Source: Fibrobacteria bacterium (GTDB lineage: Bacteria; Fibrobacterota; Fibrobacteria; UBA11236). From it: a stretch of 64,000 bases of DNA. How positions within the stretch are numbered: position 1 is the stretch's first letter; the number at the start of each line of letters is the position of its first letter. The translations under genes and the position numbers were made by a program. The DNA is taken from positions 1 through 64,000 of the forward strand of contig JADGQO010000073.1 in the NCBI GenBank assembly GCA_017881725.1. The letters run 5' to 3'. Positions 1 to 64,000 of the stretch are shown here, piece by piece. The notes under the pieces are model-generated. The model was not told the origin of the DNA, did no database searches, and saw nothing but the letters and a program-made list of their open reading frames with translations.

Positions 1-2230
1 AGACCAAGAGGCCGGGCGTAATTCGGGTTTTCAACGCGATGGCCAGTTTCGCAGCCAAGACGACGGAGTCCTGTGTCCCTTTCGACAACCATTCCAGGAT
101 GCGCTCGTGTCCGGAGGCATCTTCCACCTTAAGTTGTTTGTCGCCCAATCCGGACAAGACCACCTTCCGTTCTTGGGGCAAGAGTTTGGCCAACATACCA
201 GTAAGTTCCTGCGCCAACCCGGACAGCAATAAATCCGTGCCTTCCCCGATGCCTCGAAATATATCGCGAGCCAAGGCCGCCGCGTCCTTGTCCAATTCCT
301 TGGCCGCCAAATCCGATTCCGCCCTCACCAGCCTTTCCTCGGCTGCAACAATGGACGGGGCTGTCTTCCCCATCGCTCCGCGAAGTTCCCCGGCTAAGCC
401 TTCCTTCCGGGTCAACGCCTCAGTATCACGCAAGTTCTGGACTTGTTCAATATCCCTTTGGGTCTTCAACGAATTCCGCAGGCGCTGTAAACCTGCTTCA
501 TCCAATCCATATGCGGGAACGCCTTCATCATCCAGGGTTTGCAATTTTCGTTGCAGTTCCTGGGCAAGGGCTGCGAGTTGCGCGGCATCCGGCACGGTTA
601 ACTCAGCGGAATCTCCGGCGCCGCGATTATGGGTTCCGGCGGCGCCGACGTTTTCACCGCTTGCGTGGGCAGCCCGATCGAATTCCCCTTCGGGTATTTC
701 CGCCAAGGACTGAATTTGCTTCGCTTTCAAAATTCTTTCCTGATGGGTCCTTTGGGCCTGCGCATACTTCACTAAGAAGTCTTCGCCATCACGCGCGCCC
801 AGAACGGCCAGCCAATCGGACTCATTTTTTTTGGCCACCGCTTCCGCGTCCTGGGAGATGGAAAATTCGCGCTCCAAGACCTCGTAATCGGACTCATAAC
901 GACGCATGCGATCGGCGGCATCTTGTTCCAACCGGGCTTGCATATCGCGTAGGCGGCTCTTTTCCTCCAAAGCCGACAAAATGCCTTCCGGCGTAGTCAA
1001 GGGGGCCAGGGAATGGTCCTCAACGCCGGTTGCCATCAACCATTGGTCCTTCCATGCGGCCATGGGTAACTCTCGTGTTACGGGTGGGGAAATGATTCGA
1101 CGATGTCCGAAAAAAAACAGCGCCGCCGCGGCCAGCACGCTCGAGGCGGCCAATCCCGCCCCCATCGCCATTCCCAAACCGTCTTGAGAGCGGATATGCA
1201 GGGCGGAATAGACGGCCAATCCGGCCAAGGTTCCGGCCAGAACCAGGCCCCCGGCCGCGACTGTAGGCCAAGTCCTTTTGGTTGCCGGGGCGGACGGAAT
1301 CGTTTCAGCCATCGCCAACCGCACCCTTTGCGCGATTTCCTCAGCTTTAGCGGACCACGCCATCGCGCGCGTCATGCCCGCTTGGGCCTCACGCAATTCA
1401 TCTTTCGCCCGGGATCGAGCCTCGGCCTGCAATTCCAGTTTGCCTCGTACGCTATGCGCATGCGCCGAAGCTTTTCGCGTCGCCCCTTGCAAGGATTCCC
1501 AGTCCGATTTCTTGGCCGCGCGTAAAGCCGCCGAAGAACGCCAGCCGGCATCGAGGCTTTCCCAGCTCCGCAGCATTTCCCATTGCGCCTGCAATTTTTG
1601 CCGCAATTGGATTTTCTCTTGCCAAATCAAATCCGATTCCAATTTCAAGGCGGTTAGGCGAGCCGCTTCCCGTAACCTGCGGGTTTCCTGGAGAGCTGCG
1701 TCCAATCCGACCAAGTCCTGCTCGCGCCGTAAATGCCCTTGCCGTTCCGTGAGCAACCCATTCAATTCACTGCGGGCTGTATCCGCTTGGAGACGCAAGG
1801 TTTCCAATTCCTTCATATGGGCGAAGTTACGCCGATCGGAACTTTTTTTTTCGAATTCCTCCGCCAAGGAACGCGGATCCACGCCGCCGTGGTACAGCCC
1901 GGCCTTCAACTTTTCCATCCACTCGGAATTGGGACTCCATTCCAATTTCAAGTCGCCGCTGCGGATGGCGTATAGACTGAGGAATTCGTCTTCCGGCCAA
2001 GGAGTTGCGGGAGTCGGCTCCACCGTGGCGCGGCGCTGGGACCCATAACGGTCGCGCAGGAGTTTCCCGGCCTTTTTGGTTTCGCTGGGCTTGCACAGGG
2101 CTTGGAACAGGCCGTCGAAAAACGTGGTTTTCCCGGCCTCATTGGGGCCGTATACCAAGGTCATGGCCGCTAAGTCGAAGCTGCGTTCCCGGAACTTGCC
2201 GAAGTCCTGAAGGATCAGTCGGGTGAGCAT
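1..2230 (-). CDS. YhaN-like SMC/Rad50-type ATPase (3' end outside window)
   Basis: Large AAA ATPase of the SbcC/RecN/YhaN kind, probably acting in DNA-end processing with the nuclease encoded just upstream. The ATG at 2230 gives an N-terminus with Walker A GPNEAGKT at residues 28-35. Long charged coiled-coil stretches follow, and the ABC-type signature LSKGTQDS is seen close to the window edge. The Walker B part lies beyond base 1, so the gene is partial. Two hydrophobic segments (about residues 319-337 and 349-373) interrupt the coiled coil. The YhaN family is known for such a central hydrophobic region, which separates it from classical SbcC. It starts 10 bases after the stop of the yhaO-like gene, so the two are probably co-transcribed. 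Family placement is confident; the exact role is inferred. Confidence 0.85.
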   Translation of the reverse strand, partial: MLTRLILQDFGKFRERSFDLAAMTLVYGPNEAGKTTFFDGLFQALCKPSETKKAGKLLRDRYGSQRRATVEPTPATPWPEDEFLSLYAIRSGDLKLEWSPNSEWMEKLKAGLYHGGVDPRSLAEEFEKKSSDRRNFAHMKELETLRLQADTARSELNGLLTERQGHLRREQDLVGLDAALQETRRLREAARLTALKLESDLIWQEKIQLRQKLQAQWEMLRSWESLDAGWRSSAALRAAKKSDWESLQGATRKASAHAHSVRGKLELQAEARSRAKDELREAQAGMTRAMAWSAKAEEIAQRVRLAMAETIPSAPATKRTWPTVAAGGLVLAGTLAGLAVYSALHIRSQDGLGMAMGAGLAASSVLAAAALFFFGHRRIISPPVTRELPMAAWKDQWLMATGVEDHSLAPLTTPEGILSALEEKSRLRDMQARLEQDAADRMRRYESDYEVLEREFSISQDAEAVAKKNESDWLAVLGARDGEDFLVKYAQAQRTHQERILKAKQIQSLAEIPEGEFDRAAHASGENVGAAGTHNRGAGDSAELTVPDAAQLAALAQELQRKLQTLDDEGVPAYGLDEAGLQRLRNSLKTQRDIEQVQNLRDTEALTRKEGLAGELRGAMGKTAPSIVAAEERLVRAESDLAAKELDKDAAALARDIFRGIGEGTDLLLSGLAQELTGMLAKLLPQERKVVLSGLGDKQLKVEDASGHERILEWLSKGTQDSVVLAAKLAIALKTRITPGLLV

Positions 2231-2240
2231 CGACAGTCCA

Positions 2241-3350
2241 TTACTTGTGTTCCAACCGTGCCTTCAGAGCGTTGAGCGCCAGTTCACGGGCGCGAATCCA
2301 AACGTTCCGCTCCGATCCGGCTTGCGCGGGGCGGCGGGCCTTCCAGGCCTCGAGAAATTGTTTCGCCACGGGGTGAGAGGAGATTCCTGGCAGCGCCGAT
2401 ACGCCGTCGCGCCGGATTTCCATCCCGCGTACCCGCTTCGCGAACTGCGAGAGCAATTGATCGGACAAGCGCGCAACCGCCTTTTCGTCCTCGACCAAAC
2501 CGGAGAACACCAATTCAATCCAATCGTTACGGCCCCATCCCGCCGCCACGCGCTCCAAGTCAGGCGCTTCGCCTTCCAGGCTCAGGGGCATGGGATATTG
2601 CCGATATTCCCCCGCCGAGGACAAAGGCAAAAATTGCGGTTCCTGTAAGCCGCTTCGATCCTGGGAAGGCAACTCCAGCAAATAGGCCCCATGGAGTCCC
2701 GTCTCGCCCCGACGCCAAAGACGCGTGGATCCGGGATAGGCCGCCATTACAGTTTGACCAGAGATTGTCGAAAGCGTTTGGCAGCGACGGCCATGGATGT
2801 GCCCCAGGGCGGCATAGTCCACCTGGAAACGATGGAAAAGGTCTGGATCGAGAGCCGCCCCGCCGGATTCTTCATCGGGACCGCGATAGGCCATGCCGGC
2901 CACTATGCCGTGGGCCATCGCCACCCGCCACCGGGCGGACTTGGCGGGTACGGGCCATTGGCTGTACAGGGCGTAATGCTCCTGATGCGGCACCGCCAGT
3001 AACTCTAAAGTTACCCCACCGCGATCGCGACGGAGGCATTGGAAAGGTTTTGCATCCAACAGGGTCAGATTGCCCAAATCCAAACGGGCCAAATCCAGCG
3101 CGCCTCGCCCCAGGTCTTCGTGATTGCCGGGCAAATACAGGAACTCGAACTCCGGCGTCCCGATTAATTGCCGAAGGTCCGCCCGCAAGCCCTCGGCATC
3201 GGCGAAGGTGTTGAATAAATCCCCGCAGAAAACCAGGTAGTCGACCTTTTCACGACGGGCCGTCTCCAGCAATTCGGAAAATACCGATAGGCCATACTCC
3301 TTTTCGGTCAGGGAAAGGTGCAAATCGGCGGCGTGCAATAGGCGTGGCAT
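2241..3350 (-). CDS. YhaO/SbcD-like metallophosphoesterase (DNA repair exonuclease)
   Basis: A 369-residue calcineurin-like phosphoesterase, the nuclease partner of the following SMC-like ATPase. The metal-site motifs are all visible in order: D9-x-H11 (ADLHL), GD at 43-44 (CGDLFN), GNHED with N76/H77, AHG at H147 and GHIHG with H184/H186. This is the Mre11/SbcD layout. The protein has a C-terminal extension of about 150 residues typical of the YhaO branch. It forms a two-gene unit with the yhaN-like gene (10-base gap). The role in double-strand-end or hairpin processing is inferred from the family. Confidence 0.88.
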   Translation of the reverse strand: MPRLLHAADLHLSLTEKEYGLSVFSELLETARREKVDYLVFCGDLFNTFADAEGLRADLRQLIGTPEFEFLYLPGNHEDLGRGALDLARLDLGNLTLLDAKPFQCLRRDRGGVTLELLAVPHQEHYALYSQWPVPAKSARWRVAMAHGIVAGMAYRGPDEESGGAALDPDLFHRFQVDYAALGHIHGRRCQTLSTISGQTVMAAYPGSTRLWRRGETGLHGAYLLELPSQDRSGLQEPQFLPLSSAGEYRQYPMPLSLEGEAPDLERVAAGWGRNDWIELVFSGLVEDEKAVARLSDQLLSQFAKRVRGMEIRRDGVSALPGISSHPVAKQFLEAWKARRPAQAGSERNVWIRARELALNALKARLEHK

Positions 3351-3489
3351 GTGTTTGGCTTTATAGGCTGCGGACCCGCGTTAAAAGGGAGCGGGAGCGC
3401 GCAGCAAAGATAACAAAGCGGAAATCAATACCGCCAGTAGAACCGTGACCAACCGGTGAAGTCGTCCCGGAGTCTGCCACTAACCTCGA
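3351..3489. other. Short intergenic region with a hydrophobic mini-reading-frame
   Basis: Gap between the GT9 gene and the yhaO-like gene. On the minus strand a frame starting at a TTG reads LVTVLLAVLISALLSLL and stops before the yhaO start, which could be a roughly 20-residue membrane peptide. It has no ATG and no clear ribosome site, so I do not call it a gene. Confidence 0.2.
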
Positions 3490-5172
3490 CTAAGCGGACA
3501 AATCACTTAAGGCGGACCGAAACCGCACAACCCACTGGTTCAAGGTGGAATATTTTTCTTCCAATAACCCAGCCAATGCCGGATAGGGAGCATAATCCAT
3601 GTCCATCATTTCATACTTGAGGAAATTCCCGAACAACCCGCTCTGATTCGCCGCCGCCGCCATGGAAGCGCCGAGCGAGGCCAGTTCCTGGTGTTGGGCC
3701 ATTACCTTTTCGCGGCGCGGCAGGGCCTGGGAAAATTCAAGCTCCAGGCCTTCGGCCAAGTCCAGTCCACGCGCAAACAGGCCGCCCAGGGTCTCCAGCG
3801 CCGCCAACATGCTTAAACGCCGCGCCTCCCATTCCGGCATCCATCGCAGGCGGTGCCACTCCTCCCCGAGACGATGTTCGCGCGCCATCGCCAAGGATTC
3901 TTCCCACATTAATCGTCCCATCAACCCTCGCAAATACTGGGGCGACACTTCCGTATGCAAGGGCAAGTACATCAGGCTTCCGTTGTCCAAGAACAAACTG
4001 CGGTATGCAAAAAGGTTGGGACGATGGGATGGCAAAGGACCGCCCAAGCACCAGCGGGCCACCTCCAAAACCGCATCCGGCGCCAAATACGGACGGCATG
4101 CCTGTTCGGGACAACGCGACGAGGCGCTGCAAGGCGAGCAGGGCAATTCCACTTGGAGGATGACATGGTCGGGTCCGTAAGGCGCGGTTTCCGTATAGAA
4201 GGCCGTGGAAAAATACAGGCCCACCGTCCGGGTGCCTACCGCCGCCGCGATATGGATGGTGCCCGTATCATTGCTGATCAACAAATCGCATTCCGCCATC
4301 ACCGCAGGCAGCAACGACAAAGAGGTGAGGCCAGTGAGATTAATGACCGGCAAGCCGATCATTGCCTGCAATTCCTGGGCGCGCGCTTGTTCACGCCCGT
4401 CACCCACCAAAAGGATTTGCGCGTCGCCCTGGGTTAGGAATCCTCGCGCCACGGCGGCGAAATTTTCCAAGGACCAGGCACGGTGCAAATCGCTGGCGCC
4501 GGTTTGGAGCGCGACCAAGCGTTTCGCCCCCGCTGCCCCAACCCCGCAGGGCCGCAAGGAATCGGCGCGCATGGGAAAATCCCTGCTTGCATCACTGCGG
4601 ATTTCGGATCGGCCCTGAGACCGTAACAAACCGCGGGCCTCTTCGCGACGGTACTGTGGTACGGGCAAATATTTGGTTTGCGGTTTGGGGGCCAGGCCCG
4701 CGATGCCCACTTGAATGTCCACGATATTGAAAAGGTTTTCCGTCCGATTCGTCACCAGGGAAAACAGGTATTTCGACCAATCGCCCAACAAGCGCAGCTC
4801 GCCTTCCACCGTGTGGATGCGCCCCATTTTTTTTTCGGCCTCGACGTTTCGACAAATGTAGGCCGATTCGAAATCGCTGGTGACGTTGACGAGCAGATCA
4901 TATCGCTCGCGGAACTCGGGACAATCGTCGAAAGGCGCCCCGTGGGGAAAATCCTTTTGTTTTTCCGGATTCCCCAGGGCCGACACCGTATGCGGCCCCA
5001 AGGCCAGCAACCGGTCATGGAAGGTCACGGATTCCAACAAATCCTGTAAGCCCCGTAAACAGGCTAAGGTGATTTTCGCTTGGGGATATTCGTCGCGGAG
5101 TCGTTTCAGGAGCGGCAAGGTCTGCACCAAATCGCCCATTCGATTCAATTGCAGTACCAGGATGGAGTTCAT
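3490..5172 (-). CDS. Glycosyltransferase family 9 (heptosyltransferase-like) with C-terminal extension
   Basis: A 560-residue cytoplasmic enzyme of the ADP-heptose:LPS heptosyltransferase family. I chose ATG 5172 (MNSILVLQLNRMGDLVQT), which gives the classical GT9 N-terminus with a GGAGG 12 bases upstream; the frame is open to a TTG at 5202. The second Rossmann half carries the nucleotide-sugar loop SNDTGTIHIAAAVGT. About 170 residues after the GT9 core (from roughly residue 390) are not part of the usual fold and contain no motif I recognise. It probably adds a sugar to lipopolysaccharide core or another glycan. No other glycan gene lies next to it, so the acceptor cannot be named. Confidence 0.82.
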   Translation of the reverse strand: MNSILVLQLNRMGDLVQTLPLLKRLRDEYPQAKITLACLRGLQDLLESVTFHDRLLALGPHTVSALGNPEKQKDFPHGAPFDDCPEFRERYDLLVNVTSDFESAYICRNVEAEKKMGRIHTVEGELRLLGDWSKYLFSLVTNRTENLFNIVDIQVGIAGLAPKPQTKYLPVPQYRREEARGLLRSQGRSEIRSDASRDFPMRADSLRPCGVGAAGAKRLVALQTGASDLHRAWSLENFAAVARGFLTQGDAQILLVGDGREQARAQELQAMIGLPVINLTGLTSLSLLPAVMAECDLLISNDTGTIHIAAAVGTRTVGLYFSTAFYTETAPYGPDHVILQVELPCSPCSASSRCPEQACRPYLAPDAVLEVARWCLGGPLPSHRPNLFAYRSLFLDNGSLMYLPLHTEVSPQYLRGLMGRLMWEESLAMAREHRLGEEWHRLRWMPEWEARRLSMLAALETLGGLFARGLDLAEGLELEFSQALPRREKVMAQHQELASLGASMAAAANQSGLFGNFLKYEMMDMDYAPYPALAGLLEEKYSTLNQWVVRFRSALSDLSA

Positions 5173-5217
5173 GCCCGTGCGGGCCTCCGGGTTAGGACGC
5201 AAGGATTTACGGTAAGA

Positions 5218-6474
5218 CTAAAAATGATATCCGAGGACCATATCGAAATGGTTCCCGCCGTGGCTTCCATTCCCGAAATAATCGATGCGCGCCCAGGACC
5301 ACATGGTTTCCAGGCCGATATTGAAATGCCGATCCAACTCCCAGTATACGCCGCCGTTCAACCAGACGCCGATTTTCCCGTCCCGGTAGGTTTCGTTGAT
5401 TTGCGCACCCGTAAGCTCCTCTTGCGTCGTGATGCGGTTGAAACCGCCTCCGAAAAAAGGACGCACGTTGTACAATTTGAAATCCACGATTTTGCGGACG
5501 CCGACGCTCATTTCGAAAGTGAAAAATTTCTGCGTATAATTCCCGACGGAGTCGCTGACGCGCATCACGTCGGGTGCCTGATCGAAAGTGAAGTCCAAGG
5601 CGATATTGATGGGCCAAGGCTTTTTACGGAAATCGAACATCAACCGGAACTCCGTCTCATCCGTAAATCCAAAATCACTCCACGCCGACTGATCCAAAAA
5701 CTTGATGCCCGCACCGGCATTCAGATTCGCCGTCCATCCGGAGTCTTGCTTATTCTCCTCCTTGATGGGAACGTATCCATAGCCGATACCGGCTTTGATA
5801 TCGCCCTTCACCTCGGAAAGCCCGTCCTTCACCACATCGGTAATCGGCGAAACCCAATTCCCGTTCTTCACCATCACGGTATCCTTGACCACCACGGTAT
5901 CATGCCGTCCCGGCTCTCCGCCCTGCACGTCCTTGGCCAATTTCAAATCGTTGATCCCGCGATAATTCCGGCGCGTGATGAATTCCGTCCGGACTTTTTC
6001 GAAATTCCCATTCACTTCTTCCCCAACGAACAAATCAACCAGGCTGGCCGTCGGTTGTTTTTCCAACATTTTGTACAACCAGTATTTGCCCTTTTCGCGG
6101 GTCGCGGGATTGGCCGCGTACACCACGCCCAGATATTTCGCCACCCAGAAGCTATCCACGGCGCGACATTGCGGATGCTTTTGTCGGAACTCTTCCAACA
6201 ATTGCACCACCGTCTCGAAATTTCCGTCGCCGTATTCGGCATGGATGCGGACAACGTCCAAGGTATCGCCGGACGATGCGCAGGCGGAAGCCGTGGAGTT
6301 GCCGTTGGAAACAGGGTTGCCTGGGGTAGCGGAAACCGGGGTGCTTGGGCCGGCGGCTGCGGGTGGTTCAGCCGAAGATGTCTTGCCTGTCGGCGCTGCG
6401 GGTGTTTGCCGTGGGAAAGCTCCCGCCATGAGAATGGTTACGAGAATATGCAAGCTGGAAAAAGAAACGCGCAT
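5218..6474 (-). CDS. Outer-membrane protein: signal peptide, helical repeat region, beta-barrel
   Basis: A 418-residue exported protein of no named family. The ATG at 6474 opens a typical signal peptide (MRVSFSSLHILVTILMAG). A low-complexity Pro/Ala/Ser linker and a helical, TPR-like region (about residues 70-170) follow. A long series of alternating polar and hydrophobic strands from about residue 220 to the end is consistent with an 8- to 10-stranded barrel. The last residues (MVLGYHF) end in phenylalanine, the usual signal for BAM-dependent assembly. A purine-rich GGGAGGAAGG lies about 18 bases upstream, so a slightly earlier start is possible. The function is unknown. Confidence 0.7.
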   Translation of the reverse strand: MRVSFSSLHILVTILMAGAFPRQTPAAPTGKTSSAEPPAAAGPSTPVSATPGNPVSNGNSTASACASSGDTLDVVRIHAEYGDGNFETVVQLLEEFRQKHPQCRAVDSFWVAKYLGVVYAANPATREKGKYWLYKMLEKQPTASLVDLFVGEEVNGNFEKVRTEFITRRNYRGINDLKLAKDVQGGEPGRHDTVVVKDTVMVKNGNWVSPITDVVKDGLSEVKGDIKAGIGYGYVPIKEENKQDSGWTANLNAGAGIKFLDQSAWSDFGFTDETEFRLMFDFRKKPWPINIALDFTFDQAPDVMRVSDSVGNYTQKFFTFEMSVGVRKIVDFKLYNVRPFFGGGFNRITTQEELTGAQINETYRDGKIGVWLNGGVYWELDRHFNIGLETMWSWARIDYFGNGSHGGNHFDMVLGYHF

Positions 6475-6733
6475 GACAGCATGATTATCATCCTTCCTCC
6501 CTTCCAATTTCAAGGCCATGCCCATTCTTATCATTCACTCCCAAAAATGGGATATTCCCGGCACTGGAATTGCCAAGAAAGAGGTTGGGTTGGAAGCAGT
6601 TAGAGCTATTTTCTTTTTTGAATCCGGTTCCCAAACAAGACCTCACTTTGCCCACGACGGAATCCCCCATCCTGGTCAATGTGCGCCTGGATTCAAAATA
6701 CTCTTACCCCCGCACGGGGATCGTGCCGTGCGC

Positions 6734-6920
6734 CTAGTGTCTCGACTCCAAAATTTCGAAACGAAGGCGGCGAGGAATGGGGGTTCAGGGCAAGGCCCCA
6801 GCAAGGCTGGGGTACGCGCGCCGACGCCGGAATAGCGGGACTATTCCAAGGAGGCGCAACGCAGCCCTGGGCCCCCAGGCCCGGCGAAAGTGTTTCGAAA
6901 TTTTGGAGTCGAGACACTAG
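6734..6920. mobile_element. MITE-like palindromic element, copy 1 (187 bp)
   Basis: A non-coding element with perfect 29-base terminal inverted repeats that begin CTAGTGTCTCGACTCC and end GGAGTCGAGACACTAG. A second copy lies at 24151-24316 in the opposite orientation. The CTAG at each border fits insertion at a CTAG target with TA duplication, as described for IS630-family elements. This copy carries 21 extra bases forming a small GC-rich hairpin (CCCCAGCAAGGCTGGGG) that copy 2 lacks. It contains no transposase frame, so it would need a transposase in trans. Its right border coincides with the stop codon of the sigma-factor gene. Confidence 0.88.
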
Positions 6921-7801
6921 CCTTCATCCAAAAGGATTTTCATCCGGCTGGGATGGCGTAAGCGACCAAGGGCCATATCCTTGATTTGGCGCACGCGTTC
7001 TGGGCTGACTTGGAGCCGATGACTGATTTGCTCCAAGGATTCCGGCATATCCTGCTCCAGGCCGAAGTACAGGGTTAAGACCAGGCGCTCCAATTTTTTC
7101 AAGCCGTCCAATAATTGATGCAACCGTTTGCGGATTTGCTGCGAATCCAGATTTTCTTCGGGATTCGCGAGGGAGGGGTCCGATAAGAATTCCATGGGGG
7201 CGGGATCGCCATCCTGCCCCGAACTCTCCAAAGAGATTTGTGATTGGCCTAAACTCAGCAAATCTTCCACCTGCTTTTCCCTGCCGCCCACGGCCACGGC
7301 GATCTCCGCATTGGTGGGCCTGCGGCCCAGACGTTGTTCCAATACCATCCGCACAAAAGCAATCTTCCGAATGGCCGCGAATTTTCCCACGGGCATGGTG
7401 AAGCATTTCGATTGTTCCGCCAAGGCCGCGAGTATCCTTTGCCGAACCCACCACACCGCGTAACTCATGAAGCGGCAATTACGCGTCGGATCAAAGGTTT
7501 CCGCCGCGCGCAGCAAGCCCAGATTACCTTCGCTGATCAAATCCGATAAAGGCATGCCTTGGTTTTGGAATTGTCGGCATACCGAGACGACAAAACGCAA
7601 ATTCGCCATGATCAATTCATTCATGGCCCGCTTGTCCCCAACCGCCATCCGCTGCAGCAATTTCTTTTCTTCCGCAACGGATATCACATTTGTACGCGAG
7701 ATTTCCCGTAGGTACAGCGCAAGCGCGTCTTCGTCGCGGAAATGCCGTTTTTCTTTTTGCAATACCTTGGGATTTTCCATATGGGCTGTTCCTAGTTCCA
7801 T
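6917..7801 (-). CDS. RNA polymerase sigma factor, sigma-70 group 2 (RpoD/RpoS-like)
   Basis: A 294-residue sigma factor without the large region 1.1. Region 1.2 (YLREISRTNVIS), region 2 (NLRFVVSVCRQFQNQG, then DLISEGNLGLLRA and YAVWWVRQRI), region 3 and region 4 with its helix-turn-helix (EQISHRLQVSPERVRQIK) are all present. This makes it an alternative group 2 factor of the RpoS/HrdB-like kind. ATG 7801 is preceded by GGAGG at 6 bases. The TAG stop is embedded in the CTAG border of the mobile element. Because CTAG is the target, the original stop was probably the same, so the protein looks complete. Confidence 0.92.
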   Translation of the reverse strand: MELGTAHMENPKVLQKEKRHFRDEDALALYLREISRTNVISVAEEKKLLQRMAVGDKRAMNELIMANLRFVVSVCRQFQNQGMPLSDLISEGNLGLLRAAETFDPTRNCRFMSYAVWWVRQRILAALAEQSKCFTMPVGKFAAIRKIAFVRMVLEQRLGRRPTNAEIAVAVGGREKQVEDLLSLGQSQISLESSGQDGDPAPMEFLSDPSLANPEENLDSQQIRKRLHQLLDGLKKLERLVLTLYFGLEQDMPESLEQISHRLQVSPERVRQIKDMALGRLRHPSRMKILLDEG

Positions 7802-7922
7802 CACAAGCCTCCAATGGCGCGAGTGTTCGTTTGCTCACACTGATGGAAACTAATTTGTCCCATTGCCGGTGCAAATAGTGGCGAGCGATTAAACCCACTC
7901 CAGCACGCATTGTCTTTTATTG

Positions 7923-8670
7923 TCAGGTCCTGCGCGGCTTCACGCACAATCCACACGTATTTTTGAAACGGATTCGCAACGCCGATTCCGGGCTCGAAAT
8001 TAACACCCGCAGGGTTTCATCGCCATGGGAATCCAGCGCCGCTCCCCCGCCGTTTTCCGGTTGCCATTGCGCGCCCTCGGACTCCGCCAAGGGCGAGTAA
8101 ACCTTGAAGGCGGATCCTTTCCCAACCTCGCTCGTGACGGTGATATGTCCGCCGCTTTGCTTCAAGAAGCCATAGACCATGGACAGCCCCAGCCCCGTGC
8201 CGTTGTCGAACACCGACATTTCCGCATACCGGCCCGGCTTCACGGATAAATCCTTTTCCATCGTCAGCAAACCGGGCGAATCCACGTCCAGGTCGCGGAC
8301 GGCCGTTTGCACCGTGATGCGGTCGCCGTCGGACATGGAGTCCTTGGCATTGACCACCAGGTTCATCAACACCTGATCCAGTTGACCTGGATCCACCTTG
8401 ACCAGGCCCCCCCCTCGCCCAGGACGTTTTGCAATTCGATATTATCGCCGATAAGGCGTCGCAGCATATTGGCCATGTTTTCCAGCGGTACGATTTACGG
8501 CGAATCAGGGGAAATCGTGGACTCCACTACGCGGATTTTGCCAGGCGGCAACGGGAAAGGGAAGGCAGATCATATCCCCGCTTTCCAGAATGGATTCATA
8601 GGCCATGAGTTTGTGCGGCACATCATCCACGATCAAAATCTTAACCGGGGTCTCCCGAATCGAACATGGC
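7923..8670 (-). pseudogene. Decayed hybrid receiver-histidine kinase
   Basis: Read on the minus strand this is a broken sensor kinase. It begins with the start of a receiver domain (VKILIVDD at about 8650-8625), which runs into a stop. A later stretch resembling the end of a dimerisation region (MLRRLIGDNIELQNVLGEG) is followed by an eight-G run (8407-8414 on the plus strand). Reading past that run into the ATP-binding domain (VDPGQLDQVLMNLVVNAKDS) requires a frameshift. Within the ATPase domain the segment between the G1 box (FDNGTG) and G2 box (GLGLSMVYG) has lost most of the usual 18-20 residues. It is therefore non-functional. It borders the signalling island and may once have phosphorylated its receivers. 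Confidence 0.75.
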
Positions 8671-8991
8671 GATGAAATCCAATCACAAGGGTTCTCGGGC
8701 TACTTAATTTTCTCGCCAGTCTGTCACAAGAAATTTTGGAATTTTTCGAATTTTTTCCCCTCAAAGCGTTTCCCCAACACCGTGTTGGCGACGCTTTCAT
8801 GGTCCAGTCAGGATCCTTTCACGGTCTGTCTTTTTTCCGCTTGAGTTTTTCACGGGGTTAAGTCGAAGAAAATGAAAATCCGGAATGTCGGATTTTTTGT
8901 CACAACAAAAATGAGGCAATGTAAAAAAAACGCTTGAGATTCAGGCTTGTGAGTGTAACTTCTCCACAGGTCGGCCGTCGTCAGGATTTTC
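8671..8991. promoter_or_regulatory. Upstream region of the signalling island
   Basis: About 320 AT-rich bases without a gene, between the kinase remnant and the first acyl-carrier-like/receiver gene. A small hairpin (AAAATCCG/CGGATTTT, 8874-8895) followed by T residues could be a weak terminator. A promoter for the downstream plus-strand genes is expected here, but I see no convincing -35/-10 pair. Confidence 0.3.
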
Positions 8992-9693
8992 GTGCAGAAC
9001 AACCGCATACTTGCCATTCTTATTGATGTGTTGAACCGTCTCGCTCGGGAGAATCCGTCTTTCCATACCCTACCGGAAAACCTGGAAGCCTCTACCACTC
9101 TGGATGAATCCCACATCTCTGACACCAATATCGGAGAACTGGCCCAAGCCCTGCGCCAGCGCTTCGGCGGCATCGCGCTGAATGTCGAACTCATGTACCG
9201 GCTGCAGAAAACTTTCGCCGGCACGTCCATGGACATGGGCTATTACAAAACCTTGGGCGATATCGCCCGGCATATCCAAACCAGCCTCCAACACGGCGTC
9301 AAGAACCCCGTCGTTGTCTATGTGGACGATGAAGAGGAAAACCTCTTTATCTTTCGCCGCCAATTCGGGAAGCGTTGCAACTTGCGCACCTTCACCGATC
9401 CGCGGGAAGCCCTGGCCTTCATTTCGGAAACCCCCGATGTCGTACTGGTCCTGACCGATGAATCGATGCCCGCGCTCTCCGGCAACGCGCTCTGCGACGC
9501 CGTGCATGAAAGCAAGCCTTTCCTGAAGTTCGTCCTCATCACGGGCAACCCCGGTGGGGATCAAAACCTTGTGCATAAGTCCCTGCGCCAAGGCCGATTC
9601 TACGATTTCATCAACAAGCCCTTGGACTTCGCGGGCAAAGGCGAAGAGTATTTCACGATCATCAACAAAGTACTGACCGGGGAGTTCTTCTAA
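8992..9693 (+). CDS. Acyl-carrier-like domain fused to response-regulator receiver (paralogue 1)
   Basis: A 233-residue protein starting at GTG 8992 with AGGA upstream; this start aligns with the N-termini of the two paralogues. Residues 1-100 resemble an acyl-carrier-protein fold, including the helix IGELAQALRQRF, which matches the helix after the DSL motif of ACPs. The serine that carries phosphopantetheine is absent here. Residues 106-233 are a complete receiver: acidic pocket D112/D113, phospho-acceptor D156 (VLTDESMP), T184 (ITGNP) and K209 (NKP). There is no DNA-binding or enzymatic output domain. It lies 71 bases before the CqsA-like synthase, so it probably acts with it. The role in relaying or sensing acyl chemistry is inference. 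Confidence 0.8.
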   Translation: MQNNRILAILIDVLNRLARENPSFHTLPENLEASTTLDESHISDTNIGELAQALRQRFGGIALNVELMYRLQKTFAGTSMDMGYYKTLGDIARHIQTSLQHGVKNPVVVYVDDEEENLFIFRRQFGKRCNLRTFTDPREALAFISETPDVVLVLTDESMPALSGNALCDAVHESKPFLKFVLITGNPGGDQNLVHKSLRQGRFYDFINKPLDFAGKGEEYFTIINKVLTGEFF

Positions 9694-9764
9694 TCCATGG
9701 GGACGCGGGGAATTCTTAACCATGCTCCGGGTCCGTTACGGGCGGGCTCACGAAAGGCTGTTCC

Positions 9765-10973
9765 ATGACCGTAGTTATTCCAAAAAGCAATCCCAACCAC
9801 CCCGAGTGGTTCGAATCCTACAAGGAAGAGTACCTGAAGCGTTGGCGGGCCTATGAGCCTTTTCCCTTCGATCAGCCCTCGGATACGCACAATTACCTGA
9901 GCCTGCACCAGAACGATTATCTCCGCCTAAGCGACCATCCGGAGGTGATCAGGGCCAAGAACGAAGCCAACGAATCCACCGGGAGCGGCCCGATGGCGTC
10001 CATCATCTACGGCGGGGATACGGGACAACACCAGAAATATCGGAGCACCCTCCAGGAGGTCATGAAAACCGGGGACGTCATGCTGACAACCGCAGGATGG
10101 ACGGCAAATGTCGGCATCGTGGAATCGGTGGCGCTGCCCGACATGCCCATCTATCTCGACTACCAGGCGCACGCTTCGCTGTGGGACGGGGCGCGGCTTT
10201 CCGGAGGAAAAATCGTACCCGTGCGGCATAACGACGCGGACCACCTGGAGAAACGGATCAAGCGATCCGGCGCGGGTGTGGTCTGCATCGATGCATTCTA
10301 TAGTACCGATGGGAGCGTTCCGGATTTGGAACGTTATGTTCAGATCTGCGAGGAAAACGATTGCTTGCTGATCCTGGACGAAGCGCATTCTTTCGGCATG
10401 ATTGGCCCCAATGGAGGCGGCTTGGCCGTTCATCTCGGGCTGGAAAACCGGATCCCGCTGCGCACGGTTTCCATGAGCAAGGCCCTCGGTGGGAACGGCG
10501 GATTCATCGCCGCATCGGAAGAACTGGTTTGGTTTCTAAAGCACCGATCCAGACCAGTCATTTTCAGTTCCAGCCCCTCACCCGCCGGGTCGGCCGGCGC
10601 GAACGCCGCGATGAAGGTCGCCCTGCGCGAGCCCGAACGCGCCGAAAATTGCCTTCGCATGGCGGCTTTGCTCCGGACGCTGCTTCTCGAACGGGGCATC
10701 GATCCGGGAACCAGCAACAGCCAAATCATCTCGATTTATTTCGACCAGGATCCCTTGGCCGCCAAATTCTATGGCTTGATGAGAAAGCACGGCATCCTGG
10801 TCTCCGTATTCACGGCGCCGGCTGTGCCGCGGGATACCAGCTTGGCCCGGTATTCGATTCACTGCGAAGTGACCGCCGCAGACATGGAACGGGTAGCCAA
10901 TGCGACGGCTGAGGTGGTCGCTAAAATGGCCGTCCAGGTTAAACCGCCATTTTCTTTCGTTGAAAAAACATGA
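9765..10973 (+). CDS. CqsA/LqsA-like alpha-oxoamine synthase (autoinducer synthase)
   Basis: A 402-residue PLP enzyme of the alpha-oxoamine synthase family (BioF/KBL/CqsA). Catalytic features are the PLP lysine K239 in SMSKALGG, DEAHS at 205-209 (D205 binds the PLP ring nitrogen) and a glycine-rich C-terminal domain. Several stretches match Vibrio CqsA as I recall it, better than BioF or KBL: HASLWDGAR (136-144; CqsA HMSLWEGAR), GWTANVG, DAFYSTDGSVPDL, GPNGGGL and IFSSSPSP. CqsA and LqsA condense an acyl-CoA with an amino-acid-derived substrate to make alpha-hydroxyketone signals. The neighbours, a CqsS-like receptor domain and acyl-carrier-like proteins, support a signal-synthase role. The exact product is unknown. 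Confidence 0.85.
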   Translation: MTVVIPKSNPNHPEWFESYKEEYLKRWRAYEPFPFDQPSDTHNYLSLHQNDYLRLSDHPEVIRAKNEANESTGSGPMASIIYGGDTGQHQKYRSTLQEVMKTGDVMLTTAGWTANVGIVESVALPDMPIYLDYQAHASLWDGARLSGGKIVPVRHNDADHLEKRIKRSGAGVVCIDAFYSTDGSVPDLERYVQICEENDCLLILDEAHSFGMIGPNGGGLAVHLGLENRIPLRTVSMSKALGGNGGFIAASEELVWFLKHRSRPVIFSSSPSPAGSAGANAAMKVALREPERAENCLRMAALLRTLLLERGIDPGTSNSQIISIYFDQDPLAAKFYGLMRKHGILVSVFTAPAVPRDTSLARYSIHCEVTAADMERVANATAEVVAKMAVQVKPPFSFVEKT

Positions 10974-11025
10974 GCATAACGATATCGTTAGAACCGAAAT
11001 TGAGCAGGGCCGGAGGAGCTCATTA

Positions 11026-11700
11026 ATGAACAGCATGCAAGCATATGAAATCCTGAAAGAAATAGTCCAATCTATGGCCCTGCGCGGGGAACACGTTGGA
11101 CCCTTGTCGCCAGAGCCAAACCCTGACTTACCTTTGGAAAGTTCCGGAATTGATCTCATCGCATTTTCCGATATTACCGAAGATCTCAAGCAAAGATTCC
11201 AAGGCAAAGACTTTCATTTGGACCAGTACCTGGTTCCCGATGAATTCCACTACTTGACGATGGGAAAGCTCCTTTCCCAACTTGCGAGCGCCCTTCGCAC
11301 AACGGTGCAGAATCCCCAAGTCGTCTATGTGGATGATGAAGAGGAAAACCTTTTCATCTTCAAACGCAAATTCGGGAATAAGCTGAACCTCAAGACTTTC
11401 GTGGATCCCCTCGCAGCTCTCGAGTACATCAAGGCCGAGGATTCGGTCACGCTTGTCATCACGGACGAGGTGATGCCGAAAATGGGCGGCAATGCGCTTT
11501 GCGATGCCGTCCACAAAGCCAAACCGATGCTCAAGTTCATCCTCATCACGGGCAACCCGAACAGTGATGGCGAGCTTTTACACCATACTCTCCGGCAAAA
11601 CAGGTTTTATGAATTCATCAATAAACCATTGGACTTGGCAGGCAAAGGTGAAGAGTATTTCGCACTCATAAACAAGGTATTAACCGGGGACTTTTTCTAA
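11026..11700 (+). CDS. Acyl-carrier-like domain fused to receiver (paralogue 2)
   Basis: A 224-residue paralogue of the 8992 gene. ATG 11026 follows CGGAGGAG at about 7 bases, a strong ribosome site. The acyl-carrier-like part reads LESSGIDLIAFSDITEDLKQRF in two adjoining pieces (residues 37-58), and the canonical DSL is DLI, so the phosphopantetheine serine is replaced by leucine. The receiver part keeps D103/D104, D147 (VITDEVMP), T175 and K200. It follows the CqsA-like gene by 52 bases. About 30 bases after its stop resemble the bases after the stop of paralogue 1, which suggests tandem duplication. It has no output domain. Confidence 0.8.
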   Translation: MNSMQAYEILKEIVQSMALRGEHVGPLSPEPNPDLPLESSGIDLIAFSDITEDLKQRFQGKDFHLDQYLVPDEFHYLTMGKLLSQLASALRTTVQNPQVVYVDDEEENLFIFKRKFGNKLNLKTFVDPLAALEYIKAEDSVTLVITDEVMPKMGGNALCDAVHKAKPMLKFILITGNPNSDGELLHHTLRQNRFYEFINKPLDLAGKGEEYFALINKVLTGDFF

Positions 11701-11727
11701 ACCATGAGGACGAGGGGGATATCTAAC

Positions 11728-11955
11728 CGGAGGATATTACCCATCAAATCAGCCGGTTCTAGGCGATGGGCAGGGAGGAACCCTTCACCTGAACCAGATC
11801 GATCCAACGGTAGTTCCCGAAGTCCGGCGGCAACTCCTTGATGACGTCCTCGGTGACCACCACCTCAACCGCTTTTTGTTTTTCCTCATCCGGTTTAGCC
11901 AGTGCGACCTTAGCTGCGGTAATCCGAATGTGGAAACTTTCGAGTACATGCATGA
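11728..11955 (-). pseudogene. Remnant of a second CqsS-domain cyclase
   Basis: Minus-strand remnant closely matching parts of the intact cyclase at 13132-14646. It joins a piece equivalent to the end of the membrane domain and the following coiled coil (HIRITAAKVALAKPDEEKQ) directly to a piece near the cyclase C-terminus (VVVTEDVIKELPPDFGNYRW). The whole catalytic domain is lost, and a second internal deletion follows. Because the retained coiled-coil sequence differs from the intact gene, it came from a diverged paralogue, not from a recent partial copy. Non-functional. Confidence 0.75.
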
Positions 11956-12359
11956 CTGAGGCGGAAACAATTCCCCCGGCCGACGCGGCCGCGACTTTGG
12001 CCGCCTTGGATGAAATCGGGACCCATCCGGAAGTCATGCAGGAACTCAAGAAGAAAACCGAATACTTCAGGAGAAAACTTCTCGATTTGGGATTTGATTT
12101 GGGCAATAGCAATAGCGCAATCGTTCCGGTTTATATTCTAAATTTTGAGACATTGCTGCAATTTCCCCGCGATCTCTACTTGGAAGGAATATTTTCCGTC
12201 TCCGTGGCCTTTCCGGCGGTTAAAATTGATGAGGGCCGATGCCGATTCACGGTGAACCAATCGCATACTTTCGCGCAAATCGAGACGACCGTTTCGGTCC
12301 TGGAAAAATTGGGGAAACAACACGGGCTTATCCATAATCGGGCTGGAGTAGAAAAATGA
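11951..12359 (+). pseudogene. C-terminal fragment of a second alpha-oxoamine synthase
   Basis: Open frame of 136 codons from ATG 11951 that aligns only with the last third of KBL/BioF-type alpha-oxoamine synthases (IPPADAAATLAALDEI, then FRRKLLDLGFDLG, SNSAIVPVYI and the terminal RFTVNQSHTFAQIE). The N-terminal two thirds, with the PLP lysine and the active-site aspartate, are gone; the sequence before it is the cyclase remnant. It looks more KBL-like than CqsA-like. Its TGA overlaps the ATG of the next gene (ATGA at 12356-12359), which suggests that synthase and receiver proteins were once translationally coupled. A role as a stand-alone fold is unlikely. Confidence 0.75.
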
Positions 12360-13027
12360 ATATTGAAAGAGTTTATGGAATATTGCGCGATATAACCTTA
12401 GCGATGTCTAAGGTTGACGCAACGATAAAACCGCTACCTGAAAAAATGGTGAGCGACACGCCGTTATCAACGCTGGGCTTGGACATCGTAACCCTTCCGA
12501 AAATAATCGCTAACCTGCAGAGTAGATTCCAAGGACGTGACTTGGGTACCCGGGAAATATTTTTGAACGAAACATTAAACAGGATGGCCATTGGCCAACT
12601 CGTGGAAATACTTGCAGGCTCGTTGCGTACGGAATCTCAAGATGCGATCGTGGTCTACGTGGATGACGAGGAGGAAAACCTTTTCGTGTTCAAGCGGAAG
12701 TTCGGGAAAAAATTGAATCTGGTTACTTTTAGCAAGCCCATCGAAGCGTTGGACTACATTCAAAAAACATCGAATGTCGGCTTGGTAATCACGGATGAAG
12801 TCATGCCGAAAATGACCGGGAACGTCCTTTGCGACGAGGTAAAAAAATCGAAGCCCAACCTGAAATTCATTTTGATTACCGGAAATCCTGATCAAGATGA
12901 CAACCTTCTCTACAATTCCCTCCGACAAAATCGCTTTTATGAATTTTTCCACAAACCCGTGGATTTTGATAAAGAGGGAGAACAGTATTTGAATATGATT
13001 CAAGGCCTATTGGATTTTGAATGGTAA
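12356..13027 (+). CDS. Acyl-carrier-like domain fused to receiver (paralogue 3)
   Basis: A 223-residue protein, third member of the set. The N-terminal domain contains STLGLDIVTLPKIIANLQ (residues 38-55), where the ACP serine position is isoleucine. The receiver retains D103/D104, D147, T175 and K200. The ATG overlaps the stop of the synthase fragment by four bases, so expression probably depended on that upstream gene; a purine-rich GGAGTAGAAAA precedes it. It is more AT-rich in its first half than its paralogues. It has no output domain. The next intact gene, the receptor-like adenylate cyclase, lies convergently downstream. Confidence 0.78.
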   Translation: MNIERVYGILRDITLAMSKVDATIKPLPEKMVSDTPLSTLGLDIVTLPKIIANLQSRFQGRDLGTREIFLNETLNRMAIGQLVEILAGSLRTESQDAIVVYVDDEEENLFVFKRKFGKKLNLVTFSKPIEALDYIQKTSNVGLVITDEVMPKMTGNVLCDEVKKSKPNLKFILITGNPDQDDNLLYNSLRQNRFYEFFHKPVDFDKEGEQYLNMIQGLLDFEW

Positions 13028-13131
13028 CCGTGAATTAAATGGCTTAAACTGAATAAACCTCAAAGGAGGCGCGCGCGACTAAAATTATTCCGTCCCGGCC
13101 CTAATCAGCACCCAGCCGGAGGGTCTCCGGC

Positions 13132-14646
13132 TCACTTTTCATAGAAAATGTGCACGCCTTCCCAGCGCTCGATTTGTTCCCAAGCACCCGCAGAGTCGTT
13201 AATCCAGACGTCACAATGCCGGATATAGTACCGGAGGATATTGTCCATCAAATCAGCCGGTTCTAGGCGATGGGCCGGGACTTTTTCCAACATGGCCCGG
13301 AAAAGTCGGGACGCATCCTTGAAGCCCTTCTGGAAATAAATAGCCAAAGCCTTTTCCAGCAATTCGCGAGTTTCATTTTTATAACGTCGGACTTCCTCGG
13401 GCTGATGTCCGTAGATTTCATAGAGCTTAAGGTGTCGGGAGGAACCCTTCACCTGGACTAAATCAATCCAACGATAATTCCCGAAGTCCGGCGGCAACTC
13501 CTTGATGACGTCCTCAGTGACCACCACCTCCAGGTTGTACATCTTGGTCTTGGATTCCAGGCGCGCGGCGATGTTGACCGCCTCTCCGATTACGGTGCGG
13601 TCCAGCTTCTCGAAGGATCCGAAATTGCCGACCATCACCTCGCCCTTGGCGATGCCGATGCCGTTGCGGATCATGGTGGCCCCGCCCTTGTACATGACGT
13701 TGTTGAAACGCTGCAATTCCAGGCGCATCTCGATGGCCGCACGCACCGCGCCCGCTCCCGTGGGGAACACGCCCATCACGCAATCGCCCATGATCTTGTC
13801 CACCTCCCCGCCATGGCGCATGATGGGGTGGGTCATCAAGGTGAAATACTGGTTCAAAAAGGTTTGCTTTTCATACGGACTGAGCACCTCGGTCAGGTGC
13901 GTGAAATCGCGGATGTCGCAGAACATGATGGAAAGGTTCTGGATCACCGGCGGCGTGGCGGAAGGGTCGACGCCGGCATGGATTTCCTGGACCAGGGAGG
14001 GGCGGACATACACACGGAGCAAGTCGTCGCGCTTGCGCAGTTCGGCATAATTACGGGCCGTTTCGATGGCTTGGGTTTTTTCGTTTTCGGATTTGGAAAG
14101 CGCCATCTGGACGGCGATGATTTTGTTGTGTGTGATTTCCATCGTCAACTTCAACACGCTTGCGACAAACCCACCGAAAAATGAGACTACATGGGCCTTG
14201 ATGGATTCTTCGATCAAAGGAAGTCCATGCGGGTGGGACCGGAGAAAGGCAAAAGACGCGAGACAGACCGCGCCGGGATAAAGAAAAATCAAAAAAACCG
14301 GTTTGGCGGTGAATCCGTATCCAAACCCGGCAAACACCATGGACGCCCACCAATAAAGGTTTCCGCCGTTCATTAGGAAGTAATAGGTGAAGAAGGCGGG
14401 AAAGGTAAGATTTACCAGCTCGTAGTAAAATTTCTGGTAGCCATTGAGTTCTTTTTCCCGAGGGAAAAAAATCAAGGCGAGGTACAACAATGCCACGCCG
14501 CCGCGAATATACACGGACTCCCAATAGCCCAGGCCGAACTTTAGGAAAAGGAAATATACCGGATGGGCGAGGCAACCGATGAATCCGAGAACCCGAATCG
14601 ATTTTTGGACGAATCGATAATCAAGGTTGAAAATTATTTTAAACAA
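13132..14646 (-). CDS. Adenylate cyclase with CqsS-like six-helix receptor domain
   Basis: A 504-residue membrane protein. Residues 1-175 form about six transmembrane helices that I align with the CAI-1-binding domain of Vibrio cholerae CqsS. LGFIGCLAHPVYF matches its first helix, and W99, S102 and F157 fall at CqsS W104, S107 and F162; the ligand-length residue C170 becomes L165. A coiled coil (about 175-212) leads to a class III cyclase domain. That domain has metal aspartates D244 and D288, substrate lysine K284, T351 in the adenine-specifying position, and N358/R362. All catalytic residues are present, so it should make cAMP. A C-terminal helical region follows (415-504). It is probably the receptor for the neighbouring synthase's product; this is inference. 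Confidence 0.85.
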   Translation of the reverse strand: MFKIIFNLDYRFVQKSIRVLGFIGCLAHPVYFLFLKFGLGYWESVYIRGGVALLYLALIFFPREKELNGYQKFYYELVNLTFPAFFTYYFLMNGGNLYWWASMVFAGFGYGFTAKPVFLIFLYPGAVCLASFAFLRSHPHGLPLIEESIKAHVVSFFGGFVASVLKLTMEITHNKIIAVQMALSKSENEKTQAIETARNYAELRKRDDLLRVYVRPSLVQEIHAGVDPSATPPVIQNLSIMFCDIRDFTHLTEVLSPYEKQTFLNQYFTLMTHPIMRHGGEVDKIMGDCVMGVFPTGAGAVRAAIEMRLELQRFNNVMYKGGATMIRNGIGIAKGEVMVGNFGSFEKLDRTVIGEAVNIAARLESKTKMYNLEVVVTEDVIKELPPDFGNYRWIDLVQVKGSSRHLKLYEIYGHQPEEVRRYKNETRELLEKALAIYFQKGFKDASRLFRAMLEKVPAHRLEPADLMDNILRYYIRHCDVWINDSAGAWEQIERWEGVHIFYEK

Positions 14647-14675
14647 TATGGAAGCCCTCTATCCAATCCGAACCA

Positions 14676-14705
14676 ATCATAGGACGTGGCTATCTTTAGA
14701 TGCAA
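14676..14705 (-). promoter_or_regulatory. Candidate sigma-70 promoter of the cyclase gene
   Basis: On the minus strand, TTGCAT (14705-14700) and TATGAT (14681-14676) are separated by 18 bases, placing the transcript start about 20-25 bases before the cyclase ATG. The rest of the 276-base divergent region up to 14922 shows nothing else I can name. Confidence 0.4.
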
Positions 14706-14922
14706 TTTTGATTTTATCGGATTTTCGGGCCTCTTGGAATCTTGGATAGTTGTTACTGTTTTTCATCGCAACGGCCATCACACATTGGCAAAATAGGCCA
14801 ACCGATTCATCCTTGCCGAAAACCCCATCCTACCCCTAGAATCTTCAGGCATCACTTGAGATTAAGCGCCGGCTGACGTCACGCAAGAAGCCGGGCATTG
14901 GGTATTTGGGAATTCGTTTGCC

Positions 14923-16743
14923 ATGAAACAAAAAATCATCCTTCCCGCGGAAACGACGACCGGTGATTGGAAACCGATCCTTCCAAACAAGGAGGCCGGC
15001 TTCACACTCTCTCCGGACGGAGCTTCGAAATCCGATCCTAAAAAGTTCGAGGTCGGGAAATTCAAATTCCATGGGCTCTTTGAGAATCGGACGCAAGAAC
15101 GCATTTCGCAACGCGAGTTGGGACTGGTCCAAATGTCAATGCGCCAGCCCGGGCGGGAGGAATGGATCGCCGTCCGGCTCTGGGATTTCACGTCCATCTC
15201 TTTCGGCGTACAGTTTTTGCCGCCACAATCCATCCAGGATCCCGCCGGTTTCCAACGCCCGGAAGCCGGCTCCCCAACCGAGCCGGCCGACGAACGTGAC
15301 CGATTGGAATTAGGTTCCCTCCCCGCCGATTCCGGCAAGGTACAGGTACAATGCGGCGACCAAGTCGAAATCCGCATCCGGATTACCCATCACGCGGAAT
15401 TCCAGATTTGGTGCGAAGTCAAGAATACCGTGGCCTGGAAAGACGGCGTCAAAATCGGTTTGCGACGGCTGGATATCGCCTTCCCGCAAAGCGTGAACAA
15501 GGAAAGGCGCGAAAATTTCCGACTGCCCGTGGCGCCGGCTCTGGCCTTGAACGCCCGCTTAAGTCATCCTTTCCTGTTCGGCCAATGGAGTCTCATGCAG
15601 GTTTCCGACGTGAACCACAGCATGGGACTCAGTTTCGACTGTCGCGATCCGTCCATCCTGGTTTTCGAGGATATGGAGTTGGACATCCATTTCGAGTTGC
15701 CCAACCTGCGTCAAGTCGCAATGTCCGCGCGCGTGGCCTGGGTGCACGCGACGGAGGCTAATCACGTGAAGTTCGGCGTGGCTTGCCTCGATATGCCCTG
15801 GGCGTTACATAACGGCATCTGTGACTTTTTGTTGTTCTCGCGCCATTGGACTCCCCTGCGCCTGCGCGAGGCGGGTTTCCGCGCGCGACGAGTAAAAAAC
15901 CGCCTGCGTTTCCGCACGGTTAAAAACATGGGCGATTACGCCGAAGTTCTTTATCTCCGCCGCGACGCTTACGTTGGCGCCGGCAAGAAATCCGCCGATA
16001 CCAAACCCGAGGAAATGGCCGGCTCGCTGGACGGCTGCAGCCGAATCCTCATGGCCCATCACCATAACGACTTAGTCGGCAGTCTGACGTTTACCTTTCC
16101 GCCCACGGAAGATACGGTGTTGGACAGCCAGGCCGGTTTTCCCGGAAAAAAATATCCCGTCGCTTTGCCGCCCAAAGCCAATCTCATCGAAGTATCGCGC
16201 CTTTGCATCCATGGCGAATACCGGAATACCGACTTGTTGCAAGGCCTGTTCGAGCACGGCATCAAGCATTTCCTCATGTCGGATCGCCATTGGCTCCTGA
16301 CCTCGGCGGTGGAAGGATTGCTGCCCGCGTATTTGCGAATAGGGTTCGTACGGCTCAAGGCCAGTTACAGGCATCCGGGCCTGAATCACCAGGAACATCA
16401 TTTGATCCTGGCCCACAGGAACACGTTCCTATGGGGACAGGGCATGAACCTTATGGTTTGGAATACGTTATTCTCCGACGTGATCGCCTATATGCTGGAC
16501 CGGAAATTAATCGAGGTGAATGGTTTGGAGCGCGCAATCATCAGATCCAAGTTGCTGCTCAGGCCGGTCTCTCGCTTGTTCGTGGAACGCCGCGCGCAAT
16601 CCGCTTTCCAAGCGCATTTGAAGTCGCTGAGGGAATCGTTCCGACATCGTCCCGGGAAAGAAACCGTTCCCGAAGCGGAGATGTTACCCACTCCGCTGCG
16701 CGCCCCCTCAACCCCCGAGTCCCCGCGCGATTCCTCCGACTAG
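14923..16743 (+). CDS. PilZ domain fused to FeeM/LuxI-like N-acyltransferase domain
   Basis: A 606-residue soluble protein. Residues about 45-190 may be an N-terminal beta-domain. A PilZ domain follows, with the c-di-GMP motif RR-x3-R (R195, R196, R200) and a second motif NHSMGL (231-236) that lacks the last glycine of the NxSxxG consensus. From about residue 325 the sequence resembles the N-acyl amino acid synthase FeeM, an acyl-ACP-dependent relative of LuxI: DYAEVLYLRRDAYV (338-351), D370/S373, and LIEVSRLCI (421-429) with Glu and Arg in the expected places. It could be a c-di-GMP-controlled N-acyl transferase. It diverges from the receptor cyclase. The substrate is unknown. Confidence 0.72.
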   Translation: MKQKIILPAETTTGDWKPILPNKEAGFTLSPDGASKSDPKKFEVGKFKFHGLFENRTQERISQRELGLVQMSMRQPGREEWIAVRLWDFTSISFGVQFLPPQSIQDPAGFQRPEAGSPTEPADERDRLELGSLPADSGKVQVQCGDQVEIRIRITHHAEFQIWCEVKNTVAWKDGVKIGLRRLDIAFPQSVNKERRENFRLPVAPALALNARLSHPFLFGQWSLMQVSDVNHSMGLSFDCRDPSILVFEDMELDIHFELPNLRQVAMSARVAWVHATEANHVKFGVACLDMPWALHNGICDFLLFSRHWTPLRLREAGFRARRVKNRLRFRTVKNMGDYAEVLYLRRDAYVGAGKKSADTKPEEMAGSLDGCSRILMAHHHNDLVGSLTFTFPPTEDTVLDSQAGFPGKKYPVALPPKANLIEVSRLCIHGEYRNTDLLQGLFEHGIKHFLMSDRHWLLTSAVEGLLPAYLRIGFVRLKASYRHPGLNHQEHHLILAHRNTFLWGQGMNLMVWNTLFSDVIAYMLDRKLIEVNGLERAIIRSKLLLRPVSRLFVERRAQSAFQAHLKSLRESFRHRPGKETVPEAEMLPTPLRAPSTPESPRDSSD

Positions 16744-16826
16744 TCCCCGCCCGGCCATTTTATTAACTTGCCCGGCATTTGCGACCCGTGGCCATCAGGC
16801 CACGGCCTCGACGCGGAGGATTTACT

Positions 16827-18818
16827 TTGGCCGATAACGTGCTTACCGTCCAAAACCTGCATAAAGCGTGGGGAGAAAAAGTCCTCTTCGGAGGGCTGTC
16901 GTTCGGCATAGACCAAGGCCGCAAGGTGGCCTTACTCGGATTAAACGGCAGCGGTAAAACCACCTTATTGCGCATCCTGGCGGGAGTAGAATCGGATTTC
17001 GAAGGCTCCATCGCGCGTCGCAAGGATCTTACCCACCGTTACCTGGATCAAGACGTAAAAGTAGTGGAACCCGGTGACAAGAACGCCGTCGTAGGTGATT
17101 TGCGCGCCGGCCTGCGCATAGCGGACGAAGTGTTCGCTCCGCACGGCAAGTTAGGAAAACTGTTAGCCCAATACGTGCATACTCCGGACGGGGATCTTTC
17201 GGACGCCATCGATAAGGACCATGGTTGGGATCTTTATGGACAGGCCCAGGCGCTGGCGGGACAATTGGACATCGAACTCGATTGGATCATCGACCCGGCT
17301 TTATCCGGCGGGCAAATCAAGAAAATCCAAATCATACGCGCCTTAATCGGAGAACCGGATTTGGTGCTGATGGACGAACCGACCAATCATCTGGATGAGG
17401 CCGCCATCCGTTGGCTGGAAGGGAAGCTCGCCGGTTACCGCGGCACCTTGATTGTCGTCACTCACGATCGCTATTTCCTGGAAAACGCCGTGGATCATAT
17501 CCTGGAATTGTGGAACGGCGATATACGCTCGTTCCCGGGGAATTACGGCCGCTACCTGGAAAAGAAAGCGGAACTGGAGGCCACGCTGGCCAAGGAAGAC
17601 GCCAAGCGCCTGTCCTTCCTGCGCACCGAAATCGATTGGATCCGGCGCGGTCCTAAAGCCCGGGGCACCAAGGCCAAGGCCCGCATCCAGCGCTACGAGT
17701 CCGCGCGCGACACGCAGGGCTTTTCGGCCGACAAATCCATGGAATTAGAGTTGGACTCGGCGGCGCGCCTGGGCAAAACCATTCTGGAAATCGAAGGCCT
17801 GTCGAAAGCCTACGGCGATAAAAAGCTGTTCCAAGGATTGGACCTGAGTCTTCTGGCCGGGGACCGGGTCGGCGTATTGGGGCCTAACGGATCCGGAAAA
17901 ACCACTTTCCTGAAAATCCTGCTCGGACAAATCCAACCCGACGCCGGCAAGTTGCAGTTGGGAATCAACACCTCCATGGCCTATTTCGATCAGAAGCGCG
18001 AATCGCTGGATCCGGAAAAAACCGTCTGGGCCACGCTGGGCGGGGATGCCGAGGTCGTGGAATTCGGAGGCAGCAAGGTTCCCAAGCGCCGCTTCCTGGA
18101 AAATTTCCTCTTCCCCAGCCGCATGCATTATTCCAAAGTAAGCCGGTTGAGCGGCGGCGAGCAAAACCGCTTGCAACTGGCCATGGCCTTGGTATCACGG
18201 CCGGCCAACCTTTTGATTCTCGATGAACCGACCAACGATTTGGACATCGCCACTTTGCAGGTCTTGGAACGCGCGCTGGCGGAATTCCCCGGATGCGCCA
18301 TCGTGGTCAGCCATGATCGATTCTTTCTGGATCAAGTCGCCACCTCCATGCTCTTGTTCAGCAAGAATGGCAGCGTGAAACAAATCGCCGGTAACTATTC
18401 GGATTATCTGGAGTGGGAGGAATCCGATAAAGGCGGCTCCGACTCGCGCAAGGTCAAGGACGGCAAGGAGGGTAAAGACGCCAAGCCGGATGTGGGTAAC
18501 GCCACCGGGGAACGGAAAGGTTTGGACAGTAACGCATCGGCTACCGGTAACTCGAGCGTGACTTCGGGTGATGGCACCAGGCGCAAAGCCGGCCTTTCCT
18601 ATATGGAAAAAAAGGAGTGGGAAACCATCGAATCCGCCCTTGCCGACAAGGAACGGGGAGCGGTCCAGGCGGAGCAGGCGTTAGCCGAAGCTTCAGCTGC
18701 CGGGGATTTTCCCGCTGTGCAGGCGGCCAATCTGCGGTATGAAACCGTGAAATCCGAAGTCGAAAAACTATTCGCCCGCTGGGAATGGTTGGACGCTAAA
18801 TTGAACGGACAGGAATGA
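16827..18818 (+). CDS. uup: ABC-F ATPase, Uup type
   Basis: A 663-residue soluble tandem ATPase of the ABC-F family, which acts on ribosomes or nucleic-acid structures and has no membrane part. TTG 16827 is the likely start: GGAGGA lies 6 bases upstream and the first domain begins immediately. Domain 1 has Walker A GLNGSGKTT (38-46), signature LSGGQ and DEPTNHLD. Domain 2 has GPNGSGKTT, LSGGEQNRLQLAMAL and DEPTNDLD. The C-terminal coiled coil after a charged linker (EKKEWETIESALADKE) is the Uup-type DNA-binding tail. Uup is linked to precise excision of transposons and to ribosome or Holliday-junction functions. A strong terminator follows directly. Confidence 0.88.
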   Translation: MADNVLTVQNLHKAWGEKVLFGGLSFGIDQGRKVALLGLNGSGKTTLLRILAGVESDFEGSIARRKDLTHRYLDQDVKVVEPGDKNAVVGDLRAGLRIADEVFAPHGKLGKLLAQYVHTPDGDLSDAIDKDHGWDLYGQAQALAGQLDIELDWIIDPALSGGQIKKIQIIRALIGEPDLVLMDEPTNHLDEAAIRWLEGKLAGYRGTLIVVTHDRYFLENAVDHILELWNGDIRSFPGNYGRYLEKKAELEATLAKEDAKRLSFLRTEIDWIRRGPKARGTKAKARIQRYESARDTQGFSADKSMELELDSAARLGKTILEIEGLSKAYGDKKLFQGLDLSLLAGDRVGVLGPNGSGKTTFLKILLGQIQPDAGKLQLGINTSMAYFDQKRESLDPEKTVWATLGGDAEVVEFGGSKVPKRRFLENFLFPSRMHYSKVSRLSGGEQNRLQLAMALVSRPANLLILDEPTNDLDIATLQVLERALAEFPGCAIVVSHDRFFLDQVATSMLLFSKNGSVKQIAGNYSDYLEWEESDKGGSDSRKVKDGKEGKDAKPDVGNATGERKGLDSNASATGNSSVTSGDGTRRKAGLSYMEKKEWETIESALADKERGAVQAEQALAEASAAGDFPAVQAANLRYETVKSEVEKLFARWEWLDAKLNGQE

Positions 18819-18820
18819 CA

Positions 18821-18849
18821 AAGCCCCGCTAAAGGTGCGGGGCTTTTTT
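18821..18849 (+). terminator. Rho-independent terminator after uup
   Basis: Perfect stem AAGCCCCGC/GCGGGGCTT with a 7-base loop followed by a run of six T residues, beginning two bases after the uup stop codon. Confidence 0.9.
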
Positions 18850-18910
18850 CCGATTTTCGGTCTCGCGATGCCGGCGATCCGAGGACCAGGGTGACGGATT
18901 GCGGGTAAAG

Positions 18911-19282
18911 CTAAAGTTGTTCCTTCTGTCCATGATAAACTTCCTTGCCCACCAGATTATCGATCTCACGGCGAAGCCGGAATTCAAAACCGTATTCGGC
19001 GGCTCCCACCACGGTGTCGAAGGGTTCGGCGATATCGTTGCCGCGCATGATGCTGCGGACTACCATTCCGGTACGTCCAAGAATCGATAACTTCTCCCGA
19101 TCCGGGATACTCGGCTTGCGATTTTTACGCAAGTTACGGATGGCGCTTTTCGTTTCATAAAGACTCGCCTCCCGCACCGTGAGCCAAGCCATTACCGATA
19201 AACCCAACAAGAATACGGCCAGCAACCAAATCCCCGTTTGTCCCGTCATACTATTGTTCCGAACGACATCCGCGACGACCAT
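18911..19282 (-). CDS. Small membrane-anchored protein, unknown function
   Basis: A 123-residue protein. ATG 19282 has GGAGG 8 bases upstream and is preferred to the GTG at 19312. One transmembrane helix near the N-terminus (GIWLLAVFLLGLSVMAWL) is followed by a cytoplasmic basic region (AIRNLRKNRKPSIPDREK) and a C-terminal part with no recognised domain. It stands alone, convergent with uup. I do not recognise the family. Confidence 0.55.
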   Translation of the reverse strand: MVVADVVRNNSMTGQTGIWLLAVFLLGLSVMAWLTVREASLYETKSAIRNLRKNRKPSIPDREKLSILGRTGMVVRSIMRGNDIAEPFDTVVGAAEYGFEFRLRREIDNLVGKEVYHGQKEQL

Positions 19283-19765
19283 GAGCGCACCCTCCACTTC
19301 AGATTCTATCACGGGGCGCTCTGCCTGCCTAGACCTAAGTGGATGGGTTTGGCAGGAGTACAGAATAATCCAATTCGGTTTGTGGAGATGCCCAAAGGGT
19401 CTTAACGAGCTGGGGCTGATGGTCTAAATCCCGGCAAGTGATGAAAATAACGATTGATTTTTTATCGCAATTCCAGGGTTTCTGTTTTGAAGTCTGCATG
19501 ACAAAATCACCGTAAGTGACTTTTATTTCAAGAAGTTATAGCACAACCCGAGCACTTGGAAATCTCCCCCCTTCCAGGCTCACTGGCCCCCGGCATATAG
19601 GCGACTCGGGGATACCCCATGTTTTAAAGGGTGTCGGCCGTGAGAGCGAAGCGGAGCCACCGGTTTCCGAAGGATATGGCATCGATTTTTTCTACCTTCC
19701 AGCCGCCTGAAATCGAAATCACCCTCGATCCCCGGCGAAGCCGGAAATAATTACTAGGAGTGGAA
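19283..19765. other. Intergenic region upstream of the FKBP gene
   Basis: About 480 bases between divergent genes. I see no convincing gene, RNA or repeat. Promoters for both neighbours are expected here, but no clear consensus pair was found. The last bases (ACTAGGAGTGGAA) hold the FKBP ribosome site. Confidence 0.4.
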
Positions 19766-20602
19766 ATGAATACTTTGAAAAAAGCCTGGACCATTTGTTT
19801 GTCCGGCATCGCCTTAGCTGCCTGCGATAAAATCGACACCAAAGGTTCGCGTGAATTGAAAACCCAAAAAGACAAGGTGAGCTACGGCATCGGCTTGGAT
19901 ATCGGCCGCAGCTTCAAGCAACAAAATCTGGAAACCAACGACATCGATTTGGAAAAACTGCGCGCCGGCATTCAAGACGCCTTGAGCGGCTCCAAACCCG
20001 TCATGTCGGACTCCCAGCTGACGGAAACCATGATGGGCTTCCAGAAGTCCATGATGGCCCGCCAAGACAGCACTAACCGCAAAAAAGGCGAGAACAATAA
20101 AAAGACCGGCGAGGAATTCCTGGCCAAGAACGGCAAAGAAGCCGGCGTGGTCACCATGCCCGATGGATTGCAGTACAAAATCCTCACCGCCGGAACCGGC
20201 AAGAAACCCGATTCGACTTCCACCGTTTCCGTGAACTATGTCGGCACCTTGCTCGATGGAACGGAATTCGACTCGTCCATCAAGCGCGGCCAACCCGTCA
20301 CCTTCCCGGTTAACGGCGTTATCAAAGGCTGGACCGAAGCCTTGCAGATGATGCCCGCCGGTTCCAAATGGAAGATCTTCGTCCCGTCCAACCTCGCTTA
20401 CGGCGAACGCGGCGCGGGCGCCAAAATCGGTCCGAACTCGACCTTGATTTTCGAGGTGGAATTGATTTCCATCACGGAAGCGCCCAAGACCGAACCGGCA
20501 AAACCCGAAGCGGCCCCGAAGGCTTCCAAGGCTGAAAAGCCCGCGAAAGCCGAAGCGGCTCCGAAAGCCGCCAAGGCCGTTGCCGCTCCCGCCGCTAAGT
20601 AG
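19766..20602 (+). CDS. Lipoprotein FKBP-type peptidyl-prolyl isomerase (Mip/FklB-like)
   Basis: A 278-residue lipoprotein. The signal peptide ends in the lipobox LAAC (C20), so it should be tethered to a membrane in the periplasm. Residues about 35-135 form the helical dimerisation domain typical of Mip and FklB (VSYGIGLDIGRSFKQQ). The catalytic FKBP domain (about 140-245) contains VSVNYVGTLLDGTEFDSS and PSNLAYGERGAG. A low-complexity Ala/Lys/Pro tail (EAAPKA repeats) ends the protein. It assists folding of envelope proteins. ATG 19766 is chosen because AGGAG lies 5 bases upstream. Confidence 0.9.
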   Translation: MNTLKKAWTICLSGIALAACDKIDTKGSRELKTQKDKVSYGIGLDIGRSFKQQNLETNDIDLEKLRAGIQDALSGSKPVMSDSQLTETMMGFQKSMMARQDSTNRKKGENNKKTGEEFLAKNGKEAGVVTMPDGLQYKILTAGTGKKPDSTSTVSVNYVGTLLDGTEFDSSIKRGQPVTFPVNGVIKGWTEALQMMPAGSKWKIFVPSNLAYGERGAGAKIGPNSTLIFEVELISITEAPKTEPAKPEAAPKASKAEKPAKAEAAPKAAKAVAAPAAK

Positions 20603-20646
20603 TGGCCAAATAGGGATTGGACATCACCTCATCCGGAGCGTGAAGC

Positions 20647-23600
20647 ATGGCTGAGGTTTCCAGCAAACCTTTCCGAAAAATCATGGTGGCGAACCGCGGG
20701 GAAATCGCCATCCGAATCTTTCGCGCGGCGGCGGAGATGGGAATTCAAACCGTCGCCATCTACTCCCAGGAAGATCGGCTTCATCTGCACCGTTACAAGG
20801 CGGATGAGGCCTACCTGATTGGCGCCGGAAAAACCCCGGTAGGCGCCTACCTCAATATCGAAGAAATCGTTGAACTGGCCGTGGACAAGGGCGTGGATGC
20901 CATCCATCCCGGCTATGGTTTTCTGTCCGAGAATGCCGACTTTGCGCGCGCCTGCGTTAAGGCGGGTATCACCTTCATCGGACCTCCTCCCGAAGTTTTA
21001 GATGCAATGGGCGACAAAACTGCGGCGCGTCTTATCGCCGAGCGAGCCAAGGTGCCGGTTATCCCGGGCACGCGCGAGGGCGTGGAGACCGAGCAGGATG
21101 CTCTTCTGTTCGCCAAGGAATTCGGCTACCCGCTGATTATCAAAGCCGCCATGGGCGGCGGCGGCCGTGGCATGAGCGTGGTTAAGGACCGCAGCGAATT
21201 GCTCAATGCCATCAATCGGTCCCGCGCCGAAGCTGAAGCCTCTTTCGGGAATCCCAAGGTTTTCATCGAACGATACCTCGACGGGCCCAAGCATATTGAA
21301 GTCCAGATCCTGGCCGATCAACACGGAAATAGGGTCCACCTTTTTGAGCGCGATTGCTCCATCCAACGCCGCCACCAGAAGGTGGTCGAGGTGGCTCCGG
21401 CCTTGAAGTTGAGTCCCAAGCAAAAGGAAGCGCTGTACGCCGACGCCTTGGCCATCGCTGCGGAAGTCGGTTATGTCAATGCCGGCACGGTGGAATTCCT
21501 GGTCGACAATAAGGGACAGCATTATTTCATCGAGGTGAATCCGCGCATTCAGGTGGAGCATACCATCACGGAAGTCATCACCGGCCGCGACATCGTGCAG
21601 AACCAAATCCGCATCGCCGAAGGCTATCCGCTTTCCCACGACTTCATCCGCATCGGCTCGCAAAAGGACATTAAGAAAAGCGGCTATTGCATCCAGCTTC
21701 GCCTGACCACGGAGGATCCGGAAAATAATTTCGCCCCCGACCATGGAAAGATCACTGCCTTTCGGGCCGGCGAGGGTTTCGGTATTCGCTTGGACGCGGG
21801 CTCCGGCTTCGATGGCGCGGTGATAACGCCGCATTACGATTCCCTGCTCATCAAGGTTTGTTCCTGGGCCCTGAGCTTCGATCAAGCCGCCAGTAAAGCC
21901 CTTCGCTGCATCCGCGAGTTCCGTATCCGGGGCGTTAAAACCAATATCCCGTTTTTGGAAAACGTCCTCAAGCACCCGGATTTTTTAAACGGCGAGTGCA
22001 CCACCACATTCATCGAAACGCATCCGGAACTGTTCGATTTCAAACCGAAACTGGACCGTGCCAATAAGATTTTAAACTACTTGTCCAACTTGGCCGTCAA
22101 CGGGTTTCCGGATGTGGATCCCAGGCTTAAACCGGCTCGCATCCAAACGCCGCAAGTGCCGAAAATACCAAAGGTTGCGCCACCCGTCTCACCGGCTTTT
22201 AGGATATTCCAGGAACAGGGTCCCAAGGGTCTCGCGACTTGGATTACGCAACAAAAACCACTGCTTGTAACCGACACGACATTCCGCGATGCGCATCAAA
22301 GTTTACTCGCGACGCGCATGCGCAGCGATGACTTGTTCCGTATCTCCCACGCTACCGCCCATCTCGCCGCACCGCTCTTCTCCCAGGAAATGTGGGGAGG
22401 CGCGACCTTCGACGTGGCCCTGCGCTTTCTGCATGAAGACCCTTGGGAGCGGTTGCGCCGTATCCGCAAGCTCATGCCTGGCACCTTGCTGCAAATGCTC
22501 CTCCGGTCCGGCAACGCGGTGGGCTACACGAATTATCCGGACAATGTGGTCAACCGCTTCATCGACGCGTCCGCCAAAAACGGCATCGACGTGTTCCGGA
22601 TTTTCGACTGTCTGAACTGGGTGGAAGGCTTGAAGCCCTGTATCGCCGCCGTGCTGAAAACCGGTAAAATCGCCGAAGCGGCCATCTGTTATTCCGGTGA
22701 CATCACGGACGGCAAACGCGTCAAATACACTTTGCAGTATTACGTGAAACTGGCCAAGGAATTGGAAAAGGCCGGAACGCATATTCTAGCCATCAAGGAT
22801 ATGGCGGGATTGCTCAAGCCCCAGGCCGCGCGTATCCTCATCACGGAGCTGAAGAACGCGGTAACGGTTCCCATTCATTTGCATACGCATGATACCAGCG
22901 GCAACCAAGTCGCAGCGCTTTTGGAAGCCTCCAAAGCCGGCGTTGATATCGTCGACGCGGCGTTGTCGTCCATGTCCGGCATCACGTCCCAGCCTTCTTT
23001 AAATGCCCTAGTCTGCTCTCTGCAAGGCACGGACCGAGACACGGGTTTAGACGAGGATGGGTTGCAAAAGTTGGCTGACTATTGGGAGGTGGCCCGCGAG
23101 CCTTACGCCCCCTTCGAGTGCGGCCTCAAAGCCGGCACCGCCGATGTCTATCGTCACGAAATGCCGGGCGGCCAATATTCCAATTTCCGCGCTCAGGCGA
23201 TTTCGCTCGGGCTGGGCGAGCGTTGGGACGAGGTCAAGAACATGTACCGCACGGTCAACGACATGTGCGGCGACATCATCAAGGTGACGCCGTCTTCCAA
23301 AGCTGTGGGCGACATGGCCTTGTTCATGACGCAAAATAATCTGGCTCCGGAAACCGTCCTAAGTCGTTCCCGGGACTTGGCTTTCCCCGATTCCTTCGTA
23401 AGCATGATGAAGGGCATGATGGGACAGCCCCCGGGTGGTTTCCCACCCGAATTGCAAAAGGCAGTTCTCAAAGGCGAAGAGCCCATCACTTGTCGTCCCG
23501 GCGAGTTGTTGGAAAACTTCGACTTCGACTCCGCGCGCGCCTCCCTGAAGGCCAAGTTCGGCGTGCATTTCGAGGAAGAGGATTTGCTCAGTTATGCGCA

Positions 23601-24108
23601 ATACCCCAAAGTATTTGTTGATTACCTGCGCTTCAATGCCGAGTTCGGCGACGTGTCCGTACTGGAAACCCCCACTTTCTTGTACGGCCTCAAAGTTGGT
23701 CAGGAGCAGGCCATCACCATCCAAGAAGGCAAGACCCTAATCATCAAGCTCCTGGCCATCGGCGAGCTGCAAAGCGACGGGACGCGGAGCATTTTCTGGG
23801 AGCTGAACGGTCGGCGCAGAAATACCGTGGTGGTGGACCAAGCGTCGGGCGTCGAAGTGAAACGCCGCGAGAAGGTCGATCCGGACAATCCCGGGCATAT
23901 CCCCGCTCCCATGGCTGGCAAAATCGTGGAGCTTGCCGTCGGATCCGGCGACCAGGTCGTTGAGGGCCAGAAGCTCGTTTCCACCGAAGCCATGAAAATG
24001 TTGAACGTGGTTAAGTCACCGTGCGCCGGCGTGGTCAAGCGCGTGCTGGTGCAGAAGGGGGACGATGTCGCCCCCGGTGATTTGATTTTCGAGATTCAAC
24101 CGGACTGA
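20647..24108 (+). CDS. pyc: Pyruvate carboxylase
   Basis: A 1153-residue biotin enzyme that carboxylates pyruvate to oxaloacetate for anaplerosis and gluconeogenesis. The domain order is standard: biotin carboxylase (about 1-455, with MVANRGEIAIRI and the glycine-rich GGGGRGMSVV), carboxyltransferase of the DRE-TIM family (from about 535, DTTFRDAHQSLLATR), the PC tetramerisation region, and the C-terminal biotinyl domain. In the last, the lysine of EAMKM (about residue 1118) is the biotin site. The single-chain form and normal length argue against an oxaloacetate decarboxylase. It stands alone and is followed by the second mobile element. Confidence 0.95.
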   Translation: MAEVSSKPFRKIMVANRGEIAIRIFRAAAEMGIQTVAIYSQEDRLHLHRYKADEAYLIGAGKTPVGAYLNIEEIVELAVDKGVDAIHPGYGFLSENADFARACVKAGITFIGPPPEVLDAMGDKTAARLIAERAKVPVIPGTREGVETEQDALLFAKEFGYPLIIKAAMGGGGRGMSVVKDRSELLNAINRSRAEAEASFGNPKVFIERYLDGPKHIEVQILADQHGNRVHLFERDCSIQRRHQKVVEVAPALKLSPKQKEALYADALAIAAEVGYVNAGTVEFLVDNKGQHYFIEVNPRIQVEHTITEVITGRDIVQNQIRIAEGYPLSHDFIRIGSQKDIKKSGYCIQLRLTTEDPENNFAPDHGKITAFRAGEGFGIRLDAGSGFDGAVITPHYDSLLIKVCSWALSFDQAASKALRCIREFRIRGVKTNIPFLENVLKHPDFLNGECTTTFIETHPELFDFKPKLDRANKILNYLSNLAVNGFPDVDPRLKPARIQTPQVPKIPKVAPPVSPAFRIFQEQGPKGLATWITQQKPLLVTDTTFRDAHQSLLATRMRSDDLFRISHATAHLAAPLFSQEMWGGATFDVALRFLHEDPWERLRRIRKLMPGTLLQMLLRSGNAVGYTNYPDNVVNRFIDASAKNGIDVFRIFDCLNWVEGLKPCIAAVLKTGKIAEAAICYSGDITDGKRVKYTLQYYVKLAKELEKAGTHILAIKDMAGLLKPQAARILITELKNAVTVPIHLHTHDTSGNQVAALLEASKAGVDIVDAALSSMSGITSQPSLNALVCSLQGTDRDTGLDEDGLQKLADYWEVAREPYAPFECGLKAGTADVYRHEMPGGQYSNFRAQAISLGLGERWDEVKNMYRTVNDMCGDIIKVTPSSKAVGDMALFMTQNNLAPETVLSRSRDLAFPDSFVSMMKGMMGQPPGGFPPELQKAVLKGEEPITCRPGELLENFDFDSARASLKAKFGVHFEEEDLLSYAQYPKVFVDYLRFNAEFGDVSVLETPTFLYGLKVGQEQAITIQEGKTLIIKLLAIGELQSDGTRSIFWELNGRRRNTVVVDQASGVEVKRREKVDPDNPGHIPAPMAGKIVELAVGSGDQVVEGQKLVSTEAMKMLNVVKSPCAGVVKRVLVQKGDDVAPGDLIFEIQPD

Positions 24109-24150
24109 ACTTCCATTGAACCTTGTCACCGGCCAACCCACTTCGTTGGC

Positions 24151-24316
24151 CTAGTGTCTCGACTCCAAAATTTCGAAACACTTTCGCCGGGCCTGGGGGC
24201 CCAGAGCTGCGTTGCGCCTCCTTGGAATAGTCCCGCTATTCCGGCGTCGGCGCGCCTTGCTCTGAACCCCCATTCCTCGCCGCCTTCGTTTCGAAATTTT
24301 GGAGTCGAGACACTAG
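24151..24316. mobile_element. MITE-like palindromic element, copy 2 (166 bp)
   Basis: Same element as 6734-6920 in inverted orientation, with the identical perfect 29-base terminal repeats and CTAG borders. Apart from the 21-base hairpin insertion missing here, only a few bases differ between the copies, so both insertions are fairly recent. It has no coding capacity. It sits between the ends of pyc and the convergent glycanase gene, ending 5 bases after the glycanase stop. Confidence 0.88.
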
Positions 24317-24321
24317 CGTAA

Positions 24322-26412
24322 TTATTGGGAGAGGAAAACACCTTCCCTGAACGCAGAAACGCCATCCAAACCTTTTACGCGCGCCAAGATTAATCCCTGC
24401 GGCAGTTCGGCGTGAATGACGCCGTGGAATGCCCCCGCGGCCAAAGGATAACGGGCTAATTCCCGTCCGTGCAAATCCACCAAAGACAAAACCGCCGGCG
24501 TCACCAAAGGCGATTCCACCGACCACAAGAGCAATCCGGCCTTGGCCTCCATGCGTAGCGCCTGTGCCGGGCGCGAAATATCGCGGTGTAAAACCGGTGC
24601 GGCCCCTTTCGCAACCAGGATCACATTGTCGATATGCAAGGTGGAAACCACTTCGCCGATATTGAATTGGATGACCCCGATGGTCCCGTCCGCCAAGGTT
24701 TTCAGGGCCTTGAGCTCGACTTGGTAATTGGCCTTGGCGGTCGTGACGGTGACGCTGTCTCCGCTCTGCCAATTCCAATCCGAGGTGGTCAGCCCGATAT
24801 TGACGTAACGGGGCGCGTTTGCCCAGGCGTCAAAGGAAAGGGCGTAAGTCGCTCCGGCTTGCAAGGCAAAGCCGCCCTGCATCAATTGCATATGCCAATT
24901 CTGAGTGCCCGCGGCCGTCACGTTGATGTCGGCCTGTCCCGCCGCGTAGGAAATCGTACCGGCGGAAGTGCCCGTGGTGCTGATATTGAATTGCCAGGCT
25001 GCATCGGAAGCGAAGTCCCCGTTCTTGAGCAGGTTGGTGCCCGCGGCCGGACGGAAGTTGGCGAGAATGTTTCGATCCTTCATGGCCTTCACTTTGATCG
25101 GATTGACGGTGGCGGCTGCCGTCGTGTCGCCGGCCCAGCCGACGAACTCGTAGCCCGCGTCCGGCGTGGCCTGGATGGAAACCGTCGTGCCCGTATCGAC
25201 CCGTCCCACCGGAGTCGCGATGAGCTTGCCGCCTACCGTAGCGGAGGCAACCACGGAAAGTTTGCCGTCCGATATTCCGTCAAACTTCACGTCTGGCACA
25301 TGCGCGCGGGCGAGTTTGGCCAGGGAGGGCGAAGCGGTCGGGAAGCCCTTCATCCAGGCATCTCCGGCATCGGGCTGATATTGCCAAAAGAGACCGCCGG
25401 CATATCCGTTCTTGAACAGGTTTTCCAGCAAAGTATCGACGGACTCGGCGTCCTGCATGGCGCTGGTGGAAGCCGTGGTCGGTCCCCAACTGGAGGAAGC
25501 GAATTCTCCCACTACGAGGGGTTTGTCCACGCTCCAAGCCGCGGCGCCCTTGTGGAAAGGACTGTTGCTGGTGCCGTTCCAACCGTAATAATGGACCATG
25601 TAGAAGTCCAGCGCGCCGTTGGAGTCCGCTCCGGCAGCCTTGAGGGCGGCATCGGTATACCAACCCAAATAGCCGGCTTGCACGACTCCCGTGGAAACGA
25701 GCACGCCCGGCACAGCGCGGTGAATGGCTCCGGCCATCCGATTGGTGAATTTCTGGACGTCGGTTTTGGCGATCCGTTGGGAGGTCCACCCTATCGATTC
25801 AACCATGCCTTCGGGTTCATTGGCGATTTCCCAACAGAGTAAATTCGGATCCTTTCCGATGGCGGTCACCAGGGGAACCACGGCTTTATCGATATATGCC
25901 TTGAGGCCGTTATCCGTGGTCAGCAGGGTTTTGTTGTTGGTAAGATTCACGCCCGACTGGCTTTGCAGGAAATTATGCGTCAGCAAGGTCAAGACCAGCA
26001 GCATCTTGTTTTCCTTGGCGATGGACAACATTTGCTGCACATTGGCGACCGTCTTGGAGCCCAAGCCGCTCACCAAACCATCGGTTCCGAAAACCGGGTC
26101 TTTGGATCCATTGGTCGAAAGCCAAACGCGCATGGTATTGCCGCCGGAATCCGAGACGGCTTTCAGAGCCGCTTGGAAGGCCGTGGCATTCAACGGGGTA
26201 TCGCCCACATCGCCGGCAAAGTTTATCCACGCGAGGTTAAAACCCGCCACGAAAATTTTTTCTCCCGAGGGTAAGGTCACGCGATCGGAAAAGGCCATGG
26301 CGCCGGTCCGGGGGGCTAGGAAAATTGATACAGCCAAACAAACTGCAAGAATTCCGATTTTGGTTTTTAAAAATTTGCATGCGCATCGAAGGGGAAAATT
26401 TTTGGCCAGCAT
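24322..26412 (-). CDS. Secreted GH5-like glycanase (mannanase/cellulase type), multidomain
   Basis: A 696-residue exported enzyme. ATG 26412 has GGAG 7-8 bases upstream. A basic N-terminus and hydrophobic signal peptide (to about residue 40) precede a clan GH-A catalytic domain (about 41-365). It has acid/base E199 in WEIANEPEG, HYYGW (274-278) and nucleophile E303 in VVGEFASSS. An InlB/Listeria-type beta repeat (about 385-450, YEFVGWAGD) follows, then a CBM4/9-like jelly roll (about 455-600, beginning NLLKNGDFAS). A C-terminal domain of about 80 residues may be a type IX secretion signal. It probably hydrolyses beta-mannan or beta-glucan; the GH5 subfamily cannot be settled by eye. Confidence 0.82.
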   Translation of the reverse strand: MLAKNFPLRCACKFLKTKIGILAVCLAVSIFLAPRTGAMAFSDRVTLPSGEKIFVAGFNLAWINFAGDVGDTPLNATAFQAALKAVSDSGGNTMRVWLSTNGSKDPVFGTDGLVSGLGSKTVANVQQMLSIAKENKMLLVLTLLTHNFLQSQSGVNLTNNKTLLTTDNGLKAYIDKAVVPLVTAIGKDPNLLCWEIANEPEGMVESIGWTSQRIAKTDVQKFTNRMAGAIHRAVPGVLVSTGVVQAGYLGWYTDAALKAAGADSNGALDFYMVHYYGWNGTSNSPFHKGAAAWSVDKPLVVGEFASSSWGPTTASTSAMQDAESVDTLLENLFKNGYAGGLFWQYQPDAGDAWMKGFPTASPSLAKLARAHVPDVKFDGISDGKLSVVASATVGGKLIATPVGRVDTGTTVSIQATPDAGYEFVGWAGDTTAAATVNPIKVKAMKDRNILANFRPAAGTNLLKNGDFASDAAWQFNISTTGTSAGTISYAAGQADINVTAAGTQNWHMQLMQGGFALQAGATYALSFDAWANAPRYVNIGLTTSDWNWQSGDSVTVTTAKANYQVELKALKTLADGTIGVIQFNIGEVVSTLHIDNVILVAKGAAPVLHRDISRPAQALRMEAKAGLLLWSVESPLVTPAVLSLVDLHGRELARYPLAAGAFHGVIHAELPQGLILARVKGLDGVSAFREGVFLSQ

Positions 26413-26717
26413 TTAGTCTCCAGGAGAAAAAATTGGATTACGGGCGGAGGCTGCCGGATACGTTTCCAATCGCAGCGACCTAGCGTTCAGTCTCACTCAC
26501 CCATGTCATGGATTCAGGGATAATTTTTTACCCAAAGGTTCACATTTGGGAGAATTTAGCGACGAGGAACCGGGTTGAGGCGTAGTCCGACTTTACGGAG
26601 TTTTGTCCACCTTGGCGGTCTGGACTCCGATTCGGAGCATTTCCGGGTTGAGACCGGTGATTTCGATGCAGGAAAGATTCAGCGGACCGAAGCCCGCGCA
26701 GACCTCTCAACTACCCG
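26413..26717. other. Intergenic region with a possible coding remnant
   Basis: About 305 bases. On the minus strand a frame reading GPLNLSCIEITGLNPEMLRI and ending DKTP-stop (about 26690-26597) looks like protein sequence but has no start codon or ribosome site. It may be the end of a lost gene. No terminator was found for the protease gene transcribed into this region. Confidence 0.3.
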
Positions 26718-28895
26718 TTAATTCGAGGCTTGGCCTGGCGTCGCGCCGGCGCCTTTAGGCGTCATGTCCGCGAGCACATTGACCGCTTCGCGGAGATAGA
26801 AATCACGTCCCAACTGCTCGTGCCATTTTTTTTCTTTTTCCCCTTCCAGGGAATCAGCTGGCGGCTTGGCATGACCGAGCGCCAATACCGAAATATTCAC
26901 GTTTTCCTTTTGCAGGGCTTCGTATTTTTCGGTTTCCTTGCGGGCGGATTCCTGCTCCAGGACATATTTGTTTTTTTGCACGCTGACCCATTGGCGCTCC
27001 CGTTGCTTCTGCATCTTTTCCGCCAACTCGGCCAATTGACGAGCTACGGGATCGGATTTCAACCTCGCCTGTTCCCGCTTGCGAAGCGCGCCCATATCCA
27101 GGTGCTGGCGCGTCCACTTGGGATAGGACAATGAGCTGACCGTATCCCAGGGCAGCGGATATTCCAAATTCTTTTCGCCCACCTCGAGGTTGCTGTAGCC
27201 GTCCGGGATCAAGAGGTCGGGAACGACGCCTTTATATTGCGTGGTGCCGCCGTTGATGCGGTAGAACTTCTGGATGGTCAGCTTGAGGGATCCCATGGGA
27301 CGCATGGACGAAAAGGCGGGAGGCAAATAGGCATCGAGGTCCAACATGGACTGTACGGTGCCCTTTCCGAATGAAGTATCCGTTCCCAGAATGACCGCGC
27401 GGCCGTAATCCTGCAAAGCCGCGGCCACGATTTCCGAGGCGGAGGCGCTGAAGGTATTGGTCATGACCACCAGGGGACCGTCGTAGGTGATGTCGGTATC
27501 CTGATCATTTAGGACGGTGACATTGCCTTTTTGATCCTTAATTTGCACCACCGGGCCGCTCTTGAAAAACAGGCCCGCCATTTTTACGGCATCATCCAAG
27601 GCTCCGCCGCCATTGTTGCGCAAGTCGAGGACTATGCCCTCGCCGTTTTCGGCTTTCAATTTTTCCAGCTCGTCCATCACGTCGGATGAGGCGGTCCGGC
27701 CCTTGCTGTTATTGAAGTCATGATAGAACGCCGGCAAGTTGATATACCCGAACTTGCGTTTGTTCGCGTTAGGCGACATGACCGCGGATTTCGCGTAGGT
27801 TTCCTCCACCACCACTACGTCGCGGACGATGGAAATGACCTGGATGTGTCCGGACGGCTTTTGCACCGTGAGGCGCACTTCCGTCCCCTTGCGGCCGCGA
27901 ATGAGCCGCACGGCTTCGTTCACGCTGGCTTCCACCAGATCCACAGGCTCGTCAGACCCTTGAGCGACCTTCAGGATTTTGTCCTCGGCCTTCAATTCCT
28001 TTTGCCGCCACGATGCGCTTCCCGGCACGATGCTGACGACCTTGATATATCCGTCCTCTTCCCGCAGGACGGCGCCGATGCCTTCCAAGGTTCCCGTCAT
28101 GGACAGGTCGAAATCTTCCTTGGCTTCCGGCTTGAAGTACTCGGTATGAGGATCATACGCATTACCCACTTCGTTCAGGTAAGCCGATACCCGCTCCAGG
28201 CGATCTTCCTTCAACATCCGCTCAAACAAGCGTTTGGTGCTACGCGCGACGTAGGCTTTGGCGTCTTTTTCCTGTTCCGGCGTGGCGGGAGTCAGCTTCA
28301 CCGATTTGGGTTTTTCCCCGGACTTGGGTTTTTCCTTCGGGTCGTCTTTTCCCTTGTCTTTTTCCTTGTCCTTCTCTTTGGTTTCCTTCGCGTCCTGCAC
28401 ATGCGTAAGGACTTGGTATTTCAACGTGCGCAGCCAACGCTGCCGCAGCTCGTCCTTCGATTTGGCATACGGCTGTTTCTCGGGATCGAGCGGAAGGGAA
28501 TCCTCCACCGACAGATCGATGGGACCCTGCAACAACGCCGCCGTGACCGCTTCCGCCTCGGCGATGCGCCGGCGCAACAGCGTATAGGACGCGTCGAAAA
28601 ACGTGGCTGTGCCTTGATTCAACTCATTATCGATATCGGTTTCGAAATGCGATAGGCTGTCGACATCATCCTGGAGAAGAAAACGCTTTTGCGGATCCAT
28701 GCGCTTTAAATGCAGGGTGTAGACCTTTTTGGAAAAGGCGTCGTCCAGTTTCGGCGGGCTATAATGCCAGGAGCTCAGACTCTTAATGATGATTTTTGTT
28801 AGGAATTCCTCCTTGGTCGGCTGCGCGCAGGCGACGGCCCCCAGAAAGGTGATGAGGCTTGCGACCGAACCGACTCTCCCGATCATCACTTTCAT
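26718..28895 (-). CDS. prc: Tail-specific periplasmic protease Prc (Tsp), S41 family
   Basis: A 725-residue exported serine protease that degrades misfolded or tagged periplasmic proteins and trims envelope enzymes. Signal peptide at residues 1-24 (ending VACAQ). The N-terminal helical domain contains a Lys/Glu/Asp-rich insertion (about 175-205). A PDZ domain (GTLEGIGAVLREEDGYIKV) is followed by the catalytic domain with the Ser of NTFSASASEIV (about residue 480) and the Lys of SFGKGTVQ (about 510). The long C-terminal helical domain is typical of Prc and absent from CtpA. ATG 28895 follows GGAG at 5 bases. Confidence 0.92.
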   Translation of the reverse strand: MKVMIGRVGSVASLITFLGAVACAQPTKEEFLTKIIIKSLSSWHYSPPKLDDAFSKKVYTLHLKRMDPQKRFLLQDDVDSLSHFETDIDNELNQGTATFFDASYTLLRRRIAEAEAVTAALLQGPIDLSVEDSLPLDPEKQPYAKSKDELRQRWLRTLKYQVLTHVQDAKETKEKDKEKDKGKDDPKEKPKSGEKPKSVKLTPATPEQEKDAKAYVARSTKRLFERMLKEDRLERVSAYLNEVGNAYDPHTEYFKPEAKEDFDLSMTGTLEGIGAVLREEDGYIKVVSIVPGSASWRQKELKAEDKILKVAQGSDEPVDLVEASVNEAVRLIRGRKGTEVRLTVQKPSGHIQVISIVRDVVVVEETYAKSAVMSPNANKRKFGYINLPAFYHDFNNSKGRTASSDVMDELEKLKAENGEGIVLDLRNNGGGALDDAVKMAGLFFKSGPVVQIKDQKGNVTVLNDQDTDITYDGPLVVMTNTFSASASEIVAAALQDYGRAVILGTDTSFGKGTVQSMLDLDAYLPPAFSSMRPMGSLKLTIQKFYRINGGTTQYKGVVPDLLIPDGYSNLEVGEKNLEYPLPWDTVSSLSYPKWTRQHLDMGALRKREQARLKSDPVARQLAELAEKMQKQRERQWVSVQKNKYVLEQESARKETEKYEALQKENVNISVLALGHAKPPADSLEGEKEKKWHEQLGRDFYLREAVNVLADMTPKGAGATPGQASN

Positions 28896-29411
28896 TCCCG
28901 CTCCATGGATTGGATTCGGCGTGAACCCAATGGGGGTTATTATAGCAATTTACCCCTTTGGAAGCATGATTAATGGGCCATTGCCCGCGGTTTTATGATC
29001 CGGATTCCAACCGCCCGCCAGGACCGAATTCGCCTCCGGAATCCGCTCCGCGAGGCCGCAGCGTAACATACACGTTACCCTAGAAACCTCGCGATGCGAA
29101 ATCTTCCCTCCGGGCCGTAACCGGTTCCCAAACGCGATCCGGCCTGCACGGATCCGCTTGAACCGCTCGCCTGTAAGGTTATTGTCAAGACTCCCGGTAA
29201 TAATTTGGGCCCTCCCAACCGATTCAGCGGGGTGGCGCGGTCGCCGAACGAAGATGTGTATGGGTCCCGGCGGCACTTTGGGAATTCGAGGCCGGTCCGG
29301 CTTCCGCTTATTGGCCAGGGCCCGGAAAAATTCCCGGTCCAGCATGAAGGAGTACCGGCGCGGAAAGGAATGGCGAGTTATATTTCGGATTCCCCCTGGA
29401 CGGAGGCTTTA
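28896..29411. other. Divergent intergenic region without a recognisable gene
   Basis: About 515 bases between the prc gene and the winged-helix gene. Short open frames are present on both strands, but none has a ribosome site plus protein-like composition. One of them ends in TAATG, overlapping the ATG at 29412, so a short leader peptide (from ATG 29344, 22 codons) is conceivable. Nothing else was recognised. Confidence 0.3.
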
Positions 29412-30581
29412 ATGGCCAAACATGACCAACGTATCCTGAAATTCCTGAACCAAAACGCCGATCGCGCGCCGACCATCACGGAGATGATGACACGGCTCAA
29501 TATCAGCATTTCCGATATCAGCGATTCCTTGACCTCGCTGCAATCACAAGGGCTGGTGGCGAAGAAAACCAATAGTCAAGGCATCGAATGCTGGTTTCCC
29601 GCCAATAGCAGCCAGATCCAATCGATGGGCCAGCGCGAGGCGACGGCGGAAATGCGCGTTCCCACCGACGCGTATCCGATGGAATCCCGCAGGCAGGAAT
29701 TCCGGGCCATGGACACGCGCCCAATCGAGCCGCGTCAAGCTGCCGTAGTGCCGGAGCGTTCGGCTCCAATTCCATCCATGCGCGCGGAGGCGCCTAAACC
29801 CGGTCCCGTCCCGGTCCAGCATTTGCCGGTTTCGGAACCGTCCACCGGTCAAATCCCGAGTTTCCAGAATTCCACTCCGGCCTTTCAATCCGCTCCGATG
29901 TTCGCGACCCAACCCGCTGCCAAGGGCGTCGGGATGGTCACGTTTATCGCCGGTCTGGCCGTCGCCGTGGTGTTTTCGACCTGGATGGCGGGCCGAATGG
30001 CTTCCCGAGAAGTCCAAAAAGCCTCCCGGAATTTCGTGGAGCAAAAAGCCTTGAGCGACGCTAATGCCGCCATGGCGGATTTTCAAGCCAAAACCAAGGC
30101 GCATGTCACATCACTGGAAGATCAGATTAAAAAAATTTCTGATCAACTTGCCGCCGCAAAGTCTGCGGCCGACTCCATGAAAGTTGCTGCCGCGCCGACG
30201 CCAACGCCAACGCCAACGCCCGCCAAAGTGAAAGGGAAGGCCTCCAAAGCGGAAGTTGCCAAGGCTGAGGAACCCGCACCGAAGGCTAAAGCCGGAAAGG
30301 CCAAAACCAAGGTCAAGCCCTCACGGAAAACCATGGCGGCGAAACCGGCGCGTGATCCTGTAGCCCTGGCGCGCGCAGCGGCCTTGCGCAAGCGCGCGGC
30401 TTCCCAGCCCGCCGCCCATTCGGAAACGCAGACCGAAACCCCGCCGCCCGCCGCTCCCTCGGATGACGCTGCGTCCTCAACGCCCTCCTCTGCAGCCACT
30501 TCCGCTGCGGCGGAACCGGCCCCCAGCGTTCCGGAGCCCCCGGGCGCAAACCCGGATCTTCCTCCTCCCCCGAACGAATAA
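29412..30581 (+). CDS. Winged-helix protein with membrane anchor and Ala/Pro-rich tail
   Basis: A 389-residue protein. ATG 29412 follows GGAGG at 5 bases. Residues 1-70 form a MarR/DprA-like winged helix (LKFLNQNADRAPTITEMMTR, then ISDSLTSLQSQGLVAKK). A proline-rich linker follows, then one transmembrane helix (about 177-195, GMVTFIAGLAVAVVFSTWM), a coiled coil (about 205-250) and a long Ala/Pro/Lys tail with a PTPTPTPTP run. With the DNA-binding domain at the N-terminus it would be cytoplasmic and the tail periplasmic. It could be a membrane-bound regulator or a chromosome-envelope tether. No family is known to me. Confidence 0.6.
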   Translation: MAKHDQRILKFLNQNADRAPTITEMMTRLNISISDISDSLTSLQSQGLVAKKTNSQGIECWFPANSSQIQSMGQREATAEMRVPTDAYPMESRRQEFRAMDTRPIEPRQAAVVPERSAPIPSMRAEAPKPGPVPVQHLPVSEPSTGQIPSFQNSTPAFQSAPMFATQPAAKGVGMVTFIAGLAVAVVFSTWMAGRMASREVQKASRNFVEQKALSDANAAMADFQAKTKAHVTSLEDQIKKISDQLAAAKSAADSMKVAAAPTPTPTPTPAKVKGKASKAEVAKAEEPAPKAKAGKAKTKVKPSRKTMAAKPARDPVALARAAALRKRAASQPAAHSETQTETPPPAAPSDDAASSTPSSAATSAAAEPAPSVPEPPGANPDLPPPPNE

Positions 30582-30636
30582 TTGCACGACACGTAGGCGG
30601 CCGGTTATAAGGCCGGCTTCAAGTTCGAGTTGCCCT

Positions 30637-30667
30637 GGCGATTGGAAGTCCTTCCAATCGCCTTTTT
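30637..30667. terminator. Bidirectional terminator between convergent genes
   Basis: Twelve-base-pair perfect stem GGCGATTGGAAG/CTTCCAATCGCC with a 2-base loop and TTTTT after it on the plus strand. It lies between the ends of the winged-helix gene and the convergent DUF6279 gene. The T tract favours the plus-strand gene. Confidence 0.85.
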
Positions 30668-30678
30668 ATTACTTGGTT

Positions 30679-31572
30679 TTACTTCGCTTCCTGAATGCTC
30701 AGGGAACGGAAATCGTGCGCCACCTTCTCAACTTCGGCGATGAAGCGCTTGCGTTGGTCGGGCGTGAGGAAATTATGAATGACCAAAATCATGGATTTCA
30801 TGCGAACGTCGTATTCCTTCAGACGGGTTCGGTATTCCGGGGACCGGAAAATATCCGGATCCAAATAGTAAGCCGAGACGTATTCCCTGAGTTCATTCTC
30901 AGGAGCATGGCGGCGCAGCTTCTCAAGCAAAATTTGCACGCCCTTCTGTCGGGTCTCCAACCAAAGCTGCCCATTCCAGGGCAAGGTTCGGCTTAATACC
31001 TTAATCTTTTCTTTCTGTACGGGAGCCAACCTGCCCGTCCAATCCTCCAACTCGTCGATGATTTTCTCCGCGCGCCGATCGTATTTCTCATCATCGCCGC
31101 CGCTGAAATCCCGGGCAATTTTCTGATTCTTCTTGTTTTGCTTTTCCAGCCAGGCATCCATTTCCTCAGGCGTCAGGGAACGCAACAGGCCCACCGCCTT
31201 GTCGACGACCGGCGCCAACGTGCGTTTGCGCAAATCGAGATAACGGGCATATCCGGTATCAATCTCCCCCATCCTGAGGCCGGTTTTCAAACTGTCGGCG
31301 ACCCATTCCAGCATGGTAGCGTAAACCGGGAGCATGTCCTTGCGATGCCACCGGAAATAATCCGCGACGTCCTCCTTTAAATGCGCCCGTTGCGCTTTGT
31401 CCAAATCGAAATTATCCTCGACGGAATAAATCACCAGCCAATCCGCGTATTCATAACCGAGTTTGAGTTTGTTGCAGCCAACCATACTCAACGCCGCGAA
31501 TAAGACGACGGGCGCGAGCCACCGCATGGATTTCAAGAAGGTGCGAATCGGATTCAAACGGAGATCCTCCAT
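30679..31572 (-). CDS. DUF6279-family lipoprotein
   Basis: A 297-residue lipoprotein. The lipobox is SMVGC (C33 from ATG 31572). A start at the TTG 31557, 8 bases after GGAGG, or at ATG 31527 would shorten the leader without affecting the lipobox. The body starts LKLGYEYADWLVIYSVEDNF and continues with a helical domain (DLDKAQRAHLKEDVADYFRW), the arrangement of DUF6279 proteins. These are found in many Gram-negative bacteria and have no established function. Its gene follows the membrane protein at 31613-32422 by 40 bases, so the two may share a transcript. Confidence 0.75.
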   Translation of the reverse strand: MEDLRLNPIRTFLKSMRWLAPVVLFAALSMVGCNKLKLGYEYADWLVIYSVEDNFDLDKAQRAHLKEDVADYFRWHRKDMLPVYATMLEWVADSLKTGLRMGEIDTGYARYLDLRKRTLAPVVDKAVGLLRSLTPEEMDAWLEKQNKKNQKIARDFSGGDDEKYDRRAEKIIDELEDWTGRLAPVQKEKIKVLSRTLPWNGQLWLETRQKGVQILLEKLRRHAPENELREYVSAYYLDPDIFRSPEYRTRLKEYDVRMKSMILVIHNFLTPDQRKRFIAEVEKVAHDFRSLSIQEAK

Positions 31573-31612
31573 GTCGGCCGACTCAACCGGAAAGCCTCAG
31601 AAAATCGGAAAG

Positions 31613-32422
31613 TCAGAACGTCAGGTTCAGAGCTTGCACGACCAATTTGTCCCCGGAGGCATTGCGTCCCGGCATAAATCCGAAGCGCGGCGGAAGAAGA
31701 TGCACTGCGGCTTGATGGCCAACCACCTTTTCGCGCGCATGGTCGCGAAATAGCCGGGAAATATTGTACCCGAGGACGCTGCCGGTAGTCGGAATCGCCA
31801 GCAAGGGGATGAACGGAAGCCAATGGATGTCGTCATTCACCCCCAGCAAGTGGGCCGCATAAAGCCCGCCGGCGGTCGTCAAGGCGCCGCCAACCAAGGT
31901 TAGGAATAAGCCGCCCTCCTCCTCGTCGGTTTCGCCCACGAAGAAAGCGGTCAGGCTTGAACCCAATAGAATTCCGGTCGCGCCCCCGTAAAATGCGCCG
32001 TAGAAATTATCATACCTGATCCCAGTAAACGTCAGGGTTCCTTGGTGCGCCTGGGACTCGCCTTTGATTGCCGTTTCGATGCCGCTGCCGATGTAAAAGC
32101 CCAAAGCTCCCGATACGATGGAGCCCAAAATGCCGAAGCCGTATTCCCGCGCAGCCAAAGGCGGGTCGTTGAATATCCGGTAGTCTTGGATGGGACGCTT
32201 AAATTCAGATGGTCCTATGCTTGAAGTCGAATCGGTAGCAGTCAAAGCGGTTGCACGGGTAGTCACCTTCACTGAACCGGAATCATGGGCAGGCTTGGCA
32301 ACGGCCTCGGAGGCCGGTTGCGCCTTCACGGCGCCGGTGGCGACAGCTTCGGCCGAAACGGCCAAGGATTGGCTTAGCGCCATGCCGGCAACCACAAAAA
32401 AGGCGGAATACAATTTGCCCAT
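31613..32422 (-). CDS. Exported glycine-rich membrane protein, unknown function
   Basis: A 269-residue protein starting at ATG 32422 after GGAAGGA. A signal peptide (MGKLYSAFFVVAGMALSQSL) is followed by an Ala/Thr-rich linker (to about residue 75). A series of glycine-rich hydrophobic segments comes next (GILGSIVSGALGFYIGSGI, then GAFYGGATGILLGSSL and LTLVGGALTTAGGLYAAHLL). The C-terminus reads LNLTF, ending in phenylalanine. The glycine-zipper-like segments plus the aromatic end suggest an envelope location, but barrel or inner membrane cannot be decided. I do not recognise the family. Confidence 0.55.
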   Translation of the reverse strand: MGKLYSAFFVVAGMALSQSLAVSAEAVATGAVKAQPASEAVAKPAHDSGSVKVTTRATALTATDSTSSIGPSEFKRPIQDYRIFNDPPLAAREYGFGILGSIVSGALGFYIGSGIETAIKGESQAHQGTLTFTGIRYDNFYGAFYGGATGILLGSSLTAFFVGETDEEEGGLFLTLVGGALTTAGGLYAAHLLGVNDDIHWLPFIPLLAIPTTGSVLGYNISRLFRDHAREKVVGHQAAVHLLPPRFGFMPGRNASGDKLVVQALNLTF

Positions 32423-32688
32423 GAGTCCTTCCCGGCTCGCAAGCCCCGGATGCAATTAAGATGGAACCGTAAAATACACGGATTATGACGGCGTAAAGAT
32501 AGTAAACGCTGATTTTCCGACCTATTATCGAACACGGGCGTCTTATCCTGGAACGCGATTCCCGATGGGTAACTGATTTAAACGGCGCGTCGACTTCTTT
32601 CCAAGGCGGAAATGATGCGTTTCCGTATGCATGAAATCTTGGCACGGTCGTTGCCATTAACGTTGCCATTAAGGAACCGAATGGGCAT

Positions 32689-33219
32689 ATGCCCACGACA
32701 AAAGAATCCAAGCCCAGCTTTATGGGTGGAAAGGCGAATATGGTTATCAAGCGACTGACTTGGCCGGCTGAACTGACTCTTACCTTGATCGGCGGGAAAT
32801 GGAAGGGGTTGATATTGCACCGCCTACTGGAGGGCGAGTCCAGGCGTTTCGGTGAACTCAAGCGGTTGTTGCCCGGAATCTCGGCCAAAATGCTGGCAAA
32901 ACATCTGAAGGAGCTGGAGTCCGATGGCTTGGTGATCCGATTGGAAACCGGAGGCCTGCATCCGCGCATCCTGTACACGCCAACCGCGCGGACGCGCAGT
33001 CTCGCGCCCATTCTAGCGGCCGTGCGCCAATGGGGCGAAGAAAATTTGTCGGCATATGGGAATGGGAATGGCAATGACAATGGCGCCGAGAGTTCCGCCA
33101 CCGAGGAAATTATTGCGCTTCCGGAGAATCCTGCGGAACGTGCCTGGGCGCCGAGCTTAATTCGTAACGCTGTTCCTTCAGAGCACTCAGTAGCCCATCC
33201 TGCGACAAGGATTGCGTAA
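32689..33219 (+). CDS. HxlR-family transcriptional regulator
   Basis: A 176-residue winged-helix regulator. The HxlR core (about residues 25-115) contains TLTLIGGKWKGLILHRLL, RFGELKRLLPGISAKML and the wing LVIRLETGGLHPRILYTPT. The family typically controls a nearby detoxification or redox gene, but no obvious target adjoins it. After the core is an Asn/Gly repeat (GNGNGNDNG) encoded by a near-repetitive stretch. The last roughly 37 residues are encoded antisense to the end of the convergent DUF1016-like gene, so the natural C-terminus may have been extended. The ribosome site is weak. Confidence 0.8.
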   Translation: MPTTKESKPSFMGGKANMVIKRLTWPAELTLTLIGGKWKGLILHRLLEGESRRFGELKRLLPGISAKMLAKHLKELESDGLVIRLETGGLHPRILYTPTARTRSLAPILAAVRQWGEENLSAYGNGNGNDNGAESSATEEIIALPENPAERAWAPSLIRNAVPSEHSVAHPATRIA

Positions 33220-33610
33220 CGCACAAGCTGAGGTAATACTCCTGCTGAACGGGATCCTTGCACCGGTCGAGGATTACCGCGTGGCATTCCCATGGGATGA
33301 CACGGAGCATCGGCAGCAGATCCGGCCTTTCGAAATAAGCGAGGTAGAACAACCGCATCATTTGGAAATCGGCCGGCATCAGGCCTTTGGCGCCTAAAAA
33401 CTCCAGCCGCAACTTCGCGGAAACGGCCTCAATCACCGGCTGGGCGGAAATTCCATGCGCCTGCATCATGGTGAGGCTGTGCCCCACGTCCCAGCAAAGC
33501 CCTACCCACTCCGAGGAAATCAAAGGCAGGTTGCCTTCCCTACGCGCGCGCAAATGGACTCTGATGGTGTCTTGAAGCCATTGGATGGCGGTATCTTCGT
33601 AAGGCTGCAT
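33110..33610 (-). CDS. Stand-alone DUF1016 N-terminal domain protein
   Basis: A 166-residue protein resembling the N-terminal, probably DNA- or protein-binding, half of DUF1016/YhcG proteins. Motifs include WVGLCWDVGHSLTMMQ, AVSAKLRLEFLGAKGLMPADF and MMRLFYLAYFERPDLLPML, followed by IPWECHAVILDRCKDPVQQEYYL. The PD-(D/E)XK nuclease half of full YhcG is missing, so this is a domain-only version. Its 3' end overlaps the HxlR gene by 110 bases on the opposite strand, an unusually long convergent overlap. It has no partner operon gene, and the role is unknown. Confidence 0.7.
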   Translation of the reverse strand: MQPYEDTAIQWLQDTIRVHLRARREGNLPLISSEWVGLCWDVGHSLTMMQAHGISAQPVIEAVSAKLRLEFLGAKGLMPADFQMMRLFYLAYFERPDLLPMLRVIPWECHAVILDRCKDPVQQEYYLSLCVTQSLSQDGLLSALKEQRYELSSAPRHVPQDSPEAQ

Positions 33611-33969
33611 GTAAATTTACCGGGGATTCGTGTTAGTGATCACAAATGCATAAACATAAAGTGCGCCGCTTCCATCCAGCAGGCATAGTACTATAACCTT
33701 TTCCCGGATTCAAACCGGAACCCAACCGCCTGCGCGGAGGAAATACGAAAATCAAAAAATTCATCAAATGGCCCACAGGGCTAAAATAATCGGACCTCCG
33801 GGCAATACCTTGGGAAGGCCTTGAAACACATCAAGTTACAAATCGATGAAAGTTCGAATTCGGATTGGCTTCGGGAAAAGCGTGAAAACCGGTGCAAAAC
33901 GGCGATAAGTCAGGACTGCCGGCAGGAAAAATGGTAGACTCAAGTTGAGTTTCAGCCGCGGAGGTGCCG
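33611..33969. other. AT-richer intergenic region
   Basis: About 360 bases between the DUF1016-like gene and the 43-residue peptide gene. I see no gene, RNA or repeat. A GGAGG at 33735-33741 precedes a short frame without a start codon. Confidence 0.3.
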
Positions 33970-34101
33970 ATGCAAATGAACCCCGAGCAAATGCAAATGG
34001 GCGTCGCAGTTTTCAGCGTAATGATTTTTCTGGTTTGGATATTGCCCGGCGTCGTGTGCCGAAAAGGAAAATTTCCGGAAGATTTAGCCCGGAGGAAGTA
34101 A
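33970..34101 (+). CDS. Small single-pass membrane protein (43 residues)
   Basis: Short gene with good translation signals: ATG 33970, GGAGG 5 bases upstream, TAA at 34099-34101. The peptide has a polar Met/Gln-rich start (MQMNPEQMQM), one transmembrane helix (GVAVFSVMIFLVWILPGVV) and a basic cytoplasmic end (CRKGKFPEDLARRK), the expected positive-inside pattern. It stands alone between a DUF1016-like gene and the TPR gene. No homologue is recognised. Confidence 0.6.
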   Translation: MQMNPEQMQMGVAVFSVMIFLVWILPGVVCRKGKFPEDLARRK

Positions 34102-34188
34102 AGCACGGGCGATACTTGCGTCCTGGCCGCCGGTCTTGAATGGCCAACGTCCCTTAACGGCAGGAGATCACCTGATGCGCCGATGCGG

Positions 34189-37100
34189 CTAATTTTCCGG
34201 CAGTAATTTCTTATTCCCGCCCAATTTTTGGTACGACTTGAAAAACGGTTTGGCGTCTTTAGCCCCTTTTATCGAATGGGTCGCGACTCCGGCATAAAAG
34301 TAGCCCATGGGTTCCTCGGGGCAAATCCGAATGGCATTGCTGCCCGACGCGAAGGTCGAATCCATGCGGCCCTCCTGATAGGAAATTTTCGCGGACTGAA
34401 CCATAAGATCACAGGAGAGTGGCTTCTCGCGTAATCCTTTGCGCGCCAGCGCCATGGCCTCCTCCCGGCGTTTTCCCGCCACCAACGCCTCGGACAGGGC
34501 CACTGTAGCTTCCTCGCAGGCCGGATCGATCGTCAATGCCTTTCGCGCCCATTCCTCCGCTTCGGAAACCTTGCCGGCCTTTCCCATTATCCTGGACATA
34601 TACGCCATGGCCTCCGGTAACGGGTCGGCGGCGATGCTCAATTGCAAATGATGCGCGATAGCCTCGAATTTCCCCTCCGATTCGAAAGCTAAGGCCAGCC
34701 CGTAATATCCACGGGCTTTCCATAGCGGCTCGGCATGCATGGACAAGTCTCCAAAGGTGTTTTCCGCGTCCTTGCCATCCTCGAGTTTGATTTGGCAAAA
34801 CCCTTTTCGAAATTGCGCCTCGGGGTATTCAACGCGATAGGTCAAGGCATCGGAGAATTCATTCCGGGCCTTTTTCCATTGGCCTTGATCGTAGTATCCC
34901 AAACCCAGGTAATAATGATATTCAGGCTTATGCGAGTCAGCGTCAATGACCTTTTTCATCACGTCGATGGCTAAATCAACATCGCCTTTTAAGATATGCG
35001 CTTCCGAAAGCGCCAATTGGGCCTTGGCCCCCGAAAACATAACCTCGTTGTCTTTTTGCAGATCGCCGCTGCCCGCTGCCAAATCCACGGCTTCTTGTCC
35101 GCGCCCCAAGCGCACCAATAAATCCATGCGCCGGGCAAGTAAACGTGACGAAGGGTTTTGTCGGGACAGTTGTGAGTAAAGCGCCAATGCCGTCGCGCCA
35201 TCGCCGGAATTGGCCAAACAATCGGCATACAACAATTGGCCGGAAGGGCTCAAATTCGACTCCGCGGCTTTCAGCGCCGAAATCGCAGCCGTGAACTCAT
35301 CCTTGTCCTTTTTCAAGGATGCGAAAGCTTCGGCATATTTTCCCGAGTTCGGCTGACGATGATTGGCCTTGAGAAAATATTCTTCCGCTACCGGCGTTTG
35401 CTGTCGCTTCAAGGCGATGAGCCCCAGCCAATACAGGGGTTCGGGGTCGGACGTGGAATTTTTACCCAACTCCTTGACCAGGTTTTCGGCCCCATCCAAA
35501 TCGCCTTTTTCCATGCGCACGCGGGCCAATTCATATTTTAAATGGGGATCGGAATTCCCAAGACTTATGGCCTTTTGGAAAGCCGCGGCGGCCTCATCGA
35601 CCTTTTTATTCTCCATCAACGCGCGGCCCATTTCCGCCCAGTCGCCGGCATCGCCGCAATGCGGCAGCGCCAGTTTAAACTCCTTTTCGGCGGCAGGGTA
35701 GTTTTCCTGGCCGAACCGGAGCCGGGCCAGTCCCAAGCGCGCCTCCTGGTCCTCGGGCGAAAGGCGCACCTCGTCTTCCAAGGCTTTCGCAAGATCGGCC
35801 CGTCCGGCGGAGACCGCGATTTCCAGGCGCGCGCGCGCGATATCCCGATCAGTCGGCGCCAAGGTAAAGGCTTTCGCGTAGGCGTCCCACGCTTTTTCCT
35901 TGCGGCCAAGCCGCCACTCCGACCCGCCCAGAAGTTTCCACAAATCCCCGCGTTGCGGAAGGGCCGCCGTCGCCTTTTCCAGCAGAGGCGCGGCGCGTGA
36001 AAAATCACCCCGGTGCGCCGCTTCCATGCCCAGATAAATATTGGCCTCCAACTGGTTTGGATTGCAGATTAGAACCCGCGAAAATTGCTCCGACGCGCGC
36101 AACGTATCTCCGCGGTTACGGTAGAATTGCGCCAAACGCAAATGAAGATTTTCCTGCTCCGGACGCCTGTCGGAAAGGATCTGCAGAAACCCCATGGCTC
36201 CGGGTTCGTCTCCGGTTTTTTGCTTGGCCTCGATTATCGGCTCAAGGAAGGAATCATTTTTGGTTTTGGCGTATTGGCTTTCCAGGAGCGGAAGTCCTTC
36301 CATATATTTTCCCAGGCCTACGCATGCCTTGCCTTTCAGTCCGGCGAGATCGGGTATGTCTTGCGGTCCTTGGTTCAAATAAGTGAGGGCCTTTCCGAAA
36401 TCGGAGCGCGCCAACATAAGACAACCCGCAGAATAATACGCCTGGACGACGGGAGAATCCTCCAGCACGGCTTTAAACACTATCGCAGCCGAATCCAAGT
36501 GGCCCGTTTGATACAACCCCAGGGCATGCCCATACCGCTCCTTGCGATCGCGAGCCACCTTTTCCTGCTTCTCGGCATCCTCTTTTAATTTTCTTGCCTT
36601 CTCCTCCGCAATGCGCTGCTTGTCCGCATTCTCGCGCGCCAGTAAATCTTGCTTTGCCTTCTCCTCCGCGGCGGCCTTTGCTTGCCTGGCCTTTTCCTCC
36701 CGGGCCGCATTGTCCTGTTTTTCCTTCTCTGCACGGGCTTGCCGTTCCTGTTTTTCCTTTTCCTTTTCCTTTTCCTTTTGGGCCTGTAATTCTTCCTTGG
36801 ATTTTCTTTCCGCAGCCAATTTTTCCTGTTCGGCCTTCTCTTCAAGGACTCGCTGGGCTTCGCGGGCAATGCGCTGCGCCTCGGCCTGGGCTTTCGATTT
36901 TTCTTCCGCCGCAATCCTGGCCGCATCTATTTTGGCGGCCTGAGGTTTTACGGAATCCATCGCTGCCGCCGAATTTTTTTTGACTACTACCGGAGTAGAA
37001 GATGCCGGCAGCGAGGGTGATGCCGATGGTGATGTCAATGGCGATCCCGGTTTGGACAACGCGAGAGCCTGAGCCTGATACGTTTTCCGCTGTTCAGCCT

Positions 37101-37836
37101 GATCGGAATACAACGCCGCCTTGCCGTAACTTTCCGCGGCTTGCGCGGGATGTGCTTGCGATTGCGACGATGCCAGGCCCGCCCAATACTCACCGCTCTC
37201 CGGACTCCGCTTCAACAAATCCCGGAAAATTTTTTCGGCTGGGGCGGACTTGCCCGCTCGGAGATATGCCTGGGCGAGCTTTGCCGAATGAACCGGATTC
37301 GCAGCGGGCTTGTCGGACAGGGTTTCCAGAGCGGACATGTATTCATCCAAGCGGCCCGGTATCCCGACGGTTTCCACCGCCGTCAAAAGCCTTTCGGCGA
37401 TGTGGATGTCTTTAGGCCTATGGGCATTGAGTGTGGCAAGGACGGGGATTTGTTCCGCAATATTCCCGGAGCCTTCAAGCGCGGAAAGGAAGTGTTCCAA
37501 CTGCGCGTCATCCAAGGGTTTCAGGGCGCGCGCTTTGGCATACGCCTCTACTGATCCGCTAAACTGCCCTGCTTCCAGGTAAGCGCCCCCCAAAGCTACG
37601 GTAGCGTCCCAGTTACCTGGTTCGCGTTCGACGCAAAGCGCAAGCATCCGGATGGCCTTAAGGACATCTCCCGAAGCGGCCACGGACTTGCCCTGTTGGC
37701 AAGCTTCCGATTCTTGGCCGATCCGCATCGGCTTCTTCGCCGGGGCCGGAACCACGTAAATCATTCCCACGGCGATCGCGAGCGGAACTGTGGCGGAAAA
37801 ACCAACTAAACCGGAAAGACTGGAATGAATGGCCAT
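34189..37836 (-). CDS. Very large TPR-repeat protein with membrane anchor and TolA-like coiled coil
   Basis: A 1215-residue protein. A hydrophobic segment near the N-terminus (LVGFSATVPLAIAVGMIYVV) anchors it. A first TPR block (about 45-250) is followed by a Ser/Pro linker, then a highly charged coiled coil of Ala/Glu/Lys repeats (about 315-430, e.g. KEKEKEKQERQARAEKEKQ). About 20 further TPR-like repeats run to the C-terminus (recurring patterns such as LEANIYLGMEAAHRGDFSRA). ATG 37836 follows AGGGGGT. Such proteins serve as periplasmic or envelope scaffolds; the partner here is unknown. It ends with GNKKLLPEN. Confidence 0.75.
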   Translation of the reverse strand: MAIHSSLSGLVGFSATVPLAIAVGMIYVVPAPAKKPMRIGQESEACQQGKSVAASGDVLKAIRMLALCVEREPGNWDATVALGGAYLEAGQFSGSVEAYAKARALKPLDDAQLEHFLSALEGSGNIAEQIPVLATLNAHRPKDIHIAERLLTAVETVGIPGRLDEYMSALETLSDKPAANPVHSAKLAQAYLRAGKSAPAEKIFRDLLKRSPESGEYWAGLASSQSQAHPAQAAESYGKAALYSDQAEQRKTYQAQALALSKPGSPLTSPSASPSLPASSTPVVVKKNSAAAMDSVKPQAAKIDAARIAAEEKSKAQAEAQRIAREAQRVLEEKAEQEKLAAERKSKEELQAQKEKEKEKEKQERQARAEKEKQDNAAREEKARQAKAAAEEKAKQDLLARENADKQRIAEEKARKLKEDAEKQEKVARDRKERYGHALGLYQTGHLDSAAIVFKAVLEDSPVVQAYYSAGCLMLARSDFGKALTYLNQGPQDIPDLAGLKGKACVGLGKYMEGLPLLESQYAKTKNDSFLEPIIEAKQKTGDEPGAMGFLQILSDRRPEQENLHLRLAQFYRNRGDTLRASEQFSRVLICNPNQLEANIYLGMEAAHRGDFSRAAPLLEKATAALPQRGDLWKLLGGSEWRLGRKEKAWDAYAKAFTLAPTDRDIARARLEIAVSAGRADLAKALEDEVRLSPEDQEARLGLARLRFGQENYPAAEKEFKLALPHCGDAGDWAEMGRALMENKKVDEAAAAFQKAISLGNSDPHLKYELARVRMEKGDLDGAENLVKELGKNSTSDPEPLYWLGLIALKRQQTPVAEEYFLKANHRQPNSGKYAEAFASLKKDKDEFTAAISALKAAESNLSPSGQLLYADCLANSGDGATALALYSQLSRQNPSSRLLARRMDLLVRLGRGQEAVDLAAGSGDLQKDNEVMFSGAKAQLALSEAHILKGDVDLAIDVMKKVIDADSHKPEYHYYLGLGYYDQGQWKKARNEFSDALTYRVEYPEAQFRKGFCQIKLEDGKDAENTFGDLSMHAEPLWKARGYYGLALAFESEGKFEAIAHHLQLSIAADPLPEAMAYMSRIMGKAGKVSEAEEWARKALTIDPACEEATVALSEALVAGKRREEAMALARKGLREKPLSCDLMVQSAKISYQEGRMDSTFASGSNAIRICPEEPMGYFYAGVATHSIKGAKDAKPFFKSYQKLGGNKKLLPEN

Positions 37837-38168
37837 TGCGACCCCCTGGGGTTAGCGAAGCATGTCTGCAATCAGTTTTGGAGAGCCATTCCGCCGTAAG
37901 GCTCAAATGGATGCGTAAATCTAAGCTGGACTGCGATAATCGACGCGCAAGCCCTGCGGAAAAGGCTTGGGACTCCGGTACGGATCCTCCCAGCTAATCC
38001 TGCGGAAAATTTTTTGGGAACTCGAAAATGCGCGAATCCAAGAAATTCGGAAGGATCTCTTTTTTTCCACCGATTTTTCTGGATATCCGTGCTTTGGAAA
38101 AATATCCTAACTACCGATAAAAGAGTTACCCCGGTTACAACGATCACATTTCGGGAAGGAATTTTCGA
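37837..38168. other. Divergent intergenic region
   Basis: About 330 bases between the TPR gene and the 38169 frame. It should contain the promoters of the TPR gene and the downstream genes, but I see no clear consensus pair or repeat. Confidence 0.3.
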
Positions 38169-38312
38169 ATGACCCCAAATCCAGCAAACCGAATTTCGCC
38201 AGAAATTCCCGTCCTCATCAAACTCCGCACGCAATATTCACAAACAACCGGATGGGGCGTGGAATTAACAGCGCGCCGCCATTTTGAAAAGGTTACTTTC
38301 CCCGCAGAGTAG
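38169..38312 (+). CDS. Possible 47-residue protein
   Basis: Short frame with GGGAAGGA about 8 bases before ATG 38169 and a stop at 38310-38312. The composition is protein-like (IPVLIKLRTQYSQTTGWGVE), and it overlaps only the extreme upstream part of the lytic transglycosylase frame. It faintly recalls the start of a PilZ-type domain but is too short to be sure. Rated low because no family or partner supports it. Confidence 0.3.
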   Translation: MTPNPANRISPEIPVLIKLRTQYSQTTGWGVELTARRHFEKVTFPAE

Positions 38313-38349
38313 CCGTCCAATCGCGGCGGAAAACGCGTCAAGAATAATT

Positions 38350-39918
38350 ATGACTGAAACTAACGCCCTCTCAAAATTCGCACAAGAAAGCAGCCCCATG
38401 CCTGCCAGCTCTTGCGTTGGATTTGAGACGTTTCCCCATGACCGCGATGTTCTGGTTAAAGGGGAAATCGAATCCGTTTCCAGGCCGTGCTCCAAAAGGC
38501 CTGGATTGGCGATTTGGCTGGCGCTGGGAATGGCCGGAACCCAACCGATTACATCCGTTGCCGGCTCCTTGGAGGCCAATCGCGCGCTGATCAAAACGGA
38601 CGCAGCGTTTACGGCCGATAAGTTCATCCTGGATCAAGCCGCCATCATGGTCGAACTGTATTATCGGATGGACGAGGATGAGGCTTTGTTTTTTGACCCG
38701 CTGGAGCCTCAGGTGGTTTTCGGAAAAACCTCGCTGCGGAATCTGGACGAAGACCAGGCTTCGGACAGTCTAAATCTTGCCCTCAAGGCGATGCGCAATC
38801 ATGTCCATATGGTGATCGCGGCGGGCGCCGAAGCATGGCGCGCCGTACCGGAAATCCAGTCCTGGGAAATTCCCGAGGATTGGGACGCCGAAGAAGTCCT
38901 GGCATCGGCGGATCGCATGGCCTATCGGCGCGGAATGCGTAGGACTTTCCGCCGCAGTCTGGAAAATTCCTTTGCCTTCGCGCCCCAGTTGGACAGCGTG
39001 CTTAAAGCGCATGGCCTTCCAACGCGGTTGAAATACCTCCCCCACGTCGAATCCCGGTTCCAGTCGGATGCCCAGTCCCCGGCCGGAGCCGTCGGCCTTT
39101 GGCAGTTGATGAAATCGTTCGCGGGACCGGATTTGGTGATTGATAACCGCATGGATCAGCGCCTGGATCCCAAGGCATCGACAATCGCGGCGGCTCGCTT
39201 TCTGAAACGTTGCCAGAGGGATCTCGGTTCTTGGCCGCTGGCCTTAATGGCCTACAATAACGGTTTGGGGAAAATCCAAAATGCGATCGACGCCACCGGT
39301 AGCGACGAGCCCGTGGACATCATCCGGAATTTCAGCGAGGCACGGTTCGGTTCGGTATCCCGGAATTATTACGCCATGTTCCTCGCCGCCTCCAGCCTGG
39401 CCATGCAAGCGGAAAAGCTCTACCCGGGTTTGCGGAAACACGCGCCGGCCCCGTATCGGACCCTCACCTTAAACCATGCCTGGACGCCGCGACAATTGCG
39501 TCTGCTTTCGGGATACAGCCTTGCCGTGATTCGCGCATGCAACCCCGAATTATTGACCATCGTATTCAACCGCAATCTTCCGGTTCCGGCGGGCTTCGCC
39601 CTCAAGCTTCCTCCCGGTAAGCCCAGCCGCCAGGATTTGGAATTTGCGGACATCCGCACCGGCAAGCGCGAGGTGCAGGAAGGATCCGCACCGTTCACGC
39701 TCAAGGGCTTCCCCATCCCGAAGTTCGCGGAAAAATTGGTGGGGCGCCTGCGCGAAGTGATTTTTCGAAATACGGATACGTCCGTGGGAAATGAGTTGGC
39801 CTACCTGAATTCCCAAGGTGTTTTAAGCGCCCGATGCCTGGCCCAAGCGCAGCAGGATCAAATCCTCATCGAGCCTCACCCCGTGGTACACGCGGCGCTA
39901 ATCGCGCAAGGCGGCTGA
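38350..39918 (+). CDS. MltD-like lytic transglycosylase
   Basis: A roughly 522-residue peptidoglycan-cleaving enzyme. The SLT domain (about residues 215-365) has the catalytic glutamate in YLPHVESRFQSDA, followed by SPAGAVGLWQLMKSF and ALMAYNNGLGKI, which is the MltD family 1D pattern. A C-terminal LysM-like region (TLTLNHAWTPRQLRLLSGYS) resembles the MltD layout. ATG 38350 and ATG 38398 are both possible; neither has a strong ribosome site. A moderately hydrophobic stretch (LAIWLALGMAGTQPITSVAG) about 60 residues in could be a signal sequence, which would favour the later start. Confidence 0.8.
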   Translation: MTETNALSKFAQESSPMPASSCVGFETFPHDRDVLVKGEIESVSRPCSKRPGLAIWLALGMAGTQPITSVAGSLEANRALIKTDAAFTADKFILDQAAIMVELYYRMDEDEALFFDPLEPQVVFGKTSLRNLDEDQASDSLNLALKAMRNHVHMVIAAGAEAWRAVPEIQSWEIPEDWDAEEVLASADRMAYRRGMRRTFRRSLENSFAFAPQLDSVLKAHGLPTRLKYLPHVESRFQSDAQSPAGAVGLWQLMKSFAGPDLVIDNRMDQRLDPKASTIAAARFLKRCQRDLGSWPLALMAYNNGLGKIQNAIDATGSDEPVDIIRNFSEARFGSVSRNYYAMFLAASSLAMQAEKLYPGLRKHAPAPYRTLTLNHAWTPRQLRLLSGYSLAVIRACNPELLTIVFNRNLPVPAGFALKLPPGKPSRQDLEFADIRTGKREVQEGSAPFTLKGFPIPKFAEKLVGRLREVIFRNTDTSVGNELAYLNSQGVLSARCLAQAQQDQILIEPHPVVHAALIAQGG

Positions 39919-39976
39919 CAAACGACTGAAGCAGGACTGAAAACTGCCGCAAAAATTTCGCGCTTAAGCCACCATT

Positions 39977-42151
39977 TCAAGCTGCGTCGCCGACTCTAAG
40001 CGGCCCCAAGCCCAAAACCCCTTCCACGCGGCCAGCGGTCAACGCCAATCGGCCCATGATGCGGAAATACAGCGCATAGCAGCGGCCCAAGGCCTCCTCT
40101 GCGGCCGCGTAGTGGCCGGCGAAATCATTTTCGGATGGCAAAGGATCCAACGCATATTCGCCCAGCGTGCCCGTGGGGCCGGAGAATCCGAAGGGATACG
40201 CCGTAGCCGCGAAGACAACCGCCAGCGCCTCAAGATCCAGACGGATGGCCAGCCCGTGGGCGCGTAGCTGCGCGTGCAACTCCCGCGCGTGGGCATTGCC
40301 TTCCAAATTTTCCAACAAAATGCCCATGCCGTGCAGACTACGGCGCATGGAAACCAGGCGGGGATAGGCTTTCGCAAGCACCTCCAGGCAAGGTAGCATA
40401 CGCGTTACCTCGGTGGCGGAAGCCTGCGCGTCGGGCAGGCTTAGTCCCACTTCGGCGTCGCCGACCAGCCGCAACGCCGTTGCCAAACGAGTGCGCACAT
40501 CCGATTCAAAGGGATCCAAAAACTTCGCCAACCGGCGTTGATCGGCCTCGGCGCCTAGGAATGCCTGAGCCGCCTGGTTCACTCCTCCGCGTTCTAACTG
40601 GAAATCTCCGGGTTCGATCCAAAAATTGGCGCGTATCAAGGCCTGCGCCTGGACGGCATCCAGCAACCGGAAATCCGCTTGGGCGAATGCCTGGTAACGC
40701 TCCGACATTCCGGCCGCAACGGATTCCAAACGCCCGCGCGCCGACTGGAGTCGCTTGGTTAAAGCCCGGCGATCAGGCTCGCCGCGAAAATCCTCTTCCC
40801 CCACCCATATCGGCCGAAGATTGGTGAGGTAACCCAGAAAGTACCCGGTTACCGCCGCTTCCCCTACTTGCACCTCGCTTTGACCCGTAACGAGATCCGA
40901 GGTTGAAACCATCCGTGACGGGTTGAAATCCTCTCCCAAATCCATGCGATAAAAAGCCATGGAAGCGGCTCGGGACAGGGACGCGAAATCCGTGAAAAGT
41001 GAGGAAGCCGGATCGCCGGAACGGAACAATCCCCTCCCGGGCATGCCCCGGGCGCGGCGCACCCGTTCGGAAAGGCTGGGATGGGTATCGAACCAAGCCG
41101 TAGGCTCGCGCATCAGGCTGCGTTCCATTTTGCGGCGGACTTCGGGTATGAAGACGCGCGTGTGCGCCGCGACCAGCGCGGGCAAATCATCCGCCAAGCG
41201 CCCTTCGCGCAGGGCCATCCCCAGGCTCCGGTTGGCCAAGGCCCAGGCCGATTCCAAGATTTTCGCCTCGAGGACCATTCCCGCGAAACATTCGCCTCCC
41301 ACGGTACGCACGGCGCAGCGATCGGCCTCGAATTCCATTTGGCGCAACAGCAGGCAACTGGCCGCCTGGCCGACGCGCAGGTGGCCTTTTAATACCAGCC
41401 TAATCACGGAGGCACATACCTTCGCGGCCGCTAAAGGCACATACACAAGCGGATCCAATCGATGGCCTTGGTTGGACCATCCGGGCTCCCATGCGTCTTC
41501 GCGGACCGCGGCCGTCGCGAACCATTGATTGACGGAGCGAATGCCATGTACCATGCGCATGCCCGCCCCCTGGCGGAAGTGCCCCAGCTCATGCGCCAAT
41601 ACGCCGGCGAATTGCCCCAAATCCATGCAGCGCACCAAGGGCAGGCCAATCATCAACTCCAAACGGCCGCGGAGCACATTGCCCGGTCCGGGCATGAATC
41701 TGGCGCTGGCGTTCACTTCCATGTTGGCCAGGATCCGAACCGGCACCGGCGCGCCCAAGGAAATACACACGTCGCGCACGAACGCATGGAGCCGCGGCTC
41801 GGCGTCATCCGGCATGATGATATCGCCTTTGCCTTTCCGGCGGCGGGGAAGGCAGGGACGCAGGAGGAAAAACAGGGTCATGGCCAGAATCATTCCCAAG
41901 GTCAAGTAAAGTAAGCCCAGGCCCAGGCTTGCCGACGAGCCCGCTATCCAACCTGCGTGCGCCATAAGATGCCGGTACAGACCGTAGGCGATGAGCGCGA
42001 CCAGGGCGGCGTAATGCGCGGGAATCACAATCGCGGCGAGGGCCACGGAAACCAGGCCGGCGGCGTAAGCCGGAGGGGGCGCCAGGTTTTCCACCCGGCG
42101 ACGCACGGATTCCGGAAATCTGGTTTTGGGCAGCAGGGAAACGGACCACAT
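39977..42151 (-). CDS. Large M48-type membrane zinc metalloprotease
   Basis: A 724-residue protein starting at ATG 42151 (MWSVSLLPKTRF); the frame is open 19 codons further. Two or three transmembrane segments lie near the N-terminus. The M48 (HtpX/Ste24-like) domain follows, with HELGH (LAHELGHF) as zinc site and the downstream EFEADRCAV supplying the third ligand. The catalytic half is normal in length. The roughly 400 residues after it (from about TAWFDTHPSLSER) are helical and unlike HtpX or BepA, with no recognised domain. It probably degrades or processes membrane or envelope proteins. It is convergent with the lytic transglycosylase gene. Confidence 0.8.
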   Translation of the reverse strand: MWSVSLLPKTRFPESVRRRVENLAPPPAYAAGLVSVALAAIVIPAHYAALVALIAYGLYRHLMAHAGWIAGSSASLGLGLLYLTLGMILAMTLFFLLRPCLPRRRKGKGDIIMPDDAEPRLHAFVRDVCISLGAPVPVRILANMEVNASARFMPGPGNVLRGRLELMIGLPLVRCMDLGQFAGVLAHELGHFRQGAGMRMVHGIRSVNQWFATAAVREDAWEPGWSNQGHRLDPLVYVPLAAAKVCASVIRLVLKGHLRVGQAASCLLLRQMEFEADRCAVRTVGGECFAGMVLEAKILESAWALANRSLGMALREGRLADDLPALVAAHTRVFIPEVRRKMERSLMREPTAWFDTHPSLSERVRRARGMPGRGLFRSGDPASSLFTDFASLSRAASMAFYRMDLGEDFNPSRMVSTSDLVTGQSEVQVGEAAVTGYFLGYLTNLRPIWVGEEDFRGEPDRRALTKRLQSARGRLESVAAGMSERYQAFAQADFRLLDAVQAQALIRANFWIEPGDFQLERGGVNQAAQAFLGAEADQRRLAKFLDPFESDVRTRLATALRLVGDAEVGLSLPDAQASATEVTRMLPCLEVLAKAYPRLVSMRRSLHGMGILLENLEGNAHARELHAQLRAHGLAIRLDLEALAVVFAATAYPFGFSGPTGTLGEYALDPLPSENDFAGHYAAAEEALGRCYALYFRIMGRLALTAGRVEGVLGLGPLRVGDAA

Positions 42152-42578
42152 GGGATCATTGTAGGGGCAAACCCGGCCGTGCGCAATCAATCCAGGGCGA
42201 GGCAGCACAATCGTTCGGGCGGAAGCCCGAGCGGCGCGCTCAGAAATTCGATTCCGGTTCTTTCGGTGAACACGGTCGTAGATAAAATTCCGATAAATGC
42301 CTGGAAGACCCCATATTTATTGAGTTATATCACAGGAATCATGGATGTTACGGTTCCTTGAAAGTTACCTTAGGCCACGCTCCGGAACCTATGGAAATTA
42401 TTGGGAAATTAGGCTTTTTCAGCTGTCGGACCCAAAAGGCCCAAACACCGCGAAATTTCGAAATGAGGGCCTAAGTGCGGGATTGCCCTAAGGTTGCGCC
42501 TGGCATAAAATTATCCTGGACGCGATAAATCGTATTCCCACGGTTTTCCCATCCTGTCCATTTAGGAGTCGTCATTCC
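42152..42578. other. Divergent intergenic region
   Basis: About 425 bases upstream of both the M48 and the GAF-protein genes. It contains a short hairpin (CGGGCGGAAGCCCG near 42220) but no gene or RNA that I can identify. AGGAG at 42563-42567 serves the GAF gene. Confidence 0.3.
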
Positions 42579-44420
42579 ATGACCGAAGGCCGCGATTTTC
42601 CTTCCCCAAGCACAGGCGTGATTCGCCAAGTCGCAATCGTCGGTTTGAACCGCGAGACCGCCCACTTGCTCCCCAACCTTCTCGACGCGGAAGGCATCCA
42701 TGTCATCAAGGTCCTGAACCCGGAGTTGGAGGACGTAAGCCGACTGACGCAATACCCGCATCTGGATATCATCATCGATACGACGCACAACCCGACCATC
42801 TCGGCGCGGCTCCGCAAATTGTCCATGAAGCGCGTGGACGTAATCAGCGGACTGGGAGCGCGCATACTTTTCTGCGGAGTGAAGAAAAGCGGTGGCGAGG
42901 GCAAGGATGCCGTGCTGCAAAGCCTGGAGGAGCTCCGGGAAGCGGTGGGCTTGGCCAAGAACAAAGACGAAATCCTGAAAGTCATTCTGAACACCGCCGT
43001 AAAAACCACGGGTGCCGATTGCGGATCGCTCATGCTCCTGGATCCTTCCAAGCGCCAATTGACGATCGAGGCTTCCGTAGGCCTGGACCCGAACGTAGTC
43101 CTATCCGCCATCCAGCGCGTGGGCAAGGGCGTCTCCGGCATGGCCGTGCGCCGCGGCGAAGCCGTTTTGATCCAGGGACGCGCCGACAAGGACCTCCACG
43201 CGGCCGAATACCAAAATGGCGATTTGACCTCGGCGATTTGCTGTCCGCTCAAGGATGGCGATGAGCCCGTAGGCGTCATCAACATATCCAGCAAGAATCC
43301 GGCGCGGATATTCGGGCGCGAGGACGTGGAGTTCCTGCAGGAGTTGGCCGGGTTGACCGCGGAGATGATCAAATCCACGCGCGACCCCGATACCAACCAA
43401 ACCACGGCCCATTCCCTGGGAATCATCAACGCCGTGCGCGAAATCCTATCCATGAAATACCGCATGGAAGAACGGCTCAATCTCATGCTGATGAAGCTCG
43501 TCAATGCCTTCGGCGCGACGGCTTGCACTTATTATGAGATAAATCCGACGGATAAAAGCTTCGTCGCCAAAGCTTCGAGTTCCGTCGGCGTAACCTCCTT
43601 GAAGGAAAAGCCCATGCTGTTGGACGACTTGTTCACGCAGCGCATCCTCAAATGCGGGCATCCGTTTTGCGTCAACGCCACCGGGAAGTTTCCGCGCACC
43701 AAGAAGTGGTCGTTGGTCCAGCCCATCCGCGTCGGCGTGTCCCAGGAAATCGTCGGCGCGTTATTTCTTTTCATGAATTCCGAAAAAAACAATCTGAAGG
43801 AAGAAACCGGGCTTTTGAAAAAAATCGGGGAAATGCTCGGCCGGGAGTTTTCCAAGTCGCGCGAACTGGAAAGCATGAAGGTTCAATCCTTAAAGTATTC
43901 CGCGATCTCCCAATTCTCCTTCGACGTATCCAACACCGCTTCCCTGTCGGAATTGAACAGGATGATTTTATCCAATCTCGGACTCATTCTGGAAGCCGAA
44001 ACCTGCGTCCTGCGCTTGCGAAACTCGCACTTGGAAGACCTGGAAGTCCGCCAAACCGTGTCGAGCCGCGACGCGGGCTGGCTGGAATCGGTTTTGGCCG
44101 TGGACGAATTCGTAGTCGCGGATTTGTCGCCGGGAAAAGGGCCTTTGCGCTGCGACGATTTATCACGTTCGCCCTATGCGGACTTGGGGTTAGGCAAGGA
44201 TTCCATGCTGGCCGCGGCCATCGACATTGGCGGTGAAATCATGGGAAGCCTCACCGTTTACAATCGCAAGGCCCCTGATCAAGGCCATGCGAAGCCGTTC
44301 ACCAATACGGACCAGGACGTGCTTTTAAATTTCGTTTTGCAAGCGGCGAAGGGATTGAAGCGTTATTTCCCGTTCCCCTCGCCTAAGCAAGCGACTCCGG
44401 ATCCGGTACTGGCCGACTAA
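42579..44420 (+). CDS. Multi-GAF cytoplasmic sensor without output domain
   Basis: A 613-residue soluble protein. ATG 42579 follows AGGAG at about 11 bases. Residues 10-90 resemble a nucleotide-binding Rossmann-like domain (VAIVGLNRETAHLLPNLL). The first GAF domain (about 125-270) contains ILNTAVKTTGADCGSLMLLD and GVINISSKNP. A second (about 285-430) and probably a third (about 440-600) GAF domain follow. No kinase, cyclase, EAL/GGDEF or DNA-binding domain is attached, so it must signal through a partner protein. Ligand and partner are unknown. Confidence 0.75.
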   Translation: MTEGRDFPSPSTGVIRQVAIVGLNRETAHLLPNLLDAEGIHVIKVLNPELEDVSRLTQYPHLDIIIDTTHNPTISARLRKLSMKRVDVISGLGARILFCGVKKSGGEGKDAVLQSLEELREAVGLAKNKDEILKVILNTAVKTTGADCGSLMLLDPSKRQLTIEASVGLDPNVVLSAIQRVGKGVSGMAVRRGEAVLIQGRADKDLHAAEYQNGDLTSAICCPLKDGDEPVGVINISSKNPARIFGREDVEFLQELAGLTAEMIKSTRDPDTNQTTAHSLGIINAVREILSMKYRMEERLNLMLMKLVNAFGATACTYYEINPTDKSFVAKASSSVGVTSLKEKPMLLDDLFTQRILKCGHPFCVNATGKFPRTKKWSLVQPIRVGVSQEIVGALFLFMNSEKNNLKEETGLLKKIGEMLGREFSKSRELESMKVQSLKYSAISQFSFDVSNTASLSELNRMILSNLGLILEAETCVLRLRNSHLEDLEVRQTVSSRDAGWLESVLAVDEFVVADLSPGKGPLRCDDLSRSPYADLGLGKDSMLAAAIDIGGEIMGSLTVYNRKAPDQGHAKPFTNTDQDVLLNFVLQAAKGLKRYFPFPSPKQATPDPVLAD

Positions 44421-44452
44421 CGGCCCGTTAAGAAATCGGAAAAATCCGTCGA

Positions 44453-44482
44453 AAAAAAAGAGGAGGCCGTTAAGCCTCCTCC
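44453..44482 (-). terminator. Rho-independent terminator of rpsA
   Basis: On the minus strand a GAGGAGGC/GCCTCCTC stem is followed by eight T residues, about 60 bases after the rpsA stop. The stem is also read at the end of the convergent GAF gene, but the T run serves the minus strand. Confidence 0.85.
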
Positions 44483-44539
44483 GCGTAATTTCCGGGGTTC
44501 GTACCCCGAAGTTGGATGGCGCTGAGATTGCCTGGAGCC

Positions 44540-46267
44540 TTATTCGCCTTCCAGCTTCATGACGTCGCCGAGCGTGGCCGGCTGCGGCTTATGGGCCGAC
44601 AGGTAGGACTTCCACTCCGCGTCTTCCTTGTTCTTGAAATAGTCGGTCACGCTCAAGGTCAACTTGCGCGCGGGTCCGTCCACTTCAATCACGGCCGCCG
44701 GAACCGTGTCACCGGGCTTGAAGGCCTCGGCTGGGTTCCGGATATTGTCGGAAGTCAGTTTGGATGTCGGGATGAATCCTTCGAGTCCTCCCTCCACTTC
44801 CACGATCACACCGCGCTCCAAAAGACGGGCGATTTTGCCTTGGACTTCCTTCCCGAGCGGGAAATTGGTCGCGACATTGTCCCACGGGTCATCTTCCAGA
44901 TGCTTCATGGAGAGGCTGATGCGGCGCTTTTCCTTGTCGATGGCCATGACGATGCACTCGACCTTGTCGCCCTTCTTGAGCACTTCGGACGGGTGGTTGA
45001 TCTTCTTGGTCCAGGACATGTCGGACACATGGATGAGGCCATCCACGCCTTCCTTGATCTCGATGAACGCGCCGAAGGCTGCGAGGTTGCGGATTTCTCC
45101 GGTAACCTTGGAGCCGACGGGAATTTCATCTTCGATATGCTGCCACGGATCCGGGGTCGCCTGCTTCAAGCCCAACGAGATTTTCTCGTTCTCGGCGTCG
45201 AGCTTCAAGACCACGGCTTCCACTTCGTCGCCCTGGTTCAGGAGCTGCGAGGGATGCTTGACATGCTGCGTCCAGGACATTTCGGAGATGTGGATGAGGC
45301 CTTCCACGCCTTGATCCAATTCCACGAACACGCCGTAATCCGTGATGGATACGACCTTGCCCTTGACCTTGGTGCCTTCCGGATACTTCGCGGCCACATC
45401 TTCCCACGGATGTTTGGTGAGCTGCTTCATGCCGAGGCTGATGCGCTCCTTCTTCTCGTTGAAGTCGAGGACCACAACCTTCACGCGATCTCCGAGGGAG
45501 ACGACCTCCGAAGGATGGTTCACGCGGCCCCAGCTCATGTCGGTGATATGGAGCAAGCCGTCCACGCCGCCCAAATCGATGAAGGCGCCGAAGTCGGTGA
45601 TGTTCTTGACCACGCCCTCGCGGACCTGGCCCTTTTCCAACGTGTCGATGATTTCGTCGCGCATCTTGCTGCGCTCTTGTTCCAAGACCACGCGGCGCGA
45701 AACCACGATGTTGCGGCGGATCTTGTTGACCTTGATGACCTTGAAGTCCATCTTCTGGTTGATGAGGGCGTCGAGATCGGGCACTTGGCGCAGATCGATT
45801 TGCGATCCGGGCAAGAAGGCTTCGATGCCGAACAGGTCGACCACAACGCCACCCTTGATGCGGCGGGTGATGGTACCGGTGACGATTTCTTCTTTTTCGA
45901 ACGCTTCACGGATGCGCTCCCAGACGCGCATGAAGTCCGCGCGCTGCTTGGACAAAATGATTTGGCCGTCGGCGTTTTCCACCTGTTCCAAATACACGTC
46001 GATGACCTTGCCCGGGGCCAGGTCGAGGTCGTCCTTGAACTCCTGCTTGGAGATGATGCCTTCCGACTTGAAGCGGATGTCGACGAACACGTCCGTGTCC
46101 GTCACGCGCACCACGGTGCCCTTGACGATGCTGCCTTCGGTGTAACCGGTGAGGGAGGATTCGTATTGGGCGAGAACTTCTTTTTTAACCTGGAAGTGAT
46201 TTTTGGCTTCCGACTCGTCGCCGAAATCCTTCAAATCCTCTTCGGTTCCATACAACAACTTTGCCAT
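44540..46267 (-). CDS. rpsA: 30S ribosomal protein S1
   Basis: A 575-residue RNA-binding protein that brings mRNA to the 30S subunit. Six S1 OB-fold repeats can be counted. Repeats 1-2 are diverged, as usual for the ribosome-binding half (EGSIVKGTVVRVTDTDVFVD; EIVTGTITRRIKGGVVVDL). Repeats 3-5 are near-canonical (e.g. DFGAFIDLGGVDGLLHITDM), and repeat 6 ends in ERGVIVEVEGGLEGFIPTSK. It lies downstream of cmk, an arrangement common across bacteria. Confidence 0.95.
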   Translation of the reverse strand: MAKLLYGTEEDLKDFGDESEAKNHFQVKKEVLAQYESSLTGYTEGSIVKGTVVRVTDTDVFVDIRFKSEGIISKQEFKDDLDLAPGKVIDVYLEQVENADGQIILSKQRADFMRVWERIREAFEKEEIVTGTITRRIKGGVVVDLFGIEAFLPGSQIDLRQVPDLDALINQKMDFKVIKVNKIRRNIVVSRRVVLEQERSKMRDEIIDTLEKGQVREGVVKNITDFGAFIDLGGVDGLLHITDMSWGRVNHPSEVVSLGDRVKVVVLDFNEKKERISLGMKQLTKHPWEDVAAKYPEGTKVKGKVVSITDYGVFVELDQGVEGLIHISEMSWTQHVKHPSQLLNQGDEVEAVVLKLDAENEKISLGLKQATPDPWQHIEDEIPVGSKVTGEIRNLAAFGAFIEIKEGVDGLIHVSDMSWTKKINHPSEVLKKGDKVECIVMAIDKEKRRISLSMKHLEDDPWDNVATNFPLGKEVQGKIARLLERGVIVEVEGGLEGFIPTSKLTSDNIRNPAEAFKPGDTVPAAVIEVDGPARKLTLSVTDYFKNKEDAEWKSYLSAHKPQPATLGDVMKLEGE

Positions 46268-46458
46268 GTGATTGATGCTCCTGATCGTCCGCGGGGATGA
46301 GGTTTATCACTAGGTGAAGCGCCTCGCGCGGGATCTGTCCGGCGAAGAAGGGTTAATTTCCGAACTCCGGAAAAGGGTCTTCGTCGCCGCTGTCCGGTTC
46401 CAAAATGAAAACCGGTAACCGTCCGAAAACCACCGTGAGCGGGCCGCTGGGGCCGCCT

Positions 46459-47139
46459 TCAGCGGTTGTTCAAAACGTGGCTGACAATGATAGCAACTTG
46501 GTCGGCGAATGTTAACCCTGAGGTATCGATTTCCACGGCGTCCGGCGCCTTTGCCAAGGGGCTGTGCTGGCGGCTGGAATCGATGTGATCCCGTTCGATG
46601 AGATTAGCCAGGACGTGTTGGAAATCCGGCTCTTGACCCATGGTTTTAAGTTCCATAACCCGCCGTTTAGCGCGGACTTCCGGGCTGGCGTACATGAAAA
46701 ACTTGAAGCGTGCATTCGGGAAAACCACCGTGGCCATATCGCGGCCTTCCACCACGGCGGGATTGCGCAGGCCAATCTCCCGCTGGATGGGAACCAGGGC
46801 CTCCCGCACCATGGGGATGCGGGCAAAATCCGAGACGGCCGCAGTCACGCCATCGGTTCGAATCTCCCGGCTTAAATCGCGGCCGTTCACGCGCAAATGC
46901 CCGCGCGCATCGACTTCCCATTTCAAATCCGACAACAGGTTTTTCAGGCCTTCGGCATCGACCGGAACAATGCCTTTTTCCTGAGCTAGAAAAGTCACCG
47001 CCCGATACATCGCCCCGGTATCCAAGTGCAGAATACCCAATTCCTTGGCCACGATGCGGGCCGTGCTGCTTTTACCCGAGCCGCTGGTGCCGTCAATGGC
47101 GACGACGTAATGCTTTTCCTTCGAGCTGTTCATGTTCAT
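46459..47139 (-). CDS. cmk: Cytidylate kinase
   Basis: A 226-residue NMP kinase that phosphorylates CMP and dCMP. The P-loop GTSGSGKSS sits at residues 17-25. The CMP-binding region follows (LHLDTGAMYRAVT), with the NMP-binding arginine motif ALVPIQREIG and the family signature VVEGRDMATVVFP. Length is normal. ATG 47139 (or 47133) is chosen; no strong ribosome site is seen. It is followed by rpsA after 191 bases. Confidence 0.93.
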   Translation of the reverse strand: MNMNSSKEKHYVVAIDGTSGSGKSSTARIVAKELGILHLDTGAMYRAVTFLAQEKGIVPVDAEGLKNLLSDLKWEVDARGHLRVNGRDLSREIRTDGVTAAVSDFARIPMVREALVPIQREIGLRNPAVVEGRDMATVVFPNARFKFFMYASPEVRAKRRVMELKTMGQEPDFQHVLANLIERDHIDSSRQHSPLAKAPDAVEIDTSGLTFADQVAIIVSHVLNNR

Positions 47140-47254
47140 AATCGTTGCAAACAAAGCTAGGAATTAGCCTGAAGGGTGGCATTCGACGCGAACGGCTTGA
47201 TATAATTCTGCAAAACCTCAATCGAGGGTAAAGGTCCCGTTTGCTCAATCACGC

Positions 47255-48058
47255 GTGAAAACCAATCTCCCTCCCACAGCCCCAAAGGCGGGTCCGCTAC
47301 TCCATTGGTTCGCCCTGTTTTTGGGAGTAGTCGCCTGCCAAGGCATGTACTGTTCCGACAAGCCAGCGGCGCCGGCCTTACCGACGGTTTATCTTACCGA
47401 TATCCATCTGGAAATGGCCGATCCGGAAACGGGTAACCCCGGCATTTATCTCGCTTGGAAGCCCGATTCCCAAGGCCATGCGACTTACTACGAGATTTAC
47501 CAAGGGGTGCAGCGCGACTCGCTGAAGAGCGCCCTGTTGACCGTGCCCGCTTCCAAAAACGCCGGGGATACTCCTCATGTGGTTTTGAATTTGCCGGATA
47601 CATCCCTGCCCTTAACCGTGTACTACGCGATCAGAGCCGTTTGGGTCGAGGCTACCGGGCAGAAGCGCCAGAGCGATAGCCTGGCCGTGGATTCCATCAC
47701 GATATTGCCCTCCTTCTCCATCCTGCAACCGTCACCGGGAAGTTACCTGTCCGGCCGTGTGCTGAAAATTGAGGTGGAGACCCAGAGCGGCTCCGGTATT
47801 CTCTTGCGAAGCAAGTTGTGGGAAAAAAGAGCCGGAGTTTGGTCCGTTAAACAAGATACCTGCATGCCTTTGAACGCGTGCTTTACCCCCATTTTCGGCA
47901 ATACCCAGCAGGTGGATTCGCTGGTTCTCGAAGGCCTGACCCCGGGAGACACGATATCCGATTTCCTTTGCCTGCAAGGCGCGGAAAGTTTTCAGGGCCA
48001 TCAGACCGGGTTAAACCAAAGCTTGGGATGCTCTCGGTTTCATCGGATAGGCCTATGA
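47255..48058 (+). CDS. Putative secreted fibronectin-III-like protein, coupled to PorU-like protease
   Basis: A 267-residue protein starting at GTG 47255. A hydrophobic segment ending in cysteine (LHWFALFLGVVAC) could be a lipoprotein signal peptide. The body shows a fibronectin-III-like pattern (NPGIYLAWKPDSQGHATYYEIYQGV, read in parts) followed by an Ig-like region. Its TGA overlaps the ATG of the protease gene (ATGA, 48055-48058), which implies translational coupling. It may be an accessory surface protein of the protease. The family is not recognised. Confidence 0.65.
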   Translation: MKTNLPPTAPKAGPLLHWFALFLGVVACQGMYCSDKPAAPALPTVYLTDIHLEMADPETGNPGIYLAWKPDSQGHATYYEIYQGVQRDSLKSALLTVPASKNAGDTPHVVLNLPDTSLPLTVYYAIRAVWVEATGQKRQSDSLAVDSITILPSFSILQPSPGSYLSGRVLKIEVETQSGSGILLRSKLWEKRAGVWSVKQDTCMPLNACFTPIFGNTQQVDSLVLEGLTPGDTISDFLCLQGAESFQGHQTGLNQSLGCSRFHRIGL

Positions 48059-51000
48059 AACCATTTCTATCCCGGTGGCGAATCGCGCTCGCATTGGGCG
48101 CCTTGATGGGGTCTTCAGGATTGCCGGCGGCTTGGTCCTTGACGGGAATTCAAAAACCGTTTTCTCAGGCCACGACCAGGACGGCCTCGATGAGCCCGCA
48201 AATGCCTTCGTCGCCGGCCAAGGGTGAATGGACGCTCCTCGCCACGGATTCCAAGGGGTTTCGGGCAGCGTGGCAATCGTCATTTCCTTCCTCCAACCCG
48301 ACGGCATCGCGGGCGCGGAAGCTTGGCGAACGCACGCTCAGTTTCGCCGTACCACCGGGAACCGTCCCCGTCGTGACGGTGGAAAGCCAGCAAAGCGATT
48401 CGGGGGCCGGATCGTTTACGGTAACGCCCACGTCACGGTTCCGTGACGTTACCCTGGCGGCGATGGTCTGGAATCCGGGAGGCTTCTCCGGGCTCTCGCG
48501 GGTTCGGATCGCATCCTTCCGGATCGATTTCAAAACCGTTTCCGGTCGGAATTTCCGGTCGGCCTTCGCCCCGCCGGCCAACAGCCCGGCCGAACAAGCC
48601 CTGTCCTCCTGGCTCATCAATTACGTCCAATCGAGGAATTTTCGCAGCGCTCCGGTTACGGTTCTCGCCAAATCTTCCGCTGCGGGGCCTGGGCCGAGCG
48701 CATTTCTTCCCAGGCAGCGGCTGTTAATAAAAACCCGAGGACAAAACATCGAAGTAGTCGAATTCGCCGCGCTGGATAAGGCGGGACTGCCTCTGTCCTC
48801 TATCGATCCCAGGTACATGCGCTTGTATCAGGATGGCGTGGAAAAGCCCATGTACATTCAGGGTCAAGACGACGGACATTGGGATCCCGGAGACTTCATC
48901 GAGTTCATCGGCAACCGGCCGGTAGGCGTCAACTCCTACAACTCTTTCTACTCCGCGACGGCGGATTTCATGTTAACCTGGGGAGGGGGAACTTTGGGGT
49001 TACGGGCCCCGTTCGTTCCGGTGGCGCCGCGACAAATGTCCGCCGGGATATTCGATTCGGCGACGGTTAAACGGGCCCAGCCCTTTCATGTGCACGACCA
49101 CCAAGAACAAGATTTGGAAATTTTACGCATCGGTTCCACGTCGGCGGACGATATTGTCGACCTGGGTTCGCGCGTGGAAGAAAACGAACTGACGGATTTT
49201 TGGTTTTGGACGAAAGTGGGCACCCAAAAAGATTCGCGTGACGTGGAGTTTAATTTGGGCTACAACGCCGCGACGCAGGCCTTTGGAACCGACGCAGGCT
49301 CCTCGCAAGCCTCTGGTGCAGGCGACTTACGCATCGTGGTCAATCTCAAAGGCGTGACTAATAATTCCAATGCGGATCCGGACCATCATGTCAAATTCCT
49401 TTTGAATGGGACGGATATTTCCCTGGTCGGCGGCGCCCGCAACGACGCCGTGTGGGAAGGTCAGAATAGTTTTACCTGGAAATCATCCCCGCTCAAACCC
49501 GGGATTTTACTTCCAGGAAAAAACGTACTGACGATGCAAAAGGTGAACGACCTTTTCACTTCGAATGGAACGTTAGTCGAAAATCAGGATGCCTATTTGA
49601 ACTATTTCGAATTGGATTTTCCCGCGAGTTATAAAGTACAGGGCGATATGCTGAGATTTTCCAACAGCTTTCCGGACAGCGTGGGCAATGTCGGATTCAG
49701 TTTGGATGGGTTCTCTACGGCGGCGGTCTCGATATGGGATCTGGCGGGACGGAAGCTTGCGAACTTCGGGATTACCAATCAAGGTTCCCGCATCCAAATC
49801 AACCTGGTGGACAGCCTGTCCGGGGCCACTTCGTATTTGGCGTGCGGCCTGGACAAGCGTGAAAAACCTGACCTACACTTGGATACCTTGCCGGATTTGT
49901 TGAACCCTTCGGAAGGGGCGGACGATATCTTCATCACCCAAAAATACCTGCGCGGACCGGCGCTGGATTCCTTGGTGGCTTTTCACCGCAAGCAGGGCTT
50001 GCGCTGCGCAATAGTCATGGCGGACCATATCTACCAAACCTTCGGGGACGGCAGCATGGATCCGGCGGCCATCCGGCGCTTCACGCAATACGCCTATGCC
50101 AATTGGCCTCGCCCCGCGCCGACCTACCTGACCTTGGTAGGCGATGCATCCACCTGGTTCGACAAGCAAAGCGGCTCCTTCCAGGTCACGACTGTGCCCA
50201 CCCATTTGGTGAATATCAGCGGCTGGGGCGTCGCGGCCGACGACGATTATTTCGCCAAAGTTAACGGCGAAGATGATTTGGCGGACCTGTTCATCGGACG
50301 CATTCCCGTGACCACCCCAGCGGAATTGTCGGGCGTGGTGCATAAAACCATCCTGCTGGAAACCGCGCGGCCCGCCGGCCATTGGCAGAACAAGGCACTT
50401 TTGATTTCCGGATATGAATCGTCCTTCATGGATCAAAATTCTGTTCTGGAAAGTATCGCCGCGGCCAACGATCGGCAAATATCCCGGGTCGATTTATATC
50501 CTGGGTCACCGTACTACGAAGACCGGATACGGTTGGGAAATTTCCTCAATCAATTGGACTCGGGATTCAACCTGGTGACTTTCGTCGGTCATGGCGGGGG
50601 CGCCGTATGGTCGGACGCCGGCGTGTTGACGCTGAAGGAAATCGACGCAGGCAAAGTCAACGGAGATTTTCCCATACCCCTGGTGGCCTCCATCACCTGC
50701 CTCACCGGTTATTTCGAAGACGTCGCGGCCCGATCTTTGGGAGAGGAAATGGTGCGTCTGGAAAAAGGCGGCGCGGCGAGCTTCTATGGCGCAGCCGGAT
50801 ATATTTCCAACGCAGCCGGAACACCCTTGTCCTCCGAACTGGTTTCCGCCGCCACCGGCAACGTTTACGGTACAGTGGGAGCCTTGATCACCCAATCGGA
50901 AAATCTGGTCCGCCTTAAAACCGGCGACGCGTTCCTTCCGATTCTTGCTGAATTCAATCTGCTGGGCGACCCGGCTTTGCATCTGTCGTTCGCCTCTGCA

Positions 51001-53037
51001 GAGGGAATATTGACACTGCAACCCCAATCCTTGGGGGGAACCTTAACGTTACGGGCCCACGGTGAGGGTCTGGCCATGGACAAGGCCGATGGAATCGCGA
51101 CCATCTATTTCGGAGATTCGGTGGAAAGCGAGACGCCCATTTCCGTGACGCAAGGGGCATTCGATCTGACGCATCATTTTACCGCCTTGCCCACCACCTT
51201 GGCCGCAGCCATGAAAAACGGAAAGGTCATCGTGGATTATTGGGATGATGGGAAGTCCCGCGAGGTTTCCGCGCCCTTTTCGTCCTTGGACTGGCTGATC
51301 GATTCAGTAGGCATTTCTCCCGCCGATGCGGCTCCGGGGGATTCCGTTTCCATACAAATGCGGCTGGCGACGGTTTATCCGAAAACATCCTTTCAATCCG
51401 GTGTGGCGTTATTCGCGGTCGGCCCGAGTGATGCTGCCCCGGCCTTCCCGGATGAAAGCCAGCAAGTATTGCAAAGCGCCGACGGAGTGCATTTCCAATC
51501 GGCGCATAAAGTCAAGTTATTGGTGCCGCCTGGAAATTTCGTACATCCTCGGGCCTACCTGGCCTTCCGAATATTTCTTCAGGTCATGAATGATTTAGGC
51601 CAGCCCATGCAAACGCTTTCCAATCTGAATTCGCGGACTTACTCCGTCCCCCTGTCCGAGCTGGCGCGCCTGGAAATTCCCACTCCGGCCTTCCGCCTCC
51701 CCATCCAGGATAAGCTCGGCGTTTGGATTCCCATTCACAACCGGGGATTGGGCACGGCCAAATTGTTCAGCCTGGCATTGACGGAAGATCCGCAAGGCGC
51801 GCAACCGATTTTCGATACCCTGCGATTTAGCGGCGAGTTGGGGACTGGTAAAATTGATTCCCTGTTTTTCAACCTGGCGGACAGCATGGTGAACGGAAAA
51901 ACCCTGCGCGTCGAATTGCTCCCAGCCCGGCCCGGAGAGGTCGCTGCGGTCGGCGCAGCCCGAGATTCCGTGCTTCACGTACAAACCATCTTATTAGGTG
52001 CGGGAGATGATTTCACCCTCGATCCGCAAGGAACAAAAGTATCCCTGTCGAAATCCGGTAAGCCAGCGCGTATTTTCGTGGAACGCTCTCCTCTCGACTC
52101 CTTACCCGGATATTTGCGGCCCGCATCTATGCGGCCCGTACCGACGGGAGGCCCCGATGGTCGCATGCATATATCCCTATCCTCCAACGCGAATTCCGCA
52201 AATGAATGGATCGTTTCGGCCGTAAAAAAACCGCCGGGGATTTCCGCTGGAGTAAAAACCACGGCGAACTCCGAGCCCATTCCGCCGGGGCCCGCATGGC
52301 ATTATCGGGACGACCAGGGATTGGTTTGGCTCAAGTTGGATTCACTGTCCGATGCGAACATGTTTTTCAATTCGCGCTTGCTTGGAAATGGTTATTACGC
52401 CCTGTTGCAAAATTCGGATCTGGACGCCCCGTTGATCCAGATGAGCAGCCGAGGCCAAACGCTTCTGCCCGATGATTTTGTTCCGTTGCATACGGCCATC
52501 GATATCGTAATCCGCGACGGACAAGGCGTGGACCTGGTTTCCCACCCTCCGGTCGTTACCCTGAACGGCGCGTCCCCGGACTCCACTGCGCTGAGCCGTG
52601 ATGCGTCACGGTTCCCGACCCTGGCCCGCCTGAATTTTTTACCGAAGCGGACTTCCGGGCTCGATTCCCTGCGCGTCGTGGCTCGGGATATTTCCGGAAA
52701 CATCGCCGCGAAAACCTTGGTGTACCGCATGGGCGAAAGCCTGTCCATCAAGGATTTGGGAGCCTATCCGAATCCCTTCGCGGACACCACCACCTTCGTT
52801 TTTAGTTTGACGGATTATTGCGATCGGGTCGATTTAAAGGTCTATTCGCGCGCGGGCCGCCTGGTGCGGGGCCTGGAAGAGCGCAACGTGGTCGGATACC
52901 AGGAAGTGCCGTGGGATGGACGCGGGGAACGCGGGGGCGAAATCGCCAATGGATTGTATTTCCTTAAGGTGACCGCAACGGCAGGGTCTTCGCAGTCCAC
53001 GCGCATCTTCAAGTTGTTCAAGAAGCGTCGCAAATAA
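48055..53037 (+). CDS. PorU-like C25 (gingipain-type) protease with T9SS-type C-terminal domain
   Basis: A 1660-residue exported protease. ATG 48055 opens a signal peptide (KPFLSRWRIALALGALMG). A long N-terminal beta-rich region precedes the C25 catalytic domain, in which H846 (TFVGHGGGAVWSD) and C882 (ASITCLTGYFE) form the dyad. Adhesion-like Ig domains and a C-terminal FlgD/T9SS-type domain (LGAYPNPFADTTTFVFSL) follow. PorU is the sortase of the type IX secretion system, which cleaves C-terminal signals of cargo. Here the protein itself carries such a domain, as PorU does. It is upstream of rsmI and lnt (27-base gap), probably in one transcript. Confidence 0.85.
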   Translation: MKPFLSRWRIALALGALMGSSGLPAAWSLTGIQKPFSQATTRTASMSPQMPSSPAKGEWTLLATDSKGFRAAWQSSFPSSNPTASRARKLGERTLSFAVPPGTVPVVTVESQQSDSGAGSFTVTPTSRFRDVTLAAMVWNPGGFSGLSRVRIASFRIDFKTVSGRNFRSAFAPPANSPAEQALSSWLINYVQSRNFRSAPVTVLAKSSAAGPGPSAFLPRQRLLIKTRGQNIEVVEFAALDKAGLPLSSIDPRYMRLYQDGVEKPMYIQGQDDGHWDPGDFIEFIGNRPVGVNSYNSFYSATADFMLTWGGGTLGLRAPFVPVAPRQMSAGIFDSATVKRAQPFHVHDHQEQDLEILRIGSTSADDIVDLGSRVEENELTDFWFWTKVGTQKDSRDVEFNLGYNAATQAFGTDAGSSQASGAGDLRIVVNLKGVTNNSNADPDHHVKFLLNGTDISLVGGARNDAVWEGQNSFTWKSSPLKPGILLPGKNVLTMQKVNDLFTSNGTLVENQDAYLNYFELDFPASYKVQGDMLRFSNSFPDSVGNVGFSLDGFSTAAVSIWDLAGRKLANFGITNQGSRIQINLVDSLSGATSYLACGLDKREKPDLHLDTLPDLLNPSEGADDIFITQKYLRGPALDSLVAFHRKQGLRCAIVMADHIYQTFGDGSMDPAAIRRFTQYAYANWPRPAPTYLTLVGDASTWFDKQSGSFQVTTVPTHLVNISGWGVAADDDYFAKVNGEDDLADLFIGRIPVTTPAELSGVVHKTILLETARPAGHWQNKALLISGYESSFMDQNSVLESIAAANDRQISRVDLYPGSPYYEDRIRLGNFLNQLDSGFNLVTFVGHGGGAVWSDAGVLTLKEIDAGKVNGDFPIPLVASITCLTGYFEDVAARSLGEEMVRLEKGGAASFYGAAGYISNAAGTPLSSELVSAATGNVYGTVGALITQSENLVRLKTGDAFLPILAEFNLLGDPALHLSFASAEGILTLQPQSLGGTLTLRAHGEGLAMDKADGIATIYFGDSVESETPISVTQGAFDLTHHFTALPTTLAAAMKNGKVIVDYWDDGKSREVSAPFSSLDWLIDSVGISPADAAPGDSVSIQMRLATVYPKTSFQSGVALFAVGPSDAAPAFPDESQQVLQSADGVHFQSAHKVKLLVPPGNFVHPRAYLAFRIFLQVMNDLGQPMQTLSNLNSRTYSVPLSELARLEIPTPAFRLPIQDKLGVWIPIHNRGLGTAKLFSLALTEDPQGAQPIFDTLRFSGELGTGKIDSLFFNLADSMVNGKTLRVELLPARPGEVAAVGAARDSVLHVQTILLGAGDDFTLDPQGTKVSLSKSGKPARIFVERSPLDSLPGYLRPASMRPVPTGGPDGRMHISLSSNANSANEWIVSAVKKPPGISAGVKTTANSEPIPPGPAWHYRDDQGLVWLKLDSLSDANMFFNSRLLGNGYYALLQNSDLDAPLIQMSSRGQTLLPDDFVPLHTAIDIVIRDGQGVDLVSHPPVVTLNGASPDSTALSRDASRFPTLARLNFLPKRTSGLDSLRVVARDISGNIAAKTLVYRMGESLSIKDLGAYPNPFADTTTFVFSLTDYCDRVDLKVYSRAGRLVRGLEERNVVGYQEVPWDGRGERGGEIANGLYFLKVTATAGSSQSTRIFKLFKKRRK

Positions 53038-53064
53038 TTTGGCGAAGGAGTATCTTTCGCTAGC

Positions 53065-53901
53065 ATGATGCGCGATGCCGAACCGGAAGCCGAAGACGAC
53101 GGAAATGACGGAGATAATGGAAAAGGCCCCGAGGCCGAGCAGGAAAATCCGGAAGAGATTTTCTCCCCTCCCGAAATCCACGACCCCTTGTCTCCTTTGG
53201 CTCCCGGCCTTTATCTCGTGGCCACGCCCATCGGGAATTTGGAAGACATCACCTTTCGCGCCGTAAGAATCCTGAAGTCCGCTGATTTGATTTTGGCAGA
53301 GGACACGCGGCACTCACGGGTTTTGTTGAGCCACTACGGCATCGGCCGTCCCAGCGAGAGCTACAATGATTTCAATAAGGAAAAACGCACGCCGGGTTAC
53401 ATCGACAGGTTGAAACAAGGCCAACGTCTGGCCTTGATCTGTGATGCAGGGACTCCCGGCATCGCGGATCCGGCCTTCAATTTGGTAAAGGCGGCGCTGG
53501 CGGAAAACGTGAAGGTTTTCCCGATTCCCGGCCCGTGCGCGTTGATTACGGCATTGACCGGTTCGGGAATGCCCACCGACCGGTTCGCTTTCGAAAATTT
53601 TCCGCCCAAGAAATCCGCCCAACGTCTTCGCAAACTGGAAACCTTGAAAGCCCGCTGGGGCGAAGACGAACAGCATGCTCCGACGCTGGCTTTTTATGTT
53701 TCGCCGCACCAGGTGCGTCAATTCCTGGAGGAAATCGGAGAAGTATTCGGGCCGGAGCATCATGTCGTATTGGCCCGGGAGCTTACCAAGAAATTCGAAG
53801 AGTTCCTGGCCGGTCCGGTTTCCAAGCTGCGCGAACATTATCGCGAGCGCACGCCGAAGGGGGAATTCGTCCTGCTTCTCCACCCGCAAAATAAACGCTG
53901 A
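53065..53901 (+). CDS. rsmI: 16S rRNA (cytidine-1402-2'-O)-methyltransferase
   Basis: A 278-residue SAM-dependent tetrapyrrole-methylase-fold enzyme acting on C1402 of 16S rRNA. The conserved LYLVATPIGNLEDITFRA, EDTRHSRVLLSHYGI and LICDAGTPGIADPA motifs define RsmI. An acidic N-terminal extension of about 45 residues (Glu/Asp-rich) precedes the domain; a later start is possible but no other ATG fits as well. Its TGA shares one base with the start of lnt. Confidence 0.92.
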   Translation: MMRDAEPEAEDDGNDGDNGKGPEAEQENPEEIFSPPEIHDPLSPLAPGLYLVATPIGNLEDITFRAVRILKSADLILAEDTRHSRVLLSHYGIGRPSESYNDFNKEKRTPGYIDRLKQGQRLALICDAGTPGIADPAFNLVKAALAENVKVFPIPGPCALITALTGSGMPTDRFAFENFPPKKSAQRLRKLETLKARWGEDEQHAPTLAFYVSPHQVRQFLEEIGEVFGPEHHVVLARELTKKFEEFLAGPVSKLREHYRERTPKGEFVLLLHPQNKR

Positions 53902-55478
53902 TGCTCAAAGCGATTTTACTTCGCCTGCGCCCGAGCCGTCCTATCTGGCCTTTATTAGGCTGGATCATTTTCTCATCCGCCGCCTGGGCCTTATGCTACC
54001 CGCCCTTTCCGCTGGGGCCATTAGCCTTCGTCGTCCTCATCCCTGCCATGCTGGCGACCTTACGGCTTAACCTGAAACAAGCCTTCGCCTATCATTTCGC
54101 CAGTGGCATCGTTTACAACATCATCATGTACTGGTGGATTTACAATGTGATGAAAGTCGGTCCGGCGCTGGTGATTGGGTTCGGCCTCATCCTGCTCATT
54201 CTGTTCTTGTCTCTTTTTAACGCGCTCCTGGGTTGGCTGTTCGGGGTATTGGCGCGTCTCCCCTATGGGCTGTTGGCCTATCCGTTTTTATGGTCAGGAT
54301 TGGAGGTTCTGCGCACGCGCGGGGAAATGTCCTTTCCCTGGAACGACATGGGTTATGCCCTGGGAAACTGGCCCGTAATGATCCAAAGCGCGTCCTGGCT
54401 GGGAGTATTCGGATTAACCTTTGTTATTGTCGTCACGAATGTCGGTTGGCTTTCTGCATTTCGCGCATGGCGCGGCGGGAGATGGGCGTTGGGTTTTGCT
54501 TCGGCGGCGGTTTCCTTACTGATACCGTTATTGATCTGCGCCCAAGGATTGGTATCCCTGGACGCGCCCGACGTTGCGCCGATCGCGACCATGGACATAT
54601 CCTTGATTCAACCGGCCATTCCGCAAACCAAGAAATGGGATGAGCATTATTTCCAGGAGGTGATGCAAAAAACTTGGGACACCATGGATAGTTCAGCCAC
54701 CTCGATTGACGGCACGGACTTGATGGTCTTGGCGGAAACGGCCGTTCCGGATTTCCTGAAAAGCCGCGACGAGGTGATTGCGCATTTCCGCGCGAAGGCC
54801 CGTAAAACCGGCGCTGATATCGTCGTCGGCGCTTTGGATGCGATTCCCGACCCCAAGCCCTATCACGCTTATCTCTTTTTCAATTCCGCTTTCCTGTTCC
54901 GGGGCCATGCCCCCGAAGATACTTTGGAACAGTACTCCAAAATCAGGTTGGTGCCCTTCAGCGAGCGCCTGCCCTTCGACGACGTCTTTCCCATCATCAA
55001 CTATGTCAATCTCGGGGAGGGCGACTTTTCTCCCGGAACCGACATTAAGATCTGGCGGAACCGGGTCCCGTACGCGCCTTCGATTTGTTATGAAATCATT
55101 TATCCCGACCTGGCTCGGGAAATGCGCCGCCGGGGAGCGCAATTGTTCGTCAATATCACTAATGATGGATGGTTCGGTTACAGCAATGCGCCCTACCAAC
55201 ACGCCAACATCGCCCGATTCCGCGCCGTGGAAACCGGCGTCCCAATCGCGCGCTGCGCCAACGCCGGCATCAGCGTGTTCTATGATTATAAAGGACGCGT
55301 GGTGTCGAAAACAAAGTTGTTCCAGCAGAGCGTTTTGCGCTGCAAATTACCGATCAAGGTTCGCGATACTTGGTACTTGCAGCATGGGGATGCCGTGGAA
55401 AATCTCTTAGCGTGGATTTTCCCATTCGGGTTTTTAGCTTGCTGCGTTCTAGCCATAAAAGGAAAATTATTCGGCTGA
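53901..55478 (+). CDS. lnt: Apolipoprotein N-acyltransferase
   Basis: A 525-residue inner-membrane enzyme that adds the third acyl chain to lipoproteins. Six to eight transmembrane helices come first, followed by a periplasmic nitrilase-like domain with the triad E279 (LAETAVPDF), K347 (YSKIRLVPF) and C396 (PSICYEIIYP). The length is normal for Lnt. It overlaps rsmI by one base, so the two are translationally coupled. Its presence fits the several predicted lipoproteins in the window. Its 3' end overlaps the convergent small gene by 12 bases. Confidence 0.93.
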   Translation: MLKAILLRLRPSRPIWPLLGWIIFSSAAWALCYPPFPLGPLAFVVLIPAMLATLRLNLKQAFAYHFASGIVYNIIMYWWIYNVMKVGPALVIGFGLILLILFLSLFNALLGWLFGVLARLPYGLLAYPFLWSGLEVLRTRGEMSFPWNDMGYALGNWPVMIQSASWLGVFGLTFVIVVTNVGWLSAFRAWRGGRWALGFASAAVSLLIPLLICAQGLVSLDAPDVAPIATMDISLIQPAIPQTKKWDEHYFQEVMQKTWDTMDSSATSIDGTDLMVLAETAVPDFLKSRDEVIAHFRAKARKTGADIVVGALDAIPDPKPYHAYLFFNSAFLFRGHAPEDTLEQYSKIRLVPFSERLPFDDVFPIINYVNLGEGDFSPGTDIKIWRNRVPYAPSICYEIIYPDLAREMRRRGAQLFVNITNDGWFGYSNAPYQHANIARFRAVETGVPIARCANAGISVFYDYKGRVVSKTKLFQQSVLRCKLPIKVRDTWYLQHGDAVENLLAWIFPFGFLACCVLAIKGKLFG

Positions 55479-55814
55479 CGATTGTGAGGGCTCTAGGTTC
55501 AATCCAATCCGAACTTCTTTCCAATACCGGAGCATCTTCTCACGGATTACGCTAGGCTCTAGGTCCTGCAACGCTTCCAGCAAAGGCCCCACCTCCACGA
55601 GTTGATTTTTACCGCCTCCACATTCAACCAGGCCCACCGGCCCTCCGGAATAAATCAGGTTGCAGAAATTGAAGGAACAACGAATGAAGTGCCGACCGGA
55701 TATGGAAACGTTTTCGGACAGGAACTCCCTGCCTTGAACGATTTCCAATCCAGGCGCGGGCCGCAGGGCTTCATCCTGGGAACCCTGATTAGCCGCTGGT
55801 GTTTTTTCTTCCAT
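55467..55814 (-). CDS. Small conserved protein, unknown function
   Basis: A 115-residue protein; ATG 55814 follows GGAAG at about 10 bases. The central part (SISGRHFIRCSFNFCNLIYS, then GGPVGLVECGGG) resembles a short beta-helix-like motif found in many hypothetical proteins with the pattern FxxCxFxxCxxxY-GGP. The C-terminus is helical and charged. It is the last gene of the ispG-panB operon (28 bases after panB). The function is unknown. Confidence 0.6.
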   Translation of the reverse strand: MEEKTPAANQGSQDEALRPAPGLEIVQGREFLSENVSISGRHFIRCSFNFCNLIYSGGPVGLVECGGGKNQLVEVGPLLEALQDLEPSVIREKMLRYWKEVRIGLNLEPSQSSAE

Positions 55815-55842
55815 GAATGAATCTTCCGCTGCTATGGGATTT

Positions 55843-56595
55843 CTAAACCGGGGGAAAAGCATGCTTGCGCACGGCATCGCAATAGCCCCGTGCGCCCCGC
55901 AACGCTTCTTGGCGGACATCGGAAAAGGCTTTGGCGAAGGGCGGCAAATGGCCTCCGCGAATTCCGAGAAAGTCATGCAAGACCAAGACTTGGCCATTCA
56001 CTCCGGGCCCCGCGCCGATGCCGATAGTGGGTATGGGGATGCGAGCGGTGATTTGCGCGGCCAGGTCGAATGCCATATGTTCCAGGACCAAGGCGACGGC
56101 TCCGGCTTGCGCCAATCCTTCTGCGGCGCTTAAAACCTCATCACGCTCCCGATCGGAATGCCCGACCTGCTTGAACGATTTGGCTGTCTGGGGAAGCAAG
56201 CCCAAATGGCCAATCACGGCGATTCCTTCGGACGTAATCGCCCTCACGGCGTCGAACTTGGGACCCTCCAGTTTCACCGAATGCGCTCCGCAGTCCCTAA
56301 AGCGTTTGGCGTTCATGGCCGCTAAGGCAGGTTGCGCATCGGAGCCATAAGGCATATCCGCGACGATATGCGTTAGCGGCGCGCCCCGCGACGCCGCACC
56401 TACGAACAGGCACATCGCGTCCATGCCGACTTCCCGTGTGGACGAAAGACCCAATACCACATTGGCCAAGGAATCGCCGACCAGGATGAGATCCACTCCC
56501 GCTTCCTCTAAAATGGCCGCGAAGGGGAAATCATATGCCGTGGCCATCACCAAGGGTTCACGTTTAAAACGGGGGAAATCGCCGGCAAGAATCAT
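55843..56595 (-). CDS. panB: 3-methyl-2-oxobutanoate hydroxymethyltransferase
   Basis: A 250-residue TIM-barrel enzyme, the first committed step of pantothenate (and so CoA) synthesis. Typical motifs are MATAYDFPFAAILEEAGVD, LVGDSLANVVLGLSST (metal-binding Asp), HSVKLEG and IPTIGIGAGPGVNGQVLVLHD. ATG 56595 is chosen. It begins 14 bases after the gluQ stop and is slightly shorter than the E. coli enzyme. No panC is seen in the window. Confidence 0.93.
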   Translation of the reverse strand: MILAGDFPRFKREPLVMATAYDFPFAAILEEAGVDLILVGDSLANVVLGLSSTREVGMDAMCLFVGAASRGAPLTHIVADMPYGSDAQPALAAMNAKRFRDCGAHSVKLEGPKFDAVRAITSEGIAVIGHLGLLPQTAKSFKQVGHSDRERDEVLSAAEGLAQAGAVALVLEHMAFDLAAQITARIPIPTIGIGAGPGVNGQVLVLHDFLGIRGGHLPPFAKAFSDVRQEALRGARGYCDAVRKHAFPPV

Positions 56596-56609
56596 AAGTG
56601 AAAAATAGT

Positions 56610-57686
56610 TCAACCGGGCCGGGAAAATGGCCCGTTCCAGTCCGGATATTCGCGCAGGAAATCATCGCCTTGGAAATCCGTCCTCGGAATGCTCAGGGGC
56701 GAAAACTTTTCCAACAACGCAGGCAACCCTAAAGTCCATGGCTCACCCATCCGGCCCAAACCCAGTTTCGCGCCGAAGAACCCCAGTAAACAAGATAATC
56801 CGCCAGAGGAGTCGCTCAGTACCTTCAAAGCAAATCTTCCTGGTTCGCGCGCGGAACCGGGTTCGCGCGCGAAACAAGGTTCGCGGGCGGAATGTACGGA
56901 CTTGGAAATTTTTTCCCTCGCACCGTCCAGGAACAGGCCATGATGAAAAAAGCGGGCTTGGGTCAGGTTCACTCCCAAGCATTGGGCCAAGTACAATTGT
57001 GCCCCCGTCGACCGCAACAAGTCGCGCCCGCGCACCACGAGATTAACGCCCAACTCGTCATCATCCACAACTGACGCCAATTGATACGCAGGCAAGCCAT
57101 CCTTTTTCCAAACGAGGAAATCTCCCATTTCCAAATCGGGACGGGCCATTGATTCATCGCCGAAAATATCCCGGATGAAGACCGCGGTACCTGTCGGCAC
57201 CAGAATGCGCACTGCGGTAGGAGCGGACGAACCACCAATATTTATGGTCAAATTCCGATTCCGGCACGTGCCTGGATAAATTCCCGGTCGACCCAAAGCC
57301 TCCGCGGCGCGCCGGGCGGTTTCCCGGCTGCAATCACAGGCATACAGCAGCGGTGCCGAGGGGTTATCGTTTTTTAGCGGACGCAAAAATCCGGCATAAT
57401 GATCCACGCGAGACCGCTGCCCGCCTTGCGCGAAAAATTCGGCCGCCGTCCGCGGCCCGGAGTCCCAGTCCAATCCCAACCAGCGTAAGGAACGGAAAAT
57501 ATCCTCCACGTATTCGGGCCGGTACCGGTCGGAATCCAAATCATCGATCCGTAAATGGAGTCGTCCGTCGGCGTTGCGGGCCAAAAGCCAGGTCAAGACA
57601 AACGACCAAGCGTTGCCTATATGCAGGTAACCGCTAGGAGTTGGAGCGATGCGGGTGATCCATTGCGACGGCATGTCACGTTCCAT
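56610..57686 (-). CDS. gluQ: Glutamyl-Q tRNA(Asp) synthetase
   Basis: A 358-residue class I synthetase-like enzyme that attaches glutamate to queuosine in the anticodon of tRNA(Asp), a truncated GluRS paralogue without anticodon domain. HIGH-like PTPSGYLHIGNA at the N-terminus and KMSKS-like KISKS near residue 265 are present. Directly after KISKS is a repetitive insert (three AREP units within about 17 residues) encoded by GC-rich tandem repeats. Usual GluQ proteins are about 300 residues long. Starts at ATG 57686 or ATG 57674 are both possible; the former overlaps recO by 11 bases. Confidence 0.87.
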   Translation of the reverse strand: MERDMPSQWITRIAPTPSGYLHIGNAWSFVLTWLLARNADGRLHLRIDDLDSDRYRPEYVEDIFRSLRWLGLDWDSGPRTAAEFFAQGGQRSRVDHYAGFLRPLKNDNPSAPLLYACDCSRETARRAAEALGRPGIYPGTCRNRNLTINIGGSSAPTAVRILVPTGTAVFIRDIFGDESMARPDLEMGDFLVWKKDGLPAYQLASVVDDDELGVNLVVRGRDLLRSTGAQLYLAQCLGVNLTQARFFHHGLFLDGAREKISKSVHSAREPCFAREPGSAREPGRFALKVLSDSSGGLSCLLGFFGAKLGLGRMGEPWTLGLPALLEKFSPLSIPRTDFQGDDFLREYPDWNGPFSRPG

Positions 57687-58446
57687 CCGTCATTTGACGG
57701 TAAAAGGCCATCGATTTCACCGGACGCTCTCCCCCGGCATGCTTACCTAAAAATCCAAGCAAAAAGTTTTCCGCCTGAATTTCCTCCTTGCGCGGAATGC
57801 GCCCCGCGCGTAGTCCCATCGTCTGCACTCGATCCAACCAAATCAAAAGCCGGCGGGAAAAGGAAAGTTCACCTCCACCGATCGGACCGGAACAGTCCAG
57901 GCATACAGGCCCGCCCGATTCAGGATCCAGCCGTAACCGCAAACCCACGGCCTCGGAACCGCATTGCACGCATCGGGAAAACTGCGGACTGAATCCGGAT
58001 ATGGAACACAAGCTGAGCAGAAAATCGCAGGCATGGAGAACAGGATCGAATCCTTTGGAATCGGCTTCATCCAATCGTTCCAGACTTTCCAGCAATAAAT
58101 GGTAATGCGGCGGCGACGGATGCGGCTCATGCATGTACTTCAAATACACTTCCAAAAACACATTGGCCAAGGCCTGACGCGCAGGTTCGGACTTCAACCG
58201 GGGGAAATCCCGCACCAGTCCCACATCGGTCAGGGTGTGGATTTCGGTTTTGGATTTTTCGGGATACACCAGTTGTACCACTGTAAAGGCGTCCAGCAAG
58301 CCGTGGAACTTGGATTTTTGACGCTTGGCGCCCTTGGCCATTAAGGTGATTAAACCCGAGTAGCGCGTGAACGCTTTAAGGATGAGGCTCGTCTCTGAGA
58401 ACGGCGTCCGACGCAAGATGAGGCCATGAGATTTTACGGCCGGCAT
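57676..58446 (-). CDS. recO: DNA repair protein RecO
   Basis: A 256-residue recombination mediator that, with RecR, loads RecA onto SSB-coated DNA. The N-terminal OB fold (HGLILRRTPFSETSLILKAF, then SGLITLMAKGAKRQKSKFHG) is typical. A helical domain and a zinc finger with CVQC and CLDC pairs complete the family pattern. It overlaps gluQ and starts 15 bases after the epimerase-like gene. Confidence 0.93.
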   Translation of the reverse strand: MPAVKSHGLILRRTPFSETSLILKAFTRYSGLITLMAKGAKRQKSKFHGLLDAFTVVQLVYPEKSKTEIHTLTDVGLVRDFPRLKSEPARQALANVFLEVYLKYMHEPHPSPPHYHLLLESLERLDEADSKGFDPVLHACDFLLSLCSISGFSPQFSRCVQCGSEAVGLRLRLDPESGGPVCLDCSGPIGGGELSFSRRLLIWLDRVQTMGLRAGRIPRKEEIQAENFLLGFLGKHAGGERPVKSMAFYRQMTDGT

Positions 58447-58461
58447 GCCTGGTCCAGGGGC

Positions 58462-59322
58462 TTAAAAATGATAGGCCATCGCCCATTCCGCGGTACCGAA
58501 ACTCGGCAAGGCGGAGTGATAATAGGGTTCGAATGAAACCGTATTCGCATTGGCCCAAATCGGCATCCACGCTACCGGAAACCGGCATTCGACTTTGACT
58601 TCCCCCAAGGCCGGATGCTTTTGGAAAGCTTCCAGCGGATAACCAAAAGGCAAGTTCAACAATTGGAAGCAGCCTGCCTTCCAGTCGAATTCCGGGGAGC
58701 GGGAAATTTGCCCTGCGGAATCGATTGTAAATCCACCCGACAACGGCAAGTACCTGATCAAATCACAATCCACGTTAAAGCGCGTACAAGGCCATCCGGC
58801 ATGGGGAAAAAACGGATGCGCGAACCATCGCAACGGCACCGGGGTATCATTCAGGTTACGTAGGGAGGTCTTGGAGGTGACCGTGCGGCCGGACAGGCGG
58901 ATCTGGCGCGTCAATTCAAAATCCCAGCCCTGGAATTTCTGCCTGGAAACCATGGTGCAGACGGCCAGTTCGATGTGGACGTCCCATGGGCAAAACTCGG
59001 TGACGACAAAGTTATTGCGCACGTGGAAAGGTTTCACCGGGCTGGTGCGTTTCACGCGACCGACGCCGATAACCCAAACATCCTCCCCGACCGGAGCTGA
59101 ATCTTGGCCCAACGCGATTTCAAACGCCTCGGGTATGCCTTGTCCGTCGAAAGGGGAAGGATTGGGATTCGGGTACTGCGGTCCGGATAACAAAGCTCCA
59201 TGCACATCATCCGTGATTTGCCAGATATATCCGCCCACGCAATAACGCGATCCGCAGCGTTCCAAATCGGCGCGCGGATCCAGCAAGGTTACGCGCAGCC
59301 CGGAAGATTGGAGGTCGATCAT
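58462..59322 (-). CDS. Aldose 1-epimerase-like (galactose mutarotase fold) protein
   Basis: A 286-residue beta-sandwich protein. The start (LDPRADLERCGSRYCVGGYI) and VPLRWFAHPFFP with a conserved histidine recall the GalM/YeaD superfamily. Later catalytic residues of genuine GalM cannot be aligned with confidence, so substrate and even activity are uncertain. It lies in the middle of the seven-gene operon, 13 bases after the TrmJ-like gene. No sugar-pathway gene adjoins it. Confidence 0.7.
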   Translation of the reverse strand: MIDLQSSGLRVTLLDPRADLERCGSRYCVGGYIWQITDDVHGALLSGPQYPNPNPSPFDGQGIPEAFEIALGQDSAPVGEDVWVIGVGRVKRTSPVKPFHVRNNFVVTEFCPWDVHIELAVCTMVSRQKFQGWDFELTRQIRLSGRTVTSKTSLRNLNDTPVPLRWFAHPFFPHAGWPCTRFNVDCDLIRYLPLSGGFTIDSAGQISRSPEFDWKAGCFQLLNLPFGYPLEAFQKHPALGEVKVECRFPVAWMPIWANANTVSFEPYYHSALPSFGTAEWAMAYHF

Positions 59323-59335
59323 ACTGTGGAAAAAG

Positions 59336-60181
59336 CTAGGAAATTGGCTGGCTGCCCAAAGCCTTCAGCAAACCGACCAGGAAATCCAATTCCCTTTGGT
59401 CGGGCCGCAGCCTTTGCCAAAGCAAGCGAACCGCATCTTTTTGCGCAGCAGCCTTGGCTCCACGGAAAAACCGACGCTGTTCCAATGCGTTGAGGATGGA
59501 AAGCAACGCCACCTCGCTATCAGCCCGGGCCGGCAATGCAGACTCGCGATCCGTGACGTTGGCCGCACCTTGTCCTTGCTTTGCCGCATGAAGCCCTTGC
59601 GTGACCGATGCGGTAGCGAAGGCATAAAGGACGATGGAGACAGCGTGGGACAAATTGAGGCTAAGGGTTGGGCTTGCCATCGGAATGGTGACCAGATGCG
59701 TCATCGCCAGGGATTCGGAACGTGATAATCCTTGCGATTCCCTCCCAAAAACCAGAGCCGTCGGCAGTATGCGAGAGCTTACACTTGCGTGATCCTGATC
59801 CTCAAGGACCGAACTGTCCCAACCCGAACTCTTACGGTCGGTCTGCAGATTCGTCCACTCCGACGCGGCAGCGTCCAAATCCTGACAAGTCTGGGCCGGA
59901 TCGCGTAAGCGGCGCGTAAATCCGTATGCGGCTCCGCAATCCGCGAGAGCGTGAGACAACTCCAAATAATCGCGTGTGCTATCCAGAATTTCCAACGCGC
60001 CCGCCCCGGTCATGCGCGCGGATTTTTCGTTTTGAATTCCCGCGTTGCCGACGATGCGCAAATCCACGATTCCGTAACACGCAAGGGTACGCGCGATGAA
60101 ACCGACATTCGCGCCTTGTTCCGGCGCGACCAGGACTACGGCTATCGGCGCGGGAAAGTTCAGGCGCCGGGCTCGATCCAA
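59336..60181 (-). CDS. TrmJ-like tRNA/rRNA methyltransferase (SpoU family)
   Basis: A 281-residue SPOUT enzyme, probably 2'-O-methylating tRNA position 32 as TrmJ does. Motifs: VLVAPEQGANVGFIARTLACYG (given in part), LVFGRESQGLSRSE (motif 2) and LNLSHAVSIVLYA (motif 3, SAM knot). TTG 60181 is chosen because GGGAG lies 8 bases upstream; it overlaps the end of ispG by 22 bases. The frame is open to an earlier TTG at 60253. A linker between motifs 1 and 2 is Ser/Asp-rich. The target nucleotide is inferred. Confidence 0.82.
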   Translation of the reverse strand: MDRARRLNFPAPIAVVLVAPEQGANVGFIARTLACYGIVDLRIVGNAGIQNEKSARMTGAGALEILDSTRDYLELSHALADCGAAYGFTRRLRDPAQTCQDLDAAASEWTNLQTDRKSSGWDSSVLEDQDHASVSSRILPTALVFGRESQGLSRSESLAMTHLVTIPMASPTLSLNLSHAVSIVLYAFATASVTQGLHAAKQGQGAANVTDRESALPARADSEVALLSILNALEQRRFFRGAKAAAQKDAVRLLWQRLRPDQRELDFLVGLLKALGSQPIS

Positions 60182-62028
60182 CGCCCGTGCTCCCGGATCA
60201 ATGCCACCAGAGCTTCCGGAGCCTCTTCTTCGGGGATGTTTTTCCGCACGCAATCCCGACCCACATAAAGGTTCACCTTATTCGGCGCGCCGCCGACATA
60301 ACCGAAATCGGCGTCGGCCATTTCTCCGGGACCGTTCACGATGCAGCCCATGATGGCGATGGAGATGTTTTTCAGATGCGACGTGCGCTGGCGGATTTTT
60401 TGGGTCGTCGTTTGCAAGTCGAACAGCGTCCGGCCGCAACTTGGGCAGGCGACATATTCCGGCTTCGTCTTGCGAACGCCAGCTGCCTGCAAGATGTCGT
60501 AGCCCAATTGCATGCACGCCTTAGGGCCCGCAGGCCCGTCGATGTGCAACATGTCGCCGATGCCGTCGACGAGCAAAGAACCGAATTGGGCCGCGAGCAA
60601 CATATTCGCCTCCGGCGAGCCGTCGCCGCGTCCCCGGAGGATGATGGGATCGGGTCGACCCTTGGCGGCCAACCAGGCCGCAAGATGGCGATACCGCAGT
60701 ACGGCATTGAGACTGGGTGTACAGGACCAAAAAAGGTGAGGCAAAGCCAAAACATCGGGAGAAATTTTTTCCAGATGCGCAAGATCTTCGACTTGGATTT
60801 CCAACGCGGCAGGTAAGTCGCTGAGACCGGCCAATAATTTGCCACTGCTCAAGGCGACGGCGGAATGCCGGGTCGAGATGGCGAACTCGACGTTTTTCGG
60901 TTCCCACACGGTAGGCACGTCGACGCGAAACGCATGCGAATCGGGAGTGGAGATCCATTCCAAACGGCGCTCGCCTTTAGGCAATGCCTCGGCCCCCGGA
61001 TCCGCGGATCCGACCGCGATTTTTTCCCGTCCGCCCACGAGCAAACCGCCCAGGGCCGTAACGGGAACGTTACGTCTTTGGAATTCGAAAAAACTGACCG
61101 ACTCCGGTATGGCTCCGACCGGCGGCGCGAGATGGGTGTCGCACATTTTCACCAGAGCCTTGGCGACCGGAATTTCAAAAATGGGATCTTCCGTCAAGGA
61201 CACGCGGACGGTATCCCCGAGTCCGTCCAGCAAAAGGGCGCCGATGCCCACGGATGATTTCAGTCGTCCATCCTCCCCGTCGCCCGCTTCGGTCACGCCG
61301 ATGTGGAAGGGATAAGGCTTATGATCCCTGTCCAGCCGCGCCGCCAAAAGCCGGTAGGCTTCCACCACCACGCGGGGATTGGAGGACTTCATGCTGAACA
61401 CAATTTGATCGAAATTTTCCGCCTCGCAAACGCGCACGTACTCCAGCGCCGACTCCACCATGCCTTCAATGGTGTCGCCGTACTTCCACATGATGCGGTC
61501 CGATAGGGAACCATGATTGGTGCCGATGCGCAGGCAAACCCCGCGATCCTTCGCCAAGCGCACCAAGGGCGCGAAAGCATCGTAAACCCGTTGCTCACCG
61601 ACCGCGAAGCTCGCCTCGTCATAATCACGCGCCGTAGGCGATTTCGAATCCACGAAATTCCCGGGATTGATGCGCACCTTTTCCACCCATTTCACGGCCT
61701 CCAGGGCCGCTCGGGGCTGGAAATGGATGTCCGCCGAGATCGGGACGTCGCAACCGGCGGCGCGCACCTTGGCCACAATTTCCTTGAGGCACTCGGAATC
61801 CTTTTGCGTGGGAGCCGTGATGCGGACCAATTCGCAGCCGGCCTTGGCCATTTCCAGGGTCTGAAAAACGGTGGCGTCCACGTCCTTGGTATTCGTGGTA
61901 GTCATGGATTGCACGAGGATGGGCGCATCGCCGCCGATGTATCGGTTTCCGACGCGAACCTTTAAGGTGGGCCTGCGGGTCGGAGCGAACCGGTCGGGCA
62001 TGTAGGTCAAGACGTTTGGTTGGGCCAT
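60160..62028 (-). CDS. ispG: 4-hydroxy-3-methylbut-2-enyl diphosphate synthase, long form
   Basis: A 622-residue [4Fe-4S] enzyme of the MEP isoprenoid pathway. The TIM-barrel half (VLVQSMTTTNTKDVDATVFQ in part, SADIHFQPRAALEAVKW, RINPGNF) and the C-terminal iron-sulfur half (CPSCGRTLFDLQ with two cysteines, IMGCIVNGPGE with the third cysteine and the catalytic Glu) are complete. An insertion of about 200 residues lies between them, as in Bacteroidetes, Chlamydia and plant enzymes. It is the first gene of the minus-strand operon to 55467. Confidence 0.95.
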   Translation of the reverse strand: MAQPNVLTYMPDRFAPTRRPTLKVRVGNRYIGGDAPILVQSMTTTNTKDVDATVFQTLEMAKAGCELVRITAPTQKDSECLKEIVAKVRAAGCDVPISADIHFQPRAALEAVKWVEKVRINPGNFVDSKSPTARDYDEASFAVGEQRVYDAFAPLVRLAKDRGVCLRIGTNHGSLSDRIMWKYGDTIEGMVESALEYVRVCEAENFDQIVFSMKSSNPRVVVEAYRLLAARLDRDHKPYPFHIGVTEAGDGEDGRLKSSVGIGALLLDGLGDTVRVSLTEDPIFEIPVAKALVKMCDTHLAPPVGAIPESVSFFEFQRRNVPVTALGGLLVGGREKIAVGSADPGAEALPKGERRLEWISTPDSHAFRVDVPTVWEPKNVEFAISTRHSAVALSSGKLLAGLSDLPAALEIQVEDLAHLEKISPDVLALPHLFWSCTPSLNAVLRYRHLAAWLAAKGRPDPIILRGRGDGSPEANMLLAAQFGSLLVDGIGDMLHIDGPAGPKACMQLGYDILQAAGVRKTKPEYVACPSCGRTLFDLQTTTQKIRQRTSHLKNISIAIMGCIVNGPGEMADADFGYVGGAPNKVNLYVGRDCVRKNIPEEEAPEALVALIREHGRWIEPGA

Positions 62029-62140
62029 GGGTTAAAAATAGATAATCACGGCCGTTCCTTCCCAAGCAGGGCCCGGCAATGACTCAAATAACCTGGAACC
62101 GTGTAAATTGGCTCGGATAGGATGCATGGGAGGTAAGGGG

Positions 62141-62887
62141 ATGAAACGCACGGGAAGCATTCGCATCATACGGCTTACACTTTTCTTTTTTTTAACCCTG
62201 ACCGCAGTTTTGTCGGCCGCGTGGTTGGCGCTGCAATGCTTCCCCCAGCCCCTCTTTCGATATCAGGAAAGCTGGTCGAATGTCCGCGTTTATTCGGATC
62301 GTCCCATACCGCCGCAAGCGAAGTTATTCGTGGACACCGCGCGTGCGCGCTTAACGCGTTGCCCGTGGAACGATACCTCCGTGGTCCATCATATCTTCCT
62401 ATGTCAAAGCCGCTGGCGATTCGCCTTGTTAACCGGGCCATCCTACAAGGTGAGCGGCCAGAACTCCATTTATTTGAAACGCAACATTTGGATCCGCACG
62501 GTGAATTGGCAAACCGGCAGAATCATTAATTATGCCGGAAAGGAAGTTCCCGGCGATCGGACCCTACCCTATTACTTGGCCCATGAAATGACCCATGGGA
62601 TCACGATTCCCCATACCGGACGGTTGGTTTATTACCGCTTGCCCCCCTGGATACGCGAAGGTTACGCCGATTACGTGGCCCGGCCGGATTTCCAATTCGA
62701 GGCGATGCGCGACGCTTTCGTGCGTGGCGACCTCCGGGTGGATCCGTTCACCTCCGGTTTCTATTGGCGTTACCAACTCAAGGTCCAATATCTCCTGGAA
62801 ATCCGAAAAATCTCCGTCGACTCCCTATTCAAGAACGCGATTGACCCGACCCAACTCGAAACCCAAATCCGAGAAGGCGCTCGCTAA
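62141..62887 (+). CDS. Membrane-anchored putative zinc metallopeptidase
   Basis: A 248-residue protein. ATG 62141 follows GGAGGTAAGGGG, a strong ribosome site. One N-terminal membrane segment (LTLFFFLTLTAVLSAAWLAL) is followed by an outside domain with HEMTHG (HExxH zinc site) and, about 30 residues on, IREGYADYVAR, whose glutamate would be the third ligand of a gluzincin. It is much shorter than M1 or M48 enzymes and resembles the small basic-secretory or DUF-type peptidases. Substrate unknown. Confidence 0.65.
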   Translation: MKRTGSIRIIRLTLFFFLTLTAVLSAAWLALQCFPQPLFRYQESWSNVRVYSDRPIPPQAKLFVDTARARLTRCPWNDTSVVHHIFLCQSRWRFALLTGPSYKVSGQNSIYLKRNIWIRTVNWQTGRIINYAGKEVPGDRTLPYYLAHEMTHGITIPHTGRLVYYRLPPWIREGYADYVARPDFQFEAMRDAFVRGDLRVDPFTSGFYWRYQLKVQYLLEIRKISVDSLFKNAIDPTQLETQIREGAR

Positions 62888-63022
62888 CAACCATCCTACC
62901 GCAGGCTCCGGCCCCGCCGGCAACGCAAGGCCCGCGCCCTCCGCGACCCACGGCCCAGTCCTTTTCCGCAAAAAAAACCGACAAGCATCCCGCAAAAAAC
63001 CTTGCCAATCCCCCGCTCCGCA

Positions 63023-63045
63023 TATAATTTTAACCATATGGTTAA
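63023..63045 (+). promoter_or_regulatory. Promoter with palindrome over the TetR gene start
   Basis: TATAAT (63023-63028) is followed by the perfect palindrome TTAACCATATGGTTAA (63030-63045), which covers the ATG at 63038. A -35-like TTGCCA lies 15 bases upstream of the -10 box. This layout suggests autorepression and a very short or absent leader. Confidence 0.45.
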
Positions 63046-63844
63046 ACCAAATAGTTTATCCAAAAGTTCAAAAACCAAGCCTCCCCTACCCAAGCCCAAG
63101 CCAAGGCTGCGGCGCGCCCCATCCCAGCCGAGGGGCATCCAAACTGTGCCATCGCGGGCAGCCTCCAAAAGGCCGGCGGCCAAACTGAAGCCAGGCGAAC
63201 CGGAGGTTGACGCGGAAAAACGCATTCTTTCCGCCGCACGCCGGGAATTCGCCTTTAAAGGCCTGGAAGGTGCGCGCATGCAAACCATCGCGACGGCGGC
63301 GGGAGTGAACAAGGCCTTGCTGCACTATTATTACCGGAATAAAAACCGGCTCCACGAGAAGGTGAGGGAAGATACGGTGGGTACGGTCTGGGGCCGGTTA
63401 CAATTGGAGTTCCGGCGCCAGGAAGGCGGCCAGAAAGGCGAACAACGTCTGGAGCCATTGGTGCGCGCGGCCGTTTCCACTTACGTGCATACTATCTCGG
63501 AAAATCCGGATTTCCCTCTATTCATGGTGCGGGAAATCGCCGGCGGCGGGGACTCACTGCCGGCCGCCCTGCCCGGTCTGATTCGCAGGTTCAGCGAAGT
63601 CCCGAACACGTTGACCCGCAGTTTGCACGCCGAGATCAAGGCGCGGAAAATCAAACCCATCCTCCCCGTGCATTTTTTCCTGAACATGATGGGGATGACG
63701 GTTGCCACTTTTTTAGCCTTGCCCATGCTGCGCAAGATGGGACCGGCCTTGGGATTCAAGCTGGAACTCGAAGACGCATTCCTGGAGGCGCGCATCCAAT
63801 CCATCACCGACACCTTGCTTAACGGCATCCGCATTAAGAGGTAG
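63038..63844 (+). CDS. TetR-family transcriptional regulator
   Basis: A 268-residue repressor. ATG 63038 starts a Lys/Pro/Arg-rich extension (about 60 residues) before the helix-turn-helix (KRILSAARREFAFKGLEGAR, then MQTIATAAGVNKALLHYYYRNK). The C-terminal ligand domain is helical. The gene is directly followed by a TolC-family gene (1-base gap), so it probably controls an efflux system that continues beyond the window. No Shine-Dalgarno is seen; the palindrome sits on the start codon. Confidence 0.82.
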   Translation: MVKPNSLSKSSKTKPPLPKPKPRLRRAPSQPRGIQTVPSRAASKRPAAKLKPGEPEVDAEKRILSAARREFAFKGLEGARMQTIATAAGVNKALLHYYYRNKNRLHEKVREDTVGTVWGRLQLEFRRQEGGQKGEQRLEPLVRAAVSTYVHTISENPDFPLFMVREIAGGGDSLPAALPGLIRRFSEVPNTLTRSLHAEIKARKIKPILPVHFFLNMMGMTVATFLALPMLRKMGPALGFKLELEDAFLEARIQSITDTLLNGIRIKR

Positions 63845-63845
63845 C

Positions 63846-64000
63846 ATGCCCCTGACTCGTAGCCTCACGCTTTACTTCGTTCTGGCAACCCTAACCTTCG
63901 GAACGGCGTCCGCCCTGGATCTGCATCAAGCCCAGGAAGTTCTTTTCCGTGACAATCCGGATCTCTCCATCCTCCGCTTGGAAATCGAACGCGCTCAGGA
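63846..64000 (+). CDS. TolC-family outer-membrane efflux protein (5' part only)
   Basis: Begins at ATG 63846, one base after the TetR stop. The 51 visible codons give a signal peptide (SLTLYFVLATLTFGTASA) and the start of a TolC repeat (LDLHQAQEVLFRDNPDLSIL, typical of the first helix). The rest lies outside the window. With the TetR gene it marks the start of a probable efflux operon. Confidence 0.75.
   Translation, partial: MPLTRSLTLYFVLATLTFGTASALDLHQAQEVLFRDNPDLSILRLEIERAQ

Follow-up and report, generated by a model that had tools for sequence, protein, structure and literature searches.

A tandem-PilZ protein with a FeeM-type acyltransferase domain in a Fibrobacteria bacterium, a candidate for c-di-GMP-controlled N-acyltransfer

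We analysed a stretch of 64,000 nucleotides from a Fibrobacteria bacterium (GCA_017881725.1, contig JADGQO010000073.1, positions 1 to 64,000 of the forward strand; hereafter the window), in which a gene that we call FeeM-B encodes two N-terminal PilZ domains, a FeeM-type domain of the GNAT fold and a C-terminal helical extension (Table 1). The frame is open over 606 codons, has a GC content of 0.59, 0.42 and 0.69 at the three codon positions and has orthologues of 54–68% identity in all five sampled relatives of the genus, which with the window's own genome makes six of six; it is a real gene. The downstream neighbour encodes an ATPase that we take to belong to the ABC-F family, and upstream lie a cyclase gene and an island with an alpha-oxoamine synthase and receiver genes.

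Table 1. Positions in the window of FeeM-B, its domains and its neighbouring genes.
Feature	Coordinates	Strand	Basis and remarks
CqsA/BioF-like alpha-oxoamine synthase	9765..10973	+	PF00155, 133 bits
REC protein with N-terminal all-helical, carrier-protein-like domain	12356..13027	+	PF00072, 42 bits; PF00550 only at E 0.11; model
Class III adenylate/guanylate cyclase	13132..14646	-	PF00211, 62 bits; divergent upstream neighbour of FeeM-B
FeeM-B, tandem-PilZ / FeeM-type N-acyltransferase (predicted)	14923..16743	+	ORF; 606 aa, ATG start
PilZ-1, residues ~54-186	15082..15480	+	R56xxxR60xxxR64 and D88-F-T-S-I-S-F-G; strand order in model
PilZ-2, residues ~192-292	15496..15798	+	RRENFR 195-200 and SDVNHSMG
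FeeM-type GNAT domain, residues ~325-500	15895..16422	+	PF21926; Foldseek to 2g0b
E423 codon, within LIEVSRLCI	16189..16191	+	position of FeeM catalytic Glu95 / Nas354 Glu103
C-terminal helical extension, residues ~510-574	16450..16644	+	model helices 510-516, 518-526, 534-544, 547-574
ABC-F type ATPase	16827..18818	+	directly downstream of FeeM-B, 83-bp gap

In all five relatives (G001–G005), FeeM-B is the last gene of a module with the order FeeM-A, haem-oxygenase-like oxidase, FeeM-B, where FeeM-A is a paralogue, a more divergent PilZ-FeeM protein, and the oxidase is an iron enzyme resembling haem oxygenase (78 bits against PF14518 in G001). The FeeM-A and oxidase genes overlap by 8 bp at locus L022 and by 4 bp at L025, and 24–29 bp separate the oxidase from FeeM-B at both loci. 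Because of these short overlaps and gaps, the three genes likely form a translationally coupled operon. A histidine kinase with a GAF domain is conserved divergently upstream of the module in the relatives. Wherever a relative's contig extends far enough, the ABC-F gene follows FeeM-B, with homologues of 64–68% identity (tblastn) at L022, L023, L024 and L025. The module is present in two copies in G004, and in G003 a further, split PilZ-FeeM lies between FeeM-B and the ABC-F gene; this extra gene (L024, 5704–7667) is apparently divided into a PilZ ORF and a FeeM ORF. Oxidase genes between two PilZ-FeeM genes are found at L022 (10238–10948), L025 (7528–8178 and 13417–14094) and L026 (6645–7280). 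A 398-aa protein that matches no Pfam family is encoded beside the kinase in four relatives (L022, 14785–15981, with homologues in L024, L059 and L026).

At the FeeM-B locus of the window's genome, only FeeM-B and the ABC-F gene remain of the module region. The PF14518 oxidase was not found in this genome (~90% complete), and a lone FeeM-A paralogue lies on contig C195 (L027, 7264–8742). Because its homology continues past a TAG stop, this paralogue is probably truncated. With oxidase and paralogue lost from the locus, FeeM-B would act alone in this organism and may be a remnant after loss of the module.

FeeM-B had been placed directly next to a CqsA-like island by the initial annotation, which holds in outline; the 3.95 kb upstream of FeeM-B, back to the end of the synthase gene itself, hold two receiver genes with a synthase fragment between them, followed by the cyclase. 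The synthase scores 300 bits against PRK07179 (quorum-sensing autoinducer synthase), below the cut-off of 428, so its product is not a PRK07179 equivalog by this profile. Synthase and receiver genes share the contig of FeeM-B in four of the six genomes (G000, G001, G002 and G004); the island was not found on that contig in G003, and the contig of G005 is too short to reveal it. Linked homologues of the receiver protein of Table 1 occur in G001, G002 and G004, the same three genomes in which cyclase homologues adjoin the FeeM module or this island. The window holds three paralogous receivers (8992–9693, 11026–11700 and 12356–13027), the N-terminal helical domain of which resembles an acyl-carrier protein by pattern, with I or L in place of the phosphopantetheine serine (GLDIVTL, GIDLIAF). 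A structure search with the receiver model was dominated by receiver matches and did not confirm the carrier-protein reading. The segment at 11717–12359 encodes a C-terminal piece of another alpha-oxoamine synthase, and about 150 bp before it are duplicated from the cyclase gene (13221–13530; 90–93% identical); it is either a decayed synthase gene or the product of a local rearrangement.

An AlphaFold2 model of FeeM-B, for which ten relatives were used along with the window protein, has a mean pLDDT of 76.3, with about 93 in the FeeM domain and about 90 in the C-terminal helices. Along the chain it consists of two strand-rich regions, which are consistent with beta-barrels, the GNAT domain and a helical tail, within the residue limits given in Table 1. 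For residue conservation, we aligned 14 proteins, seven of the B type (FeeM-B) and seven of the A type (the paralogue). The C-terminal extension matches no family and contains W513, which is invariant in this alignment. Searches of the window protein against PDB sequences (phmmer, hmmsearch) found no FeeM or PilZ relatives; the matches obtained, at E > 0.03, were to unrelated proteins and were rejected as chance. The link to FeeM (2g0b) came only through the relative L034, described below, and through structure comparison.

The gene had initially been read as PilZ fused to a FeeM-type acyltransferase, a fold relative of AHL synthases, and this reading is borne out by the Pfam FeeM family, by structure matches and by the PilZ scores of orthologues. 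PF21926 (FeeM) matches residues 343–489 of the window protein with 27.3 bits (E = 3.7e-6) at a cut-off of 27, so that membership is narrow; the isolated domain scores 29.9 bits and the orthologues 37–49 bits. Both FeeM motifs noted earlier, DYAEVLYLRRDAYV and LIEVSRLCI, lie inside this match. E423 in the latter is invariant among the 14 proteins. We mapped it to the FeeM glutamate via L034, a PilZ-FeeM protein of another Fibrobacterota family that itself matches 2g0b at E = 3.4e-9, and found it colinear with the AEI/AEV of L034 and 2g0b. The profile-profile comparison (hhalign) behind this step, of the FeeM-B family with bona fide PilZ-FeeM proteins, is colinear but weak, with a probability of only 1.4% from shallow alignments. 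E95 of FeeM, which corresponds to E103 of Nas354, has been proposed to be catalytic, and the E103A mutant of Nas354 lost its activity (PMC4897644).

Between the E423 strand (421–429) and helix 438–452, the loop reads R434-x-x-D437-L-L, with D437 invariant. In acetyl-CoA GNATs, an R-x-x-G-x-G/A loop holds the CoA pyrophosphate, and its glycines are replaced in FeeM-B. All Pfam models of ordinary GNATs stayed below their own cut-offs on both the window protein and the isolated domain. The comparison of a predicted structure with FeeM and LuxI, proposed in the initial annotation, returned for the GNAT part FeeM (2g0b) with a target-normalised TM-score of 0.68–0.71 in Foldseek and the CoA-dependent AHL synthases BjaI, MesI and RpaI with about 0.60–0.63; SbzI, a GNAT whose structure was determined together with its carrier protein, was also among the best structure matches. 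Because ordinary GNATs match the model equally well or better (target-length TM-score up to 0.84; 5jph 0.83), the predicted fold by itself cannot tell FeeM and ordinary GNATs apart. By profile, FeeM-B does not belong to the LuxI-type AHL synthases: NCBIfam gave no match with E up to 1, and the Pfam matches listed include no AHL-synthase family.

Several ordinary GNATs are among the top structural matches, and FeeM-B might combine PilZ with an ordinary acetyl-CoA-dependent GNAT that has a protein or sugar as its substrate. Its logic would be like that of Caulobacter HfsK, a c-di-GMP effector from the GNAT family (HfsK has two GNAT domains, and its closest solved relative is FemX; PMC5362036). 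We regard this as quite improbable: the conserved FeeM glutamate, the CoA loop with its invariant D437 and the sub-threshold scores of the corresponding Pfam models all speak against the ordinary active-site layout that the initial annotation had considered as the contrary case.

Acetyltransf_5 (PF13444), which we take to comprise OlsB/AHL-synthase-type GNATs including related acyl-ACP enzymes, is also narrowly matched, with 22.7 bits at a cut-off of 22.4 (isolated domain 24.8), and the signature E-x-S-R-L-C-x-H-x-x-Y-R resembles this family. These matches would fit an OlsB-like lyso-aminolipid synthase: the acylated substrate would be ornithine, glycine or some other amine, the product a membrane lipid or surfactant rather than a signal, and c-di-GMP would adjust envelope composition. 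In the window protein the FeeM score is nevertheless above that of PF13444, in orthologues the margin is clear (45.6 versus 24.5 bits), and the adjoining genes, the neighbourhood to which the search was confined, include no OlsA-type O-acyltransferase. We consider an aminolipid synthase an unlikely identity for FeeM-B.

The N-terminal half comprises two PilZ domains, not one. The initial annotation had recognised PilZ-2 by its RR-x3-R at residues 195–200 (within ERRENFR) and missed PilZ-1, though the motif of the latter is the more conserved: R56, R60 and D88 are invariant and R64 is nearly so among the 14 proteins. The PilZ-1 stretch of the window protein, which in the model contains a low-confidence insertion (residues 104–137), did not match Pfam PilZ (PF07238) when searched alone; the paralogue of the same genome, L027, matches Pfam PilZ across this domain with 24.0 bits, above the cut-off. 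PilZ-2 alone reaches 22.0 bits (E = 2e-4), just missing the cut-off of 22.5. The whole window protein gave no PF07238 match, and its orthologues exceed the cut-off with 26 bits. An RRxxxR motif arose in 16% of shuffles of the first 330 residues of FeeM-B, and we rejected it as evidence of PilZ on its own. It counts here because its aligned position is kept in all seven B-type proteins (and in none of the seven A-type proteins), and because of the scores of the PilZ-2 stretch and of the orthologues and the matches of the model. In Foldseek, the model matched the c-di-GMP-bound PilZ proteins 3kyf and 2rde and also the two-barrel protein 5vx6 (E ~1e-5); as the Foldseek table carries no residue ranges, we assigned these matches to the N-terminal half from the kind of target.

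An RxxxR motif is present in both domains (R56-R60(-R64) and R195/R196-R200), and the (D/N)xSxxG motif is present in neither domain of the window protein. PilZ-1 of this protein and its closest orthologues reads DFTSIS, with T90 for S and S93 for G. PilZ-2 reads DVNHSMG, one residue too long, in keeping with the imperfect second motif (NHSMGL) noted earlier. Because the second motif deviates in both domains, one or both may fail to bind c-di-GMP, judging from these residues. The PilZ pair could then be a structural or docking module, and the enzyme constitutive or controlled by a partner such as the divergent histidine kinase that relatives keep next to the module. Failure to bind c-di-GMP is common among PilZ domains, and the A-type paralogues lack RRxxxR in PilZ-2 entirely. 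R56, R60 and D88 are nonetheless retained across 14 divergent proteins, and the A-type proteins keep a canonical RxxxR...DxSxxG in PilZ-1, so that we consider a non-binding pair doubtful, if less so than the two enzymatic alternatives above. From nine GGDEF matches in the window's genome, c-di-GMP is probably made by this organism.

The domain composition, the fold, the retained catalytic glutamate, the lost CoA-loop glycines and the conservation of the module were shown by computation; an acyl-ACP donor, an amine acceptor, c-di-GMP binding, a direction of control and a role of the product as a signal are inferences. We favour, by a small margin over an even chance, the reading that FeeM-B is an acyl-ACP-dependent N-acyltransferase under c-di-GMP control with an N-acyl amino acid or amine as product. 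The two PilZ domains would be the sensor, and the FeeM-type GNAT domain would take a long acyl chain off an acyl carrier protein and, with E423 as the general base, transfer it to the amino group of an amino acid or a comparable small amine. On binding to the RxxxR of PilZ-1, PilZ-2 or both, c-di-GMP would reorient the pair and thereby open or close the acyltransferase site. Because FeeM-A and the haem-oxygenase-like diiron oxidase share the operon in most relatives, their pathway probably yields an N-acyl product that is then oxidised. A wider scheme is speculative and unlikely to hold as a whole: in a conserved Fibrobacterota signalling region, a pair of tandem-PilZ FeeM enzymes together with the diiron oxidase would produce an N-acyl signal in oxidised form, controlled by c-di-GMP, and would work jointly with the neighbouring alpha-oxoamine synthase and its receivers, so that c-di-GMP and a phospho-relay would set two lipid signals.

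Our survey of distribution covered the phylum Fibrobacterota. A scan of genome contigs with two peptide patterns gave matches in loci of the same genus only. In another Fibrobacterota family, L034, L035 and L036 (391–406 aa) are single-PilZ-FeeM proteins with 35–51 bits for PilZ and 123–145 bits for FeeM; they share the phylum and the PilZ-then-FeeM order with FeeM-B, but have one PilZ domain and a FeeM domain that departs far less from the type sequence. A 514-aa protein from another family of the class (L028, 11089–12633; PilZ 54 bits) can be aligned with the FeeM-B family over its C-terminal part, which lacks the catalytic glutamate, and is possibly a dead acyltransferase on this alignment.

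Through PilZ domains, c-di-GMP is known to control motility and the synthesis of polysaccharides. For Nas354, it has been proposed to control directly an enzyme that makes a small-molecule lipid, and we found no test of this proposal in the literature searched. The A and B forms, with PilZ-1 and PilZ-2 motifs kept or lost, are a natural variant set that makes the question of c-di-GMP control testable, and they point to an uncharacterised FeeM/diiron-oxidase pathway in a poorly studied phylum. In a literature search, we found no paper that pairs a haem-oxygenase-like enzyme with FeeM or with N-acyl amino acids.

Among known proteins, FeeM (2g0b) and the LuxI-type AHL synthases BjaI and MesI share the GNAT fold and a catalytic glutamate with FeeM-B, and FeeM also lacks the acetyl-CoA loop glycines; unlike FeeM-B, they are stand-alone enzymes without a sensor domain, with 13–15% identity in the structural alignment. 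Receptors of the YcgR/VCA0042/MotI type (3kyf, 2rde, 5vx6) likewise have two beta-barrels with RRxxxR starting the second, but carry no enzyme, and the first barrel of FeeM-B has its own conserved PilZ-type motif. NasP, cited as a cAMP-activated N-acyl amino acid synthase (PMC4897644) and compared here by that description, would share direct control by a second messenger with the scheme proposed for FeeM-B, with cAMP rather than c-di-GMP. The closest precedents are Nas343 and Nas354, metagenomic NAS-PilZ fusions that make N-myristoyltyrosine and for which the authors proposed regulation by c-di-GMP (Thies et al. 2016; PMC4897644). Apart from these, our literature search for PilZ with FeeM returned no report; on their precedent we rejected the idea that a PilZ-FeeM fusion is unreported (PMC4897644). 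The concept is already known, and the tandem PilZ, the order reversed relative to Nas354 and the FeeM-A/oxidase/FeeM-B module appear undescribed. Like Nas343 and Nas354, FeeM-B joins a FeeM-type NAS and PilZ in one polypeptide with the catalytic glutamate at the same motif; whereas they have an N-terminal NAS and one C-terminal PilZ domain, FeeM-B has two PilZ domains first and a C-terminal NAS with a helical extension. By this comparison, FeeM-B is not a NAS-PilZ fusion of the Nas354 type, though it may work similarly.
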